Both the position numbers and the translations under genes were made by a program. The notes under the pieces were generated by a model. It was not told the DNA's origin and did no database searches. It saw only the letters and a program-made list of their open reading frames with translations. A stretch of DNA of 64,000 bases from Cytophagales bacterium (GTDB taxonomy: Bacteria; Bacteroidota; Bacteroidia; Cytophagales; Cyclobacteriaceae). Shown here piece after piece: positions 1 to 64,000 of this stretch (position 1 is its first letter; every line of letters begins with the position of its first letter). The stretch spans positions 1 through 64,000 of the forward strand of contig JAKSBZ010000326.1 of NCBI GenBank assembly GCA_022360875.1, read 5' to 3'.

Positions 1-376
1 CCACTCGGAAAGGCTTCAGCACAAGAATAATAAGTCCTCCTGCAAAGTTCTGCAGCGGGCCCTGCAAAGCCAAACCAATAGCCAGACCAACGGCACCCAA
101 AGAGGCAATAATCGGAGTCATCGAAACATCCAGCATGTTCAATGCCGTAATCAGCACAATGATTTTTAAAGCGACTGAGAAAATGTTTTTCAAAAAAAGA
201 CGGATAGTGAGATTGAAATCCCTCTTTTCAAATCCTTTGTCAATAAGGCGGACCACTTTCCCCGCCAGCCAGAAACCCGCAATAACCACGAGGATTGCCC
301 CTAGTATTTTTGGCGCGTACCCTGTTGCAAGGTCAATAACCCTAGTTTTAAAAGCTAACAATTCCTGTTCATTCAT
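1..376 (-). CDS. MscS-type mechanosensitive channel, 3' part outside window
   Basis: The first 125 residues of a small-conductance mechanosensitive channel, read on the minus strand from the ATG at 374-376; the rest lies beyond base 1. A short N-terminal stretch (MNEQELLAFK) precedes two hydrophobic helices. The final visible part contains the MscS pore-helix signature, a glycine/alanine-rich run ending GLALQGPLQNFAGGLIILVLKPF. This family forms heptameric inner-membrane channels that open on hypo-osmotic shock. The three-helix start without a long periplasmic domain suggests a compact MscS of about 270-300 residues, but the C-terminal beta and alpha/beta domains cannot be seen. No clear promoter is visible upstream. 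Confidence 0.88.
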   Translation of the reverse strand, partial: MNEQELLAFKTRVIDLATGYAPKILGAILVVIAGFWLAGKVVRLIDKGFEKRDFNLTIRLFLKNIFSVALKIIVLITALNMLDVSMTPIIASLGAVGLAIGLALQGPLQNFAGGLIILVLKPFRV

Positions 377-536
377 GGTAGTGTTGTTTAATGGTTTATA
401 AAAAGGAATTAGGTTATCTGTCTATTGGTCGGCCGCTTTGATTTTTTATTTTACTATGTTGATTTTTATGTTTTTTAAGTATTGATAAACTAAACTCTCC
501 GAATCAACCACAAACCCAGAATGCACACATTCGGTT

Positions 537-2069
537 TTATGCTTCCTGCCTGGCTTTATGCACTTGCTCAGGATTTTTCCCTTTCAGCATAAATTTGTCG
601 TAAAGAACAAGACTTATAACAGTAAAGGCTCCCAAGCCCGCCAAAACATACATGAACCGGTCAGGATGATAAGTCTCCCAAAGCACCTGCGTCAGTTCCT
701 GACCGTCGGGCAGACGCTGCTGCACAGCTTCCATAAACTGCTTCTGCGTAAACGTGTCCGATATAGGCGGAATATTCATCCCCTGCTCCTGCGCGTAGCG
801 AACCGAAAGCTGCACTTTGTCTGAAAGTCTCTGATAAATGTCTCCGGCAATATAGCCTGCCAGAAAATTGCCGATAAAATGCGGCAGAAAAGAGGTTCCC
901 ATATACAGCGCTTTCTTGTCCTGCGGCGCCAGGCTTCCGATGTATTCGGTGAACTTCGGCGAACTGGCCATCTCGCCCAGAGAAAATATAAAAATGCCCA
1001 GAACAACAAAAGTGACATTATTGGTCAGAAAGGCAAGCGTAAGCCCGAGCGCGCACACCAGAATTCCCGAAGTCATCGTATTGATGGCCCGGAAACGCAT
1101 TACAAAAGTGGAAATGACTATCTGAAGAAAAATAATGGACAGCGCATTGACGTTGGTAAGCATCTGAAAAGGAATCTTGCGGTCCGCCGTCCCGATAAAG
1201 GCGGCGAAAGACTGGCTGATGCTTTCCAGGCCACTGTAAAGAGGCTCGGTGTCCACCCAGTGCACAATGAAGTTCGGCAGACTCACATACAGCTGATTGA
1301 AAAGCGTCCAGAAGAAAATAAATATGAAAAGGAGCACAACCAGCCGCACATCAAGCAGCGCGCGGAAAATGTTTCTGAAGCTGTCGCCGATGGTGGCCAG
1401 TATGCCAAAGGAAGTTTTTTCGTTTCGGTCGGGTTCCTTGAAAAAAAGCGTCACCAGCACCAGGTTGACCAAAATGGAAGCCGCGCTGATCCAGAACATT
1501 TTTCCGAAATTGTTGTCCTTGGTCAGAATTGCCGTTACCGTAGGTCCGATAAATCCGCCAACGTTTACGATCATATAAAAAATTCCGAATCCCAGCGAAG
1601 CCGTTTTGGAAGTGGTGGTTTTGGCAATAGTAGCCGACACAATGGGTTTGAAAATAGCCGCGCCGACCGCCATGAACAGGAAAGCGTACATAAACAGATG
1701 CGCCGCCTGAAATGTGACGGACCAGCCCGCCAAAGTCACAGCAGTGTTGCCCGGCTCTACCATGCCCATAACCGCATACCCAATAGCCATAATAACATAG
1801 GCAACCGCCAGCATCTTTTTGTAGCCAATCTTGTCGGCCAGAGCGCCGGTAATTATCGGCAGAAAATAAAGAAAAGCGGGCACCAGCGCCAGAATCATTC
1901 CCTTCTCTGACTGGGAGAGCGAAAGGCCGCCGTCTTCGGCGGAATTGGTTAGAAAAACCGCCAGGGTGGAGTAAATTCCGTACCAGGCCCAGCGCTCAAA
2001 CAGCTCCATTACGTTGGCTGTCCAAAAAGTCTTCGGATAAGACCGGATGCTTGAAGAAAAATTTCCCAT
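537..2069 (-). CDS. POT/PTR2-family peptide:proton symporter (MFS)
   Basis: A 510-residue, strongly hydrophobic protein with the spacing of 12 or more membrane helices. Residues 22-26 (ELFER) match the ExxER motif in helix 1 of proton-dependent oligopeptide transporters, followed by WAWYG as in that family. An MFS loop signature, GALADKIGYKKM, follows helix 2. Between the last helices there is an extended soluble segment (about residues 415-475) that is longer than in textbook POTs. The likely role is uptake of di- or tripeptides or a related solute across the inner membrane. The substrate cannot be told from sequence. The gene stands alone on its strand, 160 bp upstream of the mscS gene. Confidence 0.85.
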   Translation of the reverse strand: MGNFSSSIRSYPKTFWTANVMELFERWAWYGIYSTLAVFLTNSAEDGGLSLSQSEKGMILALVPAFLYFLPIITGALADKIGYKKMLAVAYVIMAIGYAVMGMVEPGNTAVTLAGWSVTFQAAHLFMYAFLFMAVGAAIFKPIVSATIAKTTTSKTASLGFGIFYMIVNVGGFIGPTVTAILTKDNNFGKMFWISAASILVNLVLVTLFFKEPDRNEKTSFGILATIGDSFRNIFRALLDVRLVVLLFIFIFFWTLFNQLYVSLPNFIVHWVDTEPLYSGLESISQSFAAFIGTADRKIPFQMLTNVNALSIIFLQIVISTFVMRFRAINTMTSGILVCALGLTLAFLTNNVTFVVLGIFIFSLGEMASSPKFTEYIGSLAPQDKKALYMGTSFLPHFIGNFLAGYIAGDIYQRLSDKVQLSVRYAQEQGMNIPPISDTFTQKQFMEAVQQRLPDGQELTQVLWETYHPDRFMYVLAGLGAFTVISLVLYDKFMLKGKNPEQVHKARQEA

Positions 2070-2281
2070 AAAAATGTACTTAAATCAAATGATGCAATTC
2101 AAAATAATTATTATAGCACAGGAATAACTTTTCAGGATAAAAAAAAATAAGAATATGATAAAATTAAACCAGGACGAACACCGGTCTATATAAAATTTTT
2201 TCAATAAAAAACATTGAAAATCAGCAGGGAGAGCTCCTTTAATTTCATTATTTATAAAAAAAGAAATGAATGAAGCAGACA

Positions 2282-2313
2282 AAAAAACTCCTGCCGTTGT
2301 GACAGGAGTTTTT
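2282..2313 (-). terminator. Rho-independent terminator of tmRNA
   Basis: On the minus strand an AACTCCTG/CAGGAGTT stem is followed by a run of seven T. It starts two bases after the 3' end of the tmRNA, so it ends that transcript. Confidence 0.85.
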
Positions 2314-2314
2314 G

Positions 2315-2685
2315 TGGAGTCGGCGGGAATCGAACCCGCGTCCAGAAAGGGAACCTTAGCGCTTTCTACATGCTTAGATCTAAATTGGTTTTCGTAACCG
2401 GTCGCTCTTAAATCAAAAACTTAACCGGTTCTTATTCGCGGTCAATTTCGCCGCCGCGTCACGAACCCGCAGCCGCTAGATCTGTTGGATGATGCCTTCG
2501 GCTGCCCGGAAGACAGATCAGGTCCCGGACAAAGGCACATAGCTGCTAATATCTGAATTAGGCAGCTAGGGCGTATTGATTTTCGCCAATTAAAAGGTTG
2601 AACGTCTTTCTATACGGGAACAACGAACAAAATCCCGGCATGCTTACACTCCGATCGCACCTACTGTCAAAAGCCAGTCGACCCC
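2315..2685 (-). ncRNA. ssrA: tmRNA (transfer-messenger RNA)
   Basis: About 371 nt on the minus strand. The 5' end GGGGTCGACTGG and the 3' end CGACTCCA form the seven-pair acceptor stem (one G-U pair). A T-arm, CGCGGGTTCGATTCCCGCC, precedes the 3' end. The terminal CCA is not fully encoded, because CAA follows the discriminator A. The internal reading frame at 2558-2587 encodes GENQYALAA followed by TAA, which matches the Bacteroidota tag pattern (GExxYAxAA). With the alanine charged on the tRNA-like part, the appended degradation tag would be AGENQYALAA. The molecule rescues stalled ribosomes together with SmpB and marks the product for proteolysis. Confidence 0.97.
2558..2587 (-). other. tmRNA tag-peptide reading frame
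   Basis: Ten codons inside the tmRNA, GGC GAA AAT CAA TAC GCC then CTA GCT GCC TAA, reading GENQYALAA and stop. The C-terminal ALAA is the protease-recognition end. Confidence 0.95.
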
Positions 2686-2696
2686 GGAATGAGGCG

Positions 2697-2704
2697 CAAA
2701 GGTA
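2697..2704 (-). promoter_or_regulatory. Candidate -7 box of the tmRNA promoter
   Basis: On the minus strand TACCTTTG matches the Bacteroidota -7 consensus TAnnTTTG exactly. It lies 12 bases before the mature 5' end, which leaves room for a short leader removed by RNase P. No clear TTG-type -33 box is present at the usual distance. Confidence 0.55.
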
Positions 2705-2810
2705 ACAAAATTCCGCCAATCCCGAAATAGTTACCCTGCGTTCTTCTTTCTTAAACGGTATAATTTGTCCTTTCGGATCAACTTTTCTAACTTAATTGTC
2801 CTTCCTAAAC

Positions 2811-2901
2811 AAGTACTGCCAGCAATTTAACTTATGTTATTGTTTTAACTAAATAGTTGGCTATGAAACATAACTGAAAATAATAAAAGCACGAAGTACT
2901 T
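2811..2901 (+). repeat. Dispersed 91-bp inverted-repeat element, copy 1
   Basis: Begins AAGTACTGCCAGCAATTTA and ends CGAAGTACTT, so the outermost seven bases are inverted repeats. An inner pair, GCCAGCAATTTA and TAAATAGTTGGC, is also complementary apart from one mismatch and one G-U pair. About 80% identical by eye to copy 3 (58707-58797), more distant from copy 2 (21032-21123). It ends only 7 bp before the ATG of the TIGR01777 gene, so it would form the leader or the promoter region of that gene. Confidence 0.8.
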
Positions 2902-2908
2902 AAAAAAT

Positions 2909-3820
2909 ATGAAGAATGTTTTGATTACGGGCGGCTCCGGACTGATTGGCCATGCCCTCATTCATTTTTTCAACTCCCGGGGCTGGAAAGTGTCCATTCT
3001 GAGCCGCCTCGCTCACACCATGTACCATGCTAAAGTATACTGCTGGGACATAGAACAGCAGGACATTGACGAGCGTGCGTTCGAAAACTGCGACCTGCTT
3101 ATCCATTTGGCCGGAGCCGGCGTTGCCGACAAGCGCTGGACAGCCGAACGTAGAAAGGAAATTCTGGAGAGCCGCATACAGCCAACCCAGCTGCTTTACA
3201 AGCATGTGAGCCGGCTGAAAAAAAAGCCGCCGCACATCATTTGCATGTCGGGCACAAATTACTACGGAGACCAAACCCAAGCCGGCTGCCTTTTCGACGA
3301 GTCCTCTCCGAAAGGCACAGGTTTTTTGGCTGATGTTACCGAAGCCTGGGAAAACGAAAGCCGGGCGTTTGAAAATCTGGAAAACGTTCAGCTGACGATC
3401 TTCCGTGCCGGCGCCGTGTTTGCCCGGAATGGAGGCGCTTTGGAAAAAATGACGAAGCCTGTCAGAATGGGACTGGGAGCCAGTTTAGGAAGCGGGCAGC
3501 AGTGGGTTCCCTGGATTCACATCGAAGACTTAACCCGGCTGTTTTACTGGGCGGAAAAGCACGGAAAAACCGGAATTTTCAATGCTGTGGCACCCGAACG
3601 AATAACAAACCGGCAACTTACCCAAGCAATTGCCCGTGTACTGAAAAAGCCGCTGCGGCTTCCGAATGTGCCGGCTTTTGTGCTGAAAGCAGCACTTGGC
3701 AAGCTCTCGGTTTTGGCGCTTGAAGGAAATGCAGTGTCCTCCCAGCTCCTGCAGCAGGAAGGATTCCATTTTCGGTATCCAAAAATTGACGAAGCGCTGA
3801 GAAATCTCATAGACAAATGA
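2909..3820 (+). CDS. TIGR01777-family NAD(P)-binding epimerase-like oxidoreductase
   Basis: 303 residues. The N-terminus has the extended short-chain dehydrogenase nucleotide-binding pattern TGGSGLIG (residues 7-14). It continues with the family features LIHLAGAGVADKRWT, MSGTNYYGD and a C-terminal DUF1731-like part (MTKPVRMGLGASLGSGQQW). This family is related to YfcH and SDR39U1; its substrate is unknown. Length and architecture are typical. Repeat copy 1 abuts the start codon. The next gene starts 138 bp downstream on the same strand. Confidence 0.9.
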   Translation: MKNVLITGGSGLIGHALIHFFNSRGWKVSILSRLAHTMYHAKVYCWDIEQQDIDERAFENCDLLIHLAGAGVADKRWTAERRKEILESRIQPTQLLYKHVSRLKKKPPHIICMSGTNYYGDQTQAGCLFDESSPKGTGFLADVTEAWENESRAFENLENVQLTIFRAGAVFARNGGALEKMTKPVRMGLGASLGSGQQWVPWIHIEDLTRLFYWAEKHGKTGIFNAVAPERITNRQLTQAIARVLKKPLRLPNVPAFVLKAALGKLSVLALEGNAVSSQLLQQEGFHFRYPKIDEALRNLIDK

Positions 3821-3958
3821 TTTCGTATTAATTAACTTTAACAACTTCAAATAATAAAAGACAAGAGGCTGCTTGAACAGACTTTGCGCGCAGCGCGGGT
3901 GCAGAGCTTAAAAAAGAAAAAGGGCAACATGCCTGAAATTTGAAACTGGAACAAGAAT

Positions 3959-4675
3959 ATGACTGAGGAGAAAAACGAGAAAAAAATAAGACAGGCTTTT
4001 TTAGAAAAGAACTGGAGCGAGATTAAGAGCCAAAACTCTTGGACAATTTTTAAAGTAATGTCAGAGTTTGTCGAGGGCTTTGAAAAGCTGGCGAAAATAG
4101 GACCTTGCGTGTCCATCTTCGGATCGGCGCGCACCCAACCGGACAACAAATACTACCTAATGGCAGAAGAAATTGCCGAAAAACTGGTTCAGAACGGGTA
4201 CGGAGTAATTACCGGCGGCGGTCCCGGCATTATGGAAGCCGGTAACAAAGGCGCCAGAAAAGCAGGCGGTAAATCGGTGGGACTAAATATTCATCTTCCC
4301 TTCGAACAGTACGACAACAAATATATTGACTCGGACAAACTAATCAATTTCGATTATTTCTTTGTTAGAAAGGTGATGTTTGTACGCTATTCGCAGGGAT
4401 TCATCGGAATGCCGGGAGGCATGGGAACTTTGGATGAAATCTTTGAGGCCATAACCTTGATTCAGACCGAAAAAATCGGACGCTTTCCGATTGTGCTGGT
4501 TGGAAGAGAATACTGGGGCGGACTTATCGACTGGCTGAAAGCTATTGTTTGCCAGCAGTTCAAAAATGTCAGCGAAGAAGACTTTGACCTGATTACCCTG
4601 GTGGATACGACAGACGAGGCAGTTGATGCAATTAACGATTTCTATTCAAAATACCTGTTGTCACCAAACTTTTAA
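3959..4675 (+). CDS. LOG-family (TIGR00730) nucleotide 5'-monophosphate phosphoribohydrolase
   Basis: 238 residues. Shows the two family signatures GGGPGIMEA (residues 87-95) and PGGMGTLDE (152-160), which bind the phosphate and hold the catalytic residues in LONELY GUY and YgdH/PpnN-type enzymes. Members split the N-glycosidic bond of nucleoside monophosphates, releasing a base and ribose 5-phosphate. Whether this protein acts on cytokinin precursors or on ordinary AMP/GMP cannot be decided here. The N-terminus is about 45 residues longer than the shortest LOG proteins. The ATG at 3959 is preceded by GGAACAAGAAT, a weak ribosome-binding site. Confidence 0.9.
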   Translation: MTEEKNEKKIRQAFLEKNWSEIKSQNSWTIFKVMSEFVEGFEKLAKIGPCVSIFGSARTQPDNKYYLMAEEIAEKLVQNGYGVITGGGPGIMEAGNKGARKAGGKSVGLNIHLPFEQYDNKYIDSDKLINFDYFFVRKVMFVRYSQGFIGMPGGMGTLDEIFEAITLIQTEKIGRFPIVLVGREYWGGLIDWLKAIVCQQFKNVSEEDFDLITLVDTTDEAVDAINDFYSKYLLSPNF

Positions 4676-4737
4676 CCTTTAATCTTCCAAGGACAACTGC
4701 AGAAATAAAGTCCGCGGAAGATTTAACACCCACATAA

Positions 4738-5673
4738 ATGAAAAAAAGGTATTGGCTTTTGTCAAGCAGCCTGCTTGCAGCACTGGTGTCCGGGGCGTTG
4801 CACATGCTGGAAAAACCCTTGTACGACGTAAAAGGACTGGGACTGCTTTCCGAAACAGTAGAAGAAGAACCGCCTTCTTTCGTAAACGCCAAAGCATTTG
4901 GCATCCCAAGGAATCTGTATTTCGCCGGCGAGCGAGTGCCGCTCAACGAACCCGACATTCTGGAGCGTTTTGACCGCGAGCTGTATGTAAACAGCTACTT
5001 TCACTCCAGCACAATTTTTCTGATAAAGCGGGCCAACCGCTGGTTTCCGCAAATGATGCCTATCCTGAGAAAAGCCGGCATCCCGGACGACCTGGTTTAT
5101 CTGCCCCTGATCGAAAGCGGATTCCAGCAGGTTGTTTCTCCTGCCGGAGCGGCAGGCTACTGGCAGCTCATGCGATCCACCGGCCGTGAACTGGGACTGG
5201 AAGTCAACGAAGAAGTGGACGAGCGCTTTCACCCGACCAAATCCACATACGCTGCGGTTAAATATCTGAAAAAAGCCTACGACAAATTCGGCAACTGGAC
5301 CAATGTGGCCGGAAGCTACAACATGGGTATGAACGGCTTGCAAAAGCGCATTAAAAAACAAAGAGTAGATTCCTACTACGATTTGTTGCTGAACGAGGAA
5401 AGCAAACGCTATGTGTTCCGGCTGCTGGCCATCCGCGAAATTTTCACCAACCAGAAAAAATACGGATTCTACATTCCAAAATCAGAACTCTATTACCCCG
5501 AAAAGGTGAAAGTCATTACAATAAAAAAATCCGTTCCGGACCTCACGGCATTTGCTTTCGAACACGGCATCAATTACAAGATCCTCAAACGCCATAATCC
5601 GTGGCTCAGAAAAAACACCTTGACAATCAAAGGAAAAGGAAAAACCTACGAGGTATTAATTCCTGTGAAATAA
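4738..5673 (+). CDS. Lytic transglycosylase, MltD-like SLT domain
   Basis: 311 residues. A hydrophobic N-terminus (residues 4-23) can act as signal or anchor. The SLT/lysozyme-like domain shows the catalytic glutamate in PLIESGF (E126), then AGYWQLM (139-145) and AGSYNMG (191-197). These are family 1 transglycosylase motifs that cleave the MurNAc-GlcNAc bond with 1,6-anhydro ring formation. The last 70 residues contain one weak LysM-like end (TAFAFEHGINYKILKRHNPWL). It lies 62 bp after the LOG gene on the same strand, possibly co-transcribed. It remodels peptidoglycan in the periplasm. Confidence 0.9.
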   Translation: MKKRYWLLSSSLLAALVSGALHMLEKPLYDVKGLGLLSETVEEEPPSFVNAKAFGIPRNLYFAGERVPLNEPDILERFDRELYVNSYFHSSTIFLIKRANRWFPQMMPILRKAGIPDDLVYLPLIESGFQQVVSPAGAAGYWQLMRSTGRELGLEVNEEVDERFHPTKSTYAAVKYLKKAYDKFGNWTNVAGSYNMGMNGLQKRIKKQRVDSYYDLLLNEESKRYVFRLLAIREIFTNQKKYGFYIPKSELYYPEKVKVITIKKSVPDLTAFAFEHGINYKILKRHNPWLRKNTLTIKGKGKTYEVLIPVK

Positions 5674-5776
5674 AAACTTTGAACGGCCAGCCGACAGTTT
5701 CCCGAAGCTGCTCAGGCTAAACAAACACCAGAAAGCTTGCCTCTTTTATCAAGCCAAAAAAAGACAAACACACACT

Positions 5777-5820
5777 GAAAGGATAAGTTTATGAACTAAG
5801 AAAAATTCGCTTATCCTTTC
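5777..5820 (+). terminator. 11-bp perfect inverted repeat, probable terminator
   Basis: GAAAGGATAAG is followed after 22 bases by CTTATCCTTTC, then AAGTTTGTTTC. The stem is long and perfect, but the loop is large and the T-tract interrupted. It may instead be an operator or an RNA structure. It lies 104 bp after the transglycosylase stop codon. Confidence 0.5.
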
Positions 5821-5824
5821 AAGT

Positions 5825-6139
5825 TTGTTTCAGCAAAAAATTTTCTCCGAAGCTCCCAAAACACTGCACAAGCCCACTCAGTGCAAGCTCATGGATCGTT
5901 CATCCTTCCTTCGGATGGTTTTACACTTTGCGTCGTCCAAAGACGCTCTTATCCGCTCACTGGCCCAGCTGCTGGAGGAACTAATAGAGCCAGTTCAAAA
6001 AGTCACAGCCGAGCAGCACATGGAATTATGCATAAATTCCTGCAGCGCTTCAATCAGGAGAATGGATATGTCCCCGACTCGAAAGGATAAAATACTGGCC
6101 CTTTACTGGGGGCTAAGCAACAGAATGCGGAACGTCTGA
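5825..6139 (+). CDS. Doubtful small hypothetical protein
   Basis: A 104-codon frame that opens with TTG, or about 81 residues from an internal ATG near 5891. The product is mixed polar with a central leucine-rich helix (IRSLAQLLEELIEPVQ). No family is recognised, there is no ribosome-binding site, and a second open frame of 69 codons overlaps it. It may be non-coding. Confidence 0.22.
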   Translation: MFQQKIFSEAPKTLHKPTQCKLMDRSSFLRMVLHFASSKDALIRSLAQLLEELIEPVQKVTAEQHMELCINSCSASIRRMDMSPTRKDKILALYWGLSNRMRNV

Positions 6140-6261
6140 CGCTGCGGCAGGTTTTGGGGAAAGAAAGAAACTAAGCTTTGCAAAAGGATTTTTCATATAG
6201 AAGGATAAATTTTCCTAAATTAGAATCTTGTTTCCTTATTTCGGCCATTGAAAATTAATCC

Positions 6262-9099
6262 ATGAAAAACAAACAGCCCCTTTACGACGAGACAGGTTTT
6301 GAGAACATCGAAATTTTTGGAGCACGCGAGCACAACCTGAAGGATATCGACGTGAAGATACCTAGAAACCGGCTGGTCGTGCTGACGGGAATCAGCGGAA
6401 GCGGAAAAAGCTCGCTGGCTTTCGACACAATATACGCCGAAGGGCAGCGGCGCTACATGGAAAGTTTTTCGGCTTACGCGCGCTCATTCATGGGCGGCTT
6501 AGAGCGTCCGGATGTAGACAAAATCAACGGCCTGAGCCCTGTAATATCCATTGAACAGAAAACAACATCCAGAAACCCGCGCTCTACGGTCGGAACAGTG
6601 ACTGAAATCTACGACTTCATGCGCCTGCTGTTTGCGCGTGCTTCTGAAGCCTTTTCATACCTTTCGGGAGAGAAGATGATCCGCCAGACGGAAGACCAAA
6701 TCGTCGAGCGCATCATGGAAGACTTTAAGGACAAGAAGTTGATGATTCTTGCGCCTGTAGTGAAGGGCAGAAAGGGGCATTACCGCGAACTGTTTGTCCA
6801 GCTGCGCAAAAACGGGTATTCGCGAGTGCGCGTAGACGGCGAAATCCTGGAAATGACACCCAAGATGCAGGTGGACCGGTATAAAATCCACGATATCGAA
6901 GTGGTTGTAGACCGGATTAAAGTGCAGGAAAAAGACCGGTTCCGCATCAGCCAGTCTGTCAAGACAGCGCTGGACCAGGGGAAAGGCTTGCTGATGATTC
7001 TTGACGTGAAGGATAAAGTAACGCATTTTTCCAAAGTGCTGATGGATCCGCTCACCGGACTTTCATACGACGAGCCGGCGCCAAACACTTTCTCGTTTAA
7101 CTCGCCCTACGGCGCCTGTCCTGAATGCAATGGACTGGGGAAAATTGAGAAAATCACCGAGGAAGCGATACTTCCCGATCCGGAGCTTACAGTAAGCAAA
7201 GGAGGCATTGCACCGCTAGGCGAATACCGGGACATCTGGATTTTCAAACAAATTGAAGTTTTGCTGAAGCGGCACAAGCTTTCGCTTTCTGTCAAAGTGA
7301 AGGACATTCCCAGGGAAGTAATGGATGAAATACTCTACGGAACGGACAAGCCGCTGCCCATCCCTTCCGTTAAGTATCCGGGAACAGATTGGAACTTGAA
7401 ATTCGAAGGGATTGTCAAATTTCTTCAAAAACAACTGGACTCGGGCACAGACAAAACCCAGGACTGGGTGAAAAACTTTGTGTCATCTGCTAAATGCCCC
7501 GCGTGCCATGGTGCCCGTCTGAAAAAAGAATCGCTGTTTTTTAAAATAGACAATAAAAACATTTCCGAACTGTCTCAGTACGACCTCAACGGGCTGACAC
7601 AATGGTTTGAAGGATTGGAAGAACGTCTTTCTGACCGACAGCGAAGAATTGCCGGCGAGGTGCTGAAGGAAATACGCAAGCGCCTGAAGTTCTTGCTGGA
7701 CGTCGGTCTCGATTATTTGATGCTTGACCGTCCGGTGCGAACGCTGTCGGGCGGCGAGGCGCAGCGAATCCGTCTTGCAACACAAATAGGCACGCAGCTG
7801 GTCAGTGTGCTGTATATTCTGGATGAGCCAAGCATTGGCTTGCACCAGCGCGACAACGTGAAGCTCATCAAGTCGCTGCAGGATCTCCGCGATCTGGGCA
7901 ACAGCGTACTGGTGGTGGAACACGACAAAGACATGATGCTTGAATCCGACTACATCCTGGACATAGGCCCGGGAGCAGGCATTCACGGCGGAAGCATTGT
8001 CGCCAGCGGAGCGCCGGAAGACTTCCTGAAGCAAAAAAGCCTGACAGCACAATACCTCAACGGAAAACAGGTCATCGCCGTTCCTGAAACGCGAAGAGAA
8101 GGTTCGGGCCATTCAATTATGCTAAAAGGCGCCCGGGGAAACAACCTGAAAAACCTGACAGTAGAGTTTCCTTTGGGCAAAATGATCTGCGTAACGGGCG
8201 TGTCGGGAAGCGGCAAGTCCACACTGATCCACGATACGCTGTACCCCATTCTCAACAAACACATATACAGCGGAAAAAAAGAACCCCTGGCATACAGCTC
8301 CATTGAAGGCCTGGAGAATATCGACAAAGTGATTGAGGTAGACCAGTCGCCGATCGGACGAACGCCGCGATCAAATCCGGCAACTTACACCGGAGTGTTC
8401 ACCGAAATCCGCAGCTTGTTTTCCAACCTGCCGGAGGCAAAAATACGCGGCTACAAGCCCGGGCGGTTTTCCTTCAATGTAAAAGGCGGCCGGTGCGAAA
8501 AATGCCGGGGTGCGGGAAAAGAGCTTATAGAAATGGATTTCCTGCCGAACGTTCACGTGGACTGCGACGAGTGCAAAGGAAAACGCTACAACCGCGAAAC
8601 CCTTGAAATCCGCTACAAAGGCAAATCGATTTCAGACATTCTGGACATGACAGTGGAGAACGCTGTGGAATTTTTTGCCCATTTGCCAAAAATCCTGCGC
8701 AAGATTCAAACGCTGAACGAAGTCGGGCTGGGCTACATCACCCTCGGACAACACGCCACGACACTGTCGGGCGGTGAAGCGCAACGGGTAAAACTGGCAG
8801 CGGAGCTTTCGAAACGCGACACAGGCAAAACCTTCTATATCCTGGATGAACCTACCACCGGGCTTCATTTCGAAGATATCGCCCACTTAATGGACGTGCT
8901 TCAGAAGCTGGTGGACAAAGGCAACACTGTGCTGATAATCGAGCACAACATGGATGTTATAAAAGTTTCTGACCACGTCATCGACATCGGGCCGGAAGGC
9001 GGAGCTGAAGGCGGTGAAATTGTCTGCCAGGGAACACCCGAAGAAGTGTCGCAAAACAAGAAAAGCTACACAGGGAAATTCCTTAAACCCGAACTGTAG
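6262..9099 (+). CDS. uvrA: Excinuclease ABC subunit A (UvrA)
   Basis: 945 residues, full length. The damage-sensing ATPase of nucleotide excision repair. Two ABC modules are visible: Walker A GISGSGKSS (residues 43-51) and GVSGSGKST near residue 650. There are two LSGGEAQR signatures, each with an ILDEP Walker B. CPECNGLGK with CPACHGARL and CEKCRGAGK with CDECKGKRY are the zinc-binding cysteine pairs. UvrA forms a dimer, loads UvrB on lesions and is released on ATP hydrolysis. The ATG at 6262 follows AATTAATCC, without a strong ribosome-binding site. No uvrB or uvrC lies in the window. Confidence 0.98.
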   Translation: MKNKQPLYDETGFENIEIFGAREHNLKDIDVKIPRNRLVVLTGISGSGKSSLAFDTIYAEGQRRYMESFSAYARSFMGGLERPDVDKINGLSPVISIEQKTTSRNPRSTVGTVTEIYDFMRLLFARASEAFSYLSGEKMIRQTEDQIVERIMEDFKDKKLMILAPVVKGRKGHYRELFVQLRKNGYSRVRVDGEILEMTPKMQVDRYKIHDIEVVVDRIKVQEKDRFRISQSVKTALDQGKGLLMILDVKDKVTHFSKVLMDPLTGLSYDEPAPNTFSFNSPYGACPECNGLGKIEKITEEAILPDPELTVSKGGIAPLGEYRDIWIFKQIEVLLKRHKLSLSVKVKDIPREVMDEILYGTDKPLPIPSVKYPGTDWNLKFEGIVKFLQKQLDSGTDKTQDWVKNFVSSAKCPACHGARLKKESLFFKIDNKNISELSQYDLNGLTQWFEGLEERLSDRQRRIAGEVLKEIRKRLKFLLDVGLDYLMLDRPVRTLSGGEAQRIRLATQIGTQLVSVLYILDEPSIGLHQRDNVKLIKSLQDLRDLGNSVLVVEHDKDMMLESDYILDIGPGAGIHGGSIVASGAPEDFLKQKSLTAQYLNGKQVIAVPETRREGSGHSIMLKGARGNNLKNLTVEFPLGKMICVTGVSGSGKSTLIHDTLYPILNKHIYSGKKEPLAYSSIEGLENIDKVIEVDQSPIGRTPRSNPATYTGVFTEIRSLFSNLPEAKIRGYKPGRFSFNVKGGRCEKCRGAGKELIEMDFLPNVHVDCDECKGKRYNRETLEIRYKGKSISDILDMTVENAVEFFAHLPKILRKIQTLNEVGLGYITLGQHATTLSGGEAQRVKLAAELSKRDTGKTFYILDEPTTGLHFEDIAHLMDVLQKLVDKGNTVLIIEHNMDVIKVSDHVIDIGPEGGAEGGEIVCQGTPEEVSQNKKSYTGKFLKPEL

Positions 9100-9582
9100 T
9101 CAGAAAAAAGCCGCTGCAGAGAAAGGGATGCTATTTGAAATAAATCTGAAACGGAAGTCCTTGCAAATGCGGTCCGATCCAAAGCACCCGGAGAGTTTGA
9201 AAATTAATCGAAAAACGCTATTTTAATAATCAAAACCGACAGCTAGAGCATGGCTGCTTTTCTGTTTATTAAAGCTGCACTCAAAAAGCAGGCGCTGTGT
9301 TCGCCGGCATCCAACTCTGTTAAGCTTGCACAATAAACTATATTTTAACCCCAAGGGGAAATAAATGCATCCAAAGCTGAAATTTTATCTGAATGCATGT
9401 TGCCCTGGCTTATTGGTGAACTTTTTTCGCTCTTTTCACACAAATAGCCGAGCAGGCAACAATGCCAACTGACGAATTGATTCCGTGAAAACAACAGCAT
9501 TAAAGAATTCTTTCTGAATTTTTTTAATAAAATACAAAAATACTATTTGCAAACCTGCTTATTGTTGAAAACCAAACAGAGA
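9100..9582. other. Intergenic region between uvrA and glycosyltransferase gene
   Basis: 483 bp, AT-rich at the right end. A short open frame of 35 codons (9365-9472) starts 6 bp after AAGGGG, but the product resembles nothing known. CCCCAAGGGG at about 9350 is a small palindrome. No RNA gene or clear terminator is seen. The promoter-like ATACTATTTG near 9547 has one base too many for the TAnnTTTG pattern. Confidence 0.4.
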
Positions 9583-10506
9583 ATGGAAAGCAAAACAGAT
9601 TATCCAATAGTTTCCATTATTACAGTAAACTACAATGGAATAGAGGATACTATTGATTTCATACAAAGCGTCAAAACACTTACCTATCCCAAGCTTGAAC
9701 TAATTGTTGTTGACAACTGCTCGCCCAAAGGATTTGACAGCCAGCAGATCAAAGACGCCTACCCGGAAACTGTTATTATTGAAAGCTCCGAAAACCTGGG
9801 GTTTGCCGGAGGAAACAACCTCGGCATCAAAGCCGCAAAAGGGGACTTTTTGTTGTTTTTGAACAACGACACGCTGGTAAGCCCGGGGCTAATCGAACCT
9901 TTGATTTCACAATTCAGAAAAGATGACAAAACAGCCATGGTCTCCCCGAAAATTGTTTTCCACCACAGCGACAATGTGATTCAGTATGCCGGAGCCAACA
10001 GAATAAAACCCATTGTCGGAAGAGGAAGCGCAATAGGCACAGGAGAAAAAGATTCGGGGCAGTACGACGAAGTGCGGACTACAGATTTGGGAAACGGCGC
10101 CGCGATGATGGTGTCCAAAGAGATAATAGATGAAGTAGGCCTGATGCCCGAGCTGTATTTTCTGTACTATGAAGAACACGACTGGGCCATGCAGATGAAA
10201 AGAAAAGGGTATTCGATATACTATGTGGGAAAAACAAAAGTGATGCACAAGGAGTCTGCCAGCACCGGCAGAAACAGCCCGTACAAAACCTATTTTATGT
10301 GCAGAAACCGCCTGATTTATCTTATGCGCAACCAGTCTTTGCTTTTTAAAATACTGAGCCTGTTTTATTTTCTTTTTATCGCACTGCCAAAGAACATTTT
10401 TACCTTTCTTTGGAAAGGGCAGAAAGACTTGGCTGCTTCCTACAGCAGAGGGTTTATGGATTTTATAAAATACTATTTTCTAAAAAAAGACATAAAAGCA
10501 AGCTGA
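9583..10506 (+). CDS. Glycosyltransferase family 2
   Basis: About 307 residues from the ATG at 9583; an upstream TTG at 9547 is less likely. The GT-A nucleotide-sugar binding start VSIITVNYNG is followed by IVVDNCS and the metal-binding segment LLFLNNDTLVSPG. The acceptor-side YYEEHDWAMQMKRKGY is typical of rhamnosyl- and other dTDP/UDP-sugar transferases of this clan. A hydrophobic stretch near the C-terminus (LLFKILSLFYFLFIALP) suggests membrane association. It probably adds a sugar to a surface polysaccharide or glycolipid. It stands alone rather than in a polysaccharide cluster, so the substrate is unknown. Confidence 0.9.
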   Translation: MESKTDYPIVSIITVNYNGIEDTIDFIQSVKTLTYPKLELIVVDNCSPKGFDSQQIKDAYPETVIIESSENLGFAGGNNLGIKAAKGDFLLFLNNDTLVSPGLIEPLISQFRKDDKTAMVSPKIVFHHSDNVIQYAGANRIKPIVGRGSAIGTGEKDSGQYDEVRTTDLGNGAAMMVSKEIIDEVGLMPELYFLYYEEHDWAMQMKRKGYSIYYVGKTKVMHKESASTGRNSPYKTYFMCRNRLIYLMRNQSLLFKILSLFYFLFIALPKNIFTFLWKGQKDLAASYSRGFMDFIKYYFLKKDIKAS

Positions 10507-10560
10507 TTTCCCAGAACTGCCTGTGCCCAAAAGCCTCTGGGGATGCTGAGCAGAAAGCAA

Positions 10561-10588
10561 AAAGCACCCGAAACTTAACGGGCGCTTT
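10561..10588 (-). terminator. Terminator of the 136-residue protein gene
   Basis: Minus-strand stem GCGCCCG/CGGGTGC with an eight-base loop and one G-U pair, followed by TTTTTG. It ends the gene at 10609-11019. In the plus direction the stem has an A-C mismatch and a poorer T-run. Confidence 0.75.
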
Positions 10589-10608
10589 CCAATCAGTTTA
10601 AGAAAAAT

Positions 10609-11019
10609 CTAAATGCCGGCGGATTTTTGTTTTATGCTGGCCGCAGCCGCAACCCATCCGGCAGCCGCTGCGTAAGTGCCGCTCAATGTTTGGTCAAATA
10701 TTGTTTTTGTTCCCAGCACAGGAATGTCAACGGTAATGTCAACATTCATCGATATTGTCGAACTGGTCTTGTCGAATTTCGAGATGGTCAGGTGTACATC
10801 GGGACTGCTGTGTACTTTGATGTTTTTATTTCCGTCCACTGCGAAAGGCCCTCCTTGCACATGCCCGTCCTTCACACCGCTGAATTTTGAGTCATAACTC
10901 AATCCAAATTTCCCATCTCCCATGTTTACCAGAGAAATGGTTGTGGTGACGCTTTCCGAAGCAATCCAGCCTCCAAATTTGTGGGTTTCTGTTTTTTTGT
11001 CAATTACTGTGTTGCTCAT
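10609..11019 (-). CDS. Unrecognised 136-residue protein
   Basis: The family is not recognised. The protein has no signal peptide or membrane helix. Residues 20-115 look like alternating beta strands (TTTISLVNMGDGKFGLSYD, VHLTISKFDKTSSTISM, VDITVDIPVLGTKTIF), suggesting a beta-sandwich. The C-terminus is small-residue rich (TYAAAAGWVAAAASIK). The start ATG has CCTAAAGAAC upstream. The gene stands alone, with its own terminator (10561-10588) and a possible TAnnTTTG box at 11168-11175. Codon use resembles the neighbours. A soluble carbohydrate-binding-like or aegerolysin/lectin-like fold is imaginable but only a guess. Confidence 0.75.
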   Translation of the reverse strand: MSNTVIDKKTETHKFGGWIASESVTTTISLVNMGDGKFGLSYDSKFSGVKDGHVQGGPFAVDGNKNIKVHSSPDVHLTISKFDKTSSTISMNVDITVDIPVLGTKTIFDQTLSGTYAAAAGWVAAAASIKQKSAGI

Positions 11020-11644
11020 GTTCTTTAGGTTTAAAATGTTTTAAATATTCCGGCATGCGGGAAACAGCAGCCCGCTTATCCCGAATGCCTTTGGCGAAAA
11101 AACATTCCCTCAAAGGACTTGCCACTGAGCCTGCCAACAACTGAACACCCTGTGTCTTTCCACTCATCAAAAGTATGTTTTCCAGCTATTACCGTTTATT
11201 AAAACTACCAGCTGAGTTCGAAGAAAGCTCTGAGAAATGATGCTATGAAAAACCCAAAAAAATTCATCCTGCAGATGGATTACGGAAAAAAACTAAAAAA
11301 ACAAAAGCTCTTTGGACAGTAACGCTTTCAGCAACACTAAAGCAAACAGTGTCGTCACCATACAGAATGCTGCGAGTGCTTATATCAAAGCCTCTAAATA
11401 TTATTAGAAAAAATAAGCTAAATATCAGTTTTCAGGTAAGGTATCCTATATATCCTCTAATCTTTCGCGTTGTTTTTTTCTTTCAATTCAAATGGGATTT
11501 CAAAAACAGTAAAACGATTTTTTTTGCAAGCCTGCAGCACAATACACATACTTCGCATCCTCTGTTTTCAGCCTTTCCGATCGTATTTTCTACTGTCCGA
11601 AAAACCATCTGCTTTTTCCGTATTAGACAGCCCTATTCCTTCCG
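11020..11644. other. Intergenic region between the 136-residue protein gene and radA
   Basis: 625 bp. It must contain the promoter of the leftward gene; the minus-strand sequence TACTTTTG at 11168-11175 fits TAnnTTTG but has no -33 partner. A 25-codon basic open frame (11245-11322) is seen on the plus strand, with no support beyond an ATG. An open plus frame from 11349 runs into the antisense of radA and is judged non-coding. Nothing else was recognised. Confidence 0.4.
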
Positions 11645-13024
11645 TCAGAACAAAGCCGCAAACACTTCGCTGAGCTTGCCGAATGCCTTTACCTCAATAT
11701 CAAATTTCTTGAGATTTATGCCCTTGAGTCCATATTTGGAAACAAAAATCTGGGCAAAACCCAGCTTGGCCGCCTCTGCAATCCTGCTCTCCAAATGACT
11801 GACCGCACGTATCTCTCCTCCCAAGCCGACCTCAGCTGCAAAGCACGCTTTTTCGGATACCGAATGCTCACCGTAAGAAGAAACCAAAGCCACGCAAACC
11901 GCCAGATCCAGGGCAGGATCCTCTACCTTGAGACCTCCGGCGATATTCAGAAAAACATCCTGAATGCCCAGCCGGAATCCTCCGCGCTTTTCCAGCACCG
12001 CCAGCAGCATATTCAAGCGTTTCACATCAAATCCGGTCGTGCTCCGCTGCGGATTGCCGTAAGCGGCCGTACTCACCAGCGACTGGATTTCGATCAGCAG
12101 CGGACGCTTGCCTTCAAGTGTAGCACCTATTGACACGCCACTCAAATCATGCTCTTTTTGCGTTATCAAAATTTCAGACGGATTGGAAACTTCCCTCAGG
12201 CCGGTGTGCTGCATTTCATAAATGCCCAGCTCGGAAGTGGAACCAAAACGGTTTTTGGTAGTGCGCAGAATGCGGTATGCCAAATGCCGGTCGCCCTCGA
12301 ACTGCAGAACTGTATCCACCATATGCTCAAGCACCTTGGGCCCCGCAATCGCTCCGTCTTTATTGATATGTCCAATCATAAAAACCGGCACGGCTGACTC
12401 TTTGGCAAATTTCATGAGTTCGGCGGTGCATTGTTTCACCTGGCTGATAGTTCCCGGCGCGGATTCCACAAAAGAGGTATTAAGCGTCTGAATAGAATCA
12501 ATAATCAGGATTTCAGGTTTCATTTCCTTCACCTGCTGAAAAATATTCTGGGTAGAAACCTCCGTCAGAATATAGCAGTCGTCGGAATGAAATTGCATGC
12601 GGCCGGCACGCATTTTTATTTGCTGCTCGCTCTCCTCGCCCGATACATACAGTACTTTTTTGCCTTTAAGCTTCAGGGCAATCTGCAGCATGAGCGTTGA
12701 CTTGCCGATGCCCGGTTCCCCGCCGATCAGCACCAGCGAGCCCGGCACAATCCCGCCGCCAAGCACGCGGTTCAGCTCAGTATCGAAGCTGTCGTAACGC
12801 TCCTCCTGAACATAATCAATTTCTTTAAGCGTCCGGGGTTTGCTCCTTCGCGAAGTTTTGTCGCTTTCGGACTTCCAGGCAACAGTTTGCTTGCCTGGAC
12901 TTTCCTTTTCGACAAGCTCTTCCACATAAGTATTCCACTCACCGCAAGAGGTGCACCGCCCTATCCACTTGGGAGACTGCGCGCCACAATTCTGGCAAAA
13001 ATATGCCGTTTTGATTTTAGCCAT
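11645..13024 (-). CDS. radA: DNA repair protein RadA
   Basis: 459 residues from the ATG at 13022-13024. This start gives the usual N-terminus MAKIKTAYFCQNCG; an in-frame upstream ATG would add 15 unrelated residues. The C4 zinc finger (CQNCG, CTSCGEW) is followed by a RecA-like ATPase with Walker A GGEPGIGKST, the RadA-specific KNRFG motif and a C-terminal Lon-like domain (residues about 290-459). RadA drives branch migration in recombination and helps process stalled forks. It lies 95 bp from the universal stress gene on the same strand. Confidence 0.97.
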   Translation of the reverse strand: MAKIKTAYFCQNCGAQSPKWIGRCTSCGEWNTYVEELVEKESPGKQTVAWKSESDKTSRRSKPRTLKEIDYVQEERYDSFDTELNRVLGGGIVPGSLVLIGGEPGIGKSTLMLQIALKLKGKKVLYVSGEESEQQIKMRAGRMQFHSDDCYILTEVSTQNIFQQVKEMKPEILIIDSIQTLNTSFVESAPGTISQVKQCTAELMKFAKESAVPVFMIGHINKDGAIAGPKVLEHMVDTVLQFEGDRHLAYRILRTTKNRFGSTSELGIYEMQHTGLREVSNPSEILITQKEHDLSGVSIGATLEGKRPLLIEIQSLVSTAAYGNPQRSTTGFDVKRLNMLLAVLEKRGGFRLGIQDVFLNIAGGLKVEDPALDLAVCVALVSSYGEHSVSEKACFAAEVGLGGEIRAVSHLESRIAEAAKLGFAQIFVSKYGLKGINLKKFDIEVKAFGKLSEVFAALF

Positions 13025-13119
13025 ACGGCAAGTTAAAGGATTCTTCCGAACAATTGAAAGCCGAAACAACCAAACTCACCGGAGCATTTTCGAACTCACC
13101 CAAGCAAACCTCCGATACA

Positions 13120-14058
13120 CTAAATTTCCCACATATCATTCATCAAATTGAACTGGTCCTCCTTGGCCTTTACAACGATCAGCGGAAAATTGAGCCCGAG
13201 GCGGATCAGACGCTTGGCAACGCTTCCCACAAGCATCGATGCTAAATGCGTTCGTCCTTTGGCTCCCATAATAATACCGTCAATCTTGTTTTTTTTGGCA
13301 TAACTGGCAATAGCCTTGGCAACATTGCCTTCCTGGTCAAGAATGTACTCACAGGACAGGTCCTGATCTTCCATGTGGAATCTAACCAAAAACTCATCAA
13401 ACTCGCGCTTGTGCTGGTCCCGTATAACCTCCGCAAATTCATCAAAGGACTTTCCAACTGCATGATATCCTGATGGCACTTCGAAAATATTAATCAAGTT
13501 AACCTTGGGATGATTGACATTGTGATCGGAAATAAAATTGGCCGTATAAACTGCATGAGCAGCGTGTTCCGAAAAATCAATTGGCACTAACAAATTTTGG
13601 AAATCCGAGGAACTAGCTTCGGGAATCATGACCACCGAACACCGGGAAAAGTTCGCCACCTGCGCCGGAAGATAGTCCTCATGGTATTTCCCCTCTTTGT
13701 TTCCGATAATAACCGCATCAGCATTTTTAAGCTTTATCCAGCGCAGAATTGTCTTTATTATAGGCCCCTCATGCACTTCGATGTGCACATCAGACAAAAG
13801 CTTAAGTTCTTTCGGAATCATGCGGTCGATAGTTTTTTCAATCCGCTCGTTCACCGGAAGCTGCTCATCGCCTACATATTCTTTTTTGTCAAGATGCTCA
13901 TAACTCTTAACCACATGCAAGCAGTATACCTTCTCTGGTCTGGCTTTTTTTGCCAGATACAACGCCTGCGTAATAATACGATGATCCATTGCGCTCAAAT
14001 CCAGCGCCAAAAGAAGGGTATTCATTTCCTGGGCAAGGGCTTTTAGTGGCTTGTTCAT
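13120..14058 (-). CDS. Universal stress protein, tandem UspA domains
   Basis: 312 residues made of two Usp domains (about 10-145 and 150-300). The second domain has the ATP-binding signature G-2x-G-9x-GS in GAKGRTHLASMLVGS. The first has only the degenerate GNKEGKYHEDYLPAQVANFS. Such pairing of one binding and one degenerate domain is common in tandem Usp proteins. An internal ATG twelve codons in (14023-14025) follows CAGGAA and would put the start directly at the first beta strand (MNTLLLALDLS), so the true start is uncertain. Cytoplasmic stress-survival role inferred from the family. Confidence 0.9.
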   Translation of the reverse strand: MNKPLKALAQEMNTLLLALDLSAMDHRIITQALYLAKKARPEKVYCLHVVKSYEHLDKKEYVGDEQLPVNERIEKTIDRMIPKELKLLSDVHIEVHEGPIIKTILRWIKLKNADAVIIGNKEGKYHEDYLPAQVANFSRCSVVMIPEASSSDFQNLLVPIDFSEHAAHAVYTANFISDHNVNHPKVNLINIFEVPSGYHAVGKSFDEFAEVIRDQHKREFDEFLVRFHMEDQDLSCEYILDQEGNVAKAIASYAKKNKIDGIIMGAKGRTHLASMLVGSVAKRLIRLGLNFPLIVVKAKEDQFNLMNDMWEI

Positions 14059-14367
14059 CTTTCAGAGGTTTTGCGGAAAAATAATCAGGTTTACTTAAAT
14101 ATAATCAATAAATATCAATGTACTTCACTGACTTTAAGTGTTTTTAGCGAATGGCATATCAATATTTTTCAAAACAAACCACCAAATTTAACCGGACACA
14201 ATCAAGCCCTGGGCTAAGCCAAAAACAAGAAGTAAAAAGCGGTGTTGAGCTAATGAAATTTCATGATAAATCAGTAAACCCATTTTATGGAATCGATCCA
14301 AAAAGAGACAATGCTCAAAATTCATTACGAACAAGCGTAATTCCTGATTCTATTTCATTCAAAACCT
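14059..14367. other. Divergent promoter region between usp and the efflux operon
   Basis: 309 bp between divergently read genes. AT-rich. It contains a perfect 12-bp palindrome ATGAAATTTCAT at 14253-14264, 103 bp before the efflux start, which could be an operator. No TAnnTTTG match was found. An open plus frame here (14151-14429) overlaps the tolC start in another frame and is judged non-coding. Confidence 0.45.
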
Positions 14368-16689
14368 ATGCGGCAAATTTTACTTTTCGCAATATTCCTT
14401 CCTGTACTGCTCAAGGCACAAACAGATAAAAAAGCACCGTTGACAATAGCCGTAGTTTACGATTCTCCGGCAGACAAGAATTCTATTGATTCGCTGTTTT
14501 ATGAAATCAACTTGCTTGTAGGAGACCAGTACCAGCTGAATGCTCCTCTTGCGCACGCTTATTCCATAAACAACTCCGAACAAGTCGCCAAAAACGTTTT
14601 TTCGAAACTGGAGAAAAACCCTGACATATATGCAGTGCTGGCCAAAGGGCCGATTGCCAGCGATGCGATGGCCCGGACAGGAACATACCGCAAGCCATCA
14701 ATTGCCATGAACATACTTAGTCCCGAGCTGCAGGGACTTGGCAACAAAGAACAATCCGGCATTCCCAATTTCACCTATATTTCTGCTTCAAGAGACATCA
14801 GAGACGATCTGAAGGAACTGAAAAAAGTGCATTCCTTCAAAAAGCTGGGAATCATTGTTTTCGGAAAAATACTGGACCAGCTGGGAATTGCCGCAAACAA
14901 AACCATAAACATAGATTCTGTCTCGGACTTTACTCTGTTTAAATACACTTCAAACACTAATGCACTTTGGAGATCTCTTCAGGCAAGACAAATAGATGCG
15001 GCAATCCTTTCCTTGAAAAGCATCCCTAAGAAAAACAGATTTCAGCTAATAGATTTTTTCAACAAAAAAAAATTCCCCTGCTTCAGTTTTTACTATAACG
15101 ATGTGGCGAACGGCGCGCTGGCTACGCTGTCGCCTAAAACGTACGAAACGTTGCTGAACCGCCGGTGTGCGCTGGACATTGAAGCCATTCTAAGCGGAAC
15201 CAGCGCCTCAACCCTAAGCACAACCATCAAAGAACACAAGGAAATGACCATCAACATCCAAACAGCGCATCGTTTGGGTGCGGTGCCTGACTACAGCGTA
15301 CTGATTGCCTCCAACCTGATCAATGATTTCAACACTCAGGGCACGTTAAGCCTGAAAGAGGCGATCCATGAAGCAATCGGCAACAACCCTGATCTGAAAG
15401 CCGGACAAGACGCTGTAGATATCAGCAGAAAAAATTATAAAATTGCCGCCAACGCTCTTTTTCCAAACCTGACTCTTTCAGGCCAGCAAACATTCAACGA
15501 TCCCAGAATAGCCAGCTTCAGCTCGCCGGAGCGCTCTTTTGCCGGTGTCGGACAGCTGAACCAGCTTCTTTACTCAGAAGAGACTATGGCCAACCTCCGA
15601 AGCCAGCAGCTAAAGCTGAAAGCGCAGCAGCAAGAGTTTCAGTCGCTGGCGCTCAACACCGTAATGAGCACCGCCCAAGCTTACCTGAACGTTCTTATTG
15701 CCAGGGCAAACTCGCGCATTCAAAACAGCAACCGCGAACTGACAAAGACCAGCCTCGAGCTTGCCAAACTGCGCGAGGAAGTCGGCTACTCCGGTCTTTC
15801 GGATGTGTACCGATGGGAATCCGAACTTGCGCGGGCCACTAACGAAGCCTTTCGGGCTTATGCCCAAACACAGACCTCAGAAGCGCAACTCAACCAGCTG
15901 CTGAACCGGCCTGTCAATCAAATAATTCGAGTCAATGACATTCATCTTGCAAAAACAAAGTTGCTGCAAGGAGTCTCGGGATTCGAACAGTATATGAAAA
16001 ATCCGTTCAGCGTAGACATTCTGTTGGAATTTCTTCAAGCCATAGCTCTGGAACAGGCCCCCGAACTGGAACAGTTTGAACTGAATAAATCCATCCAGCA
16101 CAGACTTAAAAAATCGAACAGCCGCCAGCGCTATCTTCCCAGCCTGAGTTCTTCAGGGCAGTATCATTACCGTTTTTACCAAGAAGGAACCGATGGAATG
16201 GATTTGCCTGCTGGCAGCACTCCTAAAGGAACCTGGAATATTGGGTTAAACCTGAACTTGCCTGTTTTTCAGGGAGGAAGCATCAGCACAAAAAATCAGC
16301 GATACAAAACCGCGCTGCAGCAGCTGGAAAACCAAAAAACAGCTGCTGAACAGCAAATCCGAACCCAGGTTTACCGCGCAGTTAGGGAACTCAACAGCAA
16401 CTACTTCAACCTGAATCTGAGCAGACAGGCTTCACTGGCGGCTTCCAACGGCTACACATTGGTTCAGGAAGCTTACCAAAAAGGCAAAGCCGACTATGTT
16501 ACTCTGCTGGATGCCCAGAATGCAAAAATACAGGCCGCGCTCAGCGAAGCCAGTGCCGAATACCAATTCCTGCTCAGCTGGTTCTCCCTCGAGCGAAGCA
16601 TCAGCCGCTTCAGTTTGTTGCACACCCGGGAAGAAAACCAGGCTTTCTTCCAGCGTTTTCAGTCTTTTTATCTTGAGAAAAAACCGTGA
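14368..16689 (+). CDS. TolC-family outer-membrane efflux protein with N-terminal periplasmic-binding-like domain
   Basis: 773 residues, far longer than ordinary TolC proteins of about 430-480. Residues 1-18 are a signal peptide (ends LLKAQ). Residues 24-315 look like an alpha/beta periplasmic-binding fold: TIAVVYDSP, YAVLAKGPIASDAM, KLGIIVFGKI, DAAILSLKSIPK, IASNLINDF. This is similar in style to ABC_sub_bind (TrpX-like) proteins. From about residue 325 (TLSLKEAIHEAIGNNPDLKAG) two OEP repeats follow, with long helical stretches, forming the outer-membrane barrel and periplasmic tunnel. It is the first gene of an operon with the adaptor (16695) and the RND pump (17827). The fusion suggests that the channel itself senses or binds a ligand. 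That is inference. Confidence 0.85.
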   Translation: MRQILLFAIFLPVLLKAQTDKKAPLTIAVVYDSPADKNSIDSLFYEINLLVGDQYQLNAPLAHAYSINNSEQVAKNVFSKLEKNPDIYAVLAKGPIASDAMARTGTYRKPSIAMNILSPELQGLGNKEQSGIPNFTYISASRDIRDDLKELKKVHSFKKLGIIVFGKILDQLGIAANKTINIDSVSDFTLFKYTSNTNALWRSLQARQIDAAILSLKSIPKKNRFQLIDFFNKKKFPCFSFYYNDVANGALATLSPKTYETLLNRRCALDIEAILSGTSASTLSTTIKEHKEMTINIQTAHRLGAVPDYSVLIASNLINDFNTQGTLSLKEAIHEAIGNNPDLKAGQDAVDISRKNYKIAANALFPNLTLSGQQTFNDPRIASFSSPERSFAGVGQLNQLLYSEETMANLRSQQLKLKAQQQEFQSLALNTVMSTAQAYLNVLIARANSRIQNSNRELTKTSLELAKLREEVGYSGLSDVYRWESELARATNEAFRAYAQTQTSEAQLNQLLNRPVNQIIRVNDIHLAKTKLLQGVSGFEQYMKNPFSVDILLEFLQAIALEQAPELEQFELNKSIQHRLKKSNSRQRYLPSLSSSGQYHYRFYQEGTDGMDLPAGSTPKGTWNIGLNLNLPVFQGGSISTKNQRYKTALQQLENQKTAAEQQIRTQVYRAVRELNSNYFNLNLSRQASLAASNGYTLVQEAYQKGKADYVTLLDAQNAKIQAALSEASAEYQFLLSWFSLERSISRFSLLHTREENQAFFQRFQSFYLEKKP

Positions 16690-16694
16690 TTTGT

Positions 16695-17816
16695 ATGACC
16701 CGATATGCTTGCTTTTTTTCAAAAAACCTGCTCACAATACTGGGAATCTGCCTGCTCGCAGGGTGCAGCAAAAAACCGAAACCCCGGGAAGAGCCTGTTC
16801 GGCCCGTTAAATATCAAAAACTGGAATATACAAAAACAAATGCTTCCCGCGCATACGTAGGAATCAGCGAAGCCGACAAGGAAGTCAGGCTAAGTTTTCA
16901 GGTAAACGGAGAGATCAGTCAAATTCTGGTAAAAAAGGGCGATCGGGTAACAAAAGGACAGCCCCTGGCCACACTCAATTCCGAAGACTTGCAGCTGAAG
17001 CTCGATCAGGCTGTTTCCTCAGAAAACCGGGCAAAAGTAAAATTCAGAACCGCTTCTTCGGAGCTCAGCCGCATCCGAGGTTTGTACGAAAAAAATTCGG
17101 TGTCGCTCAGTGATTACGAAAAGGCAAAAAGCAGTTACGCAGCCGCAAAATCCAGTTATCAAGAAAGCCTGAAAAATGTTGACCTGGCAAACAGAAAGCT
17201 GGCTTACACAAAACTCAGAGCCCCAATCAGCGGCATTGTTTCTTCCAAAAAAGCGAACATCAATGAATTTGTTCAAGCAGGCACTACTGTTCTGGTCGTT
17301 AGCACCGAGCGCAAAATCCAGGTTCGCGTAGGGCTTCCGAGCAATTTCATCGGCAAAGTGAGCAGCCGCCAGCCGGTACGCATCAGGTTTTCGTCTATCC
17401 CCGGCAAAACTTTTAGTGGAGAAATTCAAGAAATTTCTTACGCCAAAAGCAGCCGTTCCTCCACTTACCCGGTGAAAGTGAGCATAGAAAACCCTGTCAG
17501 CAGCCTGCGACCGGGAATGTCTGCCGAAGTCACATTCTTATCCAAAGCAGGCAGTCTGGAAAAACAGCTTTTTCTCCCTCCGGATGCAGTCTTTATCGAC
17601 CAGTCAGGCAAAAGTTCTGTGTACACTATCGAGCTTGAAAACAAAAACAGCCGCATGGGAATCCTGAAAAAAAAAGAAGTGCAGATCGGAGAACTGACTG
17701 ATCAGGGATTCGTCCTGAAATCGGGAGTCGATGCCGGAGAGCTGATTGCTACAGCCGGAGTTGCAAACCTGAGAGACCAGCTGCCGGTTACACTGTTCAA
17801 AGAAACGAATCCGTAA
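16695..17816 (+). CDS. RND efflux periplasmic adaptor (membrane fusion protein), lipoprotein
   Basis: About 373 residues from the ATG at 16695; a GTG at 16686 overlapping the upstream TGA is an alternative and would imply tight coupling. The N-terminus is a lipoprotein signal with lipobox LLAGC. Then come the first beta-barrel/lipoyl half (GEISQILVKKGDRVTKGQPLATL), an alpha-hairpin (SENRAKVKF to YQESLKNVDLANRKL), the second lipoyl half (LRAPISGIVSSKKANINEFV) and the barrel domain. It links the TolC-like protein to the RND pump in the periplasm. Position and spacing place it in one operon with both. Confidence 0.93.
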   Translation: MTRYACFFSKNLLTILGICLLAGCSKKPKPREEPVRPVKYQKLEYTKTNASRAYVGISEADKEVRLSFQVNGEISQILVKKGDRVTKGQPLATLNSEDLQLKLDQAVSSENRAKVKFRTASSELSRIRGLYEKNSVSLSDYEKAKSSYAAAKSSYQESLKNVDLANRKLAYTKLRAPISGIVSSKKANINEFVQAGTTVLVVSTERKIQVRVGLPSNFIGKVSSRQPVRIRFSSIPGKTFSGEIQEISYAKSSRSSTYPVKVSIENPVSSLRPGMSAEVTFLSKAGSLEKQLFLPPDAVFIDQSGKSSVYTIELENKNSRMGILKKKEVQIGELTDQGFVLKSGVDAGELIATAGVANLRDQLPVTLFKETNP

Positions 17817-17826
17817 ACTGCGAGCT

Positions 17827-20800
17827 ATGAATATCACCCAAACCGCAGTAAAATTCAATCGACCCACAATCGGGATTTTCATTGTCCTGTTCATTCTGGG
17901 AATAAGCAGTTTCAACAGCATGCCCCGGGACGACATGCCTCCGTTCAAAATCCGGTTTATGCAGGTAATCACCCAATTCCCCGGCGCCAGTCCGGAGCGA
18001 ATGGAGCTGCTGGTATCTGACAAAATAGAAAGCGCTGTTCAGGAAGTTGCCGAAGTAAAAAACATCAACAGCGAAAACCGGACAGGAATTTCAATTATCA
18101 GCATTGAGCTCAAAGACGATGTGCAAAACCTGCAGCCCGTCTTTGATAAACTGCGGAGGAAAATCAACCGGATTGAAAGCAATCTTCCGCAAGGCTGCCA
18201 GCCGCCGAGCATCAACGACGAATTCGGAGACACTTTCGGCATTCTGCTCGGGCTTGAATCAGACGGCTACACTTACGCCGAACAAAAGAGTTTCGCCAGC
18301 GACATCCGCGATGAACTGATAAGGCTTGACAACACGGGAAAAGTTACCCTTGCCGGCGTAATCAGTCAAACGATCTATGTTTCATACGACCGGGCACGGC
18401 TGGCCGAAATCGGCCTGACAGCAACCCGGCTCAAACAGATCATAGAGTCCAACAACATTGTTTCCTCAGGCGGATCAATTGTATTAGGAGACCGCCGGAT
18501 AACCTTGGAGCCCAGCGGCGACTACCAATCAATCGAAGATGTCAAACGAACACTGATTTCCAGCGACAAAGGAGAAGTCCTCTACCTAAGTGATGTTGCC
18601 AAAGTGCACAATGGATATGTATTTCCAATAAACCACATGACGAAAATAAGAGGCGTTCAGGGTTTGGTCATCGCGGTTAATCTTAAGGAAGGAGCCAACA
18701 TCACTGATTTGGGCGAGGAAGTTGACGTGCTGGTCCGGCAAACGAACAACACCCTGCCGTATGGCCTCAGTCTCGTTCGGCTGGCTTCACAGGACAGGCG
18801 CGTTAATAAATCAATCAGTGAATTCACGGTAAACCTTGCGGAAAGCATCGCAATCGTCCTGGCGGTTATGCTTATTTTCCTTGGACTCAGAACGGGACTT
18901 GTTGTCGCATCGTTAATCCCGGCAACTATCCTTGTCACTTTTCTGATCATGAAAGGAATCGGGCTGGGTCTGAATCAGGTAACCCTTGCATCGCTAATTA
19001 TAGCGCTGGGCATGTTGGTCGACAACGCCATCGTCGTGTCCGAATCTTACATGGTTAAAACCAAAAACGGAGCTTCTCCCCTTAGCGCCGCTTTTTCCAC
19101 GGCCGACGAGCTGTTCATCCCGCTTCTAACCTCCACACTCACAACCTCAGCCGCTTTTCTGGCTTTTTTTCTGGCACAGTCAGCAATGGGAGAAATCATG
19201 GGAAATATATTTCTAGTAGTTACAGCCGCTTTGCTGAGCTCATGGATTATCTCTCTTACACTGATCCCTATGCTCTGCATCGTTTTTATTAAAAATAATA
19301 AAAAGACCAAAACCAAAACCGCCAAACACAAGCCATCCTTTTTTGACCGTTTGCTCAGTCATTACGACAAACTGCAGCGCTGGGCCCTGTTCAACCCTTA
19401 CAAGCTGATTGGAATCCTTGTCGGAATGTTCTTTCTATCTATGCTGGGGTTTAAAAAACTTCCTTTTTTGTTTTTCCCGGACAGCGACCGAAACCTGATT
19501 TATGTAAAAGTGCAACTGGCTCCGGGCTCTAAACTAGAAAACACAAACCAGGCGATAGGCACAATCGAACATTATCTGCGAGACAGCCTCTGGGCCGATG
19601 AATACAGAGAAGGCGTTACAAATTTTTCCTCATATCTTGGCCAGGGAGCCCCCAAATACGATTTGGGCTACACGCCGGTCGAAAGCGATCCCAGCTCAGG
19701 TTACATCATCGTAAACACCACCAGCGGAAACATCAACCAATATCTGATTGACCGGCTGAACCGTTTCATATTCAACGCCCTCCCGGCAGTCGAGTCGTTT
19801 CAAGTCTCGCGGCTGAAAGGCGGCGGAGGCTCCGCCGATCCTGTAGCAATTCGAATATCCGGAGAGGATATTCCAACGCTTTTCGGCATAGTAAACCGAA
19901 TGAAGAGCAAATTGCAAAGCATAAAAGGAACCGTTAATGTAGACGATAACTGGGGGTTGAAAGCCAAGAAAGTGCTTGTCAAAATTGATCAGGCAAAAGC
20001 CGACTTAGCAGGCGTGAGCAATTACGATATTGCCGTTTCGTTGCAAACTGCTTTGCTGGGCAAAAGCACAGGAGAATACCGGGAAAACGACAAAGTCATT
20101 CCCATACTGCTTCGGAGCGAAAATTCGGAAAACATTACCATCGACGAGCTGCGGGGGACAAACGTCTATGCCCAGCAAAGCGGAGGCAGCGTGCCCCTGG
20201 ACCAGGTTGCCTCGCTGGAAATCGTGTGGGAGCATCCGAAAATTCTGCGCCGGAACCTGAAAAGAACAATCACCTTAAGCGCGCAGCTAAAGGAAGGAGC
20301 TACAGCCACAGAAGTCATGGCCCAAATGATTCCGGCGCTGAACAAAGACCGGGAAAATTGGCCGCAAAACTACAGCTATTCACTGGGAGGCGAAGCTGAA
20401 GACAGCGCAACAGGCATAGGGTCCATTGCCAAGAATCTGCCCATATCCGCTTTTATTATTTTTCTTCTGTTGCTCATTCAGTTCAACTCGCTGCGCAAAA
20501 CAGCGATTATCGGCTTTACGATTCCTCTGGGGCTCATCGGCTGCGTAGCCGGACTGCTGATTGCCCGTTCCTATTTCGGCTTCTTCGGCTTTTTGGGCGT
20601 TGTCTCACTGGCCGGCGTCATCGTAAACAACGCTATCGTGCTCATAGACCGCATAAAAATCGAACAGGACGAGCTCGGAAAAGATCCTTTCCAGGCGATT
20701 GTAGACGCCGGAAAACAGCGCTTCCGGCCGATTCTGCTGACCACCTTCACCACGGCATTCGGGCTTGTTCCGCTTTGGCTGAACAACGGCATGTGGGTGC

Positions 20801-20907
20801 CTATGGCCGTTAGCATAATTTTCGGACTGCTCTTCGGCACTGTGCTTACACTGGTGTTTGTTCCGGTGCTGTACATGCTCATGTTCAAGATAAGCAGACC
20901 TTCCTAA
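17827..20907 (+). CDS. RND-family efflux pump permease (AcrB/MdtB-like)
   Basis: 1026 residues, typical for the HAE1 family. The N-terminal helix (FNRPTIGIFIVLFILGISSF) is followed by porter-domain motifs (TQFPGASPERMELLVSDKIE). The proton-relay helix has the conserved acid pattern ALGMLVDNAIVVSE, and the second half carries VSLAGVIVNNAIVLIDRI. Twelve membrane helices and two large periplasmic loops can be counted. The pump exports drugs or other amphipathic compounds using the proton gradient. The start lies 10 bp after the adaptor stop. No regulator gene adjoins the operon. Confidence 0.95.
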   Translation: MNITQTAVKFNRPTIGIFIVLFILGISSFNSMPRDDMPPFKIRFMQVITQFPGASPERMELLVSDKIESAVQEVAEVKNINSENRTGISIISIELKDDVQNLQPVFDKLRRKINRIESNLPQGCQPPSINDEFGDTFGILLGLESDGYTYAEQKSFASDIRDELIRLDNTGKVTLAGVISQTIYVSYDRARLAEIGLTATRLKQIIESNNIVSSGGSIVLGDRRITLEPSGDYQSIEDVKRTLISSDKGEVLYLSDVAKVHNGYVFPINHMTKIRGVQGLVIAVNLKEGANITDLGEEVDVLVRQTNNTLPYGLSLVRLASQDRRVNKSISEFTVNLAESIAIVLAVMLIFLGLRTGLVVASLIPATILVTFLIMKGIGLGLNQVTLASLIIALGMLVDNAIVVSESYMVKTKNGASPLSAAFSTADELFIPLLTSTLTTSAAFLAFFLAQSAMGEIMGNIFLVVTAALLSSWIISLTLIPMLCIVFIKNNKKTKTKTAKHKPSFFDRLLSHYDKLQRWALFNPYKLIGILVGMFFLSMLGFKKLPFLFFPDSDRNLIYVKVQLAPGSKLENTNQAIGTIEHYLRDSLWADEYREGVTNFSSYLGQGAPKYDLGYTPVESDPSSGYIIVNTTSGNINQYLIDRLNRFIFNALPAVESFQVSRLKGGGGSADPVAIRISGEDIPTLFGIVNRMKSKLQSIKGTVNVDDNWGLKAKKVLVKIDQAKADLAGVSNYDIAVSLQTALLGKSTGEYRENDKVIPILLRSENSENITIDELRGTNVYAQQSGGSVPLDQVASLEIVWEHPKILRRNLKRTITLSAQLKEGATATEVMAQMIPALNKDRENWPQNYSYSLGGEAEDSATGIGSIAKNLPISAFIIFLLLLIQFNSLRKTAIIGFTIPLGLIGCVAGLLIARSYFGFFGFLGVVSLAGVIVNNAIVLIDRIKIEQDELGKDPFQAIVDAGKQRFRPILLTTFTTAFGLVPLWLNNGMWVPMAVSIIFGLLFGTVLTLVFVPVLYMLMFKISRPS

Positions 20908-21286
20908 AAAAAAACGCTCTCACTCAACCCCTCTTATTGCCAACCGGTAGATCTTGAAGCTGCAGAATGGCAGCGGTGAACTAAATCAGAGCGGTCATAT
21001 CATATGCCGCAGTATAAAAAACTTGGCTATTAAGTGCTGCCTGTAAATTAACTTATGCTATAATTTAGCTAAAAGGCTGGCGATGAAATTTAAATGTGAA
21101 TAATAAAAAAGTACGAAGTACTTACAGATAATATTCTGTATATCTGCGCTAGGCATTCTCAGCCACTGTCCGTGTGCTTTTTTAAAATTTTTTAACAAAT
21201 TTTACCAAAATTATAATAAAAATTGATTTTTCATAGGTTCAATTTTTTAAATTTAAAGACAAATACTGCAATTAAAATCTAATTTC
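20908..21286. other. Intergenic region with repeat copy 2
   Basis: 379 bp after the efflux pump. Repeat copy 2 lies at 21032-21123. The following 160 bp are very AT-rich and must hold the promoter of the M16 protease, but no TAnnTTTG match was found. No good terminator follows the pump gene. Confidence 0.5.
21032..21123 (+). repeat. Dispersed inverted-repeat element, copy 2
   Basis: 92 bp. Begins AAGTGCTGCCTGTAAATTAA and ends GTACGAAGTACTT. It shares both ends and the AATAATAAAA stretch with copies 1 and 3. It is the most diverged copy, and its inner stem is degraded. It lies 163 bp upstream of the M16 protease start, in the same orientation as copy 1. Confidence 0.75.
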
Positions 21287-24100
21287 ATGAGATCAATTTT
21301 AAATGTTTTATTGCTATTGGCGTTCAGCATTCCGCTTCTGGGACAACCGCTGGACAATTCAAAGCCAATCCCAAGCGACCCAAAAGTGAAAAAAGGAGTC
21401 TTGCCCAATGGCATGACCTACTACATTTATCCAACCGACGTTACAAAAGAGCGAGCCAGCTACTACATTATCCAAAACGTAGGATCTATACTGGAAAACG
21501 ACGACCAAAAGGGACTGGCCCATTTTCTGGAGCATATGGCCTTTAACGGTACCAAGCACTTTGAAGGCAAAGGCATCCTGAACACGCTTCAAAAACACGG
21601 AGCTATTTTCGGCAGAGACATCAACGCCTACACTGGTTTTGACGAAACGGTGTACAACCTAAGCGACATCCCCACAACCAACGAACTTATCGACACTTGT
21701 CTGCTCGTGCTTCACGACTGGTCAAACTACCTGTTGCTGACCGATGAAGAGATTGACGCGGAACGGGGAGTAATCGCCGAAGAAAAAAGAACGCGCGAAA
21801 GCGGCTACATGCGGTTGCTAACCAAAGCACTGCCGACCGTAATGAACGGTGCAAAATACGCTGAACGGCTGCCGATTGGCGATATGGACATCGTCGCAAA
21901 TTTTAAATACAAAACGCTTCGGGATTTTTACCACGACTGGTACCGAACTGACCTGCAGGCCATAGCTGTTATTGGTGATGTTGATGTTCAGGAAATCGAA
22001 AACAAAATCAAAGAGCGCTTCTCGCATATTCCGGCGGTGGAAAACCCGAAAAAACGATGCCTGGTAAATATTCCCGACAACGAGGAGCTTCTTTTCCACA
22101 TGGGCACGGATGAAGAGGTTTCAACTTCCAGCATGAGCTTTTCGATACGCCATCCGAAATCTTTCAAAAAAGGAACTGTAGCCGATCTGAGAAAATCGCT
22201 TTTTATCAGCATGGCCACCGGCATGATAAACGACCGGTTGAAGGAAATTCAACAAAAACCCGACGCTCCGTTCCTGTATGCCGGATTGTACTACGGCAGC
22301 AGGTATGCTCGAACCTCCGAAAACCTGGGCATACGCATTTCTCCTAAACCCGACATGCAGCGCGAGGCTTTCCAGCTGGTAATGAATGAAATCAACCGGG
22401 CGCTGAAATTCGGATTCACAAAAGGAGAAATCGACAGAAAAATCAGCTCGATTAAAAACCGCTACGAAAACAGCATCAAAAAACTGGACGACCGCTCACA
22501 CCGCGAAATCATTCAAGGCATTAAATCAAATTATTTGTTGAACGGAGTTATTGCCGATGTTCCAGCAAAATTTGAACTGGTAAAAACGGTACTGAATGAA
22601 ATGAAACCGGAAGACTTGCGTCAGGAAATTCTGTCTTTATACACGAAAAAGAACCGGGTTTTCAATCTGACAGGCGTGGAAGGCAAGAAAAATTTGACAA
22701 AAAAAGACGTGCTGGAAATACTGCAGCATGCCGAAAACAACGCTTCACTCACTGCCTACGAAGAAAAGTTTGAAAGCGCTACGCTGCTGGGCGACTTGAA
22801 AATTGTGCCGGGAAAAATTGTAAAGGAAAAAGCCATCAAAGAACTTGGGGCAACGACATTCGAGCTTTCCAACGGCGCCAAAGTGCACTACATGTTTGCA
22901 GACAAAGACAAGAACGATGTGCGCCTGCAAGCTGTCAGCTATGGCGGAAACTCGCTGCTGGATGATGCCAGCCTGCCTTCATGCAGCATGCTGAGCAATC
23001 TGACAGCAATGTCCGGTCTGGGTGACTACAAAGCTAATGACCTGAAAAAAGTGATGGCCGGAAAAACCGCAGGAACATCTGTGTATGTTGGCGGCTTAAC
23101 AGAAGGCATCAGCGGAAACGCTTCAACAAAAGATGTGGAGTCAATGCTGCAGTCTTTCCACTTGCGCTTTGTGAAGCCTCGCTTCGATGAGGAAAGCTAT
23201 CAGGTTCTTCAGAACAATCTTTCCCAGTACCTTATCCGCAAATCAAAGAATGTTCGGGCTCAGATGCAGGACCGCTTAGTGGAAGCCATCCACGGAAAAA
23301 ACAATCCCCGGGCATCAGTATTCGACCAGAACTATATCGATAAAATCTCTTTTGACCGCATAAAATCCATTTACAGCGAGCGCTTCAAGGATGTTGCCGA
23401 TTTCGATATTTTCATTGCAGGAGACTGCTCTAAAGAAAAGCTGAAACCGCTTTTGGAAAAATACATCGCAAGCATTCCTTCCGGAAAAAACAGGGAGACA
23501 TGGAAAGACCGCTCTCCGGAATGGGTAAAACCGGTAATCAAGGAAAGAATTCCTATTGAAATGGAGAATCCTAAAGGGACTGTGAATATTGCTTTCAAAA
23601 AGAAAACAAAAAATTCGGTGAAGGGAGAGTACATGATAAACGTGCTGGCCGATATTCTCGATTTGCGCTATACAGAGTCGATCCGCGAAGAAGAAGGAGG
23701 CACTTACGGCGTAGGCGTGTGGGGAAGCTTAAAAAAACGGCCATACGGGCTGGCAACCCTAAACGTAAGGTTTGACTGCAATCCCGAACGGGCAGATGAC
23801 TTAATAAAAATTGTTTACAAAGAAATCGAAAAAATTAAGAACGGCGACATCCGGGATGAGGATCTGCAGAAAACCCTGACCAGCTACCTGAAGGACCGCA
23901 AAGAGGCCAAAGACAAGAACCGTTTTTACATGCGCTGGCTTCAGAACTATGTCCGCGAAGGGTACAATCTGGAAGACCCGAAGAATTTCGAAAACATCAT
24001 AAAGAGCATAACGAAAAAAAGCCTTCAGAAATTCGCCCGAAAAGTGCTTGAGGGCAGCGATTCTTACCAGGTGGTTTTCGTTCCCAAACCTGTGAATTAA
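21287..24100 (+). CDS. M16 family zinc metallopeptidase (pitrilysin-like), secreted
   Basis: 937 residues with a signal peptide (residues 1-19, ending LLGQ). The inverted zinc motif HxxEH is HFLEH (H79, E82, H83), with the downstream zinc glutamate in the segment DAERGVIAEEKRTRESG. Two M16 units follow, the C-terminal one without a zinc site, as in two-domain pitrilysins. The length fits Bacteroidota periplasmic proteins of this type that degrade peptides. It stands alone and ends at a strong terminator (24131-24168). Confidence 0.93.
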   Translation: MRSILNVLLLLAFSIPLLGQPLDNSKPIPSDPKVKKGVLPNGMTYYIYPTDVTKERASYYIIQNVGSILENDDQKGLAHFLEHMAFNGTKHFEGKGILNTLQKHGAIFGRDINAYTGFDETVYNLSDIPTTNELIDTCLLVLHDWSNYLLLTDEEIDAERGVIAEEKRTRESGYMRLLTKALPTVMNGAKYAERLPIGDMDIVANFKYKTLRDFYHDWYRTDLQAIAVIGDVDVQEIENKIKERFSHIPAVENPKKRCLVNIPDNEELLFHMGTDEEVSTSSMSFSIRHPKSFKKGTVADLRKSLFISMATGMINDRLKEIQQKPDAPFLYAGLYYGSRYARTSENLGIRISPKPDMQREAFQLVMNEINRALKFGFTKGEIDRKISSIKNRYENSIKKLDDRSHREIIQGIKSNYLLNGVIADVPAKFELVKTVLNEMKPEDLRQEILSLYTKKNRVFNLTGVEGKKNLTKKDVLEILQHAENNASLTAYEEKFESATLLGDLKIVPGKIVKEKAIKELGATTFELSNGAKVHYMFADKDKNDVRLQAVSYGGNSLLDDASLPSCSMLSNLTAMSGLGDYKANDLKKVMAGKTAGTSVYVGGLTEGISGNASTKDVESMLQSFHLRFVKPRFDEESYQVLQNNLSQYLIRKSKNVRAQMQDRLVEAIHGKNNPRASVFDQNYIDKISFDRIKSIYSERFKDVADFDIFIAGDCSKEKLKPLLEKYIASIPSGKNRETWKDRSPEWVKPVIKERIPIEMENPKGTVNIAFKKKTKNSVKGEYMINVLADILDLRYTESIREEEGGTYGVGVWGSLKKRPYGLATLNVRFDCNPERADDLIKIVYKEIEKIKNGDIRDEDLQKTLTSYLKDRKEAKDKNRFYMRWLQNYVREGYNLEDPKNFENIIKSITKKSLQKFARKVLEGSDSYQVVFVPKPVN

Positions 24101-24130
24101 CAGATACTAATTCATATTTCTAAAAAAAGC

Positions 24131-24168
24131 AAAGCACCTCTGCCTAAGTCCGGGCAGAGGTGCTTTTT
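24131..24168. terminator. Strong bidirectional terminator
   Basis: AAAGCACCTCTGCC and GGCAGAGGTGCTTT form a 14-bp stem with an eight-base loop, followed by a T-run on the plus strand. The minus strand reads TTTGCTTTTTTT after the same stem. It separates the converging M16 and yigZ genes. Confidence 0.92.
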
Positions 24169-24211
24169 TCATTTTCGGCCGGATATTTTAACCAGCCAAT
24201 ACCCATAATTT

Positions 24212-24835
24212 TCAGTCTCCTTCGTTTTCCTCCACCTCAAATTTCACGGCCTCAAATTCATAGCTCTCCAGCTTGCCTATGACCATCGGAGAATCAGTAA
24301 GCCTGACGGCCAGCACAACCTTGCACTGATTGTCGAACACCTGATCAACCATTTCGAGTTCATAATCCTTTATGAATTTCATCACCAGGTTCATGCTCAG
24401 GTAATCAAAATACAACGTGATGCGATCTTTAACAATCCGCTCCACGATGTCCGCCTGCAGCAGTGCCTCCTCAGTTGCCGTTTTGTAGGCATTCACCAAG
24501 CCGGGAACACCCAGCTTCGTCCCGCCGAAATAGCGCACAACCACCACCAGCACATTGGTCAGATTGAAAGATTTGATTTTGTTGAGAATAGGATCGCCGG
24601 CCGAATGGCCCGGCTCGCCGTCGTCATTGGCTCGGAAACGCTCCTGATCTTTACCGAGCACCCAAGCATAACAGTGGTGGCGAGCATCGTAGTACTGTTT
24701 GTGCAGCTGCTCAACATATTCTCTGATTTCTTCTTCGGTTTCAACAGGATAGGCATAGGAAATAAACTTGCTTCCCTTTTCTTTGTAAAGCCCTTCCGCA
24801 GTTCCGGTTATAGTCAAAAATGAATCGTCTGCCAT
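24212..24835 (-). CDS. YigZ/IMPACT-family protein
   Basis: 207 residues. The N-terminal IMPACT domain shows the family segments KGSKFISYAYPV, DARHHCYAWVLG, DDGEPGHSAGDPIL and VVVRYFGGTKLGVPGLVNAY. A C-terminal ferredoxin-like DUF1949 domain covers about residues 135-200. The bacterial proteins bind nucleic acid or ribosome-related partners, but the exact role is unclear; the eukaryotic relative regulates Gcn2. The length is normal. Confidence 0.93.
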   Translation of the reverse strand: MADDSFLTITGTAEGLYKEKGSKFISYAYPVETEEEIREYVEQLHKQYYDARHHCYAWVLGKDQERFRANDDGEPGHSAGDPILNKIKSFNLTNVLVVVVRYFGGTKLGVPGLVNAYKTATEEALLQADIVERIVKDRITLYFDYLSMNLVMKFIKDYELEMVDQVFDNQCKVVLAVRLTDSPMVIGKLESYEFEAVKFEVEENEGD

Positions 24836-25226
24836 TTTCTAATAATAAAAGCCCTCCACTTATTGAAGCCAACAAGCGGAAAGGCAGTTTACGTAATCTG
24901 AATCTGGTATTTTTAATTTGGCAAAAGAGGCAAACTGCCCGCTGCCAAATATTTTCTCAACTCTGACTGGGAATTTTTTTCATAGCCTTTTGTGGTTCAG
25001 CCTAACTGACAATGCAAGGAAGCACTGCTATTCCCAGGGCATAAATATAGTTAATTTTCTCTTTGCCAAGCAAGTCATAGGCACAGCTATCAATCCGATG
25101 CCAAATAGATTTGTTTCATCCTGACTAACAGCATGAATCATCAGATTTGAATATAAATAAAACATATTCAATAATTTTCATTATCTTAATCTTGTACAAC
25201 TTTCCAACATCAATCATATCTCCGCC
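24836..25226. other. Divergent region between yigZ and aldehyde dehydrogenase genes
   Basis: 391 bp. A plus-strand TAGATTTG at 25106-25113 fits the TAnnTTTG box and would give a leader of about 110 nt for the dehydrogenase gene, but it lacks a -33 partner. A second near-match TAATCTTG lies close to the gene. Nothing else was recognised; an open frame at 24918-25124 is judged non-coding. Confidence 0.4.
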
Positions 25227-26630
25227 ATGCAGTCTGCCGCACCAACCAGCGAAGCCGTAACTTCAATGTTTCAGTCACAAAAGCAGTTTTTTGCCCAGCA
25301 CGTCACCCACTCTGTTGATTTCCGAAAAGAAAAGCTTCAGCTGCTGAAACAGGCGATTTTAAAAAGAGAAGACCAAATCATTGACGCGTTGCACCGGGAC
25401 TTCCGCAAACCCGCCGCAGAAGCGTACGGATCCGAAATCGGCATACTTATCTCGGAAATTGACCACACAATCAAAAAACTGCGCTCCTGGGCCAAGCCCA
25501 AAAAAGTGCGGAGCAGCTGGCTCAATTTCCCGAGCAAAGACTACATATACCCGAGCCCCAAAGGTGTCACGCTCATCATCGGCGCCTGGAACTATCCGTT
25601 TCTGCTTACGATTAGTCCGCTTGTTGCCTCGCTTGCCGCAGGAAACACCGCTATTCTGAAACCTTCGGAACTTTCTCCCAACGTGTCCGGGCTAATTGCC
25701 GAGCTTGTGAAATCCACCTTGCCGAGCAATTACTGCCATGTAGCTGAAGGAGGAGTTCAGCAAACTCAGGCTCTGCTGGATCTTCCTTTCGACCATATTT
25801 TTTTTACCGGAAGTCCCCGCGTCGGAAAAATTGTAATGGAAAAAGCCTCCAGGCAGCTTGTGCCCGTAACGCTGGAACTGGGAGGAAAAAGCCCCTGCAT
25901 AGTCGATGAAACGGCCCGCCTGAAAACCAGCGCGAGACGCATCATTTGGGGCAAATTCTACAACGGCGGGCAGACATGCATAGCTCCGGACTATCTGCTC
26001 GTCCACGAATCCGTAAAAGAAGAGCTGGTCGAGGAACTCAAAAACTGTATTACGGAATTCTTCGGGGAAAACCCGAAAGAAAGTGCGGACCTGGCGCGCA
26101 TCATTAACCAAAATCATTTCGAGCGGATCCTCAGCTATATCGAACCGCACCACACCATCCGGTGCGGCGGCAAGCACGACATCAGCGAACTGTACATCGC
26201 CCCTACGCTTCTCGAAAATGTCAGCTGGGAAGATGCGGTTTTACAAGAGGAAATATTCGGTCCGCTGCTGCCCATTGTGACCTATCAAGATCTGGACGAA
26301 GCCGTTTTTCAAATCCAGAAAAACCGCAACCCGCTGGCACTTTACTTTTTTACAGAAAAGAAAACTCACAGAGAAAAAATTCTGAAAGAAGTATTGTTCG
26401 GAGGCGGCTGTGTAAATGACACGCTTTCCCATTTAACCAATCCGCACTTGCCTTTCGGAGGGATCGGAAACAGCGGCATGGGCTGTTACCACGGCAAACC
26501 GGGTTTCGATACCTTCAGCCATTCGAAATCTGTGCTAAAAAGAGGCAGCTGGCTGGACCTGCCCCTTAAGTATCCGCCTTACGAAGGAAAACTCCCCTGG
26601 ATCAAAAAACTAATCCGTTACTTGGGATGA
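25227..26630 (+). CDS. Aldehyde dehydrogenase, ALDH3-like
   Basis: 467 residues, the short ALDH3 length without the C-terminal extension of ALDH1/2. Cofactor-binding segments are GAWNYPFLLTISPL, KPSELSPN and FFTGSPRVGK. The catalytic glutamate lies in LELGGKSP and the nucleophilic cysteine in GQTCIAPDY. FGGIGNSGMGCYHG near the end is typical of the family. It oxidises medium or long-chain or aromatic aldehydes with NAD(P). The C-terminus has basic and hydrophobic residues (WIKKLIRYLG) that may touch the membrane. It converges on murF-alr. Confidence 0.95.
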   Translation: MQSAAPTSEAVTSMFQSQKQFFAQHVTHSVDFRKEKLQLLKQAILKREDQIIDALHRDFRKPAAEAYGSEIGILISEIDHTIKKLRSWAKPKKVRSSWLNFPSKDYIYPSPKGVTLIIGAWNYPFLLTISPLVASLAAGNTAILKPSELSPNVSGLIAELVKSTLPSNYCHVAEGGVQQTQALLDLPFDHIFFTGSPRVGKIVMEKASRQLVPVTLELGGKSPCIVDETARLKTSARRIIWGKFYNGGQTCIAPDYLLVHESVKEELVEELKNCITEFFGENPKESADLARIINQNHFERILSYIEPHHTIRCGGKHDISELYIAPTLLENVSWEDAVLQEEIFGPLLPIVTYQDLDEAVFQIQKNRNPLALYFFTEKKTHREKILKEVLFGGGCVNDTLSHLTNPHLPFGGIGNSGMGCYHGKPGFDTFSHSKSVLKRGSWLDLPLKYPPYEGKLPWIKKLIRYLG

Positions 26631-26660
26631 AAATCTGAGCTTATTCACAACCTTTTCCCT

Positions 26661-29144
26661 CTACTCACTCACGAACACACGCTTTACCCGTTGTCCGATG
26701 CTCGTAAGAATTTCATAAGGAATTGTACCCAAACGCTCGGCAAGCTTGCTAACCGTAATTTCATCATCAAAAATAATTACTTCGTCGCCTTCCTGAACAT
26801 CCAGGCCCGTCACATCCACCATAGTCATATCCATGCACACATTGCCCACAGTAGGCGCAAGATGCCCGTTGATTTTCACAGAAGTGTTCCCATTTCCGAA
26901 CTGTCTGGAAAATCCGTCCGCATAGCCGATAGCTATGGTTGCAATCCGGCTTTCCCGCTGCAGCTGCCCGCTTCGCGAGTAGCCAACGGTTTCTCCTTTT
27001 TTGAGCGTCCGAACCTGCGACACCACGGTTTTGAGCGTACTCACCGACCGCAGTTCCGACTGATGCATCTCGTTGGTTTCGATGCCGTAAAGCCCGATGC
27101 CCAGCCGGACCATATCAAAATGGTATTCCGGAAAGCGCAAAATAGCCGCCGAATTGGCAATATACAGCAAAGGTTTTTCGGGCAGCTTGGGAACTACATC
27201 GCTGACAAACACATCGAACCGCTGGCACTGGGTATGCGAAAAGGCGTTATAAACTTCGGAATCCGCGCCAACCAGATGAGAGAAAATGCCGGCCACCTTC
27301 AAGCAAGGATACTTGCGAACCCTTTCCAGCACCTCGCCGCCTTGCTCCGGCTCAAAGCCAAGTCGGTTCATTCCAGTGTTGATTTTCAAATGCACCTTCA
27401 TTTGCTTTCCATTTTTCTGAAGAAAGCGCCCCAGTCTTTCCATAATTCGGAAACTAAACAACTCAGGCTCTAAATGATAGTCCAGCAAATTGTCAAAATC
27501 GTTTTCCGAAACATTCATTACCATGATCGGCAGTCGAATGCCCTTCCGCCGAAGCTCCACACCCTCGTCCGCATAAGCAACACCGAGGTAATCCACACGG
27601 TGATACTGCAAGAGATTGGCAATCTCATAACTCCCGTTTCCGTAAGCAAGCGCTTTTACCATAACCATCATCCGGGTGCCGCTTTGCAGCTGCCGGCGGT
27701 AATAATTAAGATTGTGCGCCAATGCATCAAGGCTTACTTCCAGTCGCGTTCCGTGTGCTTTTTCTTCCAAAAGCTTCACCAAGCGCTCCATGCGAAAGCG
27801 TCTTGCCCCCTTCACAAGTATTACCTCGTGTTCAAACGACAAGGATTTCCATTGCTTAAGCAATTCTTCCGTGCTTTGAAAATGCAAAGCATCGCCGGGA
27901 AACAAATGCGCAAAGCGGCTTAACTCGCTCCCAACAGTCAGAATACGCTCAATTCCCTTTCCTTCCAGCATTTCCGCAACCTCCAGGTAAAGTTCCTGGG
28001 GTTCCTGACCTGACTGATCAATATCCGTAAGGATAAGCGTTTTGGCCCGGTCGGGCTCCGCCTGCTGCAGAAAATCCACAGCCAGCGACAATCCGAATTT
28101 GTCATTGTTGTAGCTGTCATCAATCACATAGCATCCGTGCATGGCTCGCTTCAGTTCCAGTCTCATATGCACAGGAGCCAACTGACGCATGCCCTGCCTG
28201 ATTTGTTCGGGAGGGACTTGAAACAGCCAAAGCACTGCCGCAACATGCAGCGCATTTTCGACCGAGGCCTCATCGGAAAAAGGCAAGAAAAAATGAAAAT
28301 CCTTTTCCTTCAAAAAAACCTGTGTTTCCTGTTCCTTTTTTTCGCATATAAAATGAAAATCTGCTTTGGTGCGGCTTTTCCTGGACCAGCATACTTTTTT
28401 TCCTTTCAGCTGCGCCTTACTCAACCCTTCGTCTATCTCACGATGGTCTTTGCAATAAACAACCGTATCGCTGTTCACAAACAGTTTTGCTTTTTCCTGC
28501 ACCTTTTCTTTGCGCCCGGAGAACCCCTCCTCATGCGCCGGCCCAATATTCGTGAAAACGCCCAAAGTAGGCTGAATGATTTTCTCCAGACGCTCCATCT
28601 CCTGCGTCTGAGATATCCCGGCTTCAAACACTCCCGCCTGGTGATAGTGAGCCATTTCCCACACAGCCAATGGAACGCCCACCTGCGAATTGTAGCTTTT
28701 AGGGCTTTTCACCACTGAATAGCACCGGCTAAGCAACTGGCTGAGCCACTCCTTAACAATGGTTTTTCCATTGCTGCCCGTTATGCCCACTACCGGACAA
28801 TCAAAAGCCTCGCGGTGCTTCTGAGCAATTCGCTGCAAGCAGTCTACGCTGTTTTTTACGAGCAAAAAGCTGGCTTCCGGGCAGGCTTCGAGCAAAAAAC
28901 CGGGCAGGCTGCGCTCCACCACGAACTGCCGGACGCCTTTCTGGTAAAGCTCCCGGATATACACATGGCTGTCATAATTCACACCCCTGATCGCAAAAAA
29001 AAGATGGGCTGGTCCGCCGGCAAGTTTGCGGCTGTCCAGCGACAGGAATAATATCTCCCGGTCTTTGGGCATCTGAAGCACTTTTCCCTGTACAAGAGAT
29101 GCCAGCTGATGAAAAAAAAGAGGTTTTTGGCAATTGTTATGCAC
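26661..29144 (-). CDS. Bifunctional MurF ligase / alanine racemase
   Basis: 827 residues, a fusion known from Bacteroidota. Residues 1-455 are MurF: ATP loop GITGSNGKT, then FEAGISQTQEMERL and NIGPAHEEGF. It adds D-Ala-D-Ala to the UDP-MurNAc-tripeptide. From about residue 460 follows alanine racemase: DALAHNLNYYRRQL, the pyridoxal-phosphate lysine in VKALAYGNG, GIFSHLVGAD, and IGYADGFSRQFGNG. The joined enzymes make D-alanine and use its dipeptide in cell-wall synthesis, with Ddl needed in between. The PLP loop has VKALAYGNG instead of the classical VKADAYGHG. The gene stands alone. Confidence 0.96.
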   Translation of the reverse strand: MHNNCQKPLFFHQLASLVQGKVLQMPKDREILFLSLDSRKLAGGPAHLFFAIRGVNYDSHVYIRELYQKGVRQFVVERSLPGFLLEACPEASFLLVKNSVDCLQRIAQKHREAFDCPVVGITGSNGKTIVKEWLSQLLSRCYSVVKSPKSYNSQVGVPLAVWEMAHYHQAGVFEAGISQTQEMERLEKIIQPTLGVFTNIGPAHEEGFSGRKEKVQEKAKLFVNSDTVVYCKDHREIDEGLSKAQLKGKKVCWSRKSRTKADFHFICEKKEQETQVFLKEKDFHFFLPFSDEASVENALHVAAVLWLFQVPPEQIRQGMRQLAPVHMRLELKRAMHGCYVIDDSYNNDKFGLSLAVDFLQQAEPDRAKTLILTDIDQSGQEPQELYLEVAEMLEGKGIERILTVGSELSRFAHLFPGDALHFQSTEELLKQWKSLSFEHEVILVKGARRFRMERLVKLLEEKAHGTRLEVSLDALAHNLNYYRRQLQSGTRMMVMVKALAYGNGSYEIANLLQYHRVDYLGVAYADEGVELRRKGIRLPIMVMNVSENDFDNLLDYHLEPELFSFRIMERLGRFLQKNGKQMKVHLKINTGMNRLGFEPEQGGEVLERVRKYPCLKVAGIFSHLVGADSEVYNAFSHTQCQRFDVFVSDVVPKLPEKPLLYIANSAAILRFPEYHFDMVRLGIGLYGIETNEMHQSELRSVSTLKTVVSQVRTLKKGETVGYSRSGQLQRESRIATIAIGYADGFSRQFGNGNTSVKINGHLAPTVGNVCMDMTMVDVTGLDVQEGDEVIIFDDEITVSKLAERLGTIPYEILTSIGQRVKRVFVSE

Positions 29145-29272
29145 GTCGGAATTGTTTTTTATCTTAAAAAAATCTTCATACTAAAGATTTCCCTAAAAGA
29201 ATATATTATTCTAATTGTTGGTGTTCAAGATTTTAATCTTGCATGAATTTTCTGCTTGTCTAAAAAACACAA

Positions 29273-29298
29273 AAGCCAGCTGATTGCTCGGCTGGCTT
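29273..29298 (-). terminator. Terminator of the ATP synthase operon
   Basis: Minus-strand stem AAGCCAGC/GCTGGCTT with a ten-base loop, followed by TTGTGTTTTTT. It lies 24 bp after the atpG stop codon and ends the long M23-to-atpG transcription unit. Confidence 0.85.
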
Positions 29299-29321
29299 GT
29301 GAATATCATGAATGAAATTGT

Positions 29322-30209
29322 TTACTTGCCGCCTTGGCTCAGCGCCTCGGCCCCGGCCACAATTTCCAAAATTTCGGTTGTAATCGCCGCCTGCCGCGTA
29401 CGGTTGTAGGTCAGCTGCAGTTCTTTCAGCAATTCTCCGGCATTGTCGGTAGCCTGCTCCATTGCCGTCATTCTGGCCCCCTGTTCCGAAGCGCTGGAAT
29501 CGAGCAATACTTTGTAAAATTGAAGCTTCAACGATTTCGGAATCAGCTCTTCGATAATAAAAGCTTTGGAAGGCTCAAAAATGAAATCAATCTCATTTTC
29601 CTCCTCTTCCTCTTTTTTGGCTGATGTCTTAATAGGCAAGAACTGCTCTGCTTTCAGAATCTGGATAGCAGCATTCTTGAATTCGTTGTAAACAACATCC
29701 ACTTTATCGAATTCTTCCGATACAAAACCTCTCATTACCTGTTCGGCCGCGGGACGCGCCGTGTCGAAAGACAGCTCTCCAAACAGCAGCGCATAGTCTT
29801 CAATTAGCTGAAAATTGCGGCGCTTGAAGAATTCCAGTGCCTTCTTTCCAATCGGCATAATGGTCAGGAAGCCTGCCTCTTGCTCACGCTGATACTTCTC
29901 TTCGATAAGCTGGAGTGTCCGCTTGAACACGCCGGAATTAAACCCGCCGCAAAGTCCGCGGTCGGATGAAACCACCACCAGAAGGACTTTGTTTATTTCT
30001 CTTTCCTGAGAGTAAACAAGGTCAGCGTCAGAACCCGAGGATACGTTTTCAAGAATTTCTCCCAGCTTGTCGGCATACGGGCGAATCTGCTCGATGCGGT
30101 CCTGTGCTCTTCTCAGCTTCGACGCCGCCACCATCTTCATGGCCTTGGTAATCTGCTGAGTCGACTTCACTGAAGTTATCCTTCCCTTTATCTCCTTTAA
30201 GTTCGCCAT
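29322..30209 (-). CDS. atpG: ATP synthase gamma subunit
   Basis: 295 residues. N-terminal helix MANLKEIKGRITSVKSTQQITKAMKMVAASKL and C-terminal helix (ITTEILEIVAGAEALSQ) form the rotating shaft of F1; SSDRGLCGGFNSGVF is the conserved middle segment. A lysine/glutamate-rich insertion (KKEEEEENEIDF, about residues 196-207) is a feature of Bacteroidota gamma subunits. It is the last gene of the operon. The beta and epsilon genes (atpD, atpC) do not follow and must lie elsewhere. Confidence 0.97.
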   Translation of the reverse strand: MANLKEIKGRITSVKSTQQITKAMKMVAASKLRRAQDRIEQIRPYADKLGEILENVSSGSDADLVYSQEREINKVLLVVVSSDRGLCGGFNSGVFKRTLQLIEEKYQREQEAGFLTIMPIGKKALEFFKRRNFQLIEDYALLFGELSFDTARPAAEQVMRGFVSEEFDKVDVVYNEFKNAAIQILKAEQFLPIKTSAKKEEEEENEIDFIFEPSKAFIIEELIPKSLKLQFYKVLLDSSASEQGARMTAMEQATDNAGELLKELQLTYNRTRQAAITTEILEIVAGAEALSQGGK

Positions 30210-30261
30210 ATATGTTCAGTATTATTGGGAGGCTTGGCCTCCCAAAATGAATTCTGATTAA

Positions 30262-31842
30262 TTAAGCTGTATAGTTATTGGCCAGTTTCGCCGCGACGTC
30301 TCCTACCTTCTCCATCAGGCTTTCATCATACTTTCCTGACTTGATGATATTTAGAAGATTTTTGTGGTCGCTCTCCAAAGTTTCCAGGAACTCGGCCTGG
30401 AAGGCTTTCACTTTTTCCAAACTCACCTTGTCCATATACCCGCGGGTAGAGGCGAAGATCAATGCCACCTGCTGCTCAACACGCAATGGAGAATACTGCG
30501 GCTGCTTAAGGATTTCCTGGTTTACACGGCCACGGTTGATTACCATTTTTGTAGCGGCGTCCAGGTCAGATCCGAATTTCGAAAATGCCTCAAGCTCGCG
30601 GTACTGCGCCTGGTCAAGCTTCAACTTCCCGGCCACCTTTTTCATCGTCTTAATCTGGGCCGATCCTCCCACACGAGACACCGAAATACCAACGTTAATC
30701 GCCGGACGGATACCCGAGTTGAAAAGACTTGTCTCCAGGAAGATCTGACCGTCGGTAATCGAAATTACGTTGGTCGGAATGTAAGCAGAAACGTCTCCGG
30801 CCTGTGTTTCAATGATCGGAAGCGCCGTTAGTGAACCGCCGCCTTTTACACGCGGCTTCATCGGCTCCGGCAGGTCGTTCATTTGCTTGGCGATCTCGTC
30901 ATTCCCGTTGATCTTCGAAGCACGCTCCAAAAGTCTTGAGTGAAGGTAGAACACATCGCCCGGATAAGCTTCGCGTCCCGGAGGTCTTCTTAGCAACAAC
31001 GACACTTCGCGGTAAGCCATAGCCTGTTTCGACAAGTCATCGAAAACAATCAGCGCCGGACGGCCTGTGTCTCGGAAAAATTCTCCGATCGCCGAACCAG
31101 CAAACGGCGCGTATACCTGCATAGGTGCCGGATCAGCTGCAAAAGCTGCTACCACAGTTGTATAAGCCATTGCGCCTGCTTTTTCCAGCGCCGCAACCAC
31201 GGTTTTCACCGTCGAAGCTTTCTGCCCAACGGCAACATAAATACAGTAAACCGGCTCGCCGGCATCGTAAAATTCTTTTTGGTTGATAATGGTGTCGATT
31301 GCCACAGCGGTCTTACCCGTCTGGCGGTCACCAATAATCAGCTCGCGCTGTCCGCGGCCAATCGGAATCATTGAGTCCACGGCCATGATTCCCGTCTGCA
31401 AAGGCTCGGAAACCGGCTCACGGAAAAGCACACCGGCCGCTTTGCGCTCGATAGGCATATCGAAAAGCTCGCCCTCAATGGCTCCTTTTCCGTCGATCGG
31501 ATTACCCAGTGTGTCCACTACGCGGCCTACAATCCCTTCGCCTACCTGAATCGAAGCAATTCTTTTGGTTCTCTTTACTGTATCGCCTTCGCGAACAGAA
31601 GAAGCCTCGCCGAAAAGCACGGCTCCCACATTGTCTTCTTCAAGGTTCATAGCCATACCGCTTGAACCGTTTTCAAACTCTATTAGCTCGCCAGCCTGCA
31701 CTTGAGTCAGTCCGTGAACACGGGCAACCCCGTCCCCCACGGCCAATACGGTTCCCACTTCTTCCAGGTCCGCCGCAGACTTAAAACCAGCCAGCTCTTC
31801 TTTCAATATTTCTGAAACCTCATCAGGTCTTACTTCAGCCAT
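30262..31842 (-). CDS. atpA: ATP synthase alpha subunit
   Basis: 526 residues. Shows the Walker A loop GDRQTGKTA, the family run [26 protein letters not shown] (positions about 265-290) and the arginine finger region [10 protein letters not shown]. It forms the non-catalytic part of the F1 hexamer. The start lies 43 bp after the delta subunit stop. The length is slightly above the usual 500-515. Confidence 0.98.
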
Positions 31843-31885
31843 TTTTATAGAAAGTCTAAGTGTTGATCAAATTAAAATACTCTTT

Positions 31886-32428
31886 TTACCGGGTGATTAA
31901 GCTGCGTCTCAAGACATTCAGCTTGTTACTAACCGCATTGTCAATCTGCAAGTCTCCTATCTTGAAAACAAACCCGCCGATAAGCTTCGGGTCCACATCT
32001 TCAATCAAATCAATAGACTGCGCTTTCGAAATGCGCATCGCCGCAGCAACAAAATCCGCCCTCAGCTTTTCGGTCAAAGGCACTGTCGTGGTAACGCTCG
32101 CCTTAACGATTCCCTTTTCCTCGTTGTAAAGGGCAAGAAAAGCCTTGGCGATAGCTCCCAGGGCATTGGCCCTCCGCTTGCGCGCAACCAGTTCGAAAAA
32201 ACTTGTCGTCAGGGTCTGCACTTTTCCGGCGAACACCTTGTTCAGGGCGCTCAGCTTGGCAGCGGCGTCCGTCAAAGGGTCTTTCAGAATGCTGGTCAGC
32301 GCAGTCTCGCCGGCAAACAGATCCGCCGCCGTAGCCATGTCGTCTTTGACTGCGTCCAGCACGTTCTGTTCCTTCGCCATTGTAAAAAGGGCTTTGGCAT
32401 AACGCGAAGCAACTCTAAATTCAGACAT
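31886..32428 (-). CDS. atpH: ATP synthase delta subunit
   Basis: 180 residues. N-terminal VASRYAKALFTMAKEQ and C-terminal GGFVFKIGDLQIDNAVSNKLNVLRRSL are the OSCP/delta signatures. It links the peripheral stalk to the top of F1. Eight bp separate it from atpF. Confidence 0.95.
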   Translation of the reverse strand: MSEFRVASRYAKALFTMAKEQNVLDAVKDDMATAADLFAGETALTSILKDPLTDAAAKLSALNKVFAGKVQTLTTSFFELVARKRRANALGAIAKAFLALYNEEKGIVKASVTTTVPLTEKLRADFVAAAMRISKAQSIDLIEDVDPKLIGGFVFKIGDLQIDNAVSNKLNVLRRSLITR

Positions 32429-32436
32429 GGTTTTCC

Positions 32437-32931
32437 TTAATTAAGATTCAAATCCTTTACATACCCTTCGATAAGAGCTGTTTGCTCTTTGTCATCCGCC
32501 AAATTCTTGCGGATTACCTTTTCGGCAATATCCAGCGAGAAAGCCGCAACCTGGTTTTTCACTTCCACCAGCGCAGCGCTCTTCTCGGCCTGAATTGCCG
32601 CTCTCGCTTCCTCAACCAAGCGGCCGGCCTCCCTCTTGGCTTCCTCTTTCGCACTTTCCTTTATTGCCTTGGCCACTTGCTGGGCGTCGGCAAGGATTTT
32701 TTCACGTTCCCTTCGGGCTTCCTGAATCAGTGATTCATTGTCAGCCTTCAGCTGCGCCATGTCTTTTCTGGCTTTGTCTGCTGCCAAAAGCGCATTGGAG
32801 ATATTCTCCTCACGCTCCCTCAGCCCCGCCATAATCGGCTTCCAGGCATATTTTCCCAACACAAAGAGCGTGATCAGGAAAATGACCACCTGCCAGAAAA
32901 TAAGACCCAAGCTCGGTGTTACTAGTCCCAT
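32437..32931 (-). CDS. atpF: ATP synthase b subunit
   Basis: 164 residues. One membrane helix near the N-terminus (LGLIFWQVVIFLITLFVLGKYAW) is followed by a charged coiled coil, residues about 30-140, rich in A, E, K and R, as expected for the peripheral stalk dimer. Confidence 0.96.
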   Translation of the reverse strand: MGLVTPSLGLIFWQVVIFLITLFVLGKYAWKPIMAGLREREENISNALLAADKARKDMAQLKADNESLIQEARREREKILADAQQVAKAIKESAKEEAKREAGRLVEEARAAIQAEKSAALVEVKNQVAAFSLDIAEKVIRKNLADDKEQTALIEGYVKDLNLN

Positions 32932-33032
32932 TATGTGTTTCTAATTATGATTTGACAATAGAATCGGTTAGAAAAGAGCCGACCGGGCGCCTAACGCCAC
33001 CCGGTTCGACAAGCTTTTGTAAACTCTTGGAA

Positions 33033-33275
33033 TTAACCCAAAGATACCAACAGCGTGATTACCACACCGAAAAGCGCAACACCCTCGATAAGGGCCGCGG
33101 CAATAATCATGGCAGTTTGGATTTTTGAACTTGCTTCCGGCTGTCTTGCAATTGCCTCCATGGCAGAAGAACCGATTTTACCGATACCCAGGCCAGCTCC
33201 CAAAGCAACGATACCTGCGCCAATTGCAGCGCCAAAAGAAGCAGTAAAAGCTTCCACTAAAACTGTGTTGAACAT
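33033..33275 (-). CDS. atpE: ATP synthase c subunit
   Basis: 80 residues forming a two-helix hairpin. The first helix is glycine-rich (GAAIGAGIVALGAGLGIG), then the RQPE loop (ARQPEASSKIQ). The ion-binding glutamate is in ALIEGVALFG. The sodium-type ligands (Q in helix 1; ES or ET in helix 2) are absent, so proton coupling is likely. Multiple copies form the rotor ring. Confidence 0.97.
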   Translation of the reverse strand: MFNTVLVEAFTASFGAAIGAGIVALGAGLGIGKIGSSAMEAIARQPEASSKIQTAMIIAAALIEGVALFGVVITLLVSLG

Positions 33276-33353
33276 AGTTTAAAGGATTTGTGATTATATG
33301 AATTCATTTATTAATCAAAGCCCTAATGGCTGTTTGATTCGCATTTGTTAGGA

Positions 33354-34394
33354 TTAATGGTGCTCCTCTACCGCTCCGCTGATGTATATCGCAGAAAGAA
33401 GCGTAAATACGTACGCCTGAATGAAGGCTACCATCAATTCGAGAAAGTTCATGGCCGCCGCCAGAGCAATGCTTGGAACGCTTACGATGTAGCTCTTGAA
33501 GAGGAAAATCAGAGAGATGATGCTCAGGATAACAATGTGCCCGGCCGTAATGTTAGCGAACAATCGGACTGTCAGCGCAAACGGCTTGGTAAAGAGTCCG
33601 ATGAACTCGATAGGCGCCATAATAAGCCGCATCGGCTTAGGAATGCCAGGCATCCAGAATATGTGGCCCCAATAATGTTTGTTGCCGTTTGCATTGGTTA
33701 CAATAAATGTAAAGGCGGCAAGCACTAAGGTCACGGTAATGTTTCCGGTTACATTGGCTGCTCCCGGCATCAACCCCATTAGGTTGTTAATCAAAATGAA
33801 GAAGAAAACCGACAACAGATAAGGGGTGAACTTCTCGTATTTCTCGCCGATAATTGTTTTGGCGATGTCATCTCTTACAAACAGAATGAGCGGCTCAAGG
33901 AAAGACTGAATGCCCGACGGCGCGCGGCCCCGGTTCTTTGCATAACCCTTGGCAACCGACAAAAACAAAGCGATCAGCAGCACACAGCTTACTATTGAGG
34001 AAGCTACGGTTTTTGTAATCGAGAAGTCGTAAATTTTTTCATTTGGATTCAAGGCCTCAATTCCATGCTCGCCCAGCTTCAATCCATTGTAATTAACCGG
34101 ATGGTGATGCTCAAAAAACTTGGAAGACATAAAAACGTCCACGCCCCGTTCTTTGGAATACACAATTATTGGCAGGTAAATGACCCCCCCGAAGTTTTCG
34201 CTGTCGTACAAATGCCACTCATAGGCATCCATAACATGTTCAATCGCTAATTTGCCGGGATTAAATTCTTCTTTCCCTCCTTCTCCTCCTCCCGATGCGT
34301 AGGTCGCTTGCACCGAAGACATTAGAAGAATCAGCACCAAAGCCAATCGTCGAAAAAGCCTTGGTTTGGTCGCTTGTGTGGCCATCAATTTCAT
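33354..34394 (-). CDS. atpB: ATP synthase a subunit
   Basis: 346 residues, longer than the usual 250-270 because of an N-terminal extension. The extension (residues 1-115) starts with a signal-like hydrophobic stretch (LALVLILLMSSVQATYA) and continues in a polar periplasmic part with HHHPVNYNG, as in other Bacteroidota. The core carries the essential arginine in ALTVRLFANITAGH and NNLMGLMPG. It forms the proton half-channels beside the c-ring. A second ATG three codons in is an alternative start. Confidence 0.95.
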   Translation of the reverse strand: MKLMATQATKPRLFRRLALVLILLMSSVQATYASGGGEGGKEEFNPGKLAIEHVMDAYEWHLYDSENFGGVIYLPIIVYSKERGVDVFMSSKFFEHHHPVNYNGLKLGEHGIEALNPNEKIYDFSITKTVASSIVSCVLLIALFLSVAKGYAKNRGRAPSGIQSFLEPLILFVRDDIAKTIIGEKYEKFTPYLLSVFFFILINNLMGLMPGAANVTGNITVTLVLAAFTFIVTNANGNKHYWGHIFWMPGIPKPMRLIMAPIEFIGLFTKPFALTVRLFANITAGHIVILSIISLIFLFKSYIVSVPSIALAAAMNFLELMVAFIQAYVFTLLSAIYISGAVEEHH

Positions 34395-34406
34395 TAAATT
34401 AACAGG

Positions 34407-34763
34407 TTAATTTGAAATGGTGCGAAATTTAGCTAATAAGCTATAAATTTCAAACACTAAAAAGGACAAATAAATCACTATAAAATTTATAGCGAAGGCA
34501 AAGCTATCCGCTTTAAAGAAAAAAACAAATAGCACCGCCGTAATTATACCCAAAAAAAGGCGGAACACAAGCGCCCCCAAGCGAATAATGGCTTCTTCTC
34601 CAAATTTTTTCAGGCTTTCCGAAAGACGGTCACAGCTAAAAAAAGCCACACCAATCGTCAGCAGCAACTCCCAAACCCGCTCGTAAACAAGGTGCGGAAT
34701 CAACCACTGGGCCAGCAGAATTCCCGCCGCCAACCCCAATACAAAAGGTGCGTATTTCTTCAT
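34407..34763 (-). CDS. Small membrane protein of the ATP synthase operon, AtpI-like
   Basis: 118 residues with about four hydrophobic segments (LGLAAGILLAQWLI, LLLTIGVAFF, LVFRLFLGIITAVLFVFFF, FAINFIVIYLSFLVFEIYSLLA). It lies between atpZ and atpB with only 12 bp to atpB. Position and size fit the AtpI / ATP synthase I group, which assists c-ring assembly or ion supply. Sequence similarity by eye is weak, so the name is by context. Confidence 0.7.
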   Translation of the reverse strand: MKKYAPFVLGLAAGILLAQWLIPHLVYERVWELLLTIGVAFFSCDRLSESLKKFGEEAIIRLGALVFRLFLGIITAVLFVFFFKADSFAFAINFIVIYLSFLVFEIYSLLAKFRTISN

Positions 34764-34764
34764 G

Positions 34765-35010
34765 CTAATCCTTTCCTTTCATAACCTGTACAATAACCGA
34801 CAGCATAGTGCCGACAACCGCAACCAGCAACAAAACAACCGTCCAGACAACGCCTCCGTCGCCCAGCCAGGCATCGAGTTTTCTCCCGCCCCAGTAAGCC
34901 AGCAGCAGAACGGCAATCATCTGAAAGCCCATGCCCGTGAACTTCAGGTAGCTCGCGGTTTCCTTATGAAGGCGTTGAAATTTCTTCGTTTTGCGGTTTT
35001 CTTGGTTCAT
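34765..35010 (-). CDS. atpZ: AtpZ/AtpI-family membrane protein
   Basis: 81 residues from the ATG at 35008-35010, which follows GGAGCTAAAAAAAGAA; a GTG at 35031 would add seven residues. The segment YLKFTGMGFQMIAVLLLAYWGGRKLDAW is the ATPase_gene1 signature, and a second helix ends near the C-terminus. Proteins of this family sit beside AtpI in F-ATPase operons and may form an ion channel with it. The start overlaps the bactofilin gene by 47 bp, so the two are translationally coupled. Confidence 0.88.
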   Translation of the reverse strand: MNQENRKTKKFQRLHKETASYLKFTGMGFQMIAVLLLAYWGGRKLDAWLGDGGVVWTVVLLLVAVVGTMLSVIVQVMKGKD

Positions 35011-35392
35011 TTCTTTTTTTAGCTCCTTCACCCATCTGGCATTTCCCGTTGAACTGGGCGCCGGACTCTATGATAATTTTCTTTGTAACGATATCGCCCT
35101 CGATACGTGCCGACGCCTTCAGAATCAACACTTCCGCAATCTGAACGGTACCTTTGACTTTTCCTTCTATTTCAGCGTTTTGCGCAATCAAGTCTCCTTT
35201 TACTACGGCGTGCGCTCCCAGCACAATTTTCGACTGGCATTCCAAAGAACCGTCCAGCTCCCCGTCGAAGCGCACATTTCCCGCTGCTTTAAGCGCTCCG
35301 GTAAAAGTAGTTCCGCTTCCAATTACATTGTTCGAATTGTTCGTTGGTTCTGCCGCCATAGTTTTCTCCTGTTTTTTTTTTCCGCCAAACAT
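34964..35392 (-). CDS. Bactofilin (polymer-forming cytoskeletal protein)
   Basis: 142 residues from the ATG at 35390-35392. After a basic N-terminus (MFGGKKKQEK) comes the bactofilin beta-helix of short repeats: NVIGSGTTFTGALKAAGNVRFDGELDGSL, then AVVKGDLIAQNAEIEGKVKG, then ASARIEGDIVTKKIIIESGAQF. It polymerises without nucleotide and often positions cell-wall enzymes. The M23 peptidase lies just upstream and the pairing is frequent in bacteria. The C-terminus overlaps atpZ by 47 bp. A run of 18 A lies where a ribosome-binding site would be expected. Confidence 0.93.
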   Translation of the reverse strand: MFGGKKKQEKTMAAEPTNNSNNVIGSGTTFTGALKAAGNVRFDGELDGSLECQSKIVLGAHAVVKGDLIAQNAEIEGKVKGTVQIAEVLILKASARIEGDIVTKKIIIESGAQFNGKCQMGEGAKKRNEPRKPQNEEISTPS

Positions 35393-35396
35393 ATTA

Positions 35397-35414
35397 TTTT
35401 TTTTTTTTTTTTTT
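35397..35414 (-). repeat. 18-base homopolymer A tract in the bactofilin leader
   Basis: Eighteen consecutive T on the plus strand (A in the mRNA sense), followed by TAAT before the ATG. Such a tract is prone to slippage. It falls in the gap between the M23 stop codon and the bactofilin start, over the expected ribosome-binding position. Confidence 0.9.
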
Positions 35415-35436
35415 ATTTTAAAAAATCCCCTAGATC

Positions 35437-36300
35437 TCAGAAAGTTACAAACTCCTGCGGGTCTATTGCCCTGCCGCCCGACCACAGCTCAAAATGCAAA
35501 TGAGGACCATCGGTAAGCTCACCCGTATTGCCGATAATAGCAATTGCATCGCCTGCGTGCACAAATCTTCCGACTTCCACCAGCAAACTGGAATTATGCT
35601 TATAGATAGACATCAAATCATTCCGGTGCTGGATTACGAGAATATAGCCGGAGTCCTGAGTCCAAGAGGCTATGAGCACCGTGCCGTCGGCAACCGCCTT
35701 TACCGGCTCGTTCTCTTTTGCAACAATGTCAACGCCAAAATGATCTATAGAAGGATCGAAGGGTGACGAAACCAGTCCGTCGATCGGTGAAAAATAATAC
35801 AGATCTTTCAATTCATCGTAGCTGAGCTCTTCGCTGCCAAATTCCTTGATTTCTGCATGGTTGAACTCCATGCGCAGCCGCTGGTCTGCCGAAAGCAGGG
35901 CCTTGGTTTCCTTTATCGCAATGGCTCCATCCGAGGAGCGCCTCAGCTCCTGCATCATCGAGTCGCTTGGGGTCTCTCCGCTGGCAATCATGCCCAGCTG
36001 CCGAATATACATGTCCTTTTTCTGGCTTTCAGCCTCCAGCGAATCAATCGACAGAATTAATTCAACGATTTTGCGCCTGTTCTGGCGATTGGTGTAAGTA
36101 GGATCAAACCACTGGGCAAGCAAAGTTTTCGACAGATACAATGAGGAAAACAACAGCAGTCCCCCCACAAAAAAAACGATGAGGATTACCCGTGTCATAG
36201 TGAATCCAGCCGTCAGCTTCTCAGCGAAATTCTCTTCGCTTCGGATAATTAAAAGATACTTGTTGTTTAACCAGTCTGATAATGTTTTCCTTCTTGCCAA
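35437..36300 (-). CDS. M23 family metallopeptidase
   Basis: 287 residues. A basic N-terminus and one membrane helix (VILIVFFVGGLLLFSSLYL, about residues 37-55) are followed by a coiled coil (RRKIVELILSIDSLEAESQKKD) and the LytM-type peptidase from about residue 170. Zinc ligands are visible in HFGVDI (H, D) and GPHLHFEL (H-x-H). It cleaves peptide cross-links or activates other wall hydrolases. It is the first gene of the minus-strand unit that continues through bactofilin and the ATP synthase. Confidence 0.94.
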   Translation of the reverse strand: MARRKTLSDWLNNKYLLIIRSEENFAEKLTAGFTMTRVILIVFFVGGLLLFSSLYLSKTLLAQWFDPTYTNRQNRRKIVELILSIDSLEAESQKKDMYIRQLGMIASGETPSDSMMQELRRSSDGAIAIKETKALLSADQRLRMEFNHAEIKEFGSEELSYDELKDLYYFSPIDGLVSSPFDPSIDHFGVDIVAKENEPVKAVADGTVLIASWTQDSGYILVIQHRNDLMSIYKHNSSLLVEVGRFVHAGDAIAIIGNTGELTDGPHLHFELWSGGRAIDPQEFVTF

Positions 36301-36832
36301 TTTTCATATATTTGAGTACCTAAAAGCAAAAATATAGATTAATCGCATATCATTACATTTTTCTGTATTTTATTTCATTTAAGTGCTTAGGCACTGTTGC
36401 AAAATAAAAAAATGCAGCATATGCGAAACAAAAGGCACGGGCGGGATGCCGGCGCCTTAGCAATCGAAGCCATAGTTTCTCAAATGACGGAAATGTGCCG
36501 AAATCTTTTTGGATATAAGCTTCGTCTGGCTGTCCTTCTGGCCGCGGAATTCTATACAACGGTCCCTTGACTAAAGCAACCAAAGAGACAGCTGAATTCC
36601 CGCAAAACACAGCCAATAAAAACGAAGTGAAAACCAAAAAAATATTAAAGTCACCCATGCGCTTACATTTATTTACAAGTACTTAACAACAGTTCGTTGT
36701 ATTTTTACACGCCGCCGCAAAACAAACACGCTCAGGGAAAGCTTTGAGAAACACTTTTCCTGAAAACCGATATTGTTTCGCCCGTGCTTGATACAGCTAT
36801 ACACACCGAACCCAATTAAACAGCCAAAAAAC
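36301..36832. other. Divergent region between the M23 gene and porW/sprE
   Basis: 532 bp. It holds the promoter candidate at 36327-36334. A 101-codon open frame on the minus strand (36353-36658) has no recognisable product and no ribosome-binding site. The 14 bases at 36390-36403 (GGCACTGTTGCAAA) equal the terminal inverted repeat of IS26/IS6-type elements, but no second end and no transposase is present. AAGTGC/GCACT flanks form a small hairpin beside it. Confidence 0.4.
36327..36334 (-). promoter_or_regulatory. Candidate -7 box for the M23-bactofilin-ATP synthase unit
   Basis: Minus-strand TATTTTTG fits TAnnTTTG and lies 27 bp before the M23 start codon. No TTG-type -33 box lies at the usual distance. 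Confidence 0.45.
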
Positions 36833-39439
36833 GTGAATATACGCAAGCCACTTTTCTTTTTCTTCCTGCTGCTCGGACTCGGCTCCTGCGCTCCGACCAA
36901 CAACACAACAGTCGGCAAGGTGTTTCACAACACTACCGCACACTACAACGCGTATTTCTACGCACGCGAGAAACTAAAGGCCTCTGTAAAAGAAATCGAG
37001 CAACTGCAGAAAAACGACTACGAAGGCTTTTTGCCTATACTCTACTCTGCAGACACCATTTACACGTTCACGCAAAGAAAGGAGCTGGAAGACGTTATCA
37101 AAAAGGCTTCCATAGCCATACAGCGCCATCCGCTCAGCAAATGGACGGACGAATGCTACCTGATCGTCGGGCAGTCGCGCTTGCTGCTCAACGAGTTTCC
37201 TGAAGCAATCGAGACATTCAAGTACGTAAACACCAAATTTAAGGATCTTGACTCACGCCACAAAGCGCTGGTCGGGCTACTCCACACATTCATCGTGCTG
37301 AAAGAATACAACAACGCTTTCAGCGTTTCGGCTTTTCTTAAAAAAGAGCTGAAAAAAATGTCGCGTAAAAACCTGCGGGATTACCACCAGACCATGGCTT
37401 ATCTTTACCAAAAACTGGACAAACCCGAGAAAATTGTCGAACATCTTTCACTGGCTGCTCCCGAGTACAAAAAAACAGAGGGCAGAGCACGGAATTTTTT
37501 CATTCTAGGACAATATTATCAGTTGCAGCAAAACGACTCGGGCGCCTACCAAAGCTACCGAAAGTGCCTGAAGAGCAACCCGTCGTACGAAATGGAGTTC
37601 CATGCGCTGCTGAACCAGACCCAGACAACCCGGCTAGGCCAAAAGGTTGAAATGCAGGACATTCGCAAATATTTCAAAAAACTGAGAAATGAAAAGAAAA
37701 ACGAGGAATACACCGATAAGATTTTCTACGAGCTCGCCAACTACGAACGAAAGATGAACAATCTTCCTCAGGCTATTCAGGCGTACAAAGACTCTAATCT
37801 GGCCAACAAAGAAAACCCGAAACTGAAGGCCTATTCCTTTTGGAACCTGGGGAAAATCTACTACGAAGACTACCGCGACTTCGGCACTGCCAAAGCCTAC
37901 TACGACAGCATTTTGTTGAACCTGCCAAAAGAAGACCCAAATTTTGCTCCGATCGAAAAACGCTCCAAGGTGCTGACGGCTTTTGCCAAAGAATATTATA
38001 CCATCAAAGAACAGGACAGCCTGCTGCACCTGGCCTCGATGGACTCCGCAAAAGCCCTGCAGATTCTGACGGCGAAAATTGAAACCGAGGCTGAACAAAA
38101 ACGGCTGGAAAACAAACGAGCCAAACGGGCCTCGCAAAAAGCAGCTAGAAGTCCTCAGATGCCGAACTTTGCCCAGCGGGGCAACGTCAACGAAGCTTTC
38201 TCATTCAACACTCAAGGTTCCAAGTGGTATTTTGACGATCCTGTGGCCGTAAGTTCGGGTATGATCGAATTCCAGCGAACTTGGGGGCAGCGGCCGCTGG
38301 TAGACAACTGGAACCGTGGCAATGTTGCTTTTGAGCGAACAGAAACTCCAAATGAACAAAATGCAGCGGAAACGGAAGAGAGCATCGAAGAAACTAAAAA
38401 AGAAATCAAGGAAGAAAAAATTGTAGACGTGCAAAGCCAGGCTTTGGCGCTTTACCGCCAGCTGCCTCTCACACAAGCCGCAAAAAATGAATCGCTCACT
38501 AAAGTCGAGCATGCCTATTTTAATCTGGGCCAGATTTACCGATTCGACCTAAGTGACACTGCAGAAGCGATTTCAACGTTCAAGACGCTGCTAGAACGAT
38601 TTCCTTCCACCGAGCACAAACCTGAAGTACTGTATTCGCTTCATCTGATTTACAAATCAATAGGCGACGATAAAGCGTCTCTGCTGGCTGACGAACTGAT
38701 TCGGGATTTTCCGGAAACCATTTACGCCAAACTGCTGATCAATCCGAACTACAAACAGGATGAGCTGCGCCGCATCCACGAGTTTGAGAGCGCCTATGCT
38801 CAGGCCTATGCCGAATTCGAACACAAACAATTCAAACGCGCAAGAGCACAGTCCGACAGCCTGCTCCAAGTCTACGGCAAACTGCCTCATGCCGACCGCC
38901 TGCGCATTCTCCAGATTCTGATCACGGGCAAAGAGGAGGGCTTCTTCCCGTACAAACACGCCCTGCAGACTTTCCTCACTAAATATCCGGAAAGCTCAAT
39001 GAAAGCCTACGCCGAAAAACTCCTTGCCGGTGCGGAAGAATACAAAAAAGAGGTAGACGCCAACAAGGACATCCGTTTTATTCCGGATTTCGAAATGCCG
39101 CACTACTTTGTGATTATATACCCGACGAAACCAGAACTCTCGGCTGAACTGGACAGCACCATGAACCGTTTCGTCAGCCAGCAGTTCCCGGATTCCAGCT
39201 ATGTTACCACCAATCTGGAGTTTGACGGAAAGCACAGCGAGCTGGTCGTAAACGAATTCCGAAACCGGGCGGAAGCGCTGCAATTTTACCAAATTTTCCA
39301 GCAGCACGCTCCGCTGCAGGCCATCGCCGACCGAAGGGAACTTTATTTCTTTGTCATCAACAAAGACAACCTGACGCTTCTGGGAGACAACAAAGCCATA
39401 GGAAGATATGAGAAATTCTTCGAGAAAAACTATCTATAG
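36833..39439 (+). CDS. sprE: Type IX secretion lipoprotein PorW/SprE-like, TPR protein
   Basis: About 868 residues from the GTG at 36833; this start gives a lipoprotein signal, MNIRKPLFFFFLLLGLGSC, with the lipid-bearing cysteine at residue 19. There is no upstream in-frame ATG. Most of the protein consists of TPR-like helix pairs. The segment SKWYFDDPVAVSSGMIEF followed by RTWGQRPLVDNW resembles the hallmark of SprE/PorW, as does its length (about 870). In Flavobacterium johnsoniae SprE is needed for gliding and for type IX secretion; PorW connects the complex at the outer membrane. Its presence agrees with the type IX cargo gene at 48175. Confidence 0.88.
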   Translation: MNIRKPLFFFFLLLGLGSCAPTNNTTVGKVFHNTTAHYNAYFYAREKLKASVKEIEQLQKNDYEGFLPILYSADTIYTFTQRKELEDVIKKASIAIQRHPLSKWTDECYLIVGQSRLLLNEFPEAIETFKYVNTKFKDLDSRHKALVGLLHTFIVLKEYNNAFSVSAFLKKELKKMSRKNLRDYHQTMAYLYQKLDKPEKIVEHLSLAAPEYKKTEGRARNFFILGQYYQLQQNDSGAYQSYRKCLKSNPSYEMEFHALLNQTQTTRLGQKVEMQDIRKYFKKLRNEKKNEEYTDKIFYELANYERKMNNLPQAIQAYKDSNLANKENPKLKAYSFWNLGKIYYEDYRDFGTAKAYYDSILLNLPKEDPNFAPIEKRSKVLTAFAKEYYTIKEQDSLLHLASMDSAKALQILTAKIETEAEQKRLENKRAKRASQKAARSPQMPNFAQRGNVNEAFSFNTQGSKWYFDDPVAVSSGMIEFQRTWGQRPLVDNWNRGNVAFERTETPNEQNAAETEESIEETKKEIKEEKIVDVQSQALALYRQLPLTQAAKNESLTKVEHAYFNLGQIYRFDLSDTAEAISTFKTLLERFPSTEHKPEVLYSLHLIYKSIGDDKASLLADELIRDFPETIYAKLLINPNYKQDELRRIHEFESAYAQAYAEFEHKQFKRARAQSDSLLQVYGKLPHADRLRILQILITGKEEGFFPYKHALQTFLTKYPESSMKAYAEKLLAGAEEYKKEVDANKDIRFIPDFEMPHYFVIIYPTKPELSAELDSTMNRFVSQQFPDSSYVTTNLEFDGKHSELVVNEFRNRAEALQFYQIFQQHAPLQAIADRRELYFFVINKDNLTLLGDNKAIGRYEKFFEKNYL

Positions 39440-39480
39440 ATACAAAATAGCACACAAGTTTTTCTCTCCATAAAAGAAAC

Positions 39481-39516
39481 AAAAAAACCGAAACGCGCAG
39501 GCGCTTCGGTTTTTTT
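39481..39516. terminator. Strong bidirectional terminator
   Basis: ACCGAAACGC and GCGCTTCGGT form a ten-base stem (one A-C mismatch on the plus strand, G-U on the minus strand) with a four-base loop. It is flanked by seven A on the left and seven T on the right. It separates the converging sprE and slyD genes. Confidence 0.9.
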
Positions 39517-39538
39517 GCAAATATATTTTTAAAAACAA

Positions 39539-39973
39539 TCAGTCTACCGATACCAATTCAATGTCGAAAACCAAATCTTTGCCTGCCAGTTCGTGGTTGG
39601 CGTCAATTTTAATAGAAGCTTCTTCCACTCCAACAACAGTAACTGGAACAGGCTGTCCCTGAGCTGTCTGCATATAAAGCTTCATGCCTTCTTTTACTTC
39701 CGCGCGCATGTCTTCCGGCAGGTTTTCTTTAGGAACGTCCATAATCATCTGCTCGTTTTTTGGTCCGTAAGCTTCTTCCGACGGAATGGTTACGGTTTTT
39801 TTGTCACCTATGCTCATACCGTTCACCGCCGCGTCAAAGCCCGGAATCATTTGCCCGGCGCCCACTTCGAAAGCCAAAGGATCGCGTCCTTCCGACGAGT
39901 CGAATACAGTACCGTCTGTCAGTCGTCCAGTGTAGTGAACGGATACTTTGCTTCCTTTTTGTGCAATTGCCAT
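39539..39973 (-). CDS. slyD: FKBP-type peptidyl-prolyl isomerase, SlyD-like
   Basis: 144 residues. The FKBP core shows VHYTGRLTDGTVFDSSEGRDPLAFEVGAGQMIPGFDAAV. An IF insertion follows (AYGPKNEQMIMDVPKENLPED onward), as in SlyD. The nickel-binding histidine-rich tail of the Escherichia coli protein is missing, which is common outside enterobacteria. It is a cytoplasmic folding catalyst and chaperone. It has its own promoter (40029-40057) and shares a terminator with sprE. Confidence 0.93.
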   Translation of the reverse strand: MAIAQKGSKVSVHYTGRLTDGTVFDSSEGRDPLAFEVGAGQMIPGFDAAVNGMSIGDKKTVTIPSEEAYGPKNEQMIMDVPKENLPEDMRAEVKEGMKLYMQTAQGQPVPVTVVGVEEASIKIDANHELAGKDLVFDIELVSVD

Positions 39974-39997
39974 TTTTCTAGGTTCTTTAAAGTGAAA

Positions 39998-40018
39998 AGA
40001 GTGCTACTGCCGCACTCT
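39998..40018 (-). promoter_or_regulatory. Hairpin at the 5' end of the slyD mRNA
   Basis: AGAGTGC and GCACTCT form a perfect seven-base stem with a seven-base loop. With the promoter at 40029-40057 the transcript would start at about 40022, so this hairpin would be its first structure. It could protect the mRNA end from decay. No known riboswitch is recognised. Confidence 0.5.
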
Positions 40019-40028
40019 CTGATAGTTA

Positions 40029-40057
40029 CAAAGTTACGAATATATTCATAACGGCAA
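40029..40057 (-). promoter_or_regulatory. Promoter of slyD
   Basis: Minus-strand -7 box TAACTTTG (40029-40036) fits TAnnTTTG. A TTG (40055-40057) lies 18 bases upstream as the -33 element. The predicted start leaves a leader of about 49 nt. Confidence 0.6.
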
Positions 40058-40166
40058 GCGCAAAGTTTTCTTCTTTCCGCCAGGCCGCGACCCTCTGCTT
40101 TCCAAACACAAGCTAACGGTTTAGTAAAAAAACACAAGGCTTTTCAAAAAATTCTGTTCCAACAAA

Positions 40167-40193
40167 AATCCCCGGCCGGTAAAGCCAGGGATT
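40167..40193 (-). terminator. Probable intrinsic terminator of rho
   Basis: Minus-strand stem AATCCCTGGC/GCCGGGGATT with a seven-base loop, one G-U pair, then TTTG. It lies 62 bp after the rho stop codon. The T-tract is short. Confidence 0.65.
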
Positions 40194-40254
40194 TCATATT
40201 TTTTTTCCCGAAGGATATATTTCTGTTATGCGCAAATGCGCTTGTCAAAACGCA

Positions 40255-42018
40255 TTAGCCGTTCATTGACTGAAGGAATTCCTCGTTGTCCTGAGTCCCC
40301 TTCATTTTCTCTTTGATGAATTCCATGGCTTCCTGCGAATTCATGTCCGACATGAACTTGCGCAGAATCCAAACGCGCTGCAAGCTTTCCTTGTCCATCA
40401 ACAGATCTTCGCGGCGAGTTCCCGATGCCGGAATATCGATTGCCGGATAAATTCGCTTGTTCGAAAGCTTTCTGTCCAGCTGAAGCTCCATGTTTCCTGT
40501 TCCCTTGAATTCCTCGAAGATCACCTCATCCATTTTGGATCCAGTTTCGATCAGCGCTGTTGCGATAATTGTCAACGAGCCGCCTTCTTCCACGTTACGC
40601 GCCGCGCCAAAGAATCGTTTCGGCTGATAGAGCGCATTGGCGTCCACACCACCCGAAAGCAGCTTGCCCGAAGAAGGAACCACGGTGTTGTAAGCACGCG
40701 CCAAACGTGTAATTGAATCCAGCAGAATCACCACGTCATGGCCGCATTCCACCATGCGCTTGGCTTTTTCGATAACCAGGCTGGCTACTTTCACGTGCCG
40801 CTCGGCCTGCTCGTCAAAAGTCGAAGAAATCACTTCGGCATCTACACTTCTGGCCATATCGGTCACCTCTTCCGGACGCTCGTCGATCAAAAGGATCATC
40901 ATATACACTTCCGGATGGTTGGCGGCAATCGCGTTGGCTATTTCTTTCAGCAACACTGTTTTACCTGTTTTCGGCTGAGCCACGATCATCCCGCGCTGGC
41001 CTTTTCCGATAGGCGCAAACAAATCAAGAATTCGGGTTGAATATTCCGAAGCCTTGTAGTTCAGGTTCAGCTTTTCCTGAGGGAACAGCGGCGTCAAATA
41101 TTCGAAAGGCACGCGGTCGCGAATTTCTTCGGTAGTCTTTCCGTTTACTTTCTCAACGCGCAGCAGTGCAAAGTACTTCTCGCCTTCTTTCGGCGGACGG
41201 ATCTGTCCCTTTACAATATCACCTGTCTTAAGGCCGAAAAGCTTGATCTGCGAAGGACTCACGTAAATATCATCCGGAGAAGCCAGATAATTGTAATCTG
41301 ACGAGCGCAGGAATCCGTATCCGTCCTGCATGATCTCCAACACGCCTTCGTTGGCCACAAGCCCTTCAAACTCCTTGGCCGTCATTTGAGGTTTTCTGCG
41401 CCCTTCATCGTTTCTTCGATCGCCTCTTTCCGGACGCTCAGCTTTGTCTGCTCGCACTCTTTCCGGCTTAGCTTCGCTATCGCTGGCCTCCGTCTTCACT
41501 ACAGACTTGCGCGGAGGTGTCTGGATTGTCTTGGCTTCTTTGGCTTCCTTGGCTTCTTTCACTTCTTTTTTTGGTTCACTCTTCTGCTCTTTCTTAGGCT
41601 CCTTGCCTTCCAGTTCCTGAGTGAACGAAGTCAACAAATCCTCGGCAGGTGCTTTGGCTTTGCCCGATCCTTCCTGTTTAGCAGCAACATTTTCTCTTTT
41701 CGGGATTACGCGCTTGCGGGGCGCACGCTTAGGCGCTTTTTCCTTAGTCTCCTTAACCTCTTTGGTTTCTTTTTCTTCCTTGTTCTCTTTTGATTCCGAT
41801 TTTTTTGCGCGTTTTGGGGCGGGTTTGGCTTCAGGAGCCTTTTCTTTGGGGAGTTTTTTCTGAGGCAGCTCGCTTTCAGGTATGATGGCCTGCTGGTCTA
41901 AGATTTTATAAATCAGTTCCTTTTTAGGAAGTTTTTTGTAATTCTTCAAGCCTAACTCTTCTGCAATATCTCTCAGTTCTGAAAGAAGCTGCATATTCAA
42001 TTCTTCAATATTATACAT
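40255..42018 (-). CDS. rho: Transcription termination factor Rho
   Basis: 587 residues, against about 420 in Escherichia coli. The extra length is a charged insertion, about residues 50-230, after the Rho_N helix domain ([32 protein letters not shown]). It is made of K/E runs such as [13 protein letters not shown] and [13 protein letters not shown] and looks disordered. Then come the RNA-binding domain ([19 protein letters not shown]) and the RecA-like ATPase with [25 protein letters not shown] and the Q/R loops [15 protein letters not shown]. It ends transcripts by translocating on RNA. Long insertions of this kind are usual in Bacteroidota, and in gut Bacteroides one has been linked to phase separation. 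Confidence 0.97.
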
Positions 42019-42286
42019 AAATAAGTTGTGTGATGAATTTTTTGGAACAAGTCCGAAAGGATTAAAACATGTGTATTGATGAATATCTGGAATAAAGTGA
42101 TAATCGATATCGACAAAAATTCCCGACTGGGATCAGATAAAAGGATAACGCTCCAAATGAGGTTCTGTTTGCAAGTATAAGAGATGTTCGGTCAATTACC
42201 AAACATTCAGCCAAAAAATAAAAGCGAGTCAAAGTATTCTTTATTAAGTGGTTATTTTTTTAACTTGCGTTATAAACCATTGGGTT

Positions 42287-43564
42287 ATGCTAGAAATATC
42301 AGATTTAAGAGAAAGAAAAGAAGAAATGGCCGCCGGGCTCGAGCTCAAGCTTTTTAAAGACGCTCGCCAGGCGATCGACCGGGTTTTGGAATTGGACGAC
42401 CTGCGCAAAAACACACAAAACCAACTGGATAACAAACTCGCCGCTTCCAAATCCCTGGCAAAAGAAATCGGCGGACTGATGAAACAAGGCAAAAAAGCCG
42501 AGGCCGAGGAAATCAAGCAACAGACTGCTGCGCTGAAATCCGAATCCAAAGCGCTGTCCGACCAGCTGGCCCAAATCGAAGAGGATTTGCGCAATCAGCT
42601 TTATAAAATGCCGAACTACCCGCACCCGTCTGTTAAGCCGGGAAACAGCGACGAAGACAACGAAATAATAGAAGAAAAAGGCTCGAAACCGGAGCTTCCG
42701 GAAGGTGCAAAACCGCACTGGGAGCTGATCAAGGAATACGGTATCGTAGACTTTGAGCTTGGAAATAAAATTACAGGCGCCGGATTTCCGGTATTCCGCG
42801 GCGCGGGCGCCCGTCTGCAGCGTGGTCTGGTGAACTTTTTCATTGACCAGGCAATTGAAGCCGGCTATATGGAAATCCAGCCGCCGGTAGTCGTAAACGA
42901 AGCGTCGGGAGTAGCAACCGGACAGCTTCCGGACAAGGAAGGACAGATGTACAAAGTCGAAAACGAAGACCTGTACCTGATTCCGACTGCCGAGGTGCCG
43001 GTGACCAACCTGTACCGCGACGAAATCATAAAAGAGCAGGATCTTCCGATCAAGAACGTGGCCTTTACGCCGTGCTTCCGCCGCGAAGCGGGCTCCTGGG
43101 GTGCGCATGTTCGCGGCCTGAACCGCCTGCACCAATTCGACAAAGTGGAGATTGTACAGGTGACCCAGCCGGAAGACTCAGCAAAAGCGCATGAGGAAAT
43201 GTGCAAGCATGTTACTGGTCTTTTGGAAAAACTGGAGCTTCCTTATCGAGTACTGCGCCTTTGCGGCGGCGATCTAACGTTCACTTCGCACCTGACGTTC
43301 GATATGGAGGTGTACTCTGCCGCGCAGGACAAATGGCTGGAATGCTCTTCGATTTCGAACTTCCTTACATACCAAGCCAACCGTTTGAAAGTGCGCTGCA
43401 AAGGGAAAGACAAAAAAAGCCGTTTGCTGCATACGCTGAACGGCAGCGCGCTTGCGCTTCCTAGAATTATGGCCGCATTATTGGAGAACAACCAGACACC
43501 GGAAGGAATCAGGATTCCGAAAACGCTGGTTCCGTATGTAGGCTTCGATATTATCAAAAAATAA
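42287..43564 (+). CDS. serS: Serine-tRNA ligase
   Basis: 425 residues from the ATG at 42287, which gives the family start MLEISDLRERKEE; an upstream frame extension of 13 residues is unlikely. The N-terminal antiparallel coiled coil (about 25-100) binds the long arm of tRNA-Ser. Class II motifs are visible as FTPCFRREAGSWG (motif 2) and HTLNGSALALPRIMAALLENNQ (motif 3). It stands alone, divergent from rho, with a terminator directly after. Confidence 0.97.
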   Translation: MLEISDLRERKEEMAAGLELKLFKDARQAIDRVLELDDLRKNTQNQLDNKLAASKSLAKEIGGLMKQGKKAEAEEIKQQTAALKSESKALSDQLAQIEEDLRNQLYKMPNYPHPSVKPGNSDEDNEIIEEKGSKPELPEGAKPHWELIKEYGIVDFELGNKITGAGFPVFRGAGARLQRGLVNFFIDQAIEAGYMEIQPPVVVNEASGVATGQLPDKEGQMYKVENEDLYLIPTAEVPVTNLYRDEIIKEQDLPIKNVAFTPCFRREAGSWGAHVRGLNRLHQFDKVEIVQVTQPEDSAKAHEEMCKHVTGLLEKLELPYRVLRLCGGDLTFTSHLTFDMEVYSAAQDKWLECSSISNFLTYQANRLKVRCKGKDKKSRLLHTLNGSALALPRIMAALLENNQTPEGIRIPKTLVPYVGFDIIKK

Positions 43565-43576
43565 ACAACACTATAT

Positions 43577-43600
43577 AAAGGGAAGCTTGCTTCCCTTTTT
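43577..43600 (+). terminator. Terminator of serS
   Basis: AAAGGGAA and TTCCCTTT form a perfect stem around GCTTGC, followed by TT. It lies 13 bp after the serS stop codon. Confidence 0.85.
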
Positions 43601-43651
43601 CATTTTTGTGCTGTTGGACGAAGCGCCGGGATTCTTTTAACCAATCCGATT

Positions 43652-44383
43652 ATGTGCTTCCACATCGCTATTTTCAGCAAAAAACAGGATATTGAACGCC
43701 GCTTCGACGCGCAATTCACCTTTCCAGGATTTTCAGCCGTCCATCACAGCGCGGGCTACGAATACAAAGCGCTTCCCGTCATCACCAACCGGCAACCAAA
43801 ACAGATTCAAGCATTCCGGTGGGGACTTGTCCCACACTGGGCCAAAGACGAAAACATCCGCAGCCAGACCCTTAACGCCCGCTCGGAAACCGCTCTGGAA
43901 AAACCTTCATTCAAAAAAGCCATGCACTCTCAGCATTGCCTCGTGCCCTGCAGCGGATTTTTTGAATGGCAGCTCCGGGACAAAAAGAAATTCCCATATT
44001 TCATTTACCTGCCGGACAGCGAAATTTTTTCCTTTGCCGGCATCTGGGACGAGTGGCTGTACGGAGAAAAAATTTATCAGTCCTTTTCACTGCTCACCAC
44101 AGAGGCCAATCCGTTTATGGCAAAAATTCATAATGTAAAGCAGCGGATGCCTGTAATCCTGAGCCAGCCACAGGAACCGTTGTGGCTCAGTGACGGGCTG
44201 AAAGAAAAAGAAATCCTGAACCTTTGCCGCCCGTACAAAGGGGAAATGGAGGCGTATCCGGTAAGCCGGCTTATTACCGACAAAAACCAAGACTCCAACC
44301 AGCCCGCCGTGCACGAGCCTTACTTTTATCAGGAATTCGATCATCCAAAAGACAGCGGAGACCAGCTCAAACTCTTTGATTGA
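43652..44383 (+). CDS. SOS response-associated peptidase / abasic-site shield (HMCES, YedK)
   Basis: 243 residues. The second residue is cysteine (MCFHIA), the nucleophile exposed after removal of the initiator methionine. Further family features are FRWGLVPHWAKD, LNARSETALEKPSFKKAM, CLVPCSGFFEW and HNVKQRMPVIL (the histidine). These proteins form a thiazolidine link to abasic sites in single-stranded DNA and protect them from breakage. The C-terminal 60 residues are variable. No LexA site was identified upstream. Confidence 0.95.
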   Translation: MCFHIAIFSKKQDIERRFDAQFTFPGFSAVHHSAGYEYKALPVITNRQPKQIQAFRWGLVPHWAKDENIRSQTLNARSETALEKPSFKKAMHSQHCLVPCSGFFEWQLRDKKKFPYFIYLPDSEIFSFAGIWDEWLYGEKIYQSFSLLTTEANPFMAKIHNVKQRMPVILSQPQEPLWLSDGLKEKEILNLCRPYKGEMEAYPVSRLITDKNQDSNQPAVHEPYFYQEFDHPKDSGDQLKLFD

Positions 44384-44402
44384 AGTTTTTTTTGCCAAAA
44401 TG

Positions 44403-44435
44403 CCAAAGGCACAAGCAATAAGCCTGTGCCTTTGG
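44403..44435. terminator. Bidirectional terminator-like hairpin
   Basis: CCAAAGGCACA and TGTGCCTTTGG form an eleven-base perfect stem with an 11-base loop between the converging HMCES and DUF6249-like genes. Neither side has an immediate long T-run (CTTTTTC follows nine bases later on the plus strand). Confidence 0.7.
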
Positions 44436-44456
44436 TCTGAATCTTTTTCTTCGGCA

Positions 44457-44819
44457 TTACTCTTCTTTCTTTTTGCCCATCAGTTTTAAAATGCCAAAAT
44501 TCACCAGGAGTCCTATACCGCCAAACATCAGCGTGTAAATAAAAAACGGCAGCGGATTGTATTCATCTCCCCCCTGCATTTCCCCGAAAAACAAGCCAAG
44601 CGAAAGCGCCAAAAACAGCAGTCCGTACTTCAGGCTTGAATAAACCGGAGGAACATCCACTATCGTGTTTTTTTCAGGCTTTATAAAATTTACGTCCACC
44701 TTTTCTTTTATCATTTGCCTGCGCTCCATATAATTCAGCAGTGTTTTAAACACAAACGCGAAAAATGAAAAAACTACTAACGGCAACAGAAAATCTTCAT
44801 TAAACAAATCAAAGTGCAT
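44457..44819 (-). CDS. Small membrane protein, DUF6249-like
   Basis: 120 residues. N-terminal helix (LLPLVVFSFFAFVFKTLLNYM) and two C-terminal helices (SLKYGLLFLALSLGLFFG, FFIYTLMFGGIGLLVNFGILKLM) frame a short basic cytoplasmic segment and end in KKKEE. The order (one helix, ERRQMIKEK, LKYGL, LMFGGIGL) recalls DUF6249 proteins of Bacteroidota, whose function is unknown. It lies just beside the candidate origin. Confidence 0.7.
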   Translation of the reverse strand: MHFDLFNEDFLLPLVVFSFFAFVFKTLLNYMERRQMIKEKVDVNFIKPEKNTIVDVPPVYSSLKYGLLFLALSLGLFFGEMQGGDEYNPLPFFIYTLMFGGIGLLVNFGILKLMGKKKEE

Positions 44820-44879
44820 ATCTCTTTCAGTTTAGTTTTACAATCAATTTGTCCCTTTGACTATAGCAATCAAAGGCCG

Positions 44880-45064
44880 GTTACATATTCTTTAAAAAAA
44901 TCAACTGATGAAAGGCGCCGAGTTAGTGAAAACCAAAATCCTCGCAGTTTTTGTGGATAACCCGGGCGACTTATCCACAAACTGCGTCCCGGAAAAAGAA
45001 ATTATTTAAAGCGAAAAATCTCTTCGGCAGCTTACCAACACAATTATCCACAGCCTGTGGAAAA
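44880..45064. other. Candidate chromosomal replication origin (oriC)
   Basis: Four DnaA boxes of the consensus TTWTNCACA lie within 113 bp: 44952-44960 (minus, TTATCCACA), 44971-44979 (plus, TTATCCACA), 45044-45052 (plus, TTATCCACA) and 45056-45064 (minus, TTTTCCACA). They form two inverted pairs. The left pair is embedded in a longer inverted repeat (CGCAGTTT on one side, ACTGCG on the other). AT-rich segments lie beside and between (CTTTAAAAAAATC near 44890; GAAATTATTTAAAGCG near 45000) and could unwind. The region lies in a 255-bp non-coding gap. Origins of Bacteroidota are often not next to dnaA. An alternative is a DnaA-titrating or regulatory cluster. Confidence 0.65.
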
Positions 45065-45076
45065 GCCTTGGCTTTT
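45061..45076 (-). terminator. Short hairpin at the end of the histidine kinase gene
   Basis: AAAAGCC and GGCTTTT around a two-base loop, overlapping the last codons of the kinase gene and touching the rightmost DnaA box. As terminator it is weak. Confidence 0.4.
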
Positions 45077-46457
45077 AGAGTTTAATCAAGAACTCTGTTC
45101 CGAAGCCCAGCTGCGACTTAACCGACAGCGTGCCCAAATGCTGGCTGACTATCTGCTTAGAAAGGCTGAGCCCGATGCCCGAACCGTTCTTTTTCGTCGT
45201 AAAAAACGGAATAAAAATCTTTTGCAGCGCTTCTTCTTCGATTCCCTTGCCGTTGTCGCGAACTGATATGTGGGTAACCTCCTTGTCATCTTGATAGACG
45301 GAAATCCATACGTGACCTTCATCTCTGTCCCGAACAGCATCCAGCGCGTTCTGAATCAGGTTGATAAGCACCTGCTGGATCTGGCCAGCGTCAATGTTAA
45401 GGCTGATTTCCTTAGGACAAGAAATCTCCAGCTCAGCGCCCGTTTCCTTAATGTCAAATTCCAGCAAACGGTTAACCTCCGACAACAGCTCGCACAAGCG
45501 TATGTACCGAAGATTGGGCTTAGGAATATGCGTCATGCTCCGGAAATCGTTGACAAAGTGAATCAGGCTCTCGCTGCGGCGCTGGATCGTCTGAATGGCC
45601 AGATAAATATCCTCCAGTTCTTCGGCCGAAATCGGCTTTTCCCGGACGCCACCGTCCGAGATAATCTTTCTGTGCTGCTCCAATTCCTGGGCTACCGTAG
45701 CCGTAAGCGAAGAAATTGGCGTTACCGAATTCATAATCTCATGAGTAAGCACCCGAACCAGCTTCTCCCACGCTTCAAGCTCATTCTGCTCCAGCTCCCG
45801 GCGAATATTCTGGATTGTGATAAGCTTATAAGGCTTGTCCTCAATCTGCAGCTCAATAGCATAAATGGCCAGCTGCACGACTTCTTCCTCCTTTTTTATT
45901 TTCACCAAAGCGCGCCCTCCTGTCTTTAAAGAATGGAGCTGCTCAACCAGCTCTTCGCTTACCGACTTCAGCTCATCAATATTAACTAGTTTCTTCCTGT
46001 CAAATGCCTTCCGGGCCGCATTGTTGAAAATCAACACATCTCCTTTTTCATCAAAAGTCAGAATGGAAAAACCCGCGTGCTGCACAATAGTCATCAAATA
46101 ATTGTAGCGGCTCTTTTCATTTTGGCTGATTTTTGTCGTTTCGTGAACCAAACGGTTCAGTTCTTTCTTAAGCTGAGCAGTATACGTTCCTTCTCGGGTA
46201 CTCAGCTTCAGCGGCTTGCTGAGCCGGTCGTGGCGCAGGTTGTTGATGATTCCGTTGATTTCCTGCTGAATATTATCCAGAAAATTGATAAAATATGCAG
46301 CTTGGATGACGCATAAAATAAAAATGATTAGGGTTGTAATGGACATATTGCTGTCCCTGAAGTCCTGCGAGACGAAATTTGCCAGCAGAAAAGCCGAGAT
46401 CGTCAACCCGACGATCCGTATCCCCACCTCCAGTTTGTAATCATTCTTATAGTCCAT
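45075..46457 (-). CDS. Two-component sensor histidine kinase (NtrB/ZraS type)
   Basis: 460 residues. Two membrane helices (about 11-29 and 41-58) with only a short loop between them leave almost no periplasmic sensor. A PAS-like domain follows (about 115-225), and the phospho-acceptor is in LTHEIMNSV (H239). N-box NLIQNALDAV, DNGKGIEEE (G1) and FFTTKKNGSGIGLSLSKQI (F/G2) complete the ATPase. The start overlaps the end of the upstream regulator gene by 11 bp, so both are translated together. The kinase probably phosphorylates that sigma-54 type regulator. The signal is unknown; a cytoplasmic or membrane cue is likely. Confidence 0.95.
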   Translation of the reverse strand: MDYKNDYKLEVGIRIVGLTISAFLLANFVSQDFRDSNMSITTLIIFILCVIQAAYFINFLDNIQQEINGIINNLRHDRLSKPLKLSTREGTYTAQLKKELNRLVHETTKISQNEKSRYNYLMTIVQHAGFSILTFDEKGDVLIFNNAARKAFDRKKLVNIDELKSVSEELVEQLHSLKTGGRALVKIKKEEEVVQLAIYAIELQIEDKPYKLITIQNIRRELEQNELEAWEKLVRVLTHEIMNSVTPISSLTATVAQELEQHRKIISDGGVREKPISAEELEDIYLAIQTIQRRSESLIHFVNDFRSMTHIPKPNLRYIRLCELLSEVNRLLEFDIKETGAELEISCPKEISLNIDAGQIQQVLINLIQNALDAVRDRDEGHVWISVYQDDKEVTHISVRDNGKGIEEEALQKIFIPFFTTKKNGSGIGLSLSKQIVSQHLGTLSVKSQLGFGTEFLIKL

Positions 46458-47838
46458 GCTTCTCTAATCGTCGGTACAGCGAAGCCCGGGTCAGCCCCAG
46501 CTCGCGAGCGGCCTTCGATATATTGCCGCTGTTTTTGGCAATCGCCTTTTTAATCACTTGTTTTTCCACCTCGTCCAAATTGAAACTGTCAAAGCCTTCA
46601 GACTCTTCGCTTTCCTGGTAAAGTAAAAAGCGAAAATCCTCAGGCCGCAGCATTTCGTTGTCGCTCATAATAACCGCCCGTTCAATAGCGTGCTCCAGCT
46701 CGCGGATATTTCCCGGCCAGTGATACTTCTGCAGCTTGGTCATGGTTTGCGGCCCAATGCTTCGGTCGGGTTTGTTGTATTTTCCGGAAAACTCCTTCAC
46801 AAAGTGATTGGCAAGCAGCGGAATGTCGTCTGTGCGCTTGCGAAGCGGCGGCAGATGAATTTCAACAGTATTGATGCGATAAAGCAAGTCCTGGCGGAAC
46901 TCATGGCTCTGCACCATCTCGTACACCGGCATGTTCGTCGCCGCAACAAGACGGATATCCACCGAAACCGGCTTGTTCGACCCCACGCGAATCACTTCCC
47001 TGCGCTGCAGAGCCGTCAGCAGCTTGGACTGCAGCGGCATGCTGAGATTGCCGATTTCATCCAAAAACAATGTACCTGTATGCGCGGATTCGAACCGCCC
47101 GGCACGGTCTTCCTTCGCATCGGTAAACGATCCTTTTTTGTGCCCGAAGAGCTCGCTTTCGAAAAGCGTTTCGGTAATAGCGCCCATATCCACGCTCACA
47201 AACACCTTTTCCTTTCTCCTGGAATGCCGGTGAATAGCGCGCGCTATAAGCTCCTTACCCGTTCCGTTTTCTCCAAGTATCAGAATATTAGCGTCCGTCT
47301 CAGCCACCTTGCCAATTATCGCAAATATATCCTTCATCACCTGGCTCTCGCCAATGATTTCTCCGAAGCCGTCTTCAAGGCTGTTTCCCTTCTTTTTTCT
47401 GATCCGCCGGGGCTTTCCCTTGTCGTTTGGCGAGTCCTTAGCCTTTTCATTTCTGACAGCCTGAGCGTTTTCCAATGTTTCGATAAGCTTGGCATTGTCC
47501 CAAGGCTTGAGTACAAAGTCGGTGGCGCCGACCTTCAATGCTTTCACAGCCATTTCCACGTCTCCAAAAGCAGTAATTAGCACGACCACGGCTTCGGGCT
47601 TGCGCTCCAATATTTGCTCAAGCCAGAAAAAGCCCTCTTTGCCGCTGGTTGTGTCCTGGCTAAAGTTCATGTCCAGCAAAATGACATCAAAATCGTAGTT
47701 GCTAATCAGAAAAGGGATCTTCTTGGGATTCTTCTCAATCGTAACTTCCTGCGAATGCCTTCGCAGCAACATTTTCGCAGCCAGCAACACATCCTCATCG
47801 TCATCAATTATCAGTATTTTTCCTAGGGTCTTGTCCAA
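46447..47838 (-). CDS. Sigma-54 type response regulator (NtrC family)
   Basis: 463 residues in three parts. Receiver: IDDDEDV and phospho-aspartate D56 in ILLDMNF. AAA+ domain: Walker A GENGTGKE (189-196), LFESELFGHKKGSFTDA and FLDEIGNL. Fis-type helix-turn-helix at the end: GNISKAARELGLTRASLYRRL. The loop that contacts sigma-54 reads GSFTDA (236-241) instead of GAFTGA. GAFTDA-type loops do occur in Bacteroidota regulators, but serine at position 2 is rarer. It is the first gene of an operon with the histidine kinase. No sigma-54 promoter (TGGC-N7/8-TTGC) was recognised nearby. Confidence 0.95.
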   Translation of the reverse strand: MDKTLGKILIIDDDEDVLLAAKMLLRRHSQEVTIEKNPKKIPFLISNYDFDVILLDMNFSQDTTSGKEGFFWLEQILERKPEAVVVLITAFGDVEMAVKALKVGATDFVLKPWDNAKLIETLENAQAVRNEKAKDSPNDKGKPRRIRKKKGNSLEDGFGEIIGESQVMKDIFAIIGKVAETDANILILGENGTGKELIARAIHRHSRRKEKVFVSVDMGAITETLFESELFGHKKGSFTDAKEDRAGRFESAHTGTLFLDEIGNLSMPLQSKLLTALQRREVIRVGSNKPVSVDIRLVAATNMPVYEMVQSHEFRQDLLYRINTVEIHLPPLRKRTDDIPLLANHFVKEFSGKYNKPDRSIGPQTMTKLQKYHWPGNIRELEHAIERAVIMSDNEMLRPEDFRFLLYQESEESEGFDSFNLDEVEKQVIKKAIAKNSGNISKAARELGLTRASLYRRLEKHGL

Positions 47839-48174
47839 AACTCAGCCGTTTTTAGTTGAAAACTCCCGGCAAGACCTTCAAGAAGGCTATTTCCTCCATT
47901 AACACCGGTCTCCGCCGTAAACTAAAGGTACACAACTCCCCCGAATAGTTCAATGAATCAAAAGACTATCCCTTCAAATTTTCATAAGCGGTCGATATTC
48001 CACTTCAGCGTCAAAATAAAGCCTTTTCTCTTGCTCCTTGTACGTAGTTGCCAAACCTGGCCAAAAAATAATAATCAACATAGAACACTTTTTTTAAAGT
48101 AATCCCTTGAACAAAAGTACCGGACACAGGACTTGTATTTATATAGCATAATACATCATTAAATATGATTAGAA
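47839..48174. other. Divergent region between the regulator and the secreted fibre gene
   Basis: 336 bp, AT-rich toward the right. A minus-strand TACTTTTG (48112-48119) fits the TAnnTTTG box for the regulator operon but would leave a leader of over 260 nt. No sigma-54 type site was seen. Nothing else was recognised. Confidence 0.4.
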
Positions 48175-50490
48175 ATGAAAATAATAGTCCCTCTAGGCCT
48201 CCTGTTTTTCATTACGCTTACTGTTCCTTCCTTCGCACAACTCAATAACGTGTTTTACGGCACCGGGGCAGGGGGGGCAATTACAACGGGATCCGAAAAC
48301 TCATTCTTCGGCGTCAATGCGGGAAGAACAATCACAACCGGCAGCAACAACTCATTCTTCGGATATAATACAGGCACATCCAGTTCAGCCGGGAGTCATA
48401 ATTCATTTTTCGGAGCTTATGCAGGTTCGTCAATCGCAACAGGTACGAACAACTTATTTATTGGAAGTTATTCTGGATTGAATTTCACTTCAGGTGACAG
48501 AAACACTTTCATTGGATCAAATACAGGCTTTCATTTTGCCGGGGGGAATGAGAATGTTTTTGTGGGCCAAGGAGCTGGATTCCATTCAACAGGAGGCGAG
48601 CGCAACTCCGTCTTTGGTGCTTATGCAGGCGACTCTCTTACCGGAAATGACAACACCTTTATAGGTTTTCGCTCTGGATTCACAACAACTTTAGGGTTTA
48701 ATAATGTATTTATTGGGAGAAGCAGCGGACGCTATCATACTACAGGCAGAAACAACGTTTTTTTAGGTTCATATTCCGGTCACTTCACAAAGACAGGATG
48801 GTACAATACATTCGTTGGCCCATCAGCAGGCTATAACAACACCACCGGAAGCTACAATGTATTTGTCGGAAAAAATGCCGGAAGCGGACACTCAACAGGG
48901 GACCACAACCTTGTTCTGGGAGGGGCAATAAGTGCTTTTACTCGCAACTTCCAACAAGAAAACAACACCAACAACATTGCCGTAGGCATCGACGCACAAA
49001 TGAACGCTTCAACAGGAAACACGCTTTCTGTCATACTGGGATACAGCAGCACTGCCGGGGCCGACAGTACACTGGTGCTGGGGTCAAGGAATACCGTAAG
49101 CGGCAAGTATTCTGTGGCAATCGGACACAGCATTACCGTCAGCCAGCCCAACACCATGGCTTTGGGAGGCGACAACAGCAAAAACAGGCTAAGCGTTGGC
49201 ATCGGTACCGTGAGTCCAAACCAGAACGCTTCGCTCGAGCTGGCCGATACCGATAAAGGTTTTTTAATCAATCGCCTTTCCGCCGCCCAGCGAAATCTGC
49301 TCAACTGGGGCAGCAGCGAGGACGGCGCCATGCTCTTTGACACCGCTATGTCCGCGTTGATGATATGGGACGGCAGTGCATGGATTCGCGCCAGCGGTGC
49401 GGACACGCTCGACTTGACACTCGATGCTTCAACACACCAGCTCCAACTCACATACGACACATCACCCATTGACCTTTCGCCCTACGCCCAAAACCTTTCG
49501 CTGGATCTTTCCACCCACCAGCTCAGCATCACCAACAGTCTTACGAGAGTTGACCTGTCGGGCTACGTCAACACCGATGAGCAGAGGCTCTCGCTTAGCA
49601 ACCATGAGCTGAGGCTGTCGGGATCGACAAACATCATTGATTTAAGTCCTTTTCTGGACAATTCCGACGAGCAGGTCTTAAGCCTTGACCCCGCTACCCA
49701 CCAGCTCAGTCTTACCAACGACCCAACAGGCGTCAATCTGTCCGGATACATCAATACCGATTCGCAACGGCTGACGCTTACCGGCCACGTACTGAGCATT
49801 TCCGGATCAACGGCCACTGTCGACCTAAGTACGTATACAACTGACGCACAAGATCTCACTCTTGACCACGAAACCCACCGGCTCAGGCTTTCCAACGATC
49901 CGACCGAAATTGATATTTCCGATTATGTCAACACCGATTCTCAGGAGCTGTCGCTTAACAGCCACGAACTCAGCATTTCGGGAAGCCCGGACACCATTGA
50001 TCTAAGCGGCTACATGGACAATACAGACCGGCAGGAAATTTCTGAACTCAGCCTTAGCCAGACAACGCTTACGGTCAGCATAGAAAACGGCAATACCCTA
50101 TCGCTTGATCTGGCCCCCATTTTGGCACCGTTGCTGGCCAGCATAGACAGTCTTAAAAACACTGTGCGCAGGATGCACAATCTGGATTCCCTTCCTCTGT
50201 CAATAAACAGAAACGCGAGAGTGCAGGAGCAAAAAAGCAAACTCTTCCAGAACCACCCAAACCCAATTAAAGACCGGGCATCAATCGGCTATTTTTTGGC
50301 GCCAGAAGTAAAAAAAGCAACACTGACCATCGTCAACGGCCTTGGACAGCTTGTTATGGAGCGAAAAATTTCGAACCGGGGAAAAGGCGAACTTGCCGTG
50401 CACCAAAAAGACTTTAATCCGGGCGTTTACTACTATTCGCTGTTTGCCGACGACGAGCTAATCGGAACAAAAAAACTCCTTGTTGAATAA
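48175..50490 (+). CDS. Type IX secreted fibre-like surface protein with YadA-head-like and stalk repeats
   Basis: 771 residues in five parts. (1) Signal peptide 1-22 (ends SFAQ). (2) About 13 repeats of 17 residues, residues 23-250, of the pattern N-S-F-F-G-x-x-A-G-x-x-x-T-T-G-x-x, as in YadA-like head repeats. (3) A tail-fibre-like linker (ASLELADTDKGFLINRLSAAQ, then AMLFDTAMSALMIWDGSAW). (4) About eight stalk repeats of near 30 residues with LSLxxHxLxLS and IDLSxYxNTDxQ. (5) A short coiled coil and a C-terminal type A sorting domain (about 695-771: FQNHPNPIKDRASIGYFL to PGVYYYSLFADD). The tail directs export by the type IX system and anchoring at the cell surface. It may act in adhesion; no ligand can be inferred. 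Confidence 0.9.
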   Translation: MKIIVPLGLLFFITLTVPSFAQLNNVFYGTGAGGAITTGSENSFFGVNAGRTITTGSNNSFFGYNTGTSSSAGSHNSFFGAYAGSSIATGTNNLFIGSYSGLNFTSGDRNTFIGSNTGFHFAGGNENVFVGQGAGFHSTGGERNSVFGAYAGDSLTGNDNTFIGFRSGFTTTLGFNNVFIGRSSGRYHTTGRNNVFLGSYSGHFTKTGWYNTFVGPSAGYNNTTGSYNVFVGKNAGSGHSTGDHNLVLGGAISAFTRNFQQENNTNNIAVGIDAQMNASTGNTLSVILGYSSTAGADSTLVLGSRNTVSGKYSVAIGHSITVSQPNTMALGGDNSKNRLSVGIGTVSPNQNASLELADTDKGFLINRLSAAQRNLLNWGSSEDGAMLFDTAMSALMIWDGSAWIRASGADTLDLTLDASTHQLQLTYDTSPIDLSPYAQNLSLDLSTHQLSITNSLTRVDLSGYVNTDEQRLSLSNHELRLSGSTNIIDLSPFLDNSDEQVLSLDPATHQLSLTNDPTGVNLSGYINTDSQRLTLTGHVLSISGSTATVDLSTYTTDAQDLTLDHETHRLRLSNDPTEIDISDYVNTDSQELSLNSHELSISGSPDTIDLSGYMDNTDRQEISELSLSQTTLTVSIENGNTLSLDLAPILAPLLASIDSLKNTVRRMHNLDSLPLSINRNARVQEQKSKLFQNHPNPIKDRASIGYFLAPEVKKATLTIVNGLGQLVMERKISNRGKGELAVHQKDFNPGVYYYSLFADDELIGTKKLLVE

Positions 50491-50517
50491 GGACTGCAAG
50501 CCTAACAGCTTCATGAA

Positions 50518-51855
50518 CTACTTCTCTACAAACAATTCCGCCTCCCATACGCGGGTTGTTTTTCCTGTCAATTTGAAGCGGTCATCCATGCGCAGGCCCA
50601 CAAGCCACACAATCCGCCCGCCGGAACAAAGCACCCAAATGTTTTCTTTGCTGCTGCGCGGAACTTTACTGTCGATTAAAAAATCGCTTACCTTTTTGCT
50701 TCCCTTTAATCCCAGCGGCTTAAAGCGGTCGCCTTTCTCCCATCGCCTCAGTTCCAAAGGAAAAGTCAGCTTGTCAAAATCAAATGCACCCACGCAAGAG
50801 TTCCTGCTAATCGTGTATTCACCTGGATCTTTATGGGAAAACCGAAGACTCTGCCCGGAAAAATCCAGTCTTTTTGTTTCAGGAGATACAAAATATCGCT
50901 CGCCGGCAGACAAGCAAACCGGTGATATAATAAAAGCTTCCCTGTCCCGCACTGCCTGGTGCGTTGCGCTTAGAAAACGCTTGCCTACAGCTTTTGGATC
51001 CCGCGCAGACTGAAGCATATTTTCCGTTTGCTTTTCATTAAAACCCACCGACTTTAGCCAGTCGTGTAAAAAATACGCCGCTTCTTCCAGCTCATCAGCC
51101 ACCGAAAGCGGTATACTCCACGACTCTCTATTCTTTTCCACCCACTGCTCCCGCAGCCTATCAGACTGCTTTTGGACAATGCGCTCAGCCGCCGCAAGGC
51201 GTCGGGCCGACCGAGCAAAAGCATTTTCCACATCCGGATTGATTTCCCTGAGCCTTGGCAGCACCTTGTTGCGTATTAGATTCCGCTGGTATGCATTATC
51301 CTGATTGCTGACATCTTCTCGCCAGCTAAGCCCGTGTTTCCGCGCGTAAGCTTCAATTTGTGCCCGAGTGGCGAAACTCAGCGGCCGAAGAATGTTTCCG
51401 TGCTTGGCTCGTATACCGTGCAATCCGGCAATACCGGTTCCTTTGCACAGATTCAGGAGCATTGTTTCAGCCGTGTCGTTTTTGTGGTGAGCAGCGGCAA
51501 GCCAGTCGTATGAGTGCTCTCGGCAAAGCATCTGAAACCATTCGTAACGAAGCTCCCGGGCGGCCATCTCTATAGAAAGTCCCCGCTCGGCGGCATGTGT
51601 CCGGGTATCAAAACACACGGAATGAAAAGGCGCCTGATAGCCTTGGGCGAGTTCTCGGACAAAATCGGCGTCGCCGTCAGCATCAGCTCCCCGAAGCTGG
51701 AAATTGCAGTGGCAGACTGCAAATAAAAAAGACGAACGATGAAATAAATGCGCCATAACCACAGAGTCCAGCCCGCCGCTCACGGCAAGCAGCACACGCT
51801 CCTCCGGAGCAAATAGTTTTTCCTTTTCTACAAATTTCAAGAATGCCTGCTTCAT
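50518..51855 (-). CDS. tilS: tRNA(Ile)-lysidine synthase
   Basis: 445 residues. The PP-loop SGGLDS (residues 26-31) binds ATP. Further features are VCHCNFQLRGADADGDADFV, AAHHKNDTAETMLLNLCKGTG and, at the C-terminus, the TilS_C domain with PLGLKGSKKVSDFLIDSKVP. The enzyme places lysidine on C34 of tRNA-Ile (CAU), changing it from Met to Ile reading, and is essential. It converges on the fibre gene with only 27 bp between stop codons and no terminator. Confidence 0.96.
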   Translation of the reverse strand: MKQAFLKFVEKEKLFAPEERVLLAVSGGLDSVVMAHLFHRSSFLFAVCHCNFQLRGADADGDADFVRELAQGYQAPFHSVCFDTRTHAAERGLSIEMAARELRYEWFQMLCREHSYDWLAAAHHKNDTAETMLLNLCKGTGIAGLHGIRAKHGNILRPLSFATRAQIEAYARKHGLSWREDVSNQDNAYQRNLIRNKVLPRLREINPDVENAFARSARRLAAAERIVQKQSDRLREQWVEKNRESWSIPLSVADELEEAAYFLHDWLKSVGFNEKQTENMLQSARDPKAVGKRFLSATHQAVRDREAFIISPVCLSAGERYFVSPETKRLDFSGQSLRFSHKDPGEYTISRNSCVGAFDFDKLTFPLELRRWEKGDRFKPLGLKGSKKVSDFLIDSKVPRSSKENIWVLCSGGRIVWLVGLRMDDRFKLTGKTTRVWEAELFVEK

Positions 51856-51919
51856 CGGTTTATCTTTTTCACCACTCCAAATATTTCAGATTCGCTCTTA
51901 TTTTTGCCTTCTTACTTAT

Positions 51920-51927
51920 TACCTTTG
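51920..51927 (+). promoter_or_regulatory. Possible -7 box for the OstA-like gene
   Basis: TACCTTTG fits TAnnTTTG. The transcript would have a leader of about 138 nt. No -33 element lies at the usual distance. Confidence 0.35.
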
Positions 51928-52070
51928 AGGTTGCCCGCTTCCAAACGACTCTGTGCGGACATGATACGTTTTTCAGGCCGGATACACAACAGACAAGACG
52001 ATTTCGATTAGAAAAAATATATATTGCGAACAAGGAGCGTTATACCAATAGTTTCACTTTAATTACATTG

Positions 52071-53699
52071 ATGAATTATTTAAAAATACTGGGACTAACT
52101 TTTATTATAGTGCTGACCACAGCACTCAGCGGCCAATCGCAAAGCCAAGACAAGGTAGAGGTAAGAGCTGATACTACGAAGTATATTCGACAAAAGGGAA
52201 AAGGGATAACAAAAAAGCTTTACGGAAATGTCATCTACACATTCAAAAGAAGAAATGCTTTTATCTACTGCGACTCCTCTTACCAGCTGCTAAAGGAAGG
52301 TCTTCTGAAATGCTTCAGCAACATCAAAATCAAAGAAGGCGACTCCATAACCATTACTTCTAAGCACTTAGTCTACTACCAGCACCAGCGGCTTGCCCAG
52401 CTTCGCCGCCAGGTGGTTATGGACAATAAAAAAACGGTACTGTACACCGACTCGCTGAACTATTCGGTGCGGAACAGCCAGGCCGAATACTGGGGAGGCG
52501 GACGTATTATTGACGACACAAACGAGCTCCGAAGCGAAACAGGCCTATACAACACGCGATTGAAAAAAGCTCATGCAGGCGGAAATGTCATTTTCAAAAA
52601 CCCGACTTATACACTGGAAACCGACTCGCTGATTTACGACCTTGTAAGCAAACAGGTGCAGACCATTGGCTACACCAAAATTATCGATTCCACAAGCGTT
52701 GCCATTGCGCCCGAAGGAGCCGTTTACAACGCCAACATCAAAACCATTACGGCCCTTCCGGCCACATTTTCGACCGATAATTACGAAGGACGGGCTGATC
52801 GCGTATACTTTGACCAGCTCAATAAAATTTACATAGGAAAAGGCAATGTGGAGCTTTTTTCAAAAAAAGACAGTATACTGATTACTGGAGGCCATGCCAA
52901 TATGAACAAGCTCGCCGGCGAAATAATGGTATACGACCACCCGCTCATGCGCAAAATCATGCAGAAAGACACGTTCTACCTGAAAGCCGACACACTTGTT
53001 TCGATAGATATTCCGGAAAAAAACCAAAAGGAGTTGCGCGCCTTTCATAATGTGCTGATCTACAAAAGCGATTTGCAGGGCGTGGCCGATTCACTGGCTT
53101 ACCATGTAAACGACTCGCTGATTTACCTCTTCACCAATCCTGTGCTTTGGAGCCAGGAGAATCAAATCACCGCAGACAACATGCAGATTGGCATGGGAAA
53201 AAAAGGGGTAAAATACATGGATATGCAAACCAATTCTTTTGTAGTCATGCAGGACTCCCTGAAAAACTTTAACCAGCTAAAAGGCAGAGACATGCATATA
53301 ACCTTCAGCAACGGAAAGCTGAAGACTATGAACGTAAACGGAAACAGCGAAAGCATTTTCTTCAGTGTTGATGAAAAGACAGGCCTGCTTCTGGGCATGA
53401 ACCGACTAATCTGCTCGGACATGCGGATAGTTTTTGACAAAGGAAAAGCCTCGGCAGTCACATTCAAGCCAAAACCCGACGGAGTGTTTACCCCTCCCCA
53501 CGAACTGAAAAAAAGCGATAAATACCTGCAAAATTTTAAATGGCGGGAAGAGCAGCGGCCTTACCTGCGCAATAATGTGCCGGTCAATAAACAGGCATCG
53601 AAGAATGGGAAAGCCGAGAAGCCGAAGAAAAAAATGGTAAATCTGCCGCTTAAAAAACCGAAGCTAAGAGAACTGAAGCCTCTAAAGTCGAAAGAATAA
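52071..53699 (+). CDS. OstA/LptA-like lipopolysaccharide transport protein
   Basis: 542 residues from the ATG at 52071, which begins a signal peptide (MNYLKILGLTFIIVLTTALSGQ); the frame is open 76 codons farther upstream, but that part lacks a signal. The body is a row of beta strands with OstA repeats: KKLYGNVIYTFKRRNAFIYCDSS, GRIIDDTNELRSETGLYNTR, AHAGGNVIFKNP, GKGNVELFSKKDSILITGGHANMN. The C-terminus is lysine/proline-rich. In Bacteroidota these OstA_2 proteins stand for LptA, bridging LPS across the periplasm, or for a domain of LptD-like proteins. It lies upstream of bamD, with its own reading direction shared. Confidence 0.85.
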   Translation: MNYLKILGLTFIIVLTTALSGQSQSQDKVEVRADTTKYIRQKGKGITKKLYGNVIYTFKRRNAFIYCDSSYQLLKEGLLKCFSNIKIKEGDSITITSKHLVYYQHQRLAQLRRQVVMDNKKTVLYTDSLNYSVRNSQAEYWGGGRIIDDTNELRSETGLYNTRLKKAHAGGNVIFKNPTYTLETDSLIYDLVSKQVQTIGYTKIIDSTSVAIAPEGAVYNANIKTITALPATFSTDNYEGRADRVYFDQLNKIYIGKGNVELFSKKDSILITGGHANMNKLAGEIMVYDHPLMRKIMQKDTFYLKADTLVSIDIPEKNQKELRAFHNVLIYKSDLQGVADSLAYHVNDSLIYLFTNPVLWSQENQITADNMQIGMGKKGVKYMDMQTNSFVVMQDSLKNFNQLKGRDMHITFSNGKLKTMNVNGNSESIFFSVDEKTGLLLGMNRLICSDMRIVFDKGKASAVTFKPKPDGVFTPPHELKKSDKYLQNFKWREEQRPYLRNNVPVNKQASKNGKAEKPKKKMVNLPLKKPKLRELKPLKSKE

Positions 53700-53733
53700 T
53701 TTATTGTTTAAACCTTTGATAGCGAACTTTTTA

Positions 53734-53765
53734 TTTGATAGTTATTTTTAACTGAATTATATTTG
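53734..53765 (+). promoter_or_regulatory. Promoter of the bamD-rpoZ-coaBC operon
   Basis: -33 element TTTG (53734-53737) and -7 element TATATTTG (53758-53765) are 20 bases apart, the best match to the Bacteroidota promoter consensus in the window. The expected transcript start, about 53770-53773, falls on or just before the bamD ATG (53773), so the mRNA would be leaderless or nearly so. Confidence 0.68.
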
Positions 53766-53772
53766 CAAACTT

Positions 53773-54618
53773 ATGCGAAAGGTTTTGAAGATTTCATACG
53801 GAGTCGCTTTGGCGGCCATTATGCTGTTTGCTCCCTCATGTGCGAGCAAATTTCAAAAACTAAGAAAAAGCACCAATGTGAAAAACAAGCTGGCCGGTGC
53901 AGACTCCTACTACGAAGCAAAGAAGTACTACAAGGCTTCGTTGCTTTACGAAGAAATACAGCCTGTTTTGCGAGGCGCCCGGGAAGGAGAAGACGTGCTG
54001 TACAAGCTCGCCTACAGTCATTTCTACCAAAAAGACTACATCATCGCTTCGCATTACTTTGAGCGATTTTACAATACCTACGGCAGAAGCCCCCGTGCCG
54101 AAGAAGCAAGATACCAGGCGGCGCTCTGCAAGTACAATGAATCGCCGCGCTCTTCGCTTGACCAGTCGAGCACAAAAGAAGCTGCCGAGGCCATGCAGTC
54201 TTTCCTGAACCGCTACCCAAACAGCGAGCACAAACAGGAAGCTACGAAAATTATCGATGAAATGCAGAACAAACTGGCACTCAAAGCGTTTGAGAATGCC
54301 AGACAATACTTTAAAATCAGCAAGTTCAAAGCGGCGGTAGTCGCCTTCGAAAACTTCCGCAAAGGATATCCGGATTCAGACTATAACGAAGAAGCCGGCT
54401 TCATGAAGATAAAAGCACAGTATGAATATGCCAAACTGAGCTTTTACCTGAAACAAAAAGAGCGATTCCAGAAGGCAATTCGTTTTTACGAAGATTTCGT
54501 TGACCGATACCCTAACAGCAAATACCTGAAAAAGGCAGAAAAGATTTACGAAAATTCTATTAAAGAAGTAAAACGCCTAGCTGGTTATGAAAAACCGGCC
54601 CCGAAAAAAAATTCATAA
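53773..54618 (+). CDS. bamD: Outer-membrane assembly lipoprotein BamD
   Basis: 281 residues. Lipoprotein signal with cysteine at residue 23 (LFAPSCASK). Five TPR-like helix pairs follow (ADSYYEAKKYYKASLLYEEI; LAYSHFYQKDYIIASHYFERF; SFLNRYPNSEHKQEA; ARQYFKISKFKAAVVAFENF; RFYEDFVDRYPNSKYLKKA), as in BamD/YfiO. It works with the BamA barrel to insert outer-membrane proteins. It is the first gene of a set with rpoZ (38 bp) and coaBC. Confidence 0.95.
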   Translation: MRKVLKISYGVALAAIMLFAPSCASKFQKLRKSTNVKNKLAGADSYYEAKKYYKASLLYEEIQPVLRGAREGEDVLYKLAYSHFYQKDYIIASHYFERFYNTYGRSPRAEEARYQAALCKYNESPRSSLDQSSTKEAAEAMQSFLNRYPNSEHKQEATKIIDEMQNKLALKAFENARQYFKISKFKAAVVAFENFRKGYPDSDYNEEAGFMKIKAQYEYAKLSFYLKQKERFQKAIRFYEDFVDRYPNSKYLKKAEKIYENSIKEVKRLAGYEKPAPKKNS

Positions 54619-54656
54619 TAATTTCAAAAGAACTTCATTAAACAATTAATAAATAT

Positions 54657-54965
54657 ATGGCTTCTAAACCTTCAATTGTAACAAGAGACCTGAATCAGCT
54701 AACAGAACCTACCGACAACCTGTACGAATCTCTGGTTATCATCGGTAAGCGAGCACGCAACCTGTCTACTACCATGAAAGAGGAGTTGAGCGGGAAACTG
54801 GCTGAGTTTGCGTCTTCGGTAGACAACTTAGAAGAGGTTTTCGAAAATCGTGAGCAAATCGAGATTTCTAAATTCTACGAAAGACAGCCAAAGCCGAGCA
54901 CCATTGCCACCGAGGAATTCCTTGACAGCAAGCTGCAGTGGAGAGAAAGATACAAAGAACACTAA
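54657..54965 (+). CDS. rpoZ: RNA polymerase omega subunit
   Basis: 102 residues. The segment LTEPTDNLYESLVIIGKRARNLS is the Bacteroidota form of the Rpb6/omega signature (N-LYE-xxxIxxKRAR). Its position before coaBC is also seen in other bacteria (rpoZ-coaBC). It helps assemble the polymerase. The C-terminus (LDSKLQWRERYKEH) is specific to this phylum. Confidence 0.93.
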   Translation: MASKPSIVTRDLNQLTEPTDNLYESLVIIGKRARNLSTTMKEELSGKLAEFASSVDNLEEVFENREQIEISKFYERQPKPSTIATEEFLDSKLQWRERYKEH

Positions 54966-54976
54966 TTTGACGACAC

Positions 54977-56182
54977 ATGCTCCAGGGGAAAAAAATTATT
55001 TTGGGGGTATGTGGAAGTATCGCCGCCTACAAGGCCGCTTTATTAACTCGACTATTAGTAAAAGAAGGGGCGGAAGTCAAAGTCATTATGACGGCTTCCG
55101 CCACTGAATTTATTACCCCCCTGACATTAGCCACTCTTTCAGGCAACCCTGTCCTCACCGACTTCTCGCAGGGAAAGACCGGCACTTGGAACAGCCACGT
55201 GGAACTGGGCCTCTGGGCGGATCTGATGCTCATTGCGCCGGCAACAGCCAAAACGCTTTCTCAAATGGCCTCCGGCCACTGCGACAACCTGCTGATCGCC
55301 GCTTACCTATCGGCAAGATGCCCTGTATACCTGTCTCCGGCTATGGATTTGGACATGTACACGCATCCAAGCACTTTGTCGAATTTGGAGAAGCTTCAGT
55401 CTTACGGAAACCGAATCCTTCAAGCCGAATACGGCGAGCTTGCCAGCGGACTGGTAGGCCAGGGAAGAATGGCGGAGCCCGAACATATTCTGAAGGCACT
55501 GCAGGCGCATTTTGCACAAGACCTGCCTCTGGCGGGAAAGAAGGTGCTGCTTACGGCAGGACCAACCCATGAAGCAATCGACCCGGTGCGGTTTATCGGC
55601 AACCACTCCAGCGGTAAAATGGGATATGAAATTGCCAAAGAACTGCTGGACAAAGGCGCCGAAGTGCATTTGGTTTCCGGACCTACACACTGCGCGCTGG
55701 AACACCCGAAACTTGAGCTGATCCGGGTTCATTCGGCAGAAGAAATGTTCGAGGCCAGCGAAGCTGTGTTTGAACAGTCAGACCTTGTGGTTCTGGCCGC
55801 AGCCGTTGCCGACTATACACCGAAGGAAGTCGCCAGCCAGAAAATCAAAAAAAATGACGGCGAACTGACGATTGCCTGCAAAAAAACAACCGACATTGCC
55901 AAAACGCTGGGCGCCCGGAAAACGGGGCAGTTCATGGTGGGGTTTGCACTGGAAACCCACAATGAAGAAGCCAATGCCCAAAGCAAAATGGAAAGGAAAA
56001 ACCTGGATATGATCGTTCTGAATTCTCTAAACGACCAGGGAGCCGGCTTCGGCCACGACACAAATAAAGTGACCATTATGGACAGCAAAGGAAACAAACA
56101 AGCCTTTGCGCTTAAATCCAAGACAGAAGTGGCCCGCGACATTGTACAGGCAATTATTGCCCGAATGAAAGTCGAGGCCTAG
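54977..56182 (+). CDS. coaBC: Phosphopantothenoylcysteine decarboxylase / phosphopantothenate-cysteine ligase
   Basis: 401 residues with both halves. The FMN-dependent CoaC half (1-185) starts ILGVCGSIAAYKA and has the catalytic histidine H74 in NSHVELGLWADLMLIAPATA; its usual AMNxxMW is AMDLDMY here. The CoaB half (186-401) shows KVLLTAGPTHEAIDPVRFIGNHSSGKMGYEIA and a C-terminal K-x-K-K-x-ready substrate loop (QKIKKNDGELTIACKKTTDIA). It makes 4'-phosphopantetheine precursors in coenzyme A synthesis. It starts 11 bp after rpoZ and ends at a strong terminator. Confidence 0.96.
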   Translation: MLQGKKIILGVCGSIAAYKAALLTRLLVKEGAEVKVIMTASATEFITPLTLATLSGNPVLTDFSQGKTGTWNSHVELGLWADLMLIAPATAKTLSQMASGHCDNLLIAAYLSARCPVYLSPAMDLDMYTHPSTLSNLEKLQSYGNRILQAEYGELASGLVGQGRMAEPEHILKALQAHFAQDLPLAGKKVLLTAGPTHEAIDPVRFIGNHSSGKMGYEIAKELLDKGAEVHLVSGPTHCALEHPKLELIRVHSAEEMFEASEAVFEQSDLVVLAAAVADYTPKEVASQKIKKNDGELTIACKKTTDIAKTLGARKTGQFMVGFALETHNEEANAQSKMERKNLDMIVLNSLNDQGAGFGHDTNKVTIMDSKGNKQAFALKSKTEVARDIVQAIIARMKVEA

Positions 56183-56204
56183 GCCTGCAGCAAAATACAT
56201 TGAT

Positions 56205-56234
56205 AAAGCCGCGCTTGTTGCGCGGCTTTTTTAT
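56205..56234 (+). terminator. Strong terminator after coaBC
   Basis: AAAGCCGCGC and GCGCGGCTTT form a ten-base perfect stem with a five-base loop, followed by TTTTA. It closes the bamD-rpoZ-coaBC unit. Confidence 0.93.
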
Positions 56235-56320
56235 TTAACAGGTTTTTCTTAAACTAGTAGAAATAAGCGTCCATAAAAAAACAGCTGTTTTCGGTTTTAT
56301 TAAAAAAAACAAATCGCGCC

Positions 56321-57229
56321 ATGATGAATACCCTGAAAAAAATATCCCTGTTTGCTTTAATGCTTGCCGGAACCCATTTGCTCAAAGCCCAGGAACTGAA
56401 CTGCCGGGTGGTAGTGAACGGCGAAACGGCAGGCCTGACAGACAAATCGGTTTTCCGGGACATGGAAGAATCATTTTCACGATTTCTGAACGAGCAGTCA
56501 TGGACAGAGCTTAGCTACCAGCCCCAGGAACGGATCAAATGCAACCTGGTTGTCAATATTGAGTCTGTATCAGGCGTATCGAATTTCAAGGCGACGGCCA
56601 CCGTGCAGGCCGCGCGTCCGGTATACAACTCCACCTACGAGACGCTCTTTTTCTTTATGTTCGGCGACAAAGATTTTTCCTTTGAATACACAGAATCCCA
56701 GCCTCTGGTGTATGCCGAGAACAGCTATTCGAACAACATCACTTCTCTGCTTTCATTTTACGCCTACCTGATCATCGGAATGGACCTTGACACCTTTTCC
56801 CTGCTGGGAGGCAACGAATATCTTGACATCGCCAGGGACATTGTCAGCAACTCCCAAAACCAGGGATATCCGGGCTGGGAATACACAAAAAGCCCAAACA
56901 GCCGCGCGTGGCTTACTGAGGACCTGCAAAACGGACAAATGCTCCCGTACCGCGAAGGAATGTACACTTACCACCGGCAGGGAATGGATCTGCTTGTAGA
57001 CAAGCCCGACGAAGCGCGCGTCAACATTCTTTCTTTTTTAAAAAATCTGGAAAAACTAAATGAGCTCCGTCCCAATTCCTTGCTGATCAGACAATTCTTT
57101 TATGCCAAAGCCAGCGAAATCGCCAACATCTTTTCCAAAGGAGACATACAGGTACGAAAACAAGCCTATGAAATCCTTACGAAGGTTAATCCTACGGAAA
57201 CAGAAACTTATGCTAAGATTCTGAAATAA
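56321..57229 (+). CDS. DUF4835 family protein (PorD-like)
   Basis: 302 residues with a signal peptide (ends HLLKAQ). Characteristic stretches are ELNCRVVVNGETAGLTDKSVF, RIKCNLVVNIESVSG, FMFGDKDFSFEYTESQPLVY and LLSFYAYLIIGMDLDTFSLLGG. This conserved Bacteroidota periplasmic family is often placed near bamD and coaBC and has been annotated as PorD, a type IX secretion component. The molecular role is not established. Its stop codon lies 9 bp from the stop of trkH, read the other way. Confidence 0.88.
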   Translation: MMNTLKKISLFALMLAGTHLLKAQELNCRVVVNGETAGLTDKSVFRDMEESFSRFLNEQSWTELSYQPQERIKCNLVVNIESVSGVSNFKATATVQAARPVYNSTYETLFFFMFGDKDFSFEYTESQPLVYAENSYSNNITSLLSFYAYLIIGMDLDTFSLLGGNEYLDIARDIVSNSQNQGYPGWEYTKSPNSRAWLTEDLQNGQMLPYREGMYTYHRQGMDLLVDKPDEARVNILSFLKNLEKLNELRPNSLLIRQFFYAKASEIANIFSKGDIQVRKQAYEILTKVNPTETETYAKILK

Positions 57230-57238
57230 AGCTTAGCC

Positions 57239-58696
57239 TTAATAATCTTTCCAGAAAACAGGGGAGAAAATCAAAATTACTGTAAAAAGCTCAAGCCTGC
57301 CCAGCAACATCATAAAACTCAATAACCACTTGGCGACATCCGACAAATGAGCAAAATTGTCGACCGGACCGACCGTTCCAAGCCCCGGTCCGATGTTGCC
57401 CAGCGAAGTGGCCACCGAACCGATGGCCGTCATAAAATCGGCCCCGGTCATTGCCATAAGCAGAGTTCCGACACCGAAAATGATCAGATAAACAATCATG
57501 AAGGCCAGCACATTGAAGGTTACATGGCTGGAAATCGCCTTTCCGTTTACCCGCACCGGAAGCACGCCGTGCGGGTGCAGCTGCCGCTTAAGCTCCAGCA
57601 GACTATTTTTCACCAAAATAACATGCCGGATAATCTTTACACCTCCGGCAGTGGAGCCCGCAGAAGCTCCCACAAACATCAGCAGAAAAATAATCAGCAG
57701 CGCAAAACCTCCCCATTGCGAGTAATCGGCGGTTACATAGCCCGTCGTGGTAACAATAGACACAATCTGAAACAAAGAGTCCCGAAAAGCTTTCTCCCAA
57801 ACCGGATCAAACTGCAAGACAACCAAAAATACCGCTGCCGTCACCGCAATGGTCATTAGACCATAAACTCTGAATTCTTCGTTCCGAAGCACTTGCTTTA
57901 TTTTGCCATGAAACAACAGGTAGGTCATTGAAAAGTTTGTCCCGGCCATGAACATAAAAAAGATAATGACATATTGTATGTACGGACTTGTGTAAAAAGC
58001 AACGCTGTCCTGTTTGGTGGAAAAACCGCCAGTAGCAAGGGTTGTAAGACTGTGATTGAAAGCCTCGGTGAAACTCATGCCACCAAACATAAGCAGAATC
58101 GTTTCGGCGAGCGTCAGCCCAAGATAAATCAGCCAAAGACGCTTTGCCGTATCGGTAATCCGCGGCTTCAGCTTGTCTGGGCTTAAGCCCGGCGACTCAG
58201 CGGAAAAAAGCTGAATGCCCCCGATGCCCAGCAAAGGAAAAATGGCAACGGTCAGCACAATTATACCCATGCCGCCAATCCATTGCGTCATGCTTCGCCA
58301 TGTCAGTATACCGACAGGCAATTCTTCAATATTGTTTAAAATAGATGCGCCAGTTGTGGTATAGCCAGAAACAGTCTCGAAAAAGGCATCGGTAAAACTC
58401 GAAATTGCACCGCTGAAAAGATAAGGAAGCGTGGCAAAAAGCGACATGGTAAGCCACCCCACCGTTACGATCACCAGTCCGTCCCGCTTCTTCAGTGATT
58501 TGTTCCGCGCGCTGCGCGTGCCCCAAAACGCAGCAAATCCCACCGCCGCATTTACAAAAAAAGACAAAACCAGCGGCTTCCATGCTTCTTCCTGGTGCGC
58601 CAGGGCAAACGGAATGCACAAAGCAATAAACAGACTGTTGATGATCAGCAGCAAACCCAAAATATGGGCGATCATCTTTATATTCAATAACTTCAT
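57239..58696 (-). CDS. trkH: TrkH-family potassium uptake channel
   Basis: 485 residues with about 10 membrane helices in four pore repeats. Filter-like loops include TVSGYTTTGASI, LTTLATGGFSTKQDS, STAGGVKII and ATSLGNIGPGLGTVGP. It imports K+ (or Na+) with TrkA as gating ring. The start lies next to repeat copy 3, which fills the gap to trkA. Confidence 0.95.
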   Translation of the reverse strand: MKLLNIKMIAHILGLLLIINSLFIALCIPFALAHQEEAWKPLVLSFFVNAAVGFAAFWGTRSARNKSLKKRDGLVIVTVGWLTMSLFATLPYLFSGAISSFTDAFFETVSGYTTTGASILNNIEELPVGILTWRSMTQWIGGMGIIVLTVAIFPLLGIGGIQLFSAESPGLSPDKLKPRITDTAKRLWLIYLGLTLAETILLMFGGMSFTEAFNHSLTTLATGGFSTKQDSVAFYTSPYIQYVIIFFMFMAGTNFSMTYLLFHGKIKQVLRNEEFRVYGLMTIAVTAAVFLVVLQFDPVWEKAFRDSLFQIVSIVTTTGYVTADYSQWGGFALLIIFLLMFVGASAGSTAGGVKIIRHVILVKNSLLELKRQLHPHGVLPVRVNGKAISSHVTFNVLAFMIVYLIIFGVGTLLMAMTGADFMTAIGSVATSLGNIGPGLGTVGPVDNFAHLSDVAKWLLSFMMLLGRLELFTVILIFSPVFWKDY

Positions 58697-58706
58697 GACG
58701 GCAAAT

Positions 58707-58797
58707 AAGTGCTGCCAGTAATTTAACTCATGTTGATATTAGGATAAATTGCTGGCTATAAAACATAACTGAAAATAATAAAAAGTACGAAGTACTT
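58707..58797 (+). repeat. Dispersed 91-bp inverted-repeat element, copy 3
   Basis: Begins AAGTGCTGCCAGTAATTTA and ends AAAGTACGAAGTACTT. The inner pair GCCAGTAATTTA and TAAATTGCTGGC is complementary over twelve bases with one G-U pair. It occupies almost all of the gap between trkA and trkH; its right end covers two bases of the trkA stop codon, and its left end is 10 bp from the trkH ATG. It is therefore transcribed in the trkA-trkH mRNA, in reverse orientation. Confidence 0.8.
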
Positions 58798-60175
58798 AAT
58801 TAAAAAATTTGGCAATAATCCCGTCATTCTGGGGTCTGAAAAGCTTTTCAACTTCTTTAAGCCCTTCGGTTTTGGACAGCACCACAACTCGGTCTTTTGG
58901 CAAAAAAGTGAAATTTCCGCTTATCGTTTTTCCTTCTCCCCTGCGGATCACGCCGCCCACCACCGTTCCTTTAGGAAAGGATATATCTTTTACCTGCATA
59001 TTCACGACTTCCGAGGTTTCAGCCAGCTCAAACTCAAGAATCTCTGCATCAAGGCCGTGAACGCCGGCAATCGAAATCAGATTTCCCTGGCGCACGTATC
59101 GGGAAATAAAATTCGCGGCAATCAGCTTTTTGTTGATCATGGTATCCACTCCGATCTGCTGAGAAAGATGAATATAATCCAAATTCTCAACCATGGCGAT
59201 CGTTTTAGGCACACCGTGTTTTTTAGCCATCAGACAGGAAATGATATTCGTTTCGGAATTGCCTGTTACGGCAAGAAAAGCATCCACGTCATCAATGCTT
59301 TCCTGCTTAAGCAACTCCACATCATTGGCGTCTCCGTGAATTACCAGCACATTGTCACCGACAATGTCAGTGAGCCACTCGCACTTCTCGCGCTCTTTCT
59401 CCACGATCTTGACCCGATACTTCTTCGACAGAATGCGCGCTGCGTTTACACCCGTTCGGCTGCCTCCCATAATCATCAGATTTCGGATTTTGCGGTGCAC
59501 GGTATGCTTGAACTCGTACACGCAATCAACGCCGCTGGGTTCGGCTATGAAATACACATAATCCGAAGGATTCACCTCTGTGTTTCCATTCGGTATAATG
59601 GTTTCATGTTCCCTCAGTATCGCCGCAATGACAAAGTTTTTCCGCTCTTTCAGGTTGTCTATTTCACGGACGGTTTTGTGGGCGATGACATCTCCCTCCT
59701 CCACGCGAATGCCGACCAGCGAAAGGATACCGCGGTCGAATTCAAAAGTCTCGGTGAGCGAGGCTTCGCGCAATAAACGCTTGATTTCTTTCGCGGCTAA
59801 TGATTCGGGTGAAATAAGCGAATCAATTCCCATGGTTTTTAGATCCAACACCTCTTTGTCGTACAAAAACTCCAAGTTGCTGATACGCGCAATGGTTCGC
59901 TTCACTCCAAGCCGCTTGCCAATCATGGCCGTGGCCAGGTTGGTTTCTTCGGCCGGAGTAACACAGATAAGCAAATCGGCTTTAGCGATTTTTGCCTCCA
60001 GCAACACCTTGAACGAGGTGGAATTGCCAACTACCGCCGCCACATCCAGATGATTGGCAACATACTGCAAACGCTCCTTGTCGGTGTCAATCAGCACGAT
60101 ATCGTGTTGTTCGTGAGCTAACTGCTTGGCTAAATGGAAGCCTACTTCTCCGGCACCTGCAACGATGATATGCAT
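58796..60175 (-). CDS. trkA: Trk system potassium uptake protein TrkA
   Basis: 459 residues with two tandem RCK units. Each has an NAD-binding Rossmann part, MHIIVAGAGEVGFHLAKQL (residues 1-19) and LMIMGGSRTGVNAARIL (near 235), followed by a TrkA_C domain. It binds NADH/NAD or ATP and gates TrkH. It is upstream of trkH on the minus strand, separated only by repeat copy 3. Confidence 0.96.
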   Translation of the reverse strand: MHIIVAGAGEVGFHLAKQLAHEQHDIVLIDTDKERLQYVANHLDVAAVVGNSTSFKVLLEAKIAKADLLICVTPAEETNLATAMIGKRLGVKRTIARISNLEFLYDKEVLDLKTMGIDSLISPESLAAKEIKRLLREASLTETFEFDRGILSLVGIRVEEGDVIAHKTVREIDNLKERKNFVIAAILREHETIIPNGNTEVNPSDYVYFIAEPSGVDCVYEFKHTVHRKIRNLMIMGGSRTGVNAARILSKKYRVKIVEKEREKCEWLTDIVGDNVLVIHGDANDVELLKQESIDDVDAFLAVTGNSETNIISCLMAKKHGVPKTIAMVENLDYIHLSQQIGVDTMINKKLIAANFISRYVRQGNLISIAGVHGLDAEILEFELAETSEVVNMQVKDISFPKGTVVGGVIRRGEGKTISGNFTFLPKDRVVVLSKTEGLKEVEKLFRPQNDGIIAKFFN

Positions 60176-60492
60176 AGGGGTCTATATAGAGTTTAATGTT
60201 TGTTTTTCACTGGTACTGAATTTTCTCCGTGTAAAAAATGGAGGATTTCTCAGCAGCAAGTTAATTTTTATTGCTATTTAAAAAAATTTACATGTTATAA
60301 ATCCTTTCGGCACAGACAAATTATGGAACACTTCTTTGAGTTTTTCCCAAAAGTAAGAAACCGGAGCCTTCATGCACACTTTCCCTGCTTCCTGCGGGAA
60401 CAACTAAAATCCTACATGTTTTCAGAAATAACGTCCTAGGGTTCTTCCCTGCGAGTGGATAAGCTTTTGATTTAAACCTTTCATTCCAGGAA

Positions 60493-60520
60493 GGGTTTTA
60501 CTCTTCAGAGTACAAAACCC
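60493..60520 (+). promoter_or_regulatory. Hairpin in the sigma factor leader
   Basis: GGGTTTTACTCT pairs with AGAGT-AC-AAAACCC, a stem of about 11 pairs with a two-base bulge and a tight loop. No T-run follows, so it is not a normal terminator. It lies directly before the CAA/CAG tract. Confidence 0.5.
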
Positions 60521-60530
60521 GCTGGAGTGA

Positions 60531-60608
60531 GCAACAACGCGCATCCGCAACAACAACAGCAACAACAGCAACAACAACACTGCGCGGCAACAACAGCAAC
60601 AACAACAC
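60531..60608 (+). repeat. CAA/CAG trinucleotide tract before the sigma factor gene
   Basis: A run of CAA and CAG triplets, broken at 60581-60587 by TGCGCGG and then resumed. It lies 38 bp before the ATG. The frame is open from a GTG at 60527, so translation from there would add a glutamine- and threonine-rich tail of about 40 residues. It is more likely an unstructured leader, which in other systems raises translation. Confidence 0.8.
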
Positions 60609-60646
60609 CCGGCTTGCCGGATTTTCAAATCAAAAACTCAATTGTT

Positions 60647-61153
60647 ATGACTGGAGCAGAATTTAGTCAGAACATTAATCAATTGTCTTCTTCTTTGAAG
60701 CCCTTTGCCATGCGGCTTACCAAAGACATTGAAGACGCTAATGATCTGATGCAGGAAACCGTGCTGAAAGCCTTCAATAATCGGGACAAATTTGCAGAAG
60801 GAACCAATCTGAAGGCTTGGCTTTATACCATCATGAAAAACACCTTCATCACCAATTACCAGCGCATGGTAAGAAGGAATACTTTCATCGACACCACCGA
60901 CAATCTTCATTACATTAACTCTACGGGCAGCACCACGGAAAACATGGCTTATGCTGGTTTTACCATGAGAGACATCAAAAGAGCAATCGCCCGTCTAGAA
61001 GACAATTACCGCATACCTTTTCTCATGCACTTCAGAGGCTTCAAATATCACGAAATCGCTGAGCAGCTGGGCATTCCAATTGGAACCGTCAAAAACAGAA
61101 TCCACATTGCGAGAAAAGACCTGAAAAGTATGTTAAAAAATTACGAACGATAG
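60647..61153 (+). CDS. ECF-type RNA polymerase sigma factor
   Basis: 168 residues from the ATG at 60647. Region 2 is visible as RLTKDIEDANDLMQETVLKAFNNRDKF with TNLKAWLYTIMKNTFITNYQR. Region 4 is AIARLEDNYRIPFLMHFRGFKYHEIAEQLGIPIGTVKNRIHIARKDLK. This belongs to the conserved group of short ECF factors in Bacteroidota. No anti-sigma gene follows; the next gene is glyA. In Porphyromonas an ECF factor (SigP) drives type IX secretion genes, but a link here is only a possibility. Confidence 0.93.
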   Translation: MTGAEFSQNINQLSSSLKPFAMRLTKDIEDANDLMQETVLKAFNNRDKFAEGTNLKAWLYTIMKNTFITNYQRMVRRNTFIDTTDNLHYINSTGSTTENMAYAGFTMRDIKRAIARLEDNYRIPFLMHFRGFKYHEIAEQLGIPIGTVKNRIHIARKDLKSMLKNYER

Positions 61154-61372
61154 CAGAACGCGAGCGGGGCCCAGGCTTCGCTCACCTGTCTTTCAGGCAA
61201 AAAAAATAAACTTCAATTTGTCTTTTCACTTCCTGTGAATTGCATTATTTTTAATTATCACAACCATTTCTATTTTTTTATTTAACCAACCCGCTCTTTT
61301 ATTACAAAATACTTAAAGTAGTTTTAAATGGAAATATTTTCTCTTTTACAAGGGAATATTCGATCTCTTTTC

Positions 61373-61380
61373 TATTTTTG
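61373..61380 (+). promoter_or_regulatory. Candidate -7 box of glyA
   Basis: TATTTTTG fits TAnnTTTG and lies 30 bp before the glyA ATG. The -33 side is AT-rich but has no clear TTG. Confidence 0.45.
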
Positions 61381-61410
61381 GCTTAACACAAACTGACACA
61401 TCGCTACACT

Positions 61411-62682
61411 ATGAAGAGAGACACGATAATCTTCGAGCTAATCGAACAAGAAGGCCGTCGCCAAGAAGAAGGAATAGAACTGATTGCATCGGAAAACTTC
61501 ACTTCCAAGCAAGTGATGGAGGCGCAGGGAAGCGTCTTAACCAACAAATACGCTGAAGGACTGCCGAACAAAAGGTACTACGGAGGCTGCCAGGTAGTCG
61601 ACAAAGTCGAGCAGCTGGCAATTGACCGGGCCAAAAAACTCTTCGGAGCAAGCTGGGCCAACGTACAGCCGCACTCTGGCGCCCAGGCAAACGCCGCAGT
61701 GATGCTTGCCGCATTGAACCCCGGTGACCGAATTCTAGGCTTCGACTTGTCGCACGGCGGACATTTAACGCACGGATCAACCGTCAACTTTTCGGGCAAG
61801 CTTTACAAGCCGCATTTTTACGGCGTGGAAAAAGAAACGGGACTCATCGACTGGGAAAAAGTAGCCCAAAAGGCCAAAGAAGTGAAGCCTAAACTGATTA
61901 TCTGCGGCGCTTCGGCATACAGCAGAGACTGGAACTACAAACGCCTCCGGGAAGCGGCCGACGAAGCAGGTGCTTTGTTGATGGCGGATATCTCGCACCC
62001 GGCGGGGCTTATTGCCAAAGGACTTCTGAATGATCCTCTGGAGCATTGTCATATTGTTACAACCACAACCCATAAAACACTCAGAGGACCGCGCGGAGGG
62101 CTTATCATGCTGCGCCATGACATCGACAATCCGATGGGGCACAAAACCCCTAAAGGAGCAATCAAAAAACTGTCGCAGGTGCTTGACGGAGCGGTATTTC
62201 CGGGAACACAAGGCGGTCCGCTGGAGCATGTCATCGCCGCCAAAGCCGTGGCTTTCGAAGAGGCTCTCAGCGACGAATACAAAGAATACGTGGAGCAGGT
62301 AAGAAGAAATGCCCAGGCAATGGCAAAAGCATTCGCTGCCCGCGGATACGACATCATTTCGGGAGGCACGGACAACCACATGATGCTTATCGACCTTCGC
62401 TCAAAAGGCCTGACCGGAAAACTTGCCGAGAACACGCTGGTTCTGGCAGACATTACCATTAACAAAAACATGGTGCCTTTCGACGACAAGTCTCCGTTCG
62501 TTACTTCAGGAATGCGCGTAGGCACGGCGGCCGTTACCACAAGAGGAATGAAAGAAGAACATATGGAAACCATTGTCAGCTTCATTGACCGCGTGCTGGC
62601 AAACCACGAGAGCGAATCGGTGATTTCTGAAACGAAGAAGGAAATAAACAAATGGATGAAAAACTTCCCGCTTTACGCATAA
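61411..62682 (+). CDS. glyA: Serine hydroxymethyltransferase
   Basis: 423 residues. [20 protein letters not shown] and [17 protein letters not shown] form the substrate region; the pyridoxal-phosphate lysine is in [14 protein letters not shown]. It converts serine and tetrahydrofolate to glycine and methylene-tetrahydrofolate. It stands alone with its own promoter candidate and terminator. Confidence 0.97.
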
Positions 62683-63213
62683 AATAATCTGACGGATTTA
62701 TTAACCCGAAAAAGCTGTTCTGAGGAACGGCTTTTTTGGCTTAAGCACGGCAATACCATTCGAAAAGAACGAAGCAAAGAAAAACGCTTAAAAATCAGAA
62801 ATATCTTTCTAAAAGCAGTTAAACACCCTTCCAGCCCATAGCGTGAGAAGGATACGCACACATTTAGCTGCACACCTGGAAAAAGATGTTATACAAAACA
62901 TAGAAACGAGCAAAAAGAAATCTCTATAAACAAGCACGAAACAGCTATTTGAAGCACTATCAGAGAACCTGCGCCCCCTTGGTCGCAAATGCTCATCTAA
63001 AAAATGTAACTTATCAGGGATGTACAACCCCTCTCCATTTTCTTTTATAAAAAGAATAATGAGGATAACCGAATTTTTGTAAGTTTCTGCGCTTTGCTGA
63101 AAAAACTGCCAGTGCAAGAAAGAAACTGATTACGCAGCTTATTCAAAACATTCCGGCATTCTCAGTTTTTGTCAGCAAGGTCTGCAAAGCGGACTTAAAA
63201 CAAGAAAAAGTCA
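62683..63213. other. Intergenic region between glyA and the LpxR-like gene
   Basis: 531 bp. The glyA terminator lies at 62711-62737. An open frame of 102 codons on the minus strand (62809-63117) gives an unconvincing product and is not called. Otherwise AT-rich, with no recognised feature. Confidence 0.45.
62711..62737 (+). terminator. Terminator of glyA
   Basis: AAAGCTGTTC and GAACGGCTTT form a ten-base stem (one G-U pair) with a four-base loop and a following T-run. It lies 28 bp after the stop codon. Confidence 0.88.
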
Positions 63214-64000
63214 TCAGTGAAAGAAATAGCTGAAGACAAAATGAACGAAGAAATGTCTGTTCCGCTGTTGTAAATCGACCCGCTCGGTTTCGGCCTGAAG
63301 CATCAACTTCAAACTGACGCTGGATATGCTTAAAGCCATCCCGCTTTCCAACGACAAAACCAGTGGCTTCAAATCGCTAGTGAACTCGCTCTTGTTGTCA
63401 AACATTCCCCCCTGCACAGTGGCGTCATAAAACTGAGCGTGCAATCGCGGGGCGAAAAAAAGAAAAATCTCTGACAGTCCGCGCGGCCGCTTTCCTATAT
63501 CGGTCTGGCAAAAAACCGTTTCGTAAAGCGGCAAAAAACGTCCGATCCGAAAAACAGCTCCAGCCGAAAGCGAGGTTTGCAGCGTTCCAAGGGACACCTT
63601 TCCTTCTGCGAGCATTTCCATAAAACGATAGACATTTATCGAATAAAGCAATTCACCAACAGCGTTGGCGCCTATGTTGTTTTTGATTTGATATTCCCAT
63701 CCATCAAACTTTTCTACTCTAAAAACCTTTTTCACCAAATTATGCATGCCCTGGGCCTTCGAAGCCGGACCGACGACTCCCAGCTGCAAACTTGTTCGGT
63801 ACAAAAAAGCGATTTCTTACCGCTGTCCGGCTAGCTGTGAAATACAGCGAACCGGCAAAAGGGCGGTCAAAACTGTCAGGATCAGTTTTAAAATAAATAC
63901 CGGGAACATAGATCTTCTGAGAAACCTCAAACTGGCCGATAATCTTTGACCGTTTGTGGATTTTCTGATCGAACAAATGGGATATTTTCAGATGAAAACT
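63214..64000 (-). pseudogene. LpxR-like lipid A 3'-O-deacylase, frame-shifted, 5' end outside window
   Basis: Read from the right edge, the first frame gives EVSQKIYVPGIYFKTDP and DRPFAGSLYFTASRTAVRNR. The second gives YRTSLQLGVVGPASKAQGMHNLVKKVF and DGWEYQIKNNIGANAVGELLY, ending at a TGA (63214-63216). Together they follow the order of LpxR (DUF2219) proteins: RPYAGxLY, LGVVGP, GWxxQLKNE. The frames change at a run of six A (63803-63808 on the plus strand). Taking out one base makes a continuous protein: ..NRFLYRTSLQLGVVGP. LpxR enzymes are outer-membrane barrels that trim acyl chains from lipid A. The break may be a real mutation, a slippage switch or a sequencing error. Confidence 0.75.
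63803..63808 (-). other. Frameshift site in the LpxR-like gene
   Basis: Six T in the sense strand (CGC TTT TTT GTA). Five T would join the two frames as CGC TTT TTG TAC CGA, which encodes RFLYR and continues into TSLQLGVVGP. All further sequence up to the stop is intact, so the gene has a single lesion. Confidence 0.75.

Follow-up and report, generated by a model that had tools for sequence, protein, structure and literature searches.

Outer membrane factors (OMFs), the exit ducts of tripartite exporters, are usually viewed as passive tubes that are opened by the adaptor. Periplasmic binding proteins normally deliver their substrate to importers. For the TrpX or ABC_sub_bind family of binding proteins, PMC6816091 lists Phe, Trp and Tyr as the ligands carried by the solved proteins 3LKV, 3LFT and 6HNI, respectively. 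In E. coli, TolC bears an additional protein, YbjP, which binds to its periplasmic surface in the zone from the equatorial domain to the outer membrane and whose linker follows the N-terminal helix. YbjP is reported to be dispensable for efflux under standard conditions, and there is no support for it acting allosterically or in signalling (PMC13082787). Among open-licence papers, no title or abstract opening appears to describe a fusion of a TolC-type OMF with a binding domain.

Such a fusion is encoded in the window, i.e. the whole stretch of 64,000 nucleotides analysed here (contig JAKSBZ010000326.1 of a Cytophagales bacterium). The gene at 14368-16689 (+ strand) is a single open frame of 773 aa, comprising a signal peptide, a TrpX-type fold and an OMF. 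The first-pass annotation, made from the letters alone, had claimed a binding-like domain of the ABC_sub_bind/TrpX kind ahead of a complete TolC in an RND operon, and this is confirmed by sequence and by predicted structure. Both halves belong to known families.

Layout of the fusion gene and its operon

The protein starts with what looks, by eye from the translation, like a type I signal peptide without lipobox (residues 1-17, 14368..14418, + strand). It is followed by the TrpX/ABC_sub_bind-type periplasmic binding fold (residues 23-323, 14434..15336, +), whose end lies a few bases from the 15340 given previously, and by the TolC-type OMF (residues 329-773, 15352..16689, +). Between the profile ends of both halves there are 3 residues in the window protein, 3-7 in 47 of 48 fused proteins and 27 in the remaining one. 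A lipobox-like motif before the domain is absent from 45 of the 48 fused proteins, two of which (L032, L128) are cut there by a contig end.

The fusion gene is the first gene of the operon. Its end is overlapped by 4 bases by the gene of an RND periplasmic adaptor of the RND_mfp type (16686..17816, +; TIGR01730 E 9.4e-68; HlyD_D23), which is followed by an RND permease gene (17827..20907, +; PF00873 E 2e-167). The nearest solved relatives of this permease in a phmmer search against the PDB are MexK (558.7 bits) and 6vej (505.7 bits); the latter, which we take to be TriC, bears the PDB title 'probable RND efflux transporter'. Besides adaptor and permease, the neighbours in the window are an M16 peptidase, a UspA-like protein (both assigned by eye) and RadA, and no ABC importer genes were seen among them. 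A promoter and terminator scan of the operon stayed at chance level. An unexplained ORF of 136 aa without NCBIfam match is located at 10609-11019 (-).

Identity of the two halves

The OMF half was readily recognised. OEP (PF02321) matched the window protein in two stretches (E 9.9e-49, 166.1 bits compared to a cut-off of 22), TIGR01844 spans residues 327-745, and Foldseek aligned the model to TolC with E 7.7e-19 and TMt values of 0.71-0.81 in the first six rows. By sequence and model, residues 329-773 are a complete TolC-type OMF. Both matches found in phage records (2/2) cover the OMF part alone.

The N-domain of the window is nearly invisible to family models. The Pfam scan of this domain matched no family; PF04392 has no match to the window protein, and none in the window's genome either. 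The domain alone reached E 1.8e-5 with NCBIfam TrpX, at 24 bits, which does not pass the curated cut-off of 390. Only a family profile settled its identity. A profile of 15 members (the window and 14 relatives belonging to its family of organisms) retrieved 3lft (E 9.8e-11), 3lkv (8.5e-7) and 6hni (2.2e-6) from the PDB, the next rows being two chance matches (0.22, 0.98), and a 30-member profile again found the same three entries. At E up to 1, NCBIfam TrpX was matched by 12 of the 15 members (best 3.2e-14) and PF04392 by nine (best 1e-13). Of seven relatives scanned with PF04392, three pass the cut-off of 25.9 (38.6, 34.9 and 29.5 bits), one reaches 24.1 and three have no match. The E-values from profile scans of fetched regions refer to small local sets.

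The AlphaFold model of residues 23-323 (mean pLDDT 85.7, pTM 0.85) was compared with TrpX-like binding proteins, the check that had been proposed for this domain, and VIA-align gave Z 25.0 to 3lkv, 24.9 to 3lft and 24.5 to 6hni. The open form of the 6hni protein, 6hnj, reached Z 20.3 and the best entry outside the TrpX-type family 16.9. The alignment to the solved binding proteins extends across both lobes (277 residues, Z 25). In the whole-chain model (pLDDT 80.9, pTM 0.57), which does not fix the relative orientation of the domains, Foldseek found 3lkv, 3lft and 6hni at 1.6e-9 to 3.1e-9; a BFVD fold search gave nothing useful. As judged from profiles and model, residues 23-323 are a whole bilobed TrpX-type periplasmic binding fold. 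The N-domains of fused relatives share 19-29% identity with that of the window.

Both Pfam cut-offs (PF04392 and PF02321) are passed by three of the seven relatives scanned, and the combination is therefore visible in databases. The public-record labels examined name one half only, either 'ABC transporter substrate binding protein' or 'TolC family protein', and thereby the annotation hides the fusion.

Occurrence of the fusion

At least 48 fusions, each in a single frame, were found in 42 genomes of two phyla. All counts from genome searches are lower bounds, because part of the candidates per genome was scored (at most 5 in the Bacteroidota search, 7 in the Thermodesulfobacteriota search and 17 in the OMF search described below). 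In the window's family, at least 15 of 98 genomes, counting that of the window, have an N-domain match. Thirteen of these hold 16 fused proteins, one of them cut by a contig end; in G003 a fusion ends, as seen by eye, shortly after the OMF start (L033) and was counted as truncated, not fused. The match in G031 (L015, E 8.4e-4), lying in a 1067-aa frame without OMF, was dropped as a chance match.

In 395 genomes of Bacteroidota, the phylum being judged by named relatives, at least 21 have an N-domain match: the window's own, 18 with fetched regions and two left out (G241 and a fragment in G484). The 18 regions contain 15 fusions, a lone binding protein (L072) and two proteins of 945 aa. One of the latter (L073:5212-8049) combines an ABC permease domain (BPD_transp_2) with two ABC_sub_bind stretches arranged in tandem behind it; the other (L074:6795-9632), also with two ABC_sub_bind stretches, has a similar layout.

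A first scan of named genomes with the window protein revealed no relative. A later one detected Splendidivirga corallicola, a Cyclobacteriaceae MAG and Agaribacillus aureus within the Bacteroidota, and Desulfoluna limicola, with three fusion copies, together with a Desulfoluna MAG outside this phylum. At least 89 of 297 Thermodesulfobacteriota genomes have some N-domain match, the weaker ones mostly in frames of the size of lone binding proteins. From this phylum 20 regions were fetched, 15 with fusions and five with lone binding proteins; three further fusion-sized matches were left out (G676:C4, with two stops, G760:C41, and G490:C116 from the Desulfoluna MAG). The lone N-domain relatives of the Thermodesulfobacteriota (L110-L113, L127) have about 373-418 aa, and four of them have the highest N-profile scores among lone domains. 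One (L112) is directly followed by a CHASE3-PAS histidine kinase. Some lone relatives may be sensory binding proteins.

A third phylum is represented by the plasmid pSULKU01 of Sulfuricurvum kujiense, whose fusion is clear (coverage 99%, E 4e-59) and scores 232 bits with the N-profile and 38.6 bits with PF04392. In Cetobacterium somerae (Fusobacteriota), long TolC proteins of two kinds occur, with weakly recognisable N-parts (28 bits in one kind, no match in the other), and by these sequences the Fusobacteriota are a possible fourth phylum carrying the fusion.

Common history of both halves

Trees were calculated for both halves by quick searches (LG+G4, SH-aLRT only) with 47 of the 48 fused proteins, the cut L032 being left out. 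In the N-domain tree all fused domains and the truncated L033 are split from 11 lone domains and three solved proteins (SH-aLRT 97). In the OMF tree the 47 fused proteins are split from 11 unfused OMFs, eight of which are paralogues from the window's genome (SH-aLRT 99); long unfused branches meet in this tree, and the order of the deep branches within the fused clade is uncertain. Path lengths in the two trees are correlated (Mantel r 0.78, compared to a maximum of 0.21 in 2000 permutations), with N-domain paths being about 1.2 times longer than OMF paths. The trees have 22 of 44 splits in common, compared to at most 2 in 200 permutations.

The OMF part was also searched in the 98 genomes of the window's family. 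The listed matches include 19 proteins, 18 of which are at E <= 1e-100; of these, 16 are fused and two start at a contig end. A complete member of the OMF clade without the domain was not found among the matches listed. The nearest unfused OMF, that of G045 (E 6e-73), was rejected as a clade member, since it is a distant outlier adjoining another exporter type (FUSC-/HlyD-like by eye). The sequence trees of both halves thus show agreeing clades, as expected of one old fusion that stayed intact in at least two phyla.

Partner genes of the exporter

An RND permease gene is present in the same stretch for 41 of the 48 fusions. Seven lack it: four are situated at contig ends (L079, L116, L117, L128), one is unclear (L114) and two have none in the 16 kb covered (L028, L068). 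In most operons the fusion gene comes first; in six Thermodesulfobacteriota loci (L115, L120, L121, L123, L124, L129) it is the last gene. The RND partnership assumed by the first-pass annotation therefore holds as a rule, but it is not absolute: the fusion of S. kujiense is accompanied by a HlyD-type adaptor, an RbbA-like ABC ATPase and an ABC permease, i.e. by an ABC exporter. Judging from this one clear ABC case, it is apparently the duct, and not the RND pump, that the domain goes with.

A TetR-type regulator gene precedes the S. kujiense fusion, and a TetR gene is also located before one of the D. limicola copies. The Sulfuricurvum plasmid also encodes two phospholipases, a few kb upstream of the fusion. 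In three other loci (L026, L029, L061) a DUF6268 gene adjoins the fusion operon.

Accessory genes

A K+-channel-like membrane protein of about 225 aa with the filter T[IVL]G[YF]G is encoded in 14 of 49 loci (the 48 fused ones and the truncated L033), namely in 8 of 32 Bacteroidota loci and 6 of 17 Thermodesulfobacteriota loci, all outside the window (L020, L021, L022, L024, L025, L033, L059, L061, L115, L118, L124, L125, L126, L128). PF07885 matched all five channel-like proteins scanned. Eleven of the channel genes are at most 100 bases away from a core gene on the same strand, placed before, between or after the core genes. The channel family (E <= 1e-15) occurs in at least 42 of the 98 family genomes with 46 matches, six of them linked to a fusion. 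Twelve of the 40 unlinked channel loci were read, and none had OMF, adaptor or RND genes nearby (0/12); a general tie of the channel family to RND operons was accordingly rejected. Beside the unfused G045 OMF, a 141-aa ORF (L169:8248-8673) shows weak similarity to the channel pore, which counts against a strict link between channel and fusion.

Class III nucleotidyl cyclase genes (PF00211) accompany the operon in L021 (3220-4290), L034 (14987-16001) and L059 (12569-13648). Another one (L130:7990-9081) accompanies a lone channel, in a locus with channel and cyclase and without efflux genes.

Lipid transport genes were found near 6 of the 17 Thermodesulfobacteriota loci (L115, L117, L120, L124, L126, L128). 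They comprise MCE genes of the MlaD/PqiB type, PqiA, ABC_trans_aux and YhdP/AsmA. These neighbours were spotted by eye in some loci and then searched by phmmer over 79 loci, without shuffled control; none was found in the 32 Bacteroidota loci. The MlaD genome search covered six genomes picked because such genes are present and hence gives no unbiased rate. The gene neighbourhood hints at a lipid-like cargo. The window stretch 4001-26000, also searched by phmmer, contains none of these genes.

Residues at the TrpX ligand contacts

For the TrpX of S. suis, PMC9382623 gives T108, A127, T129, D152, N233 and Q273 as ligand contacts, the first five being identical in the compared proteins except one. 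With 3lft as the reference, these five positions were scored in aligned sequences (47 fused domains, 11 lone domains, three solved chains), accepting S or T at 129 and D or N at 152. All three solved chains keep all five, and the lone domains keep one to four. The fused domains keep none in 39 of 47 cases, one in seven and two in a single case; in the window protein the residues are P, N, L, A and K. With a tolerance of one column, T108 is found in 1, A127 in 13, T129 in 8, D152 in 4 and N233 in 2 of the 47 fused domains. Since the TrpX contacts are mostly lost, it is, by this alignment, unlikely that the domain grips an amino acid in the TrpX manner, and any ligand is probably not an aromatic amino acid held as in TrpX; the domain may bind a different ligand or none.

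Other positions are held in the fused clade: N296 in all 47 domains, R265, G249 and G94 in 46 each, N134 in 45, D32 in 42, E46 in 40, Y137 in 38 and S130 in 37. R265, D32, E46, Y137 and S130 differ from the residue of 3lft. At the positions of R265, E46 and S130, the same residues are also present in four, six and four of the 11 lone domains, respectively, so that not all of the five are peculiar to the fused clade. The Asn of the late INxxxA motif is found in all 47 fused, 11 lone and three solved domains.

Possible function of the binding domain

By analogy, the N-domain may serve the exit duct of a MexK/TriC-like RND tripartite pump as an integral periplasmic sensor or gate, a reading we prefer and to which we give about an even chance. 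Three binding domains would ring the periplasmic part of the duct in the TolC trimer, at a level above the equatorial ring and below the outer membrane, approximately where YbjP docks in E. coli. Closure of the domain on a small ligand would change the docking of the adaptor or the opening of the duct. This is consistent with the fold match, the retention of the fused unit, the residues held in the fused clade, the ABC exporter case and the YbjP precedent. On the other hand, the lost contacts and the identities of 19-29% would also fit a non-binding domain, and the whole-chain pTM of 0.57 speaks against a firm assignment. The dispensability of YbjP and the missing support for an allosteric role also call for caution in using this analogy.

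A rival explanation is a structural collar, in which the binding fold takes up no ligand and keeps the duct in position relative to the peptidoglycan, outer membrane or adaptor, a role that YbjP may have for TolC. The loss of all five TrpX contacts in 39 of 47 domains would fit such a collar, as would YbjP with its reported dispensability (PMC13082787). Most fused proteins carry no lipobox, so that another anchor could be useful. However, both lobes are kept (277 residues, Z 25), which is more than a collar needs, and several positions are held across two phyla. We regard the collar as a serious rival, though a less likely one than the sensor or gate.

A third explanation starts from the usual role of importer binding proteins: the domain would capture the pump substrate in the periplasm and then release it to the duct, the pump or the adaptor. 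The lipid transport genes near six of the 17 Thermodesulfobacteriota loci fit a hydrophobic substrate in the periplasm. However, the substrate entry sites of RND pumps lie far from the region near the outer membrane where the OMF N-terminus is situated. This distance favours sensing or gating over hand-over, the position of the N-terminus being taken from PMC13082787. The same domain moreover accompanies an ABC exporter in Sulfuricurvum. That the domain hands substrate directly to the pump is therefore less likely than sensing or gating and, as an explanation of the domain, appears unlikely to us; the transfer to the adaptor suggested in the first-pass annotation would be disfavoured by the position of the N-terminus. 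An artefact of gene fusion or assembly, or an N-domain that is merely diverged TolC sequence, is practically negligible as an explanation: nothing was found in its favour, and against it stand 48 single-frame fusions in 42 genomes, further fusions on complete named replicons (D. limicola, the S. kujiense plasmid) and an N-domain with the fold of a binding protein, which differs from that of TolC.

If the domain is a sensor or gate, this kind of duct, which is retained in more than one phylum and occurs with RND as well as ABC exporters, would show that an export machine is able to read a chemical signal at its outer end. The relatives in Sulfuricurvum kujiense DSM 16994, Desulfoluna limicola, Splendidivirga corallicola and Agaribacillus aureus make this idea testable. 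A much wider reading, which we consider rather doubtful, is that the fusions form an old separate class of ligand-gated ducts in at least three, perhaps four phyla. They would sense a periplasmic small molecule, perhaps lipid-like or hydrophobic, and work with RND and ABC exporters, a subset being wired to the K+-channel-like protein and the nucleotidyl cyclase of the same operon. If this were true, export, membrane potential and a second messenger would answer the same signal.

Comparison with known systems

With the TrpX or ABC_sub_bind family (PF04392; SP1069, 3LFT, Trp; VC_1101, 3LKV, Phe; CD0873, 6HNI, Tyr) the N-domain shares the bilobed fold (Z about 25), sequence kinship and the INxxxA Asn. 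In contrast to this family, the domain is covalently joined to an outer membrane duct, has mostly lost the contacts and stays below the curated TrpX cut-off, and no ABC importer genes were seen beside the window fusion. OMFs of the TolC/OpmH type resemble the second half in the two OEP repeats, the TolC fold and the adaptor and RND partners, but here a folded domain of about 300 residues precedes the first OMF helix, and the fused proteins form a clade of their own compared to the 11 unfused OMFs.

TriABC-OpmH and MexJK, presumably the RND systems to which the two nearest permeases belong, are similar in the permease, MexK and 6vej being closest to that of the window. Unlike these systems, the window operon has one adaptor and includes the OMF gene, fused to the binding domain. 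YbjP, the E. coli TolC partner, is comparable as an extra domain that, in the fusion, would likewise sit on the periplasmic face of the duct. Whereas YbjP is, according to PMC13082787, a separate DUF3828 lipoprotein of some Enterobacterales, the domain described here is covalently attached, has a TrpX fold and lacks a lipobox in the window protein.
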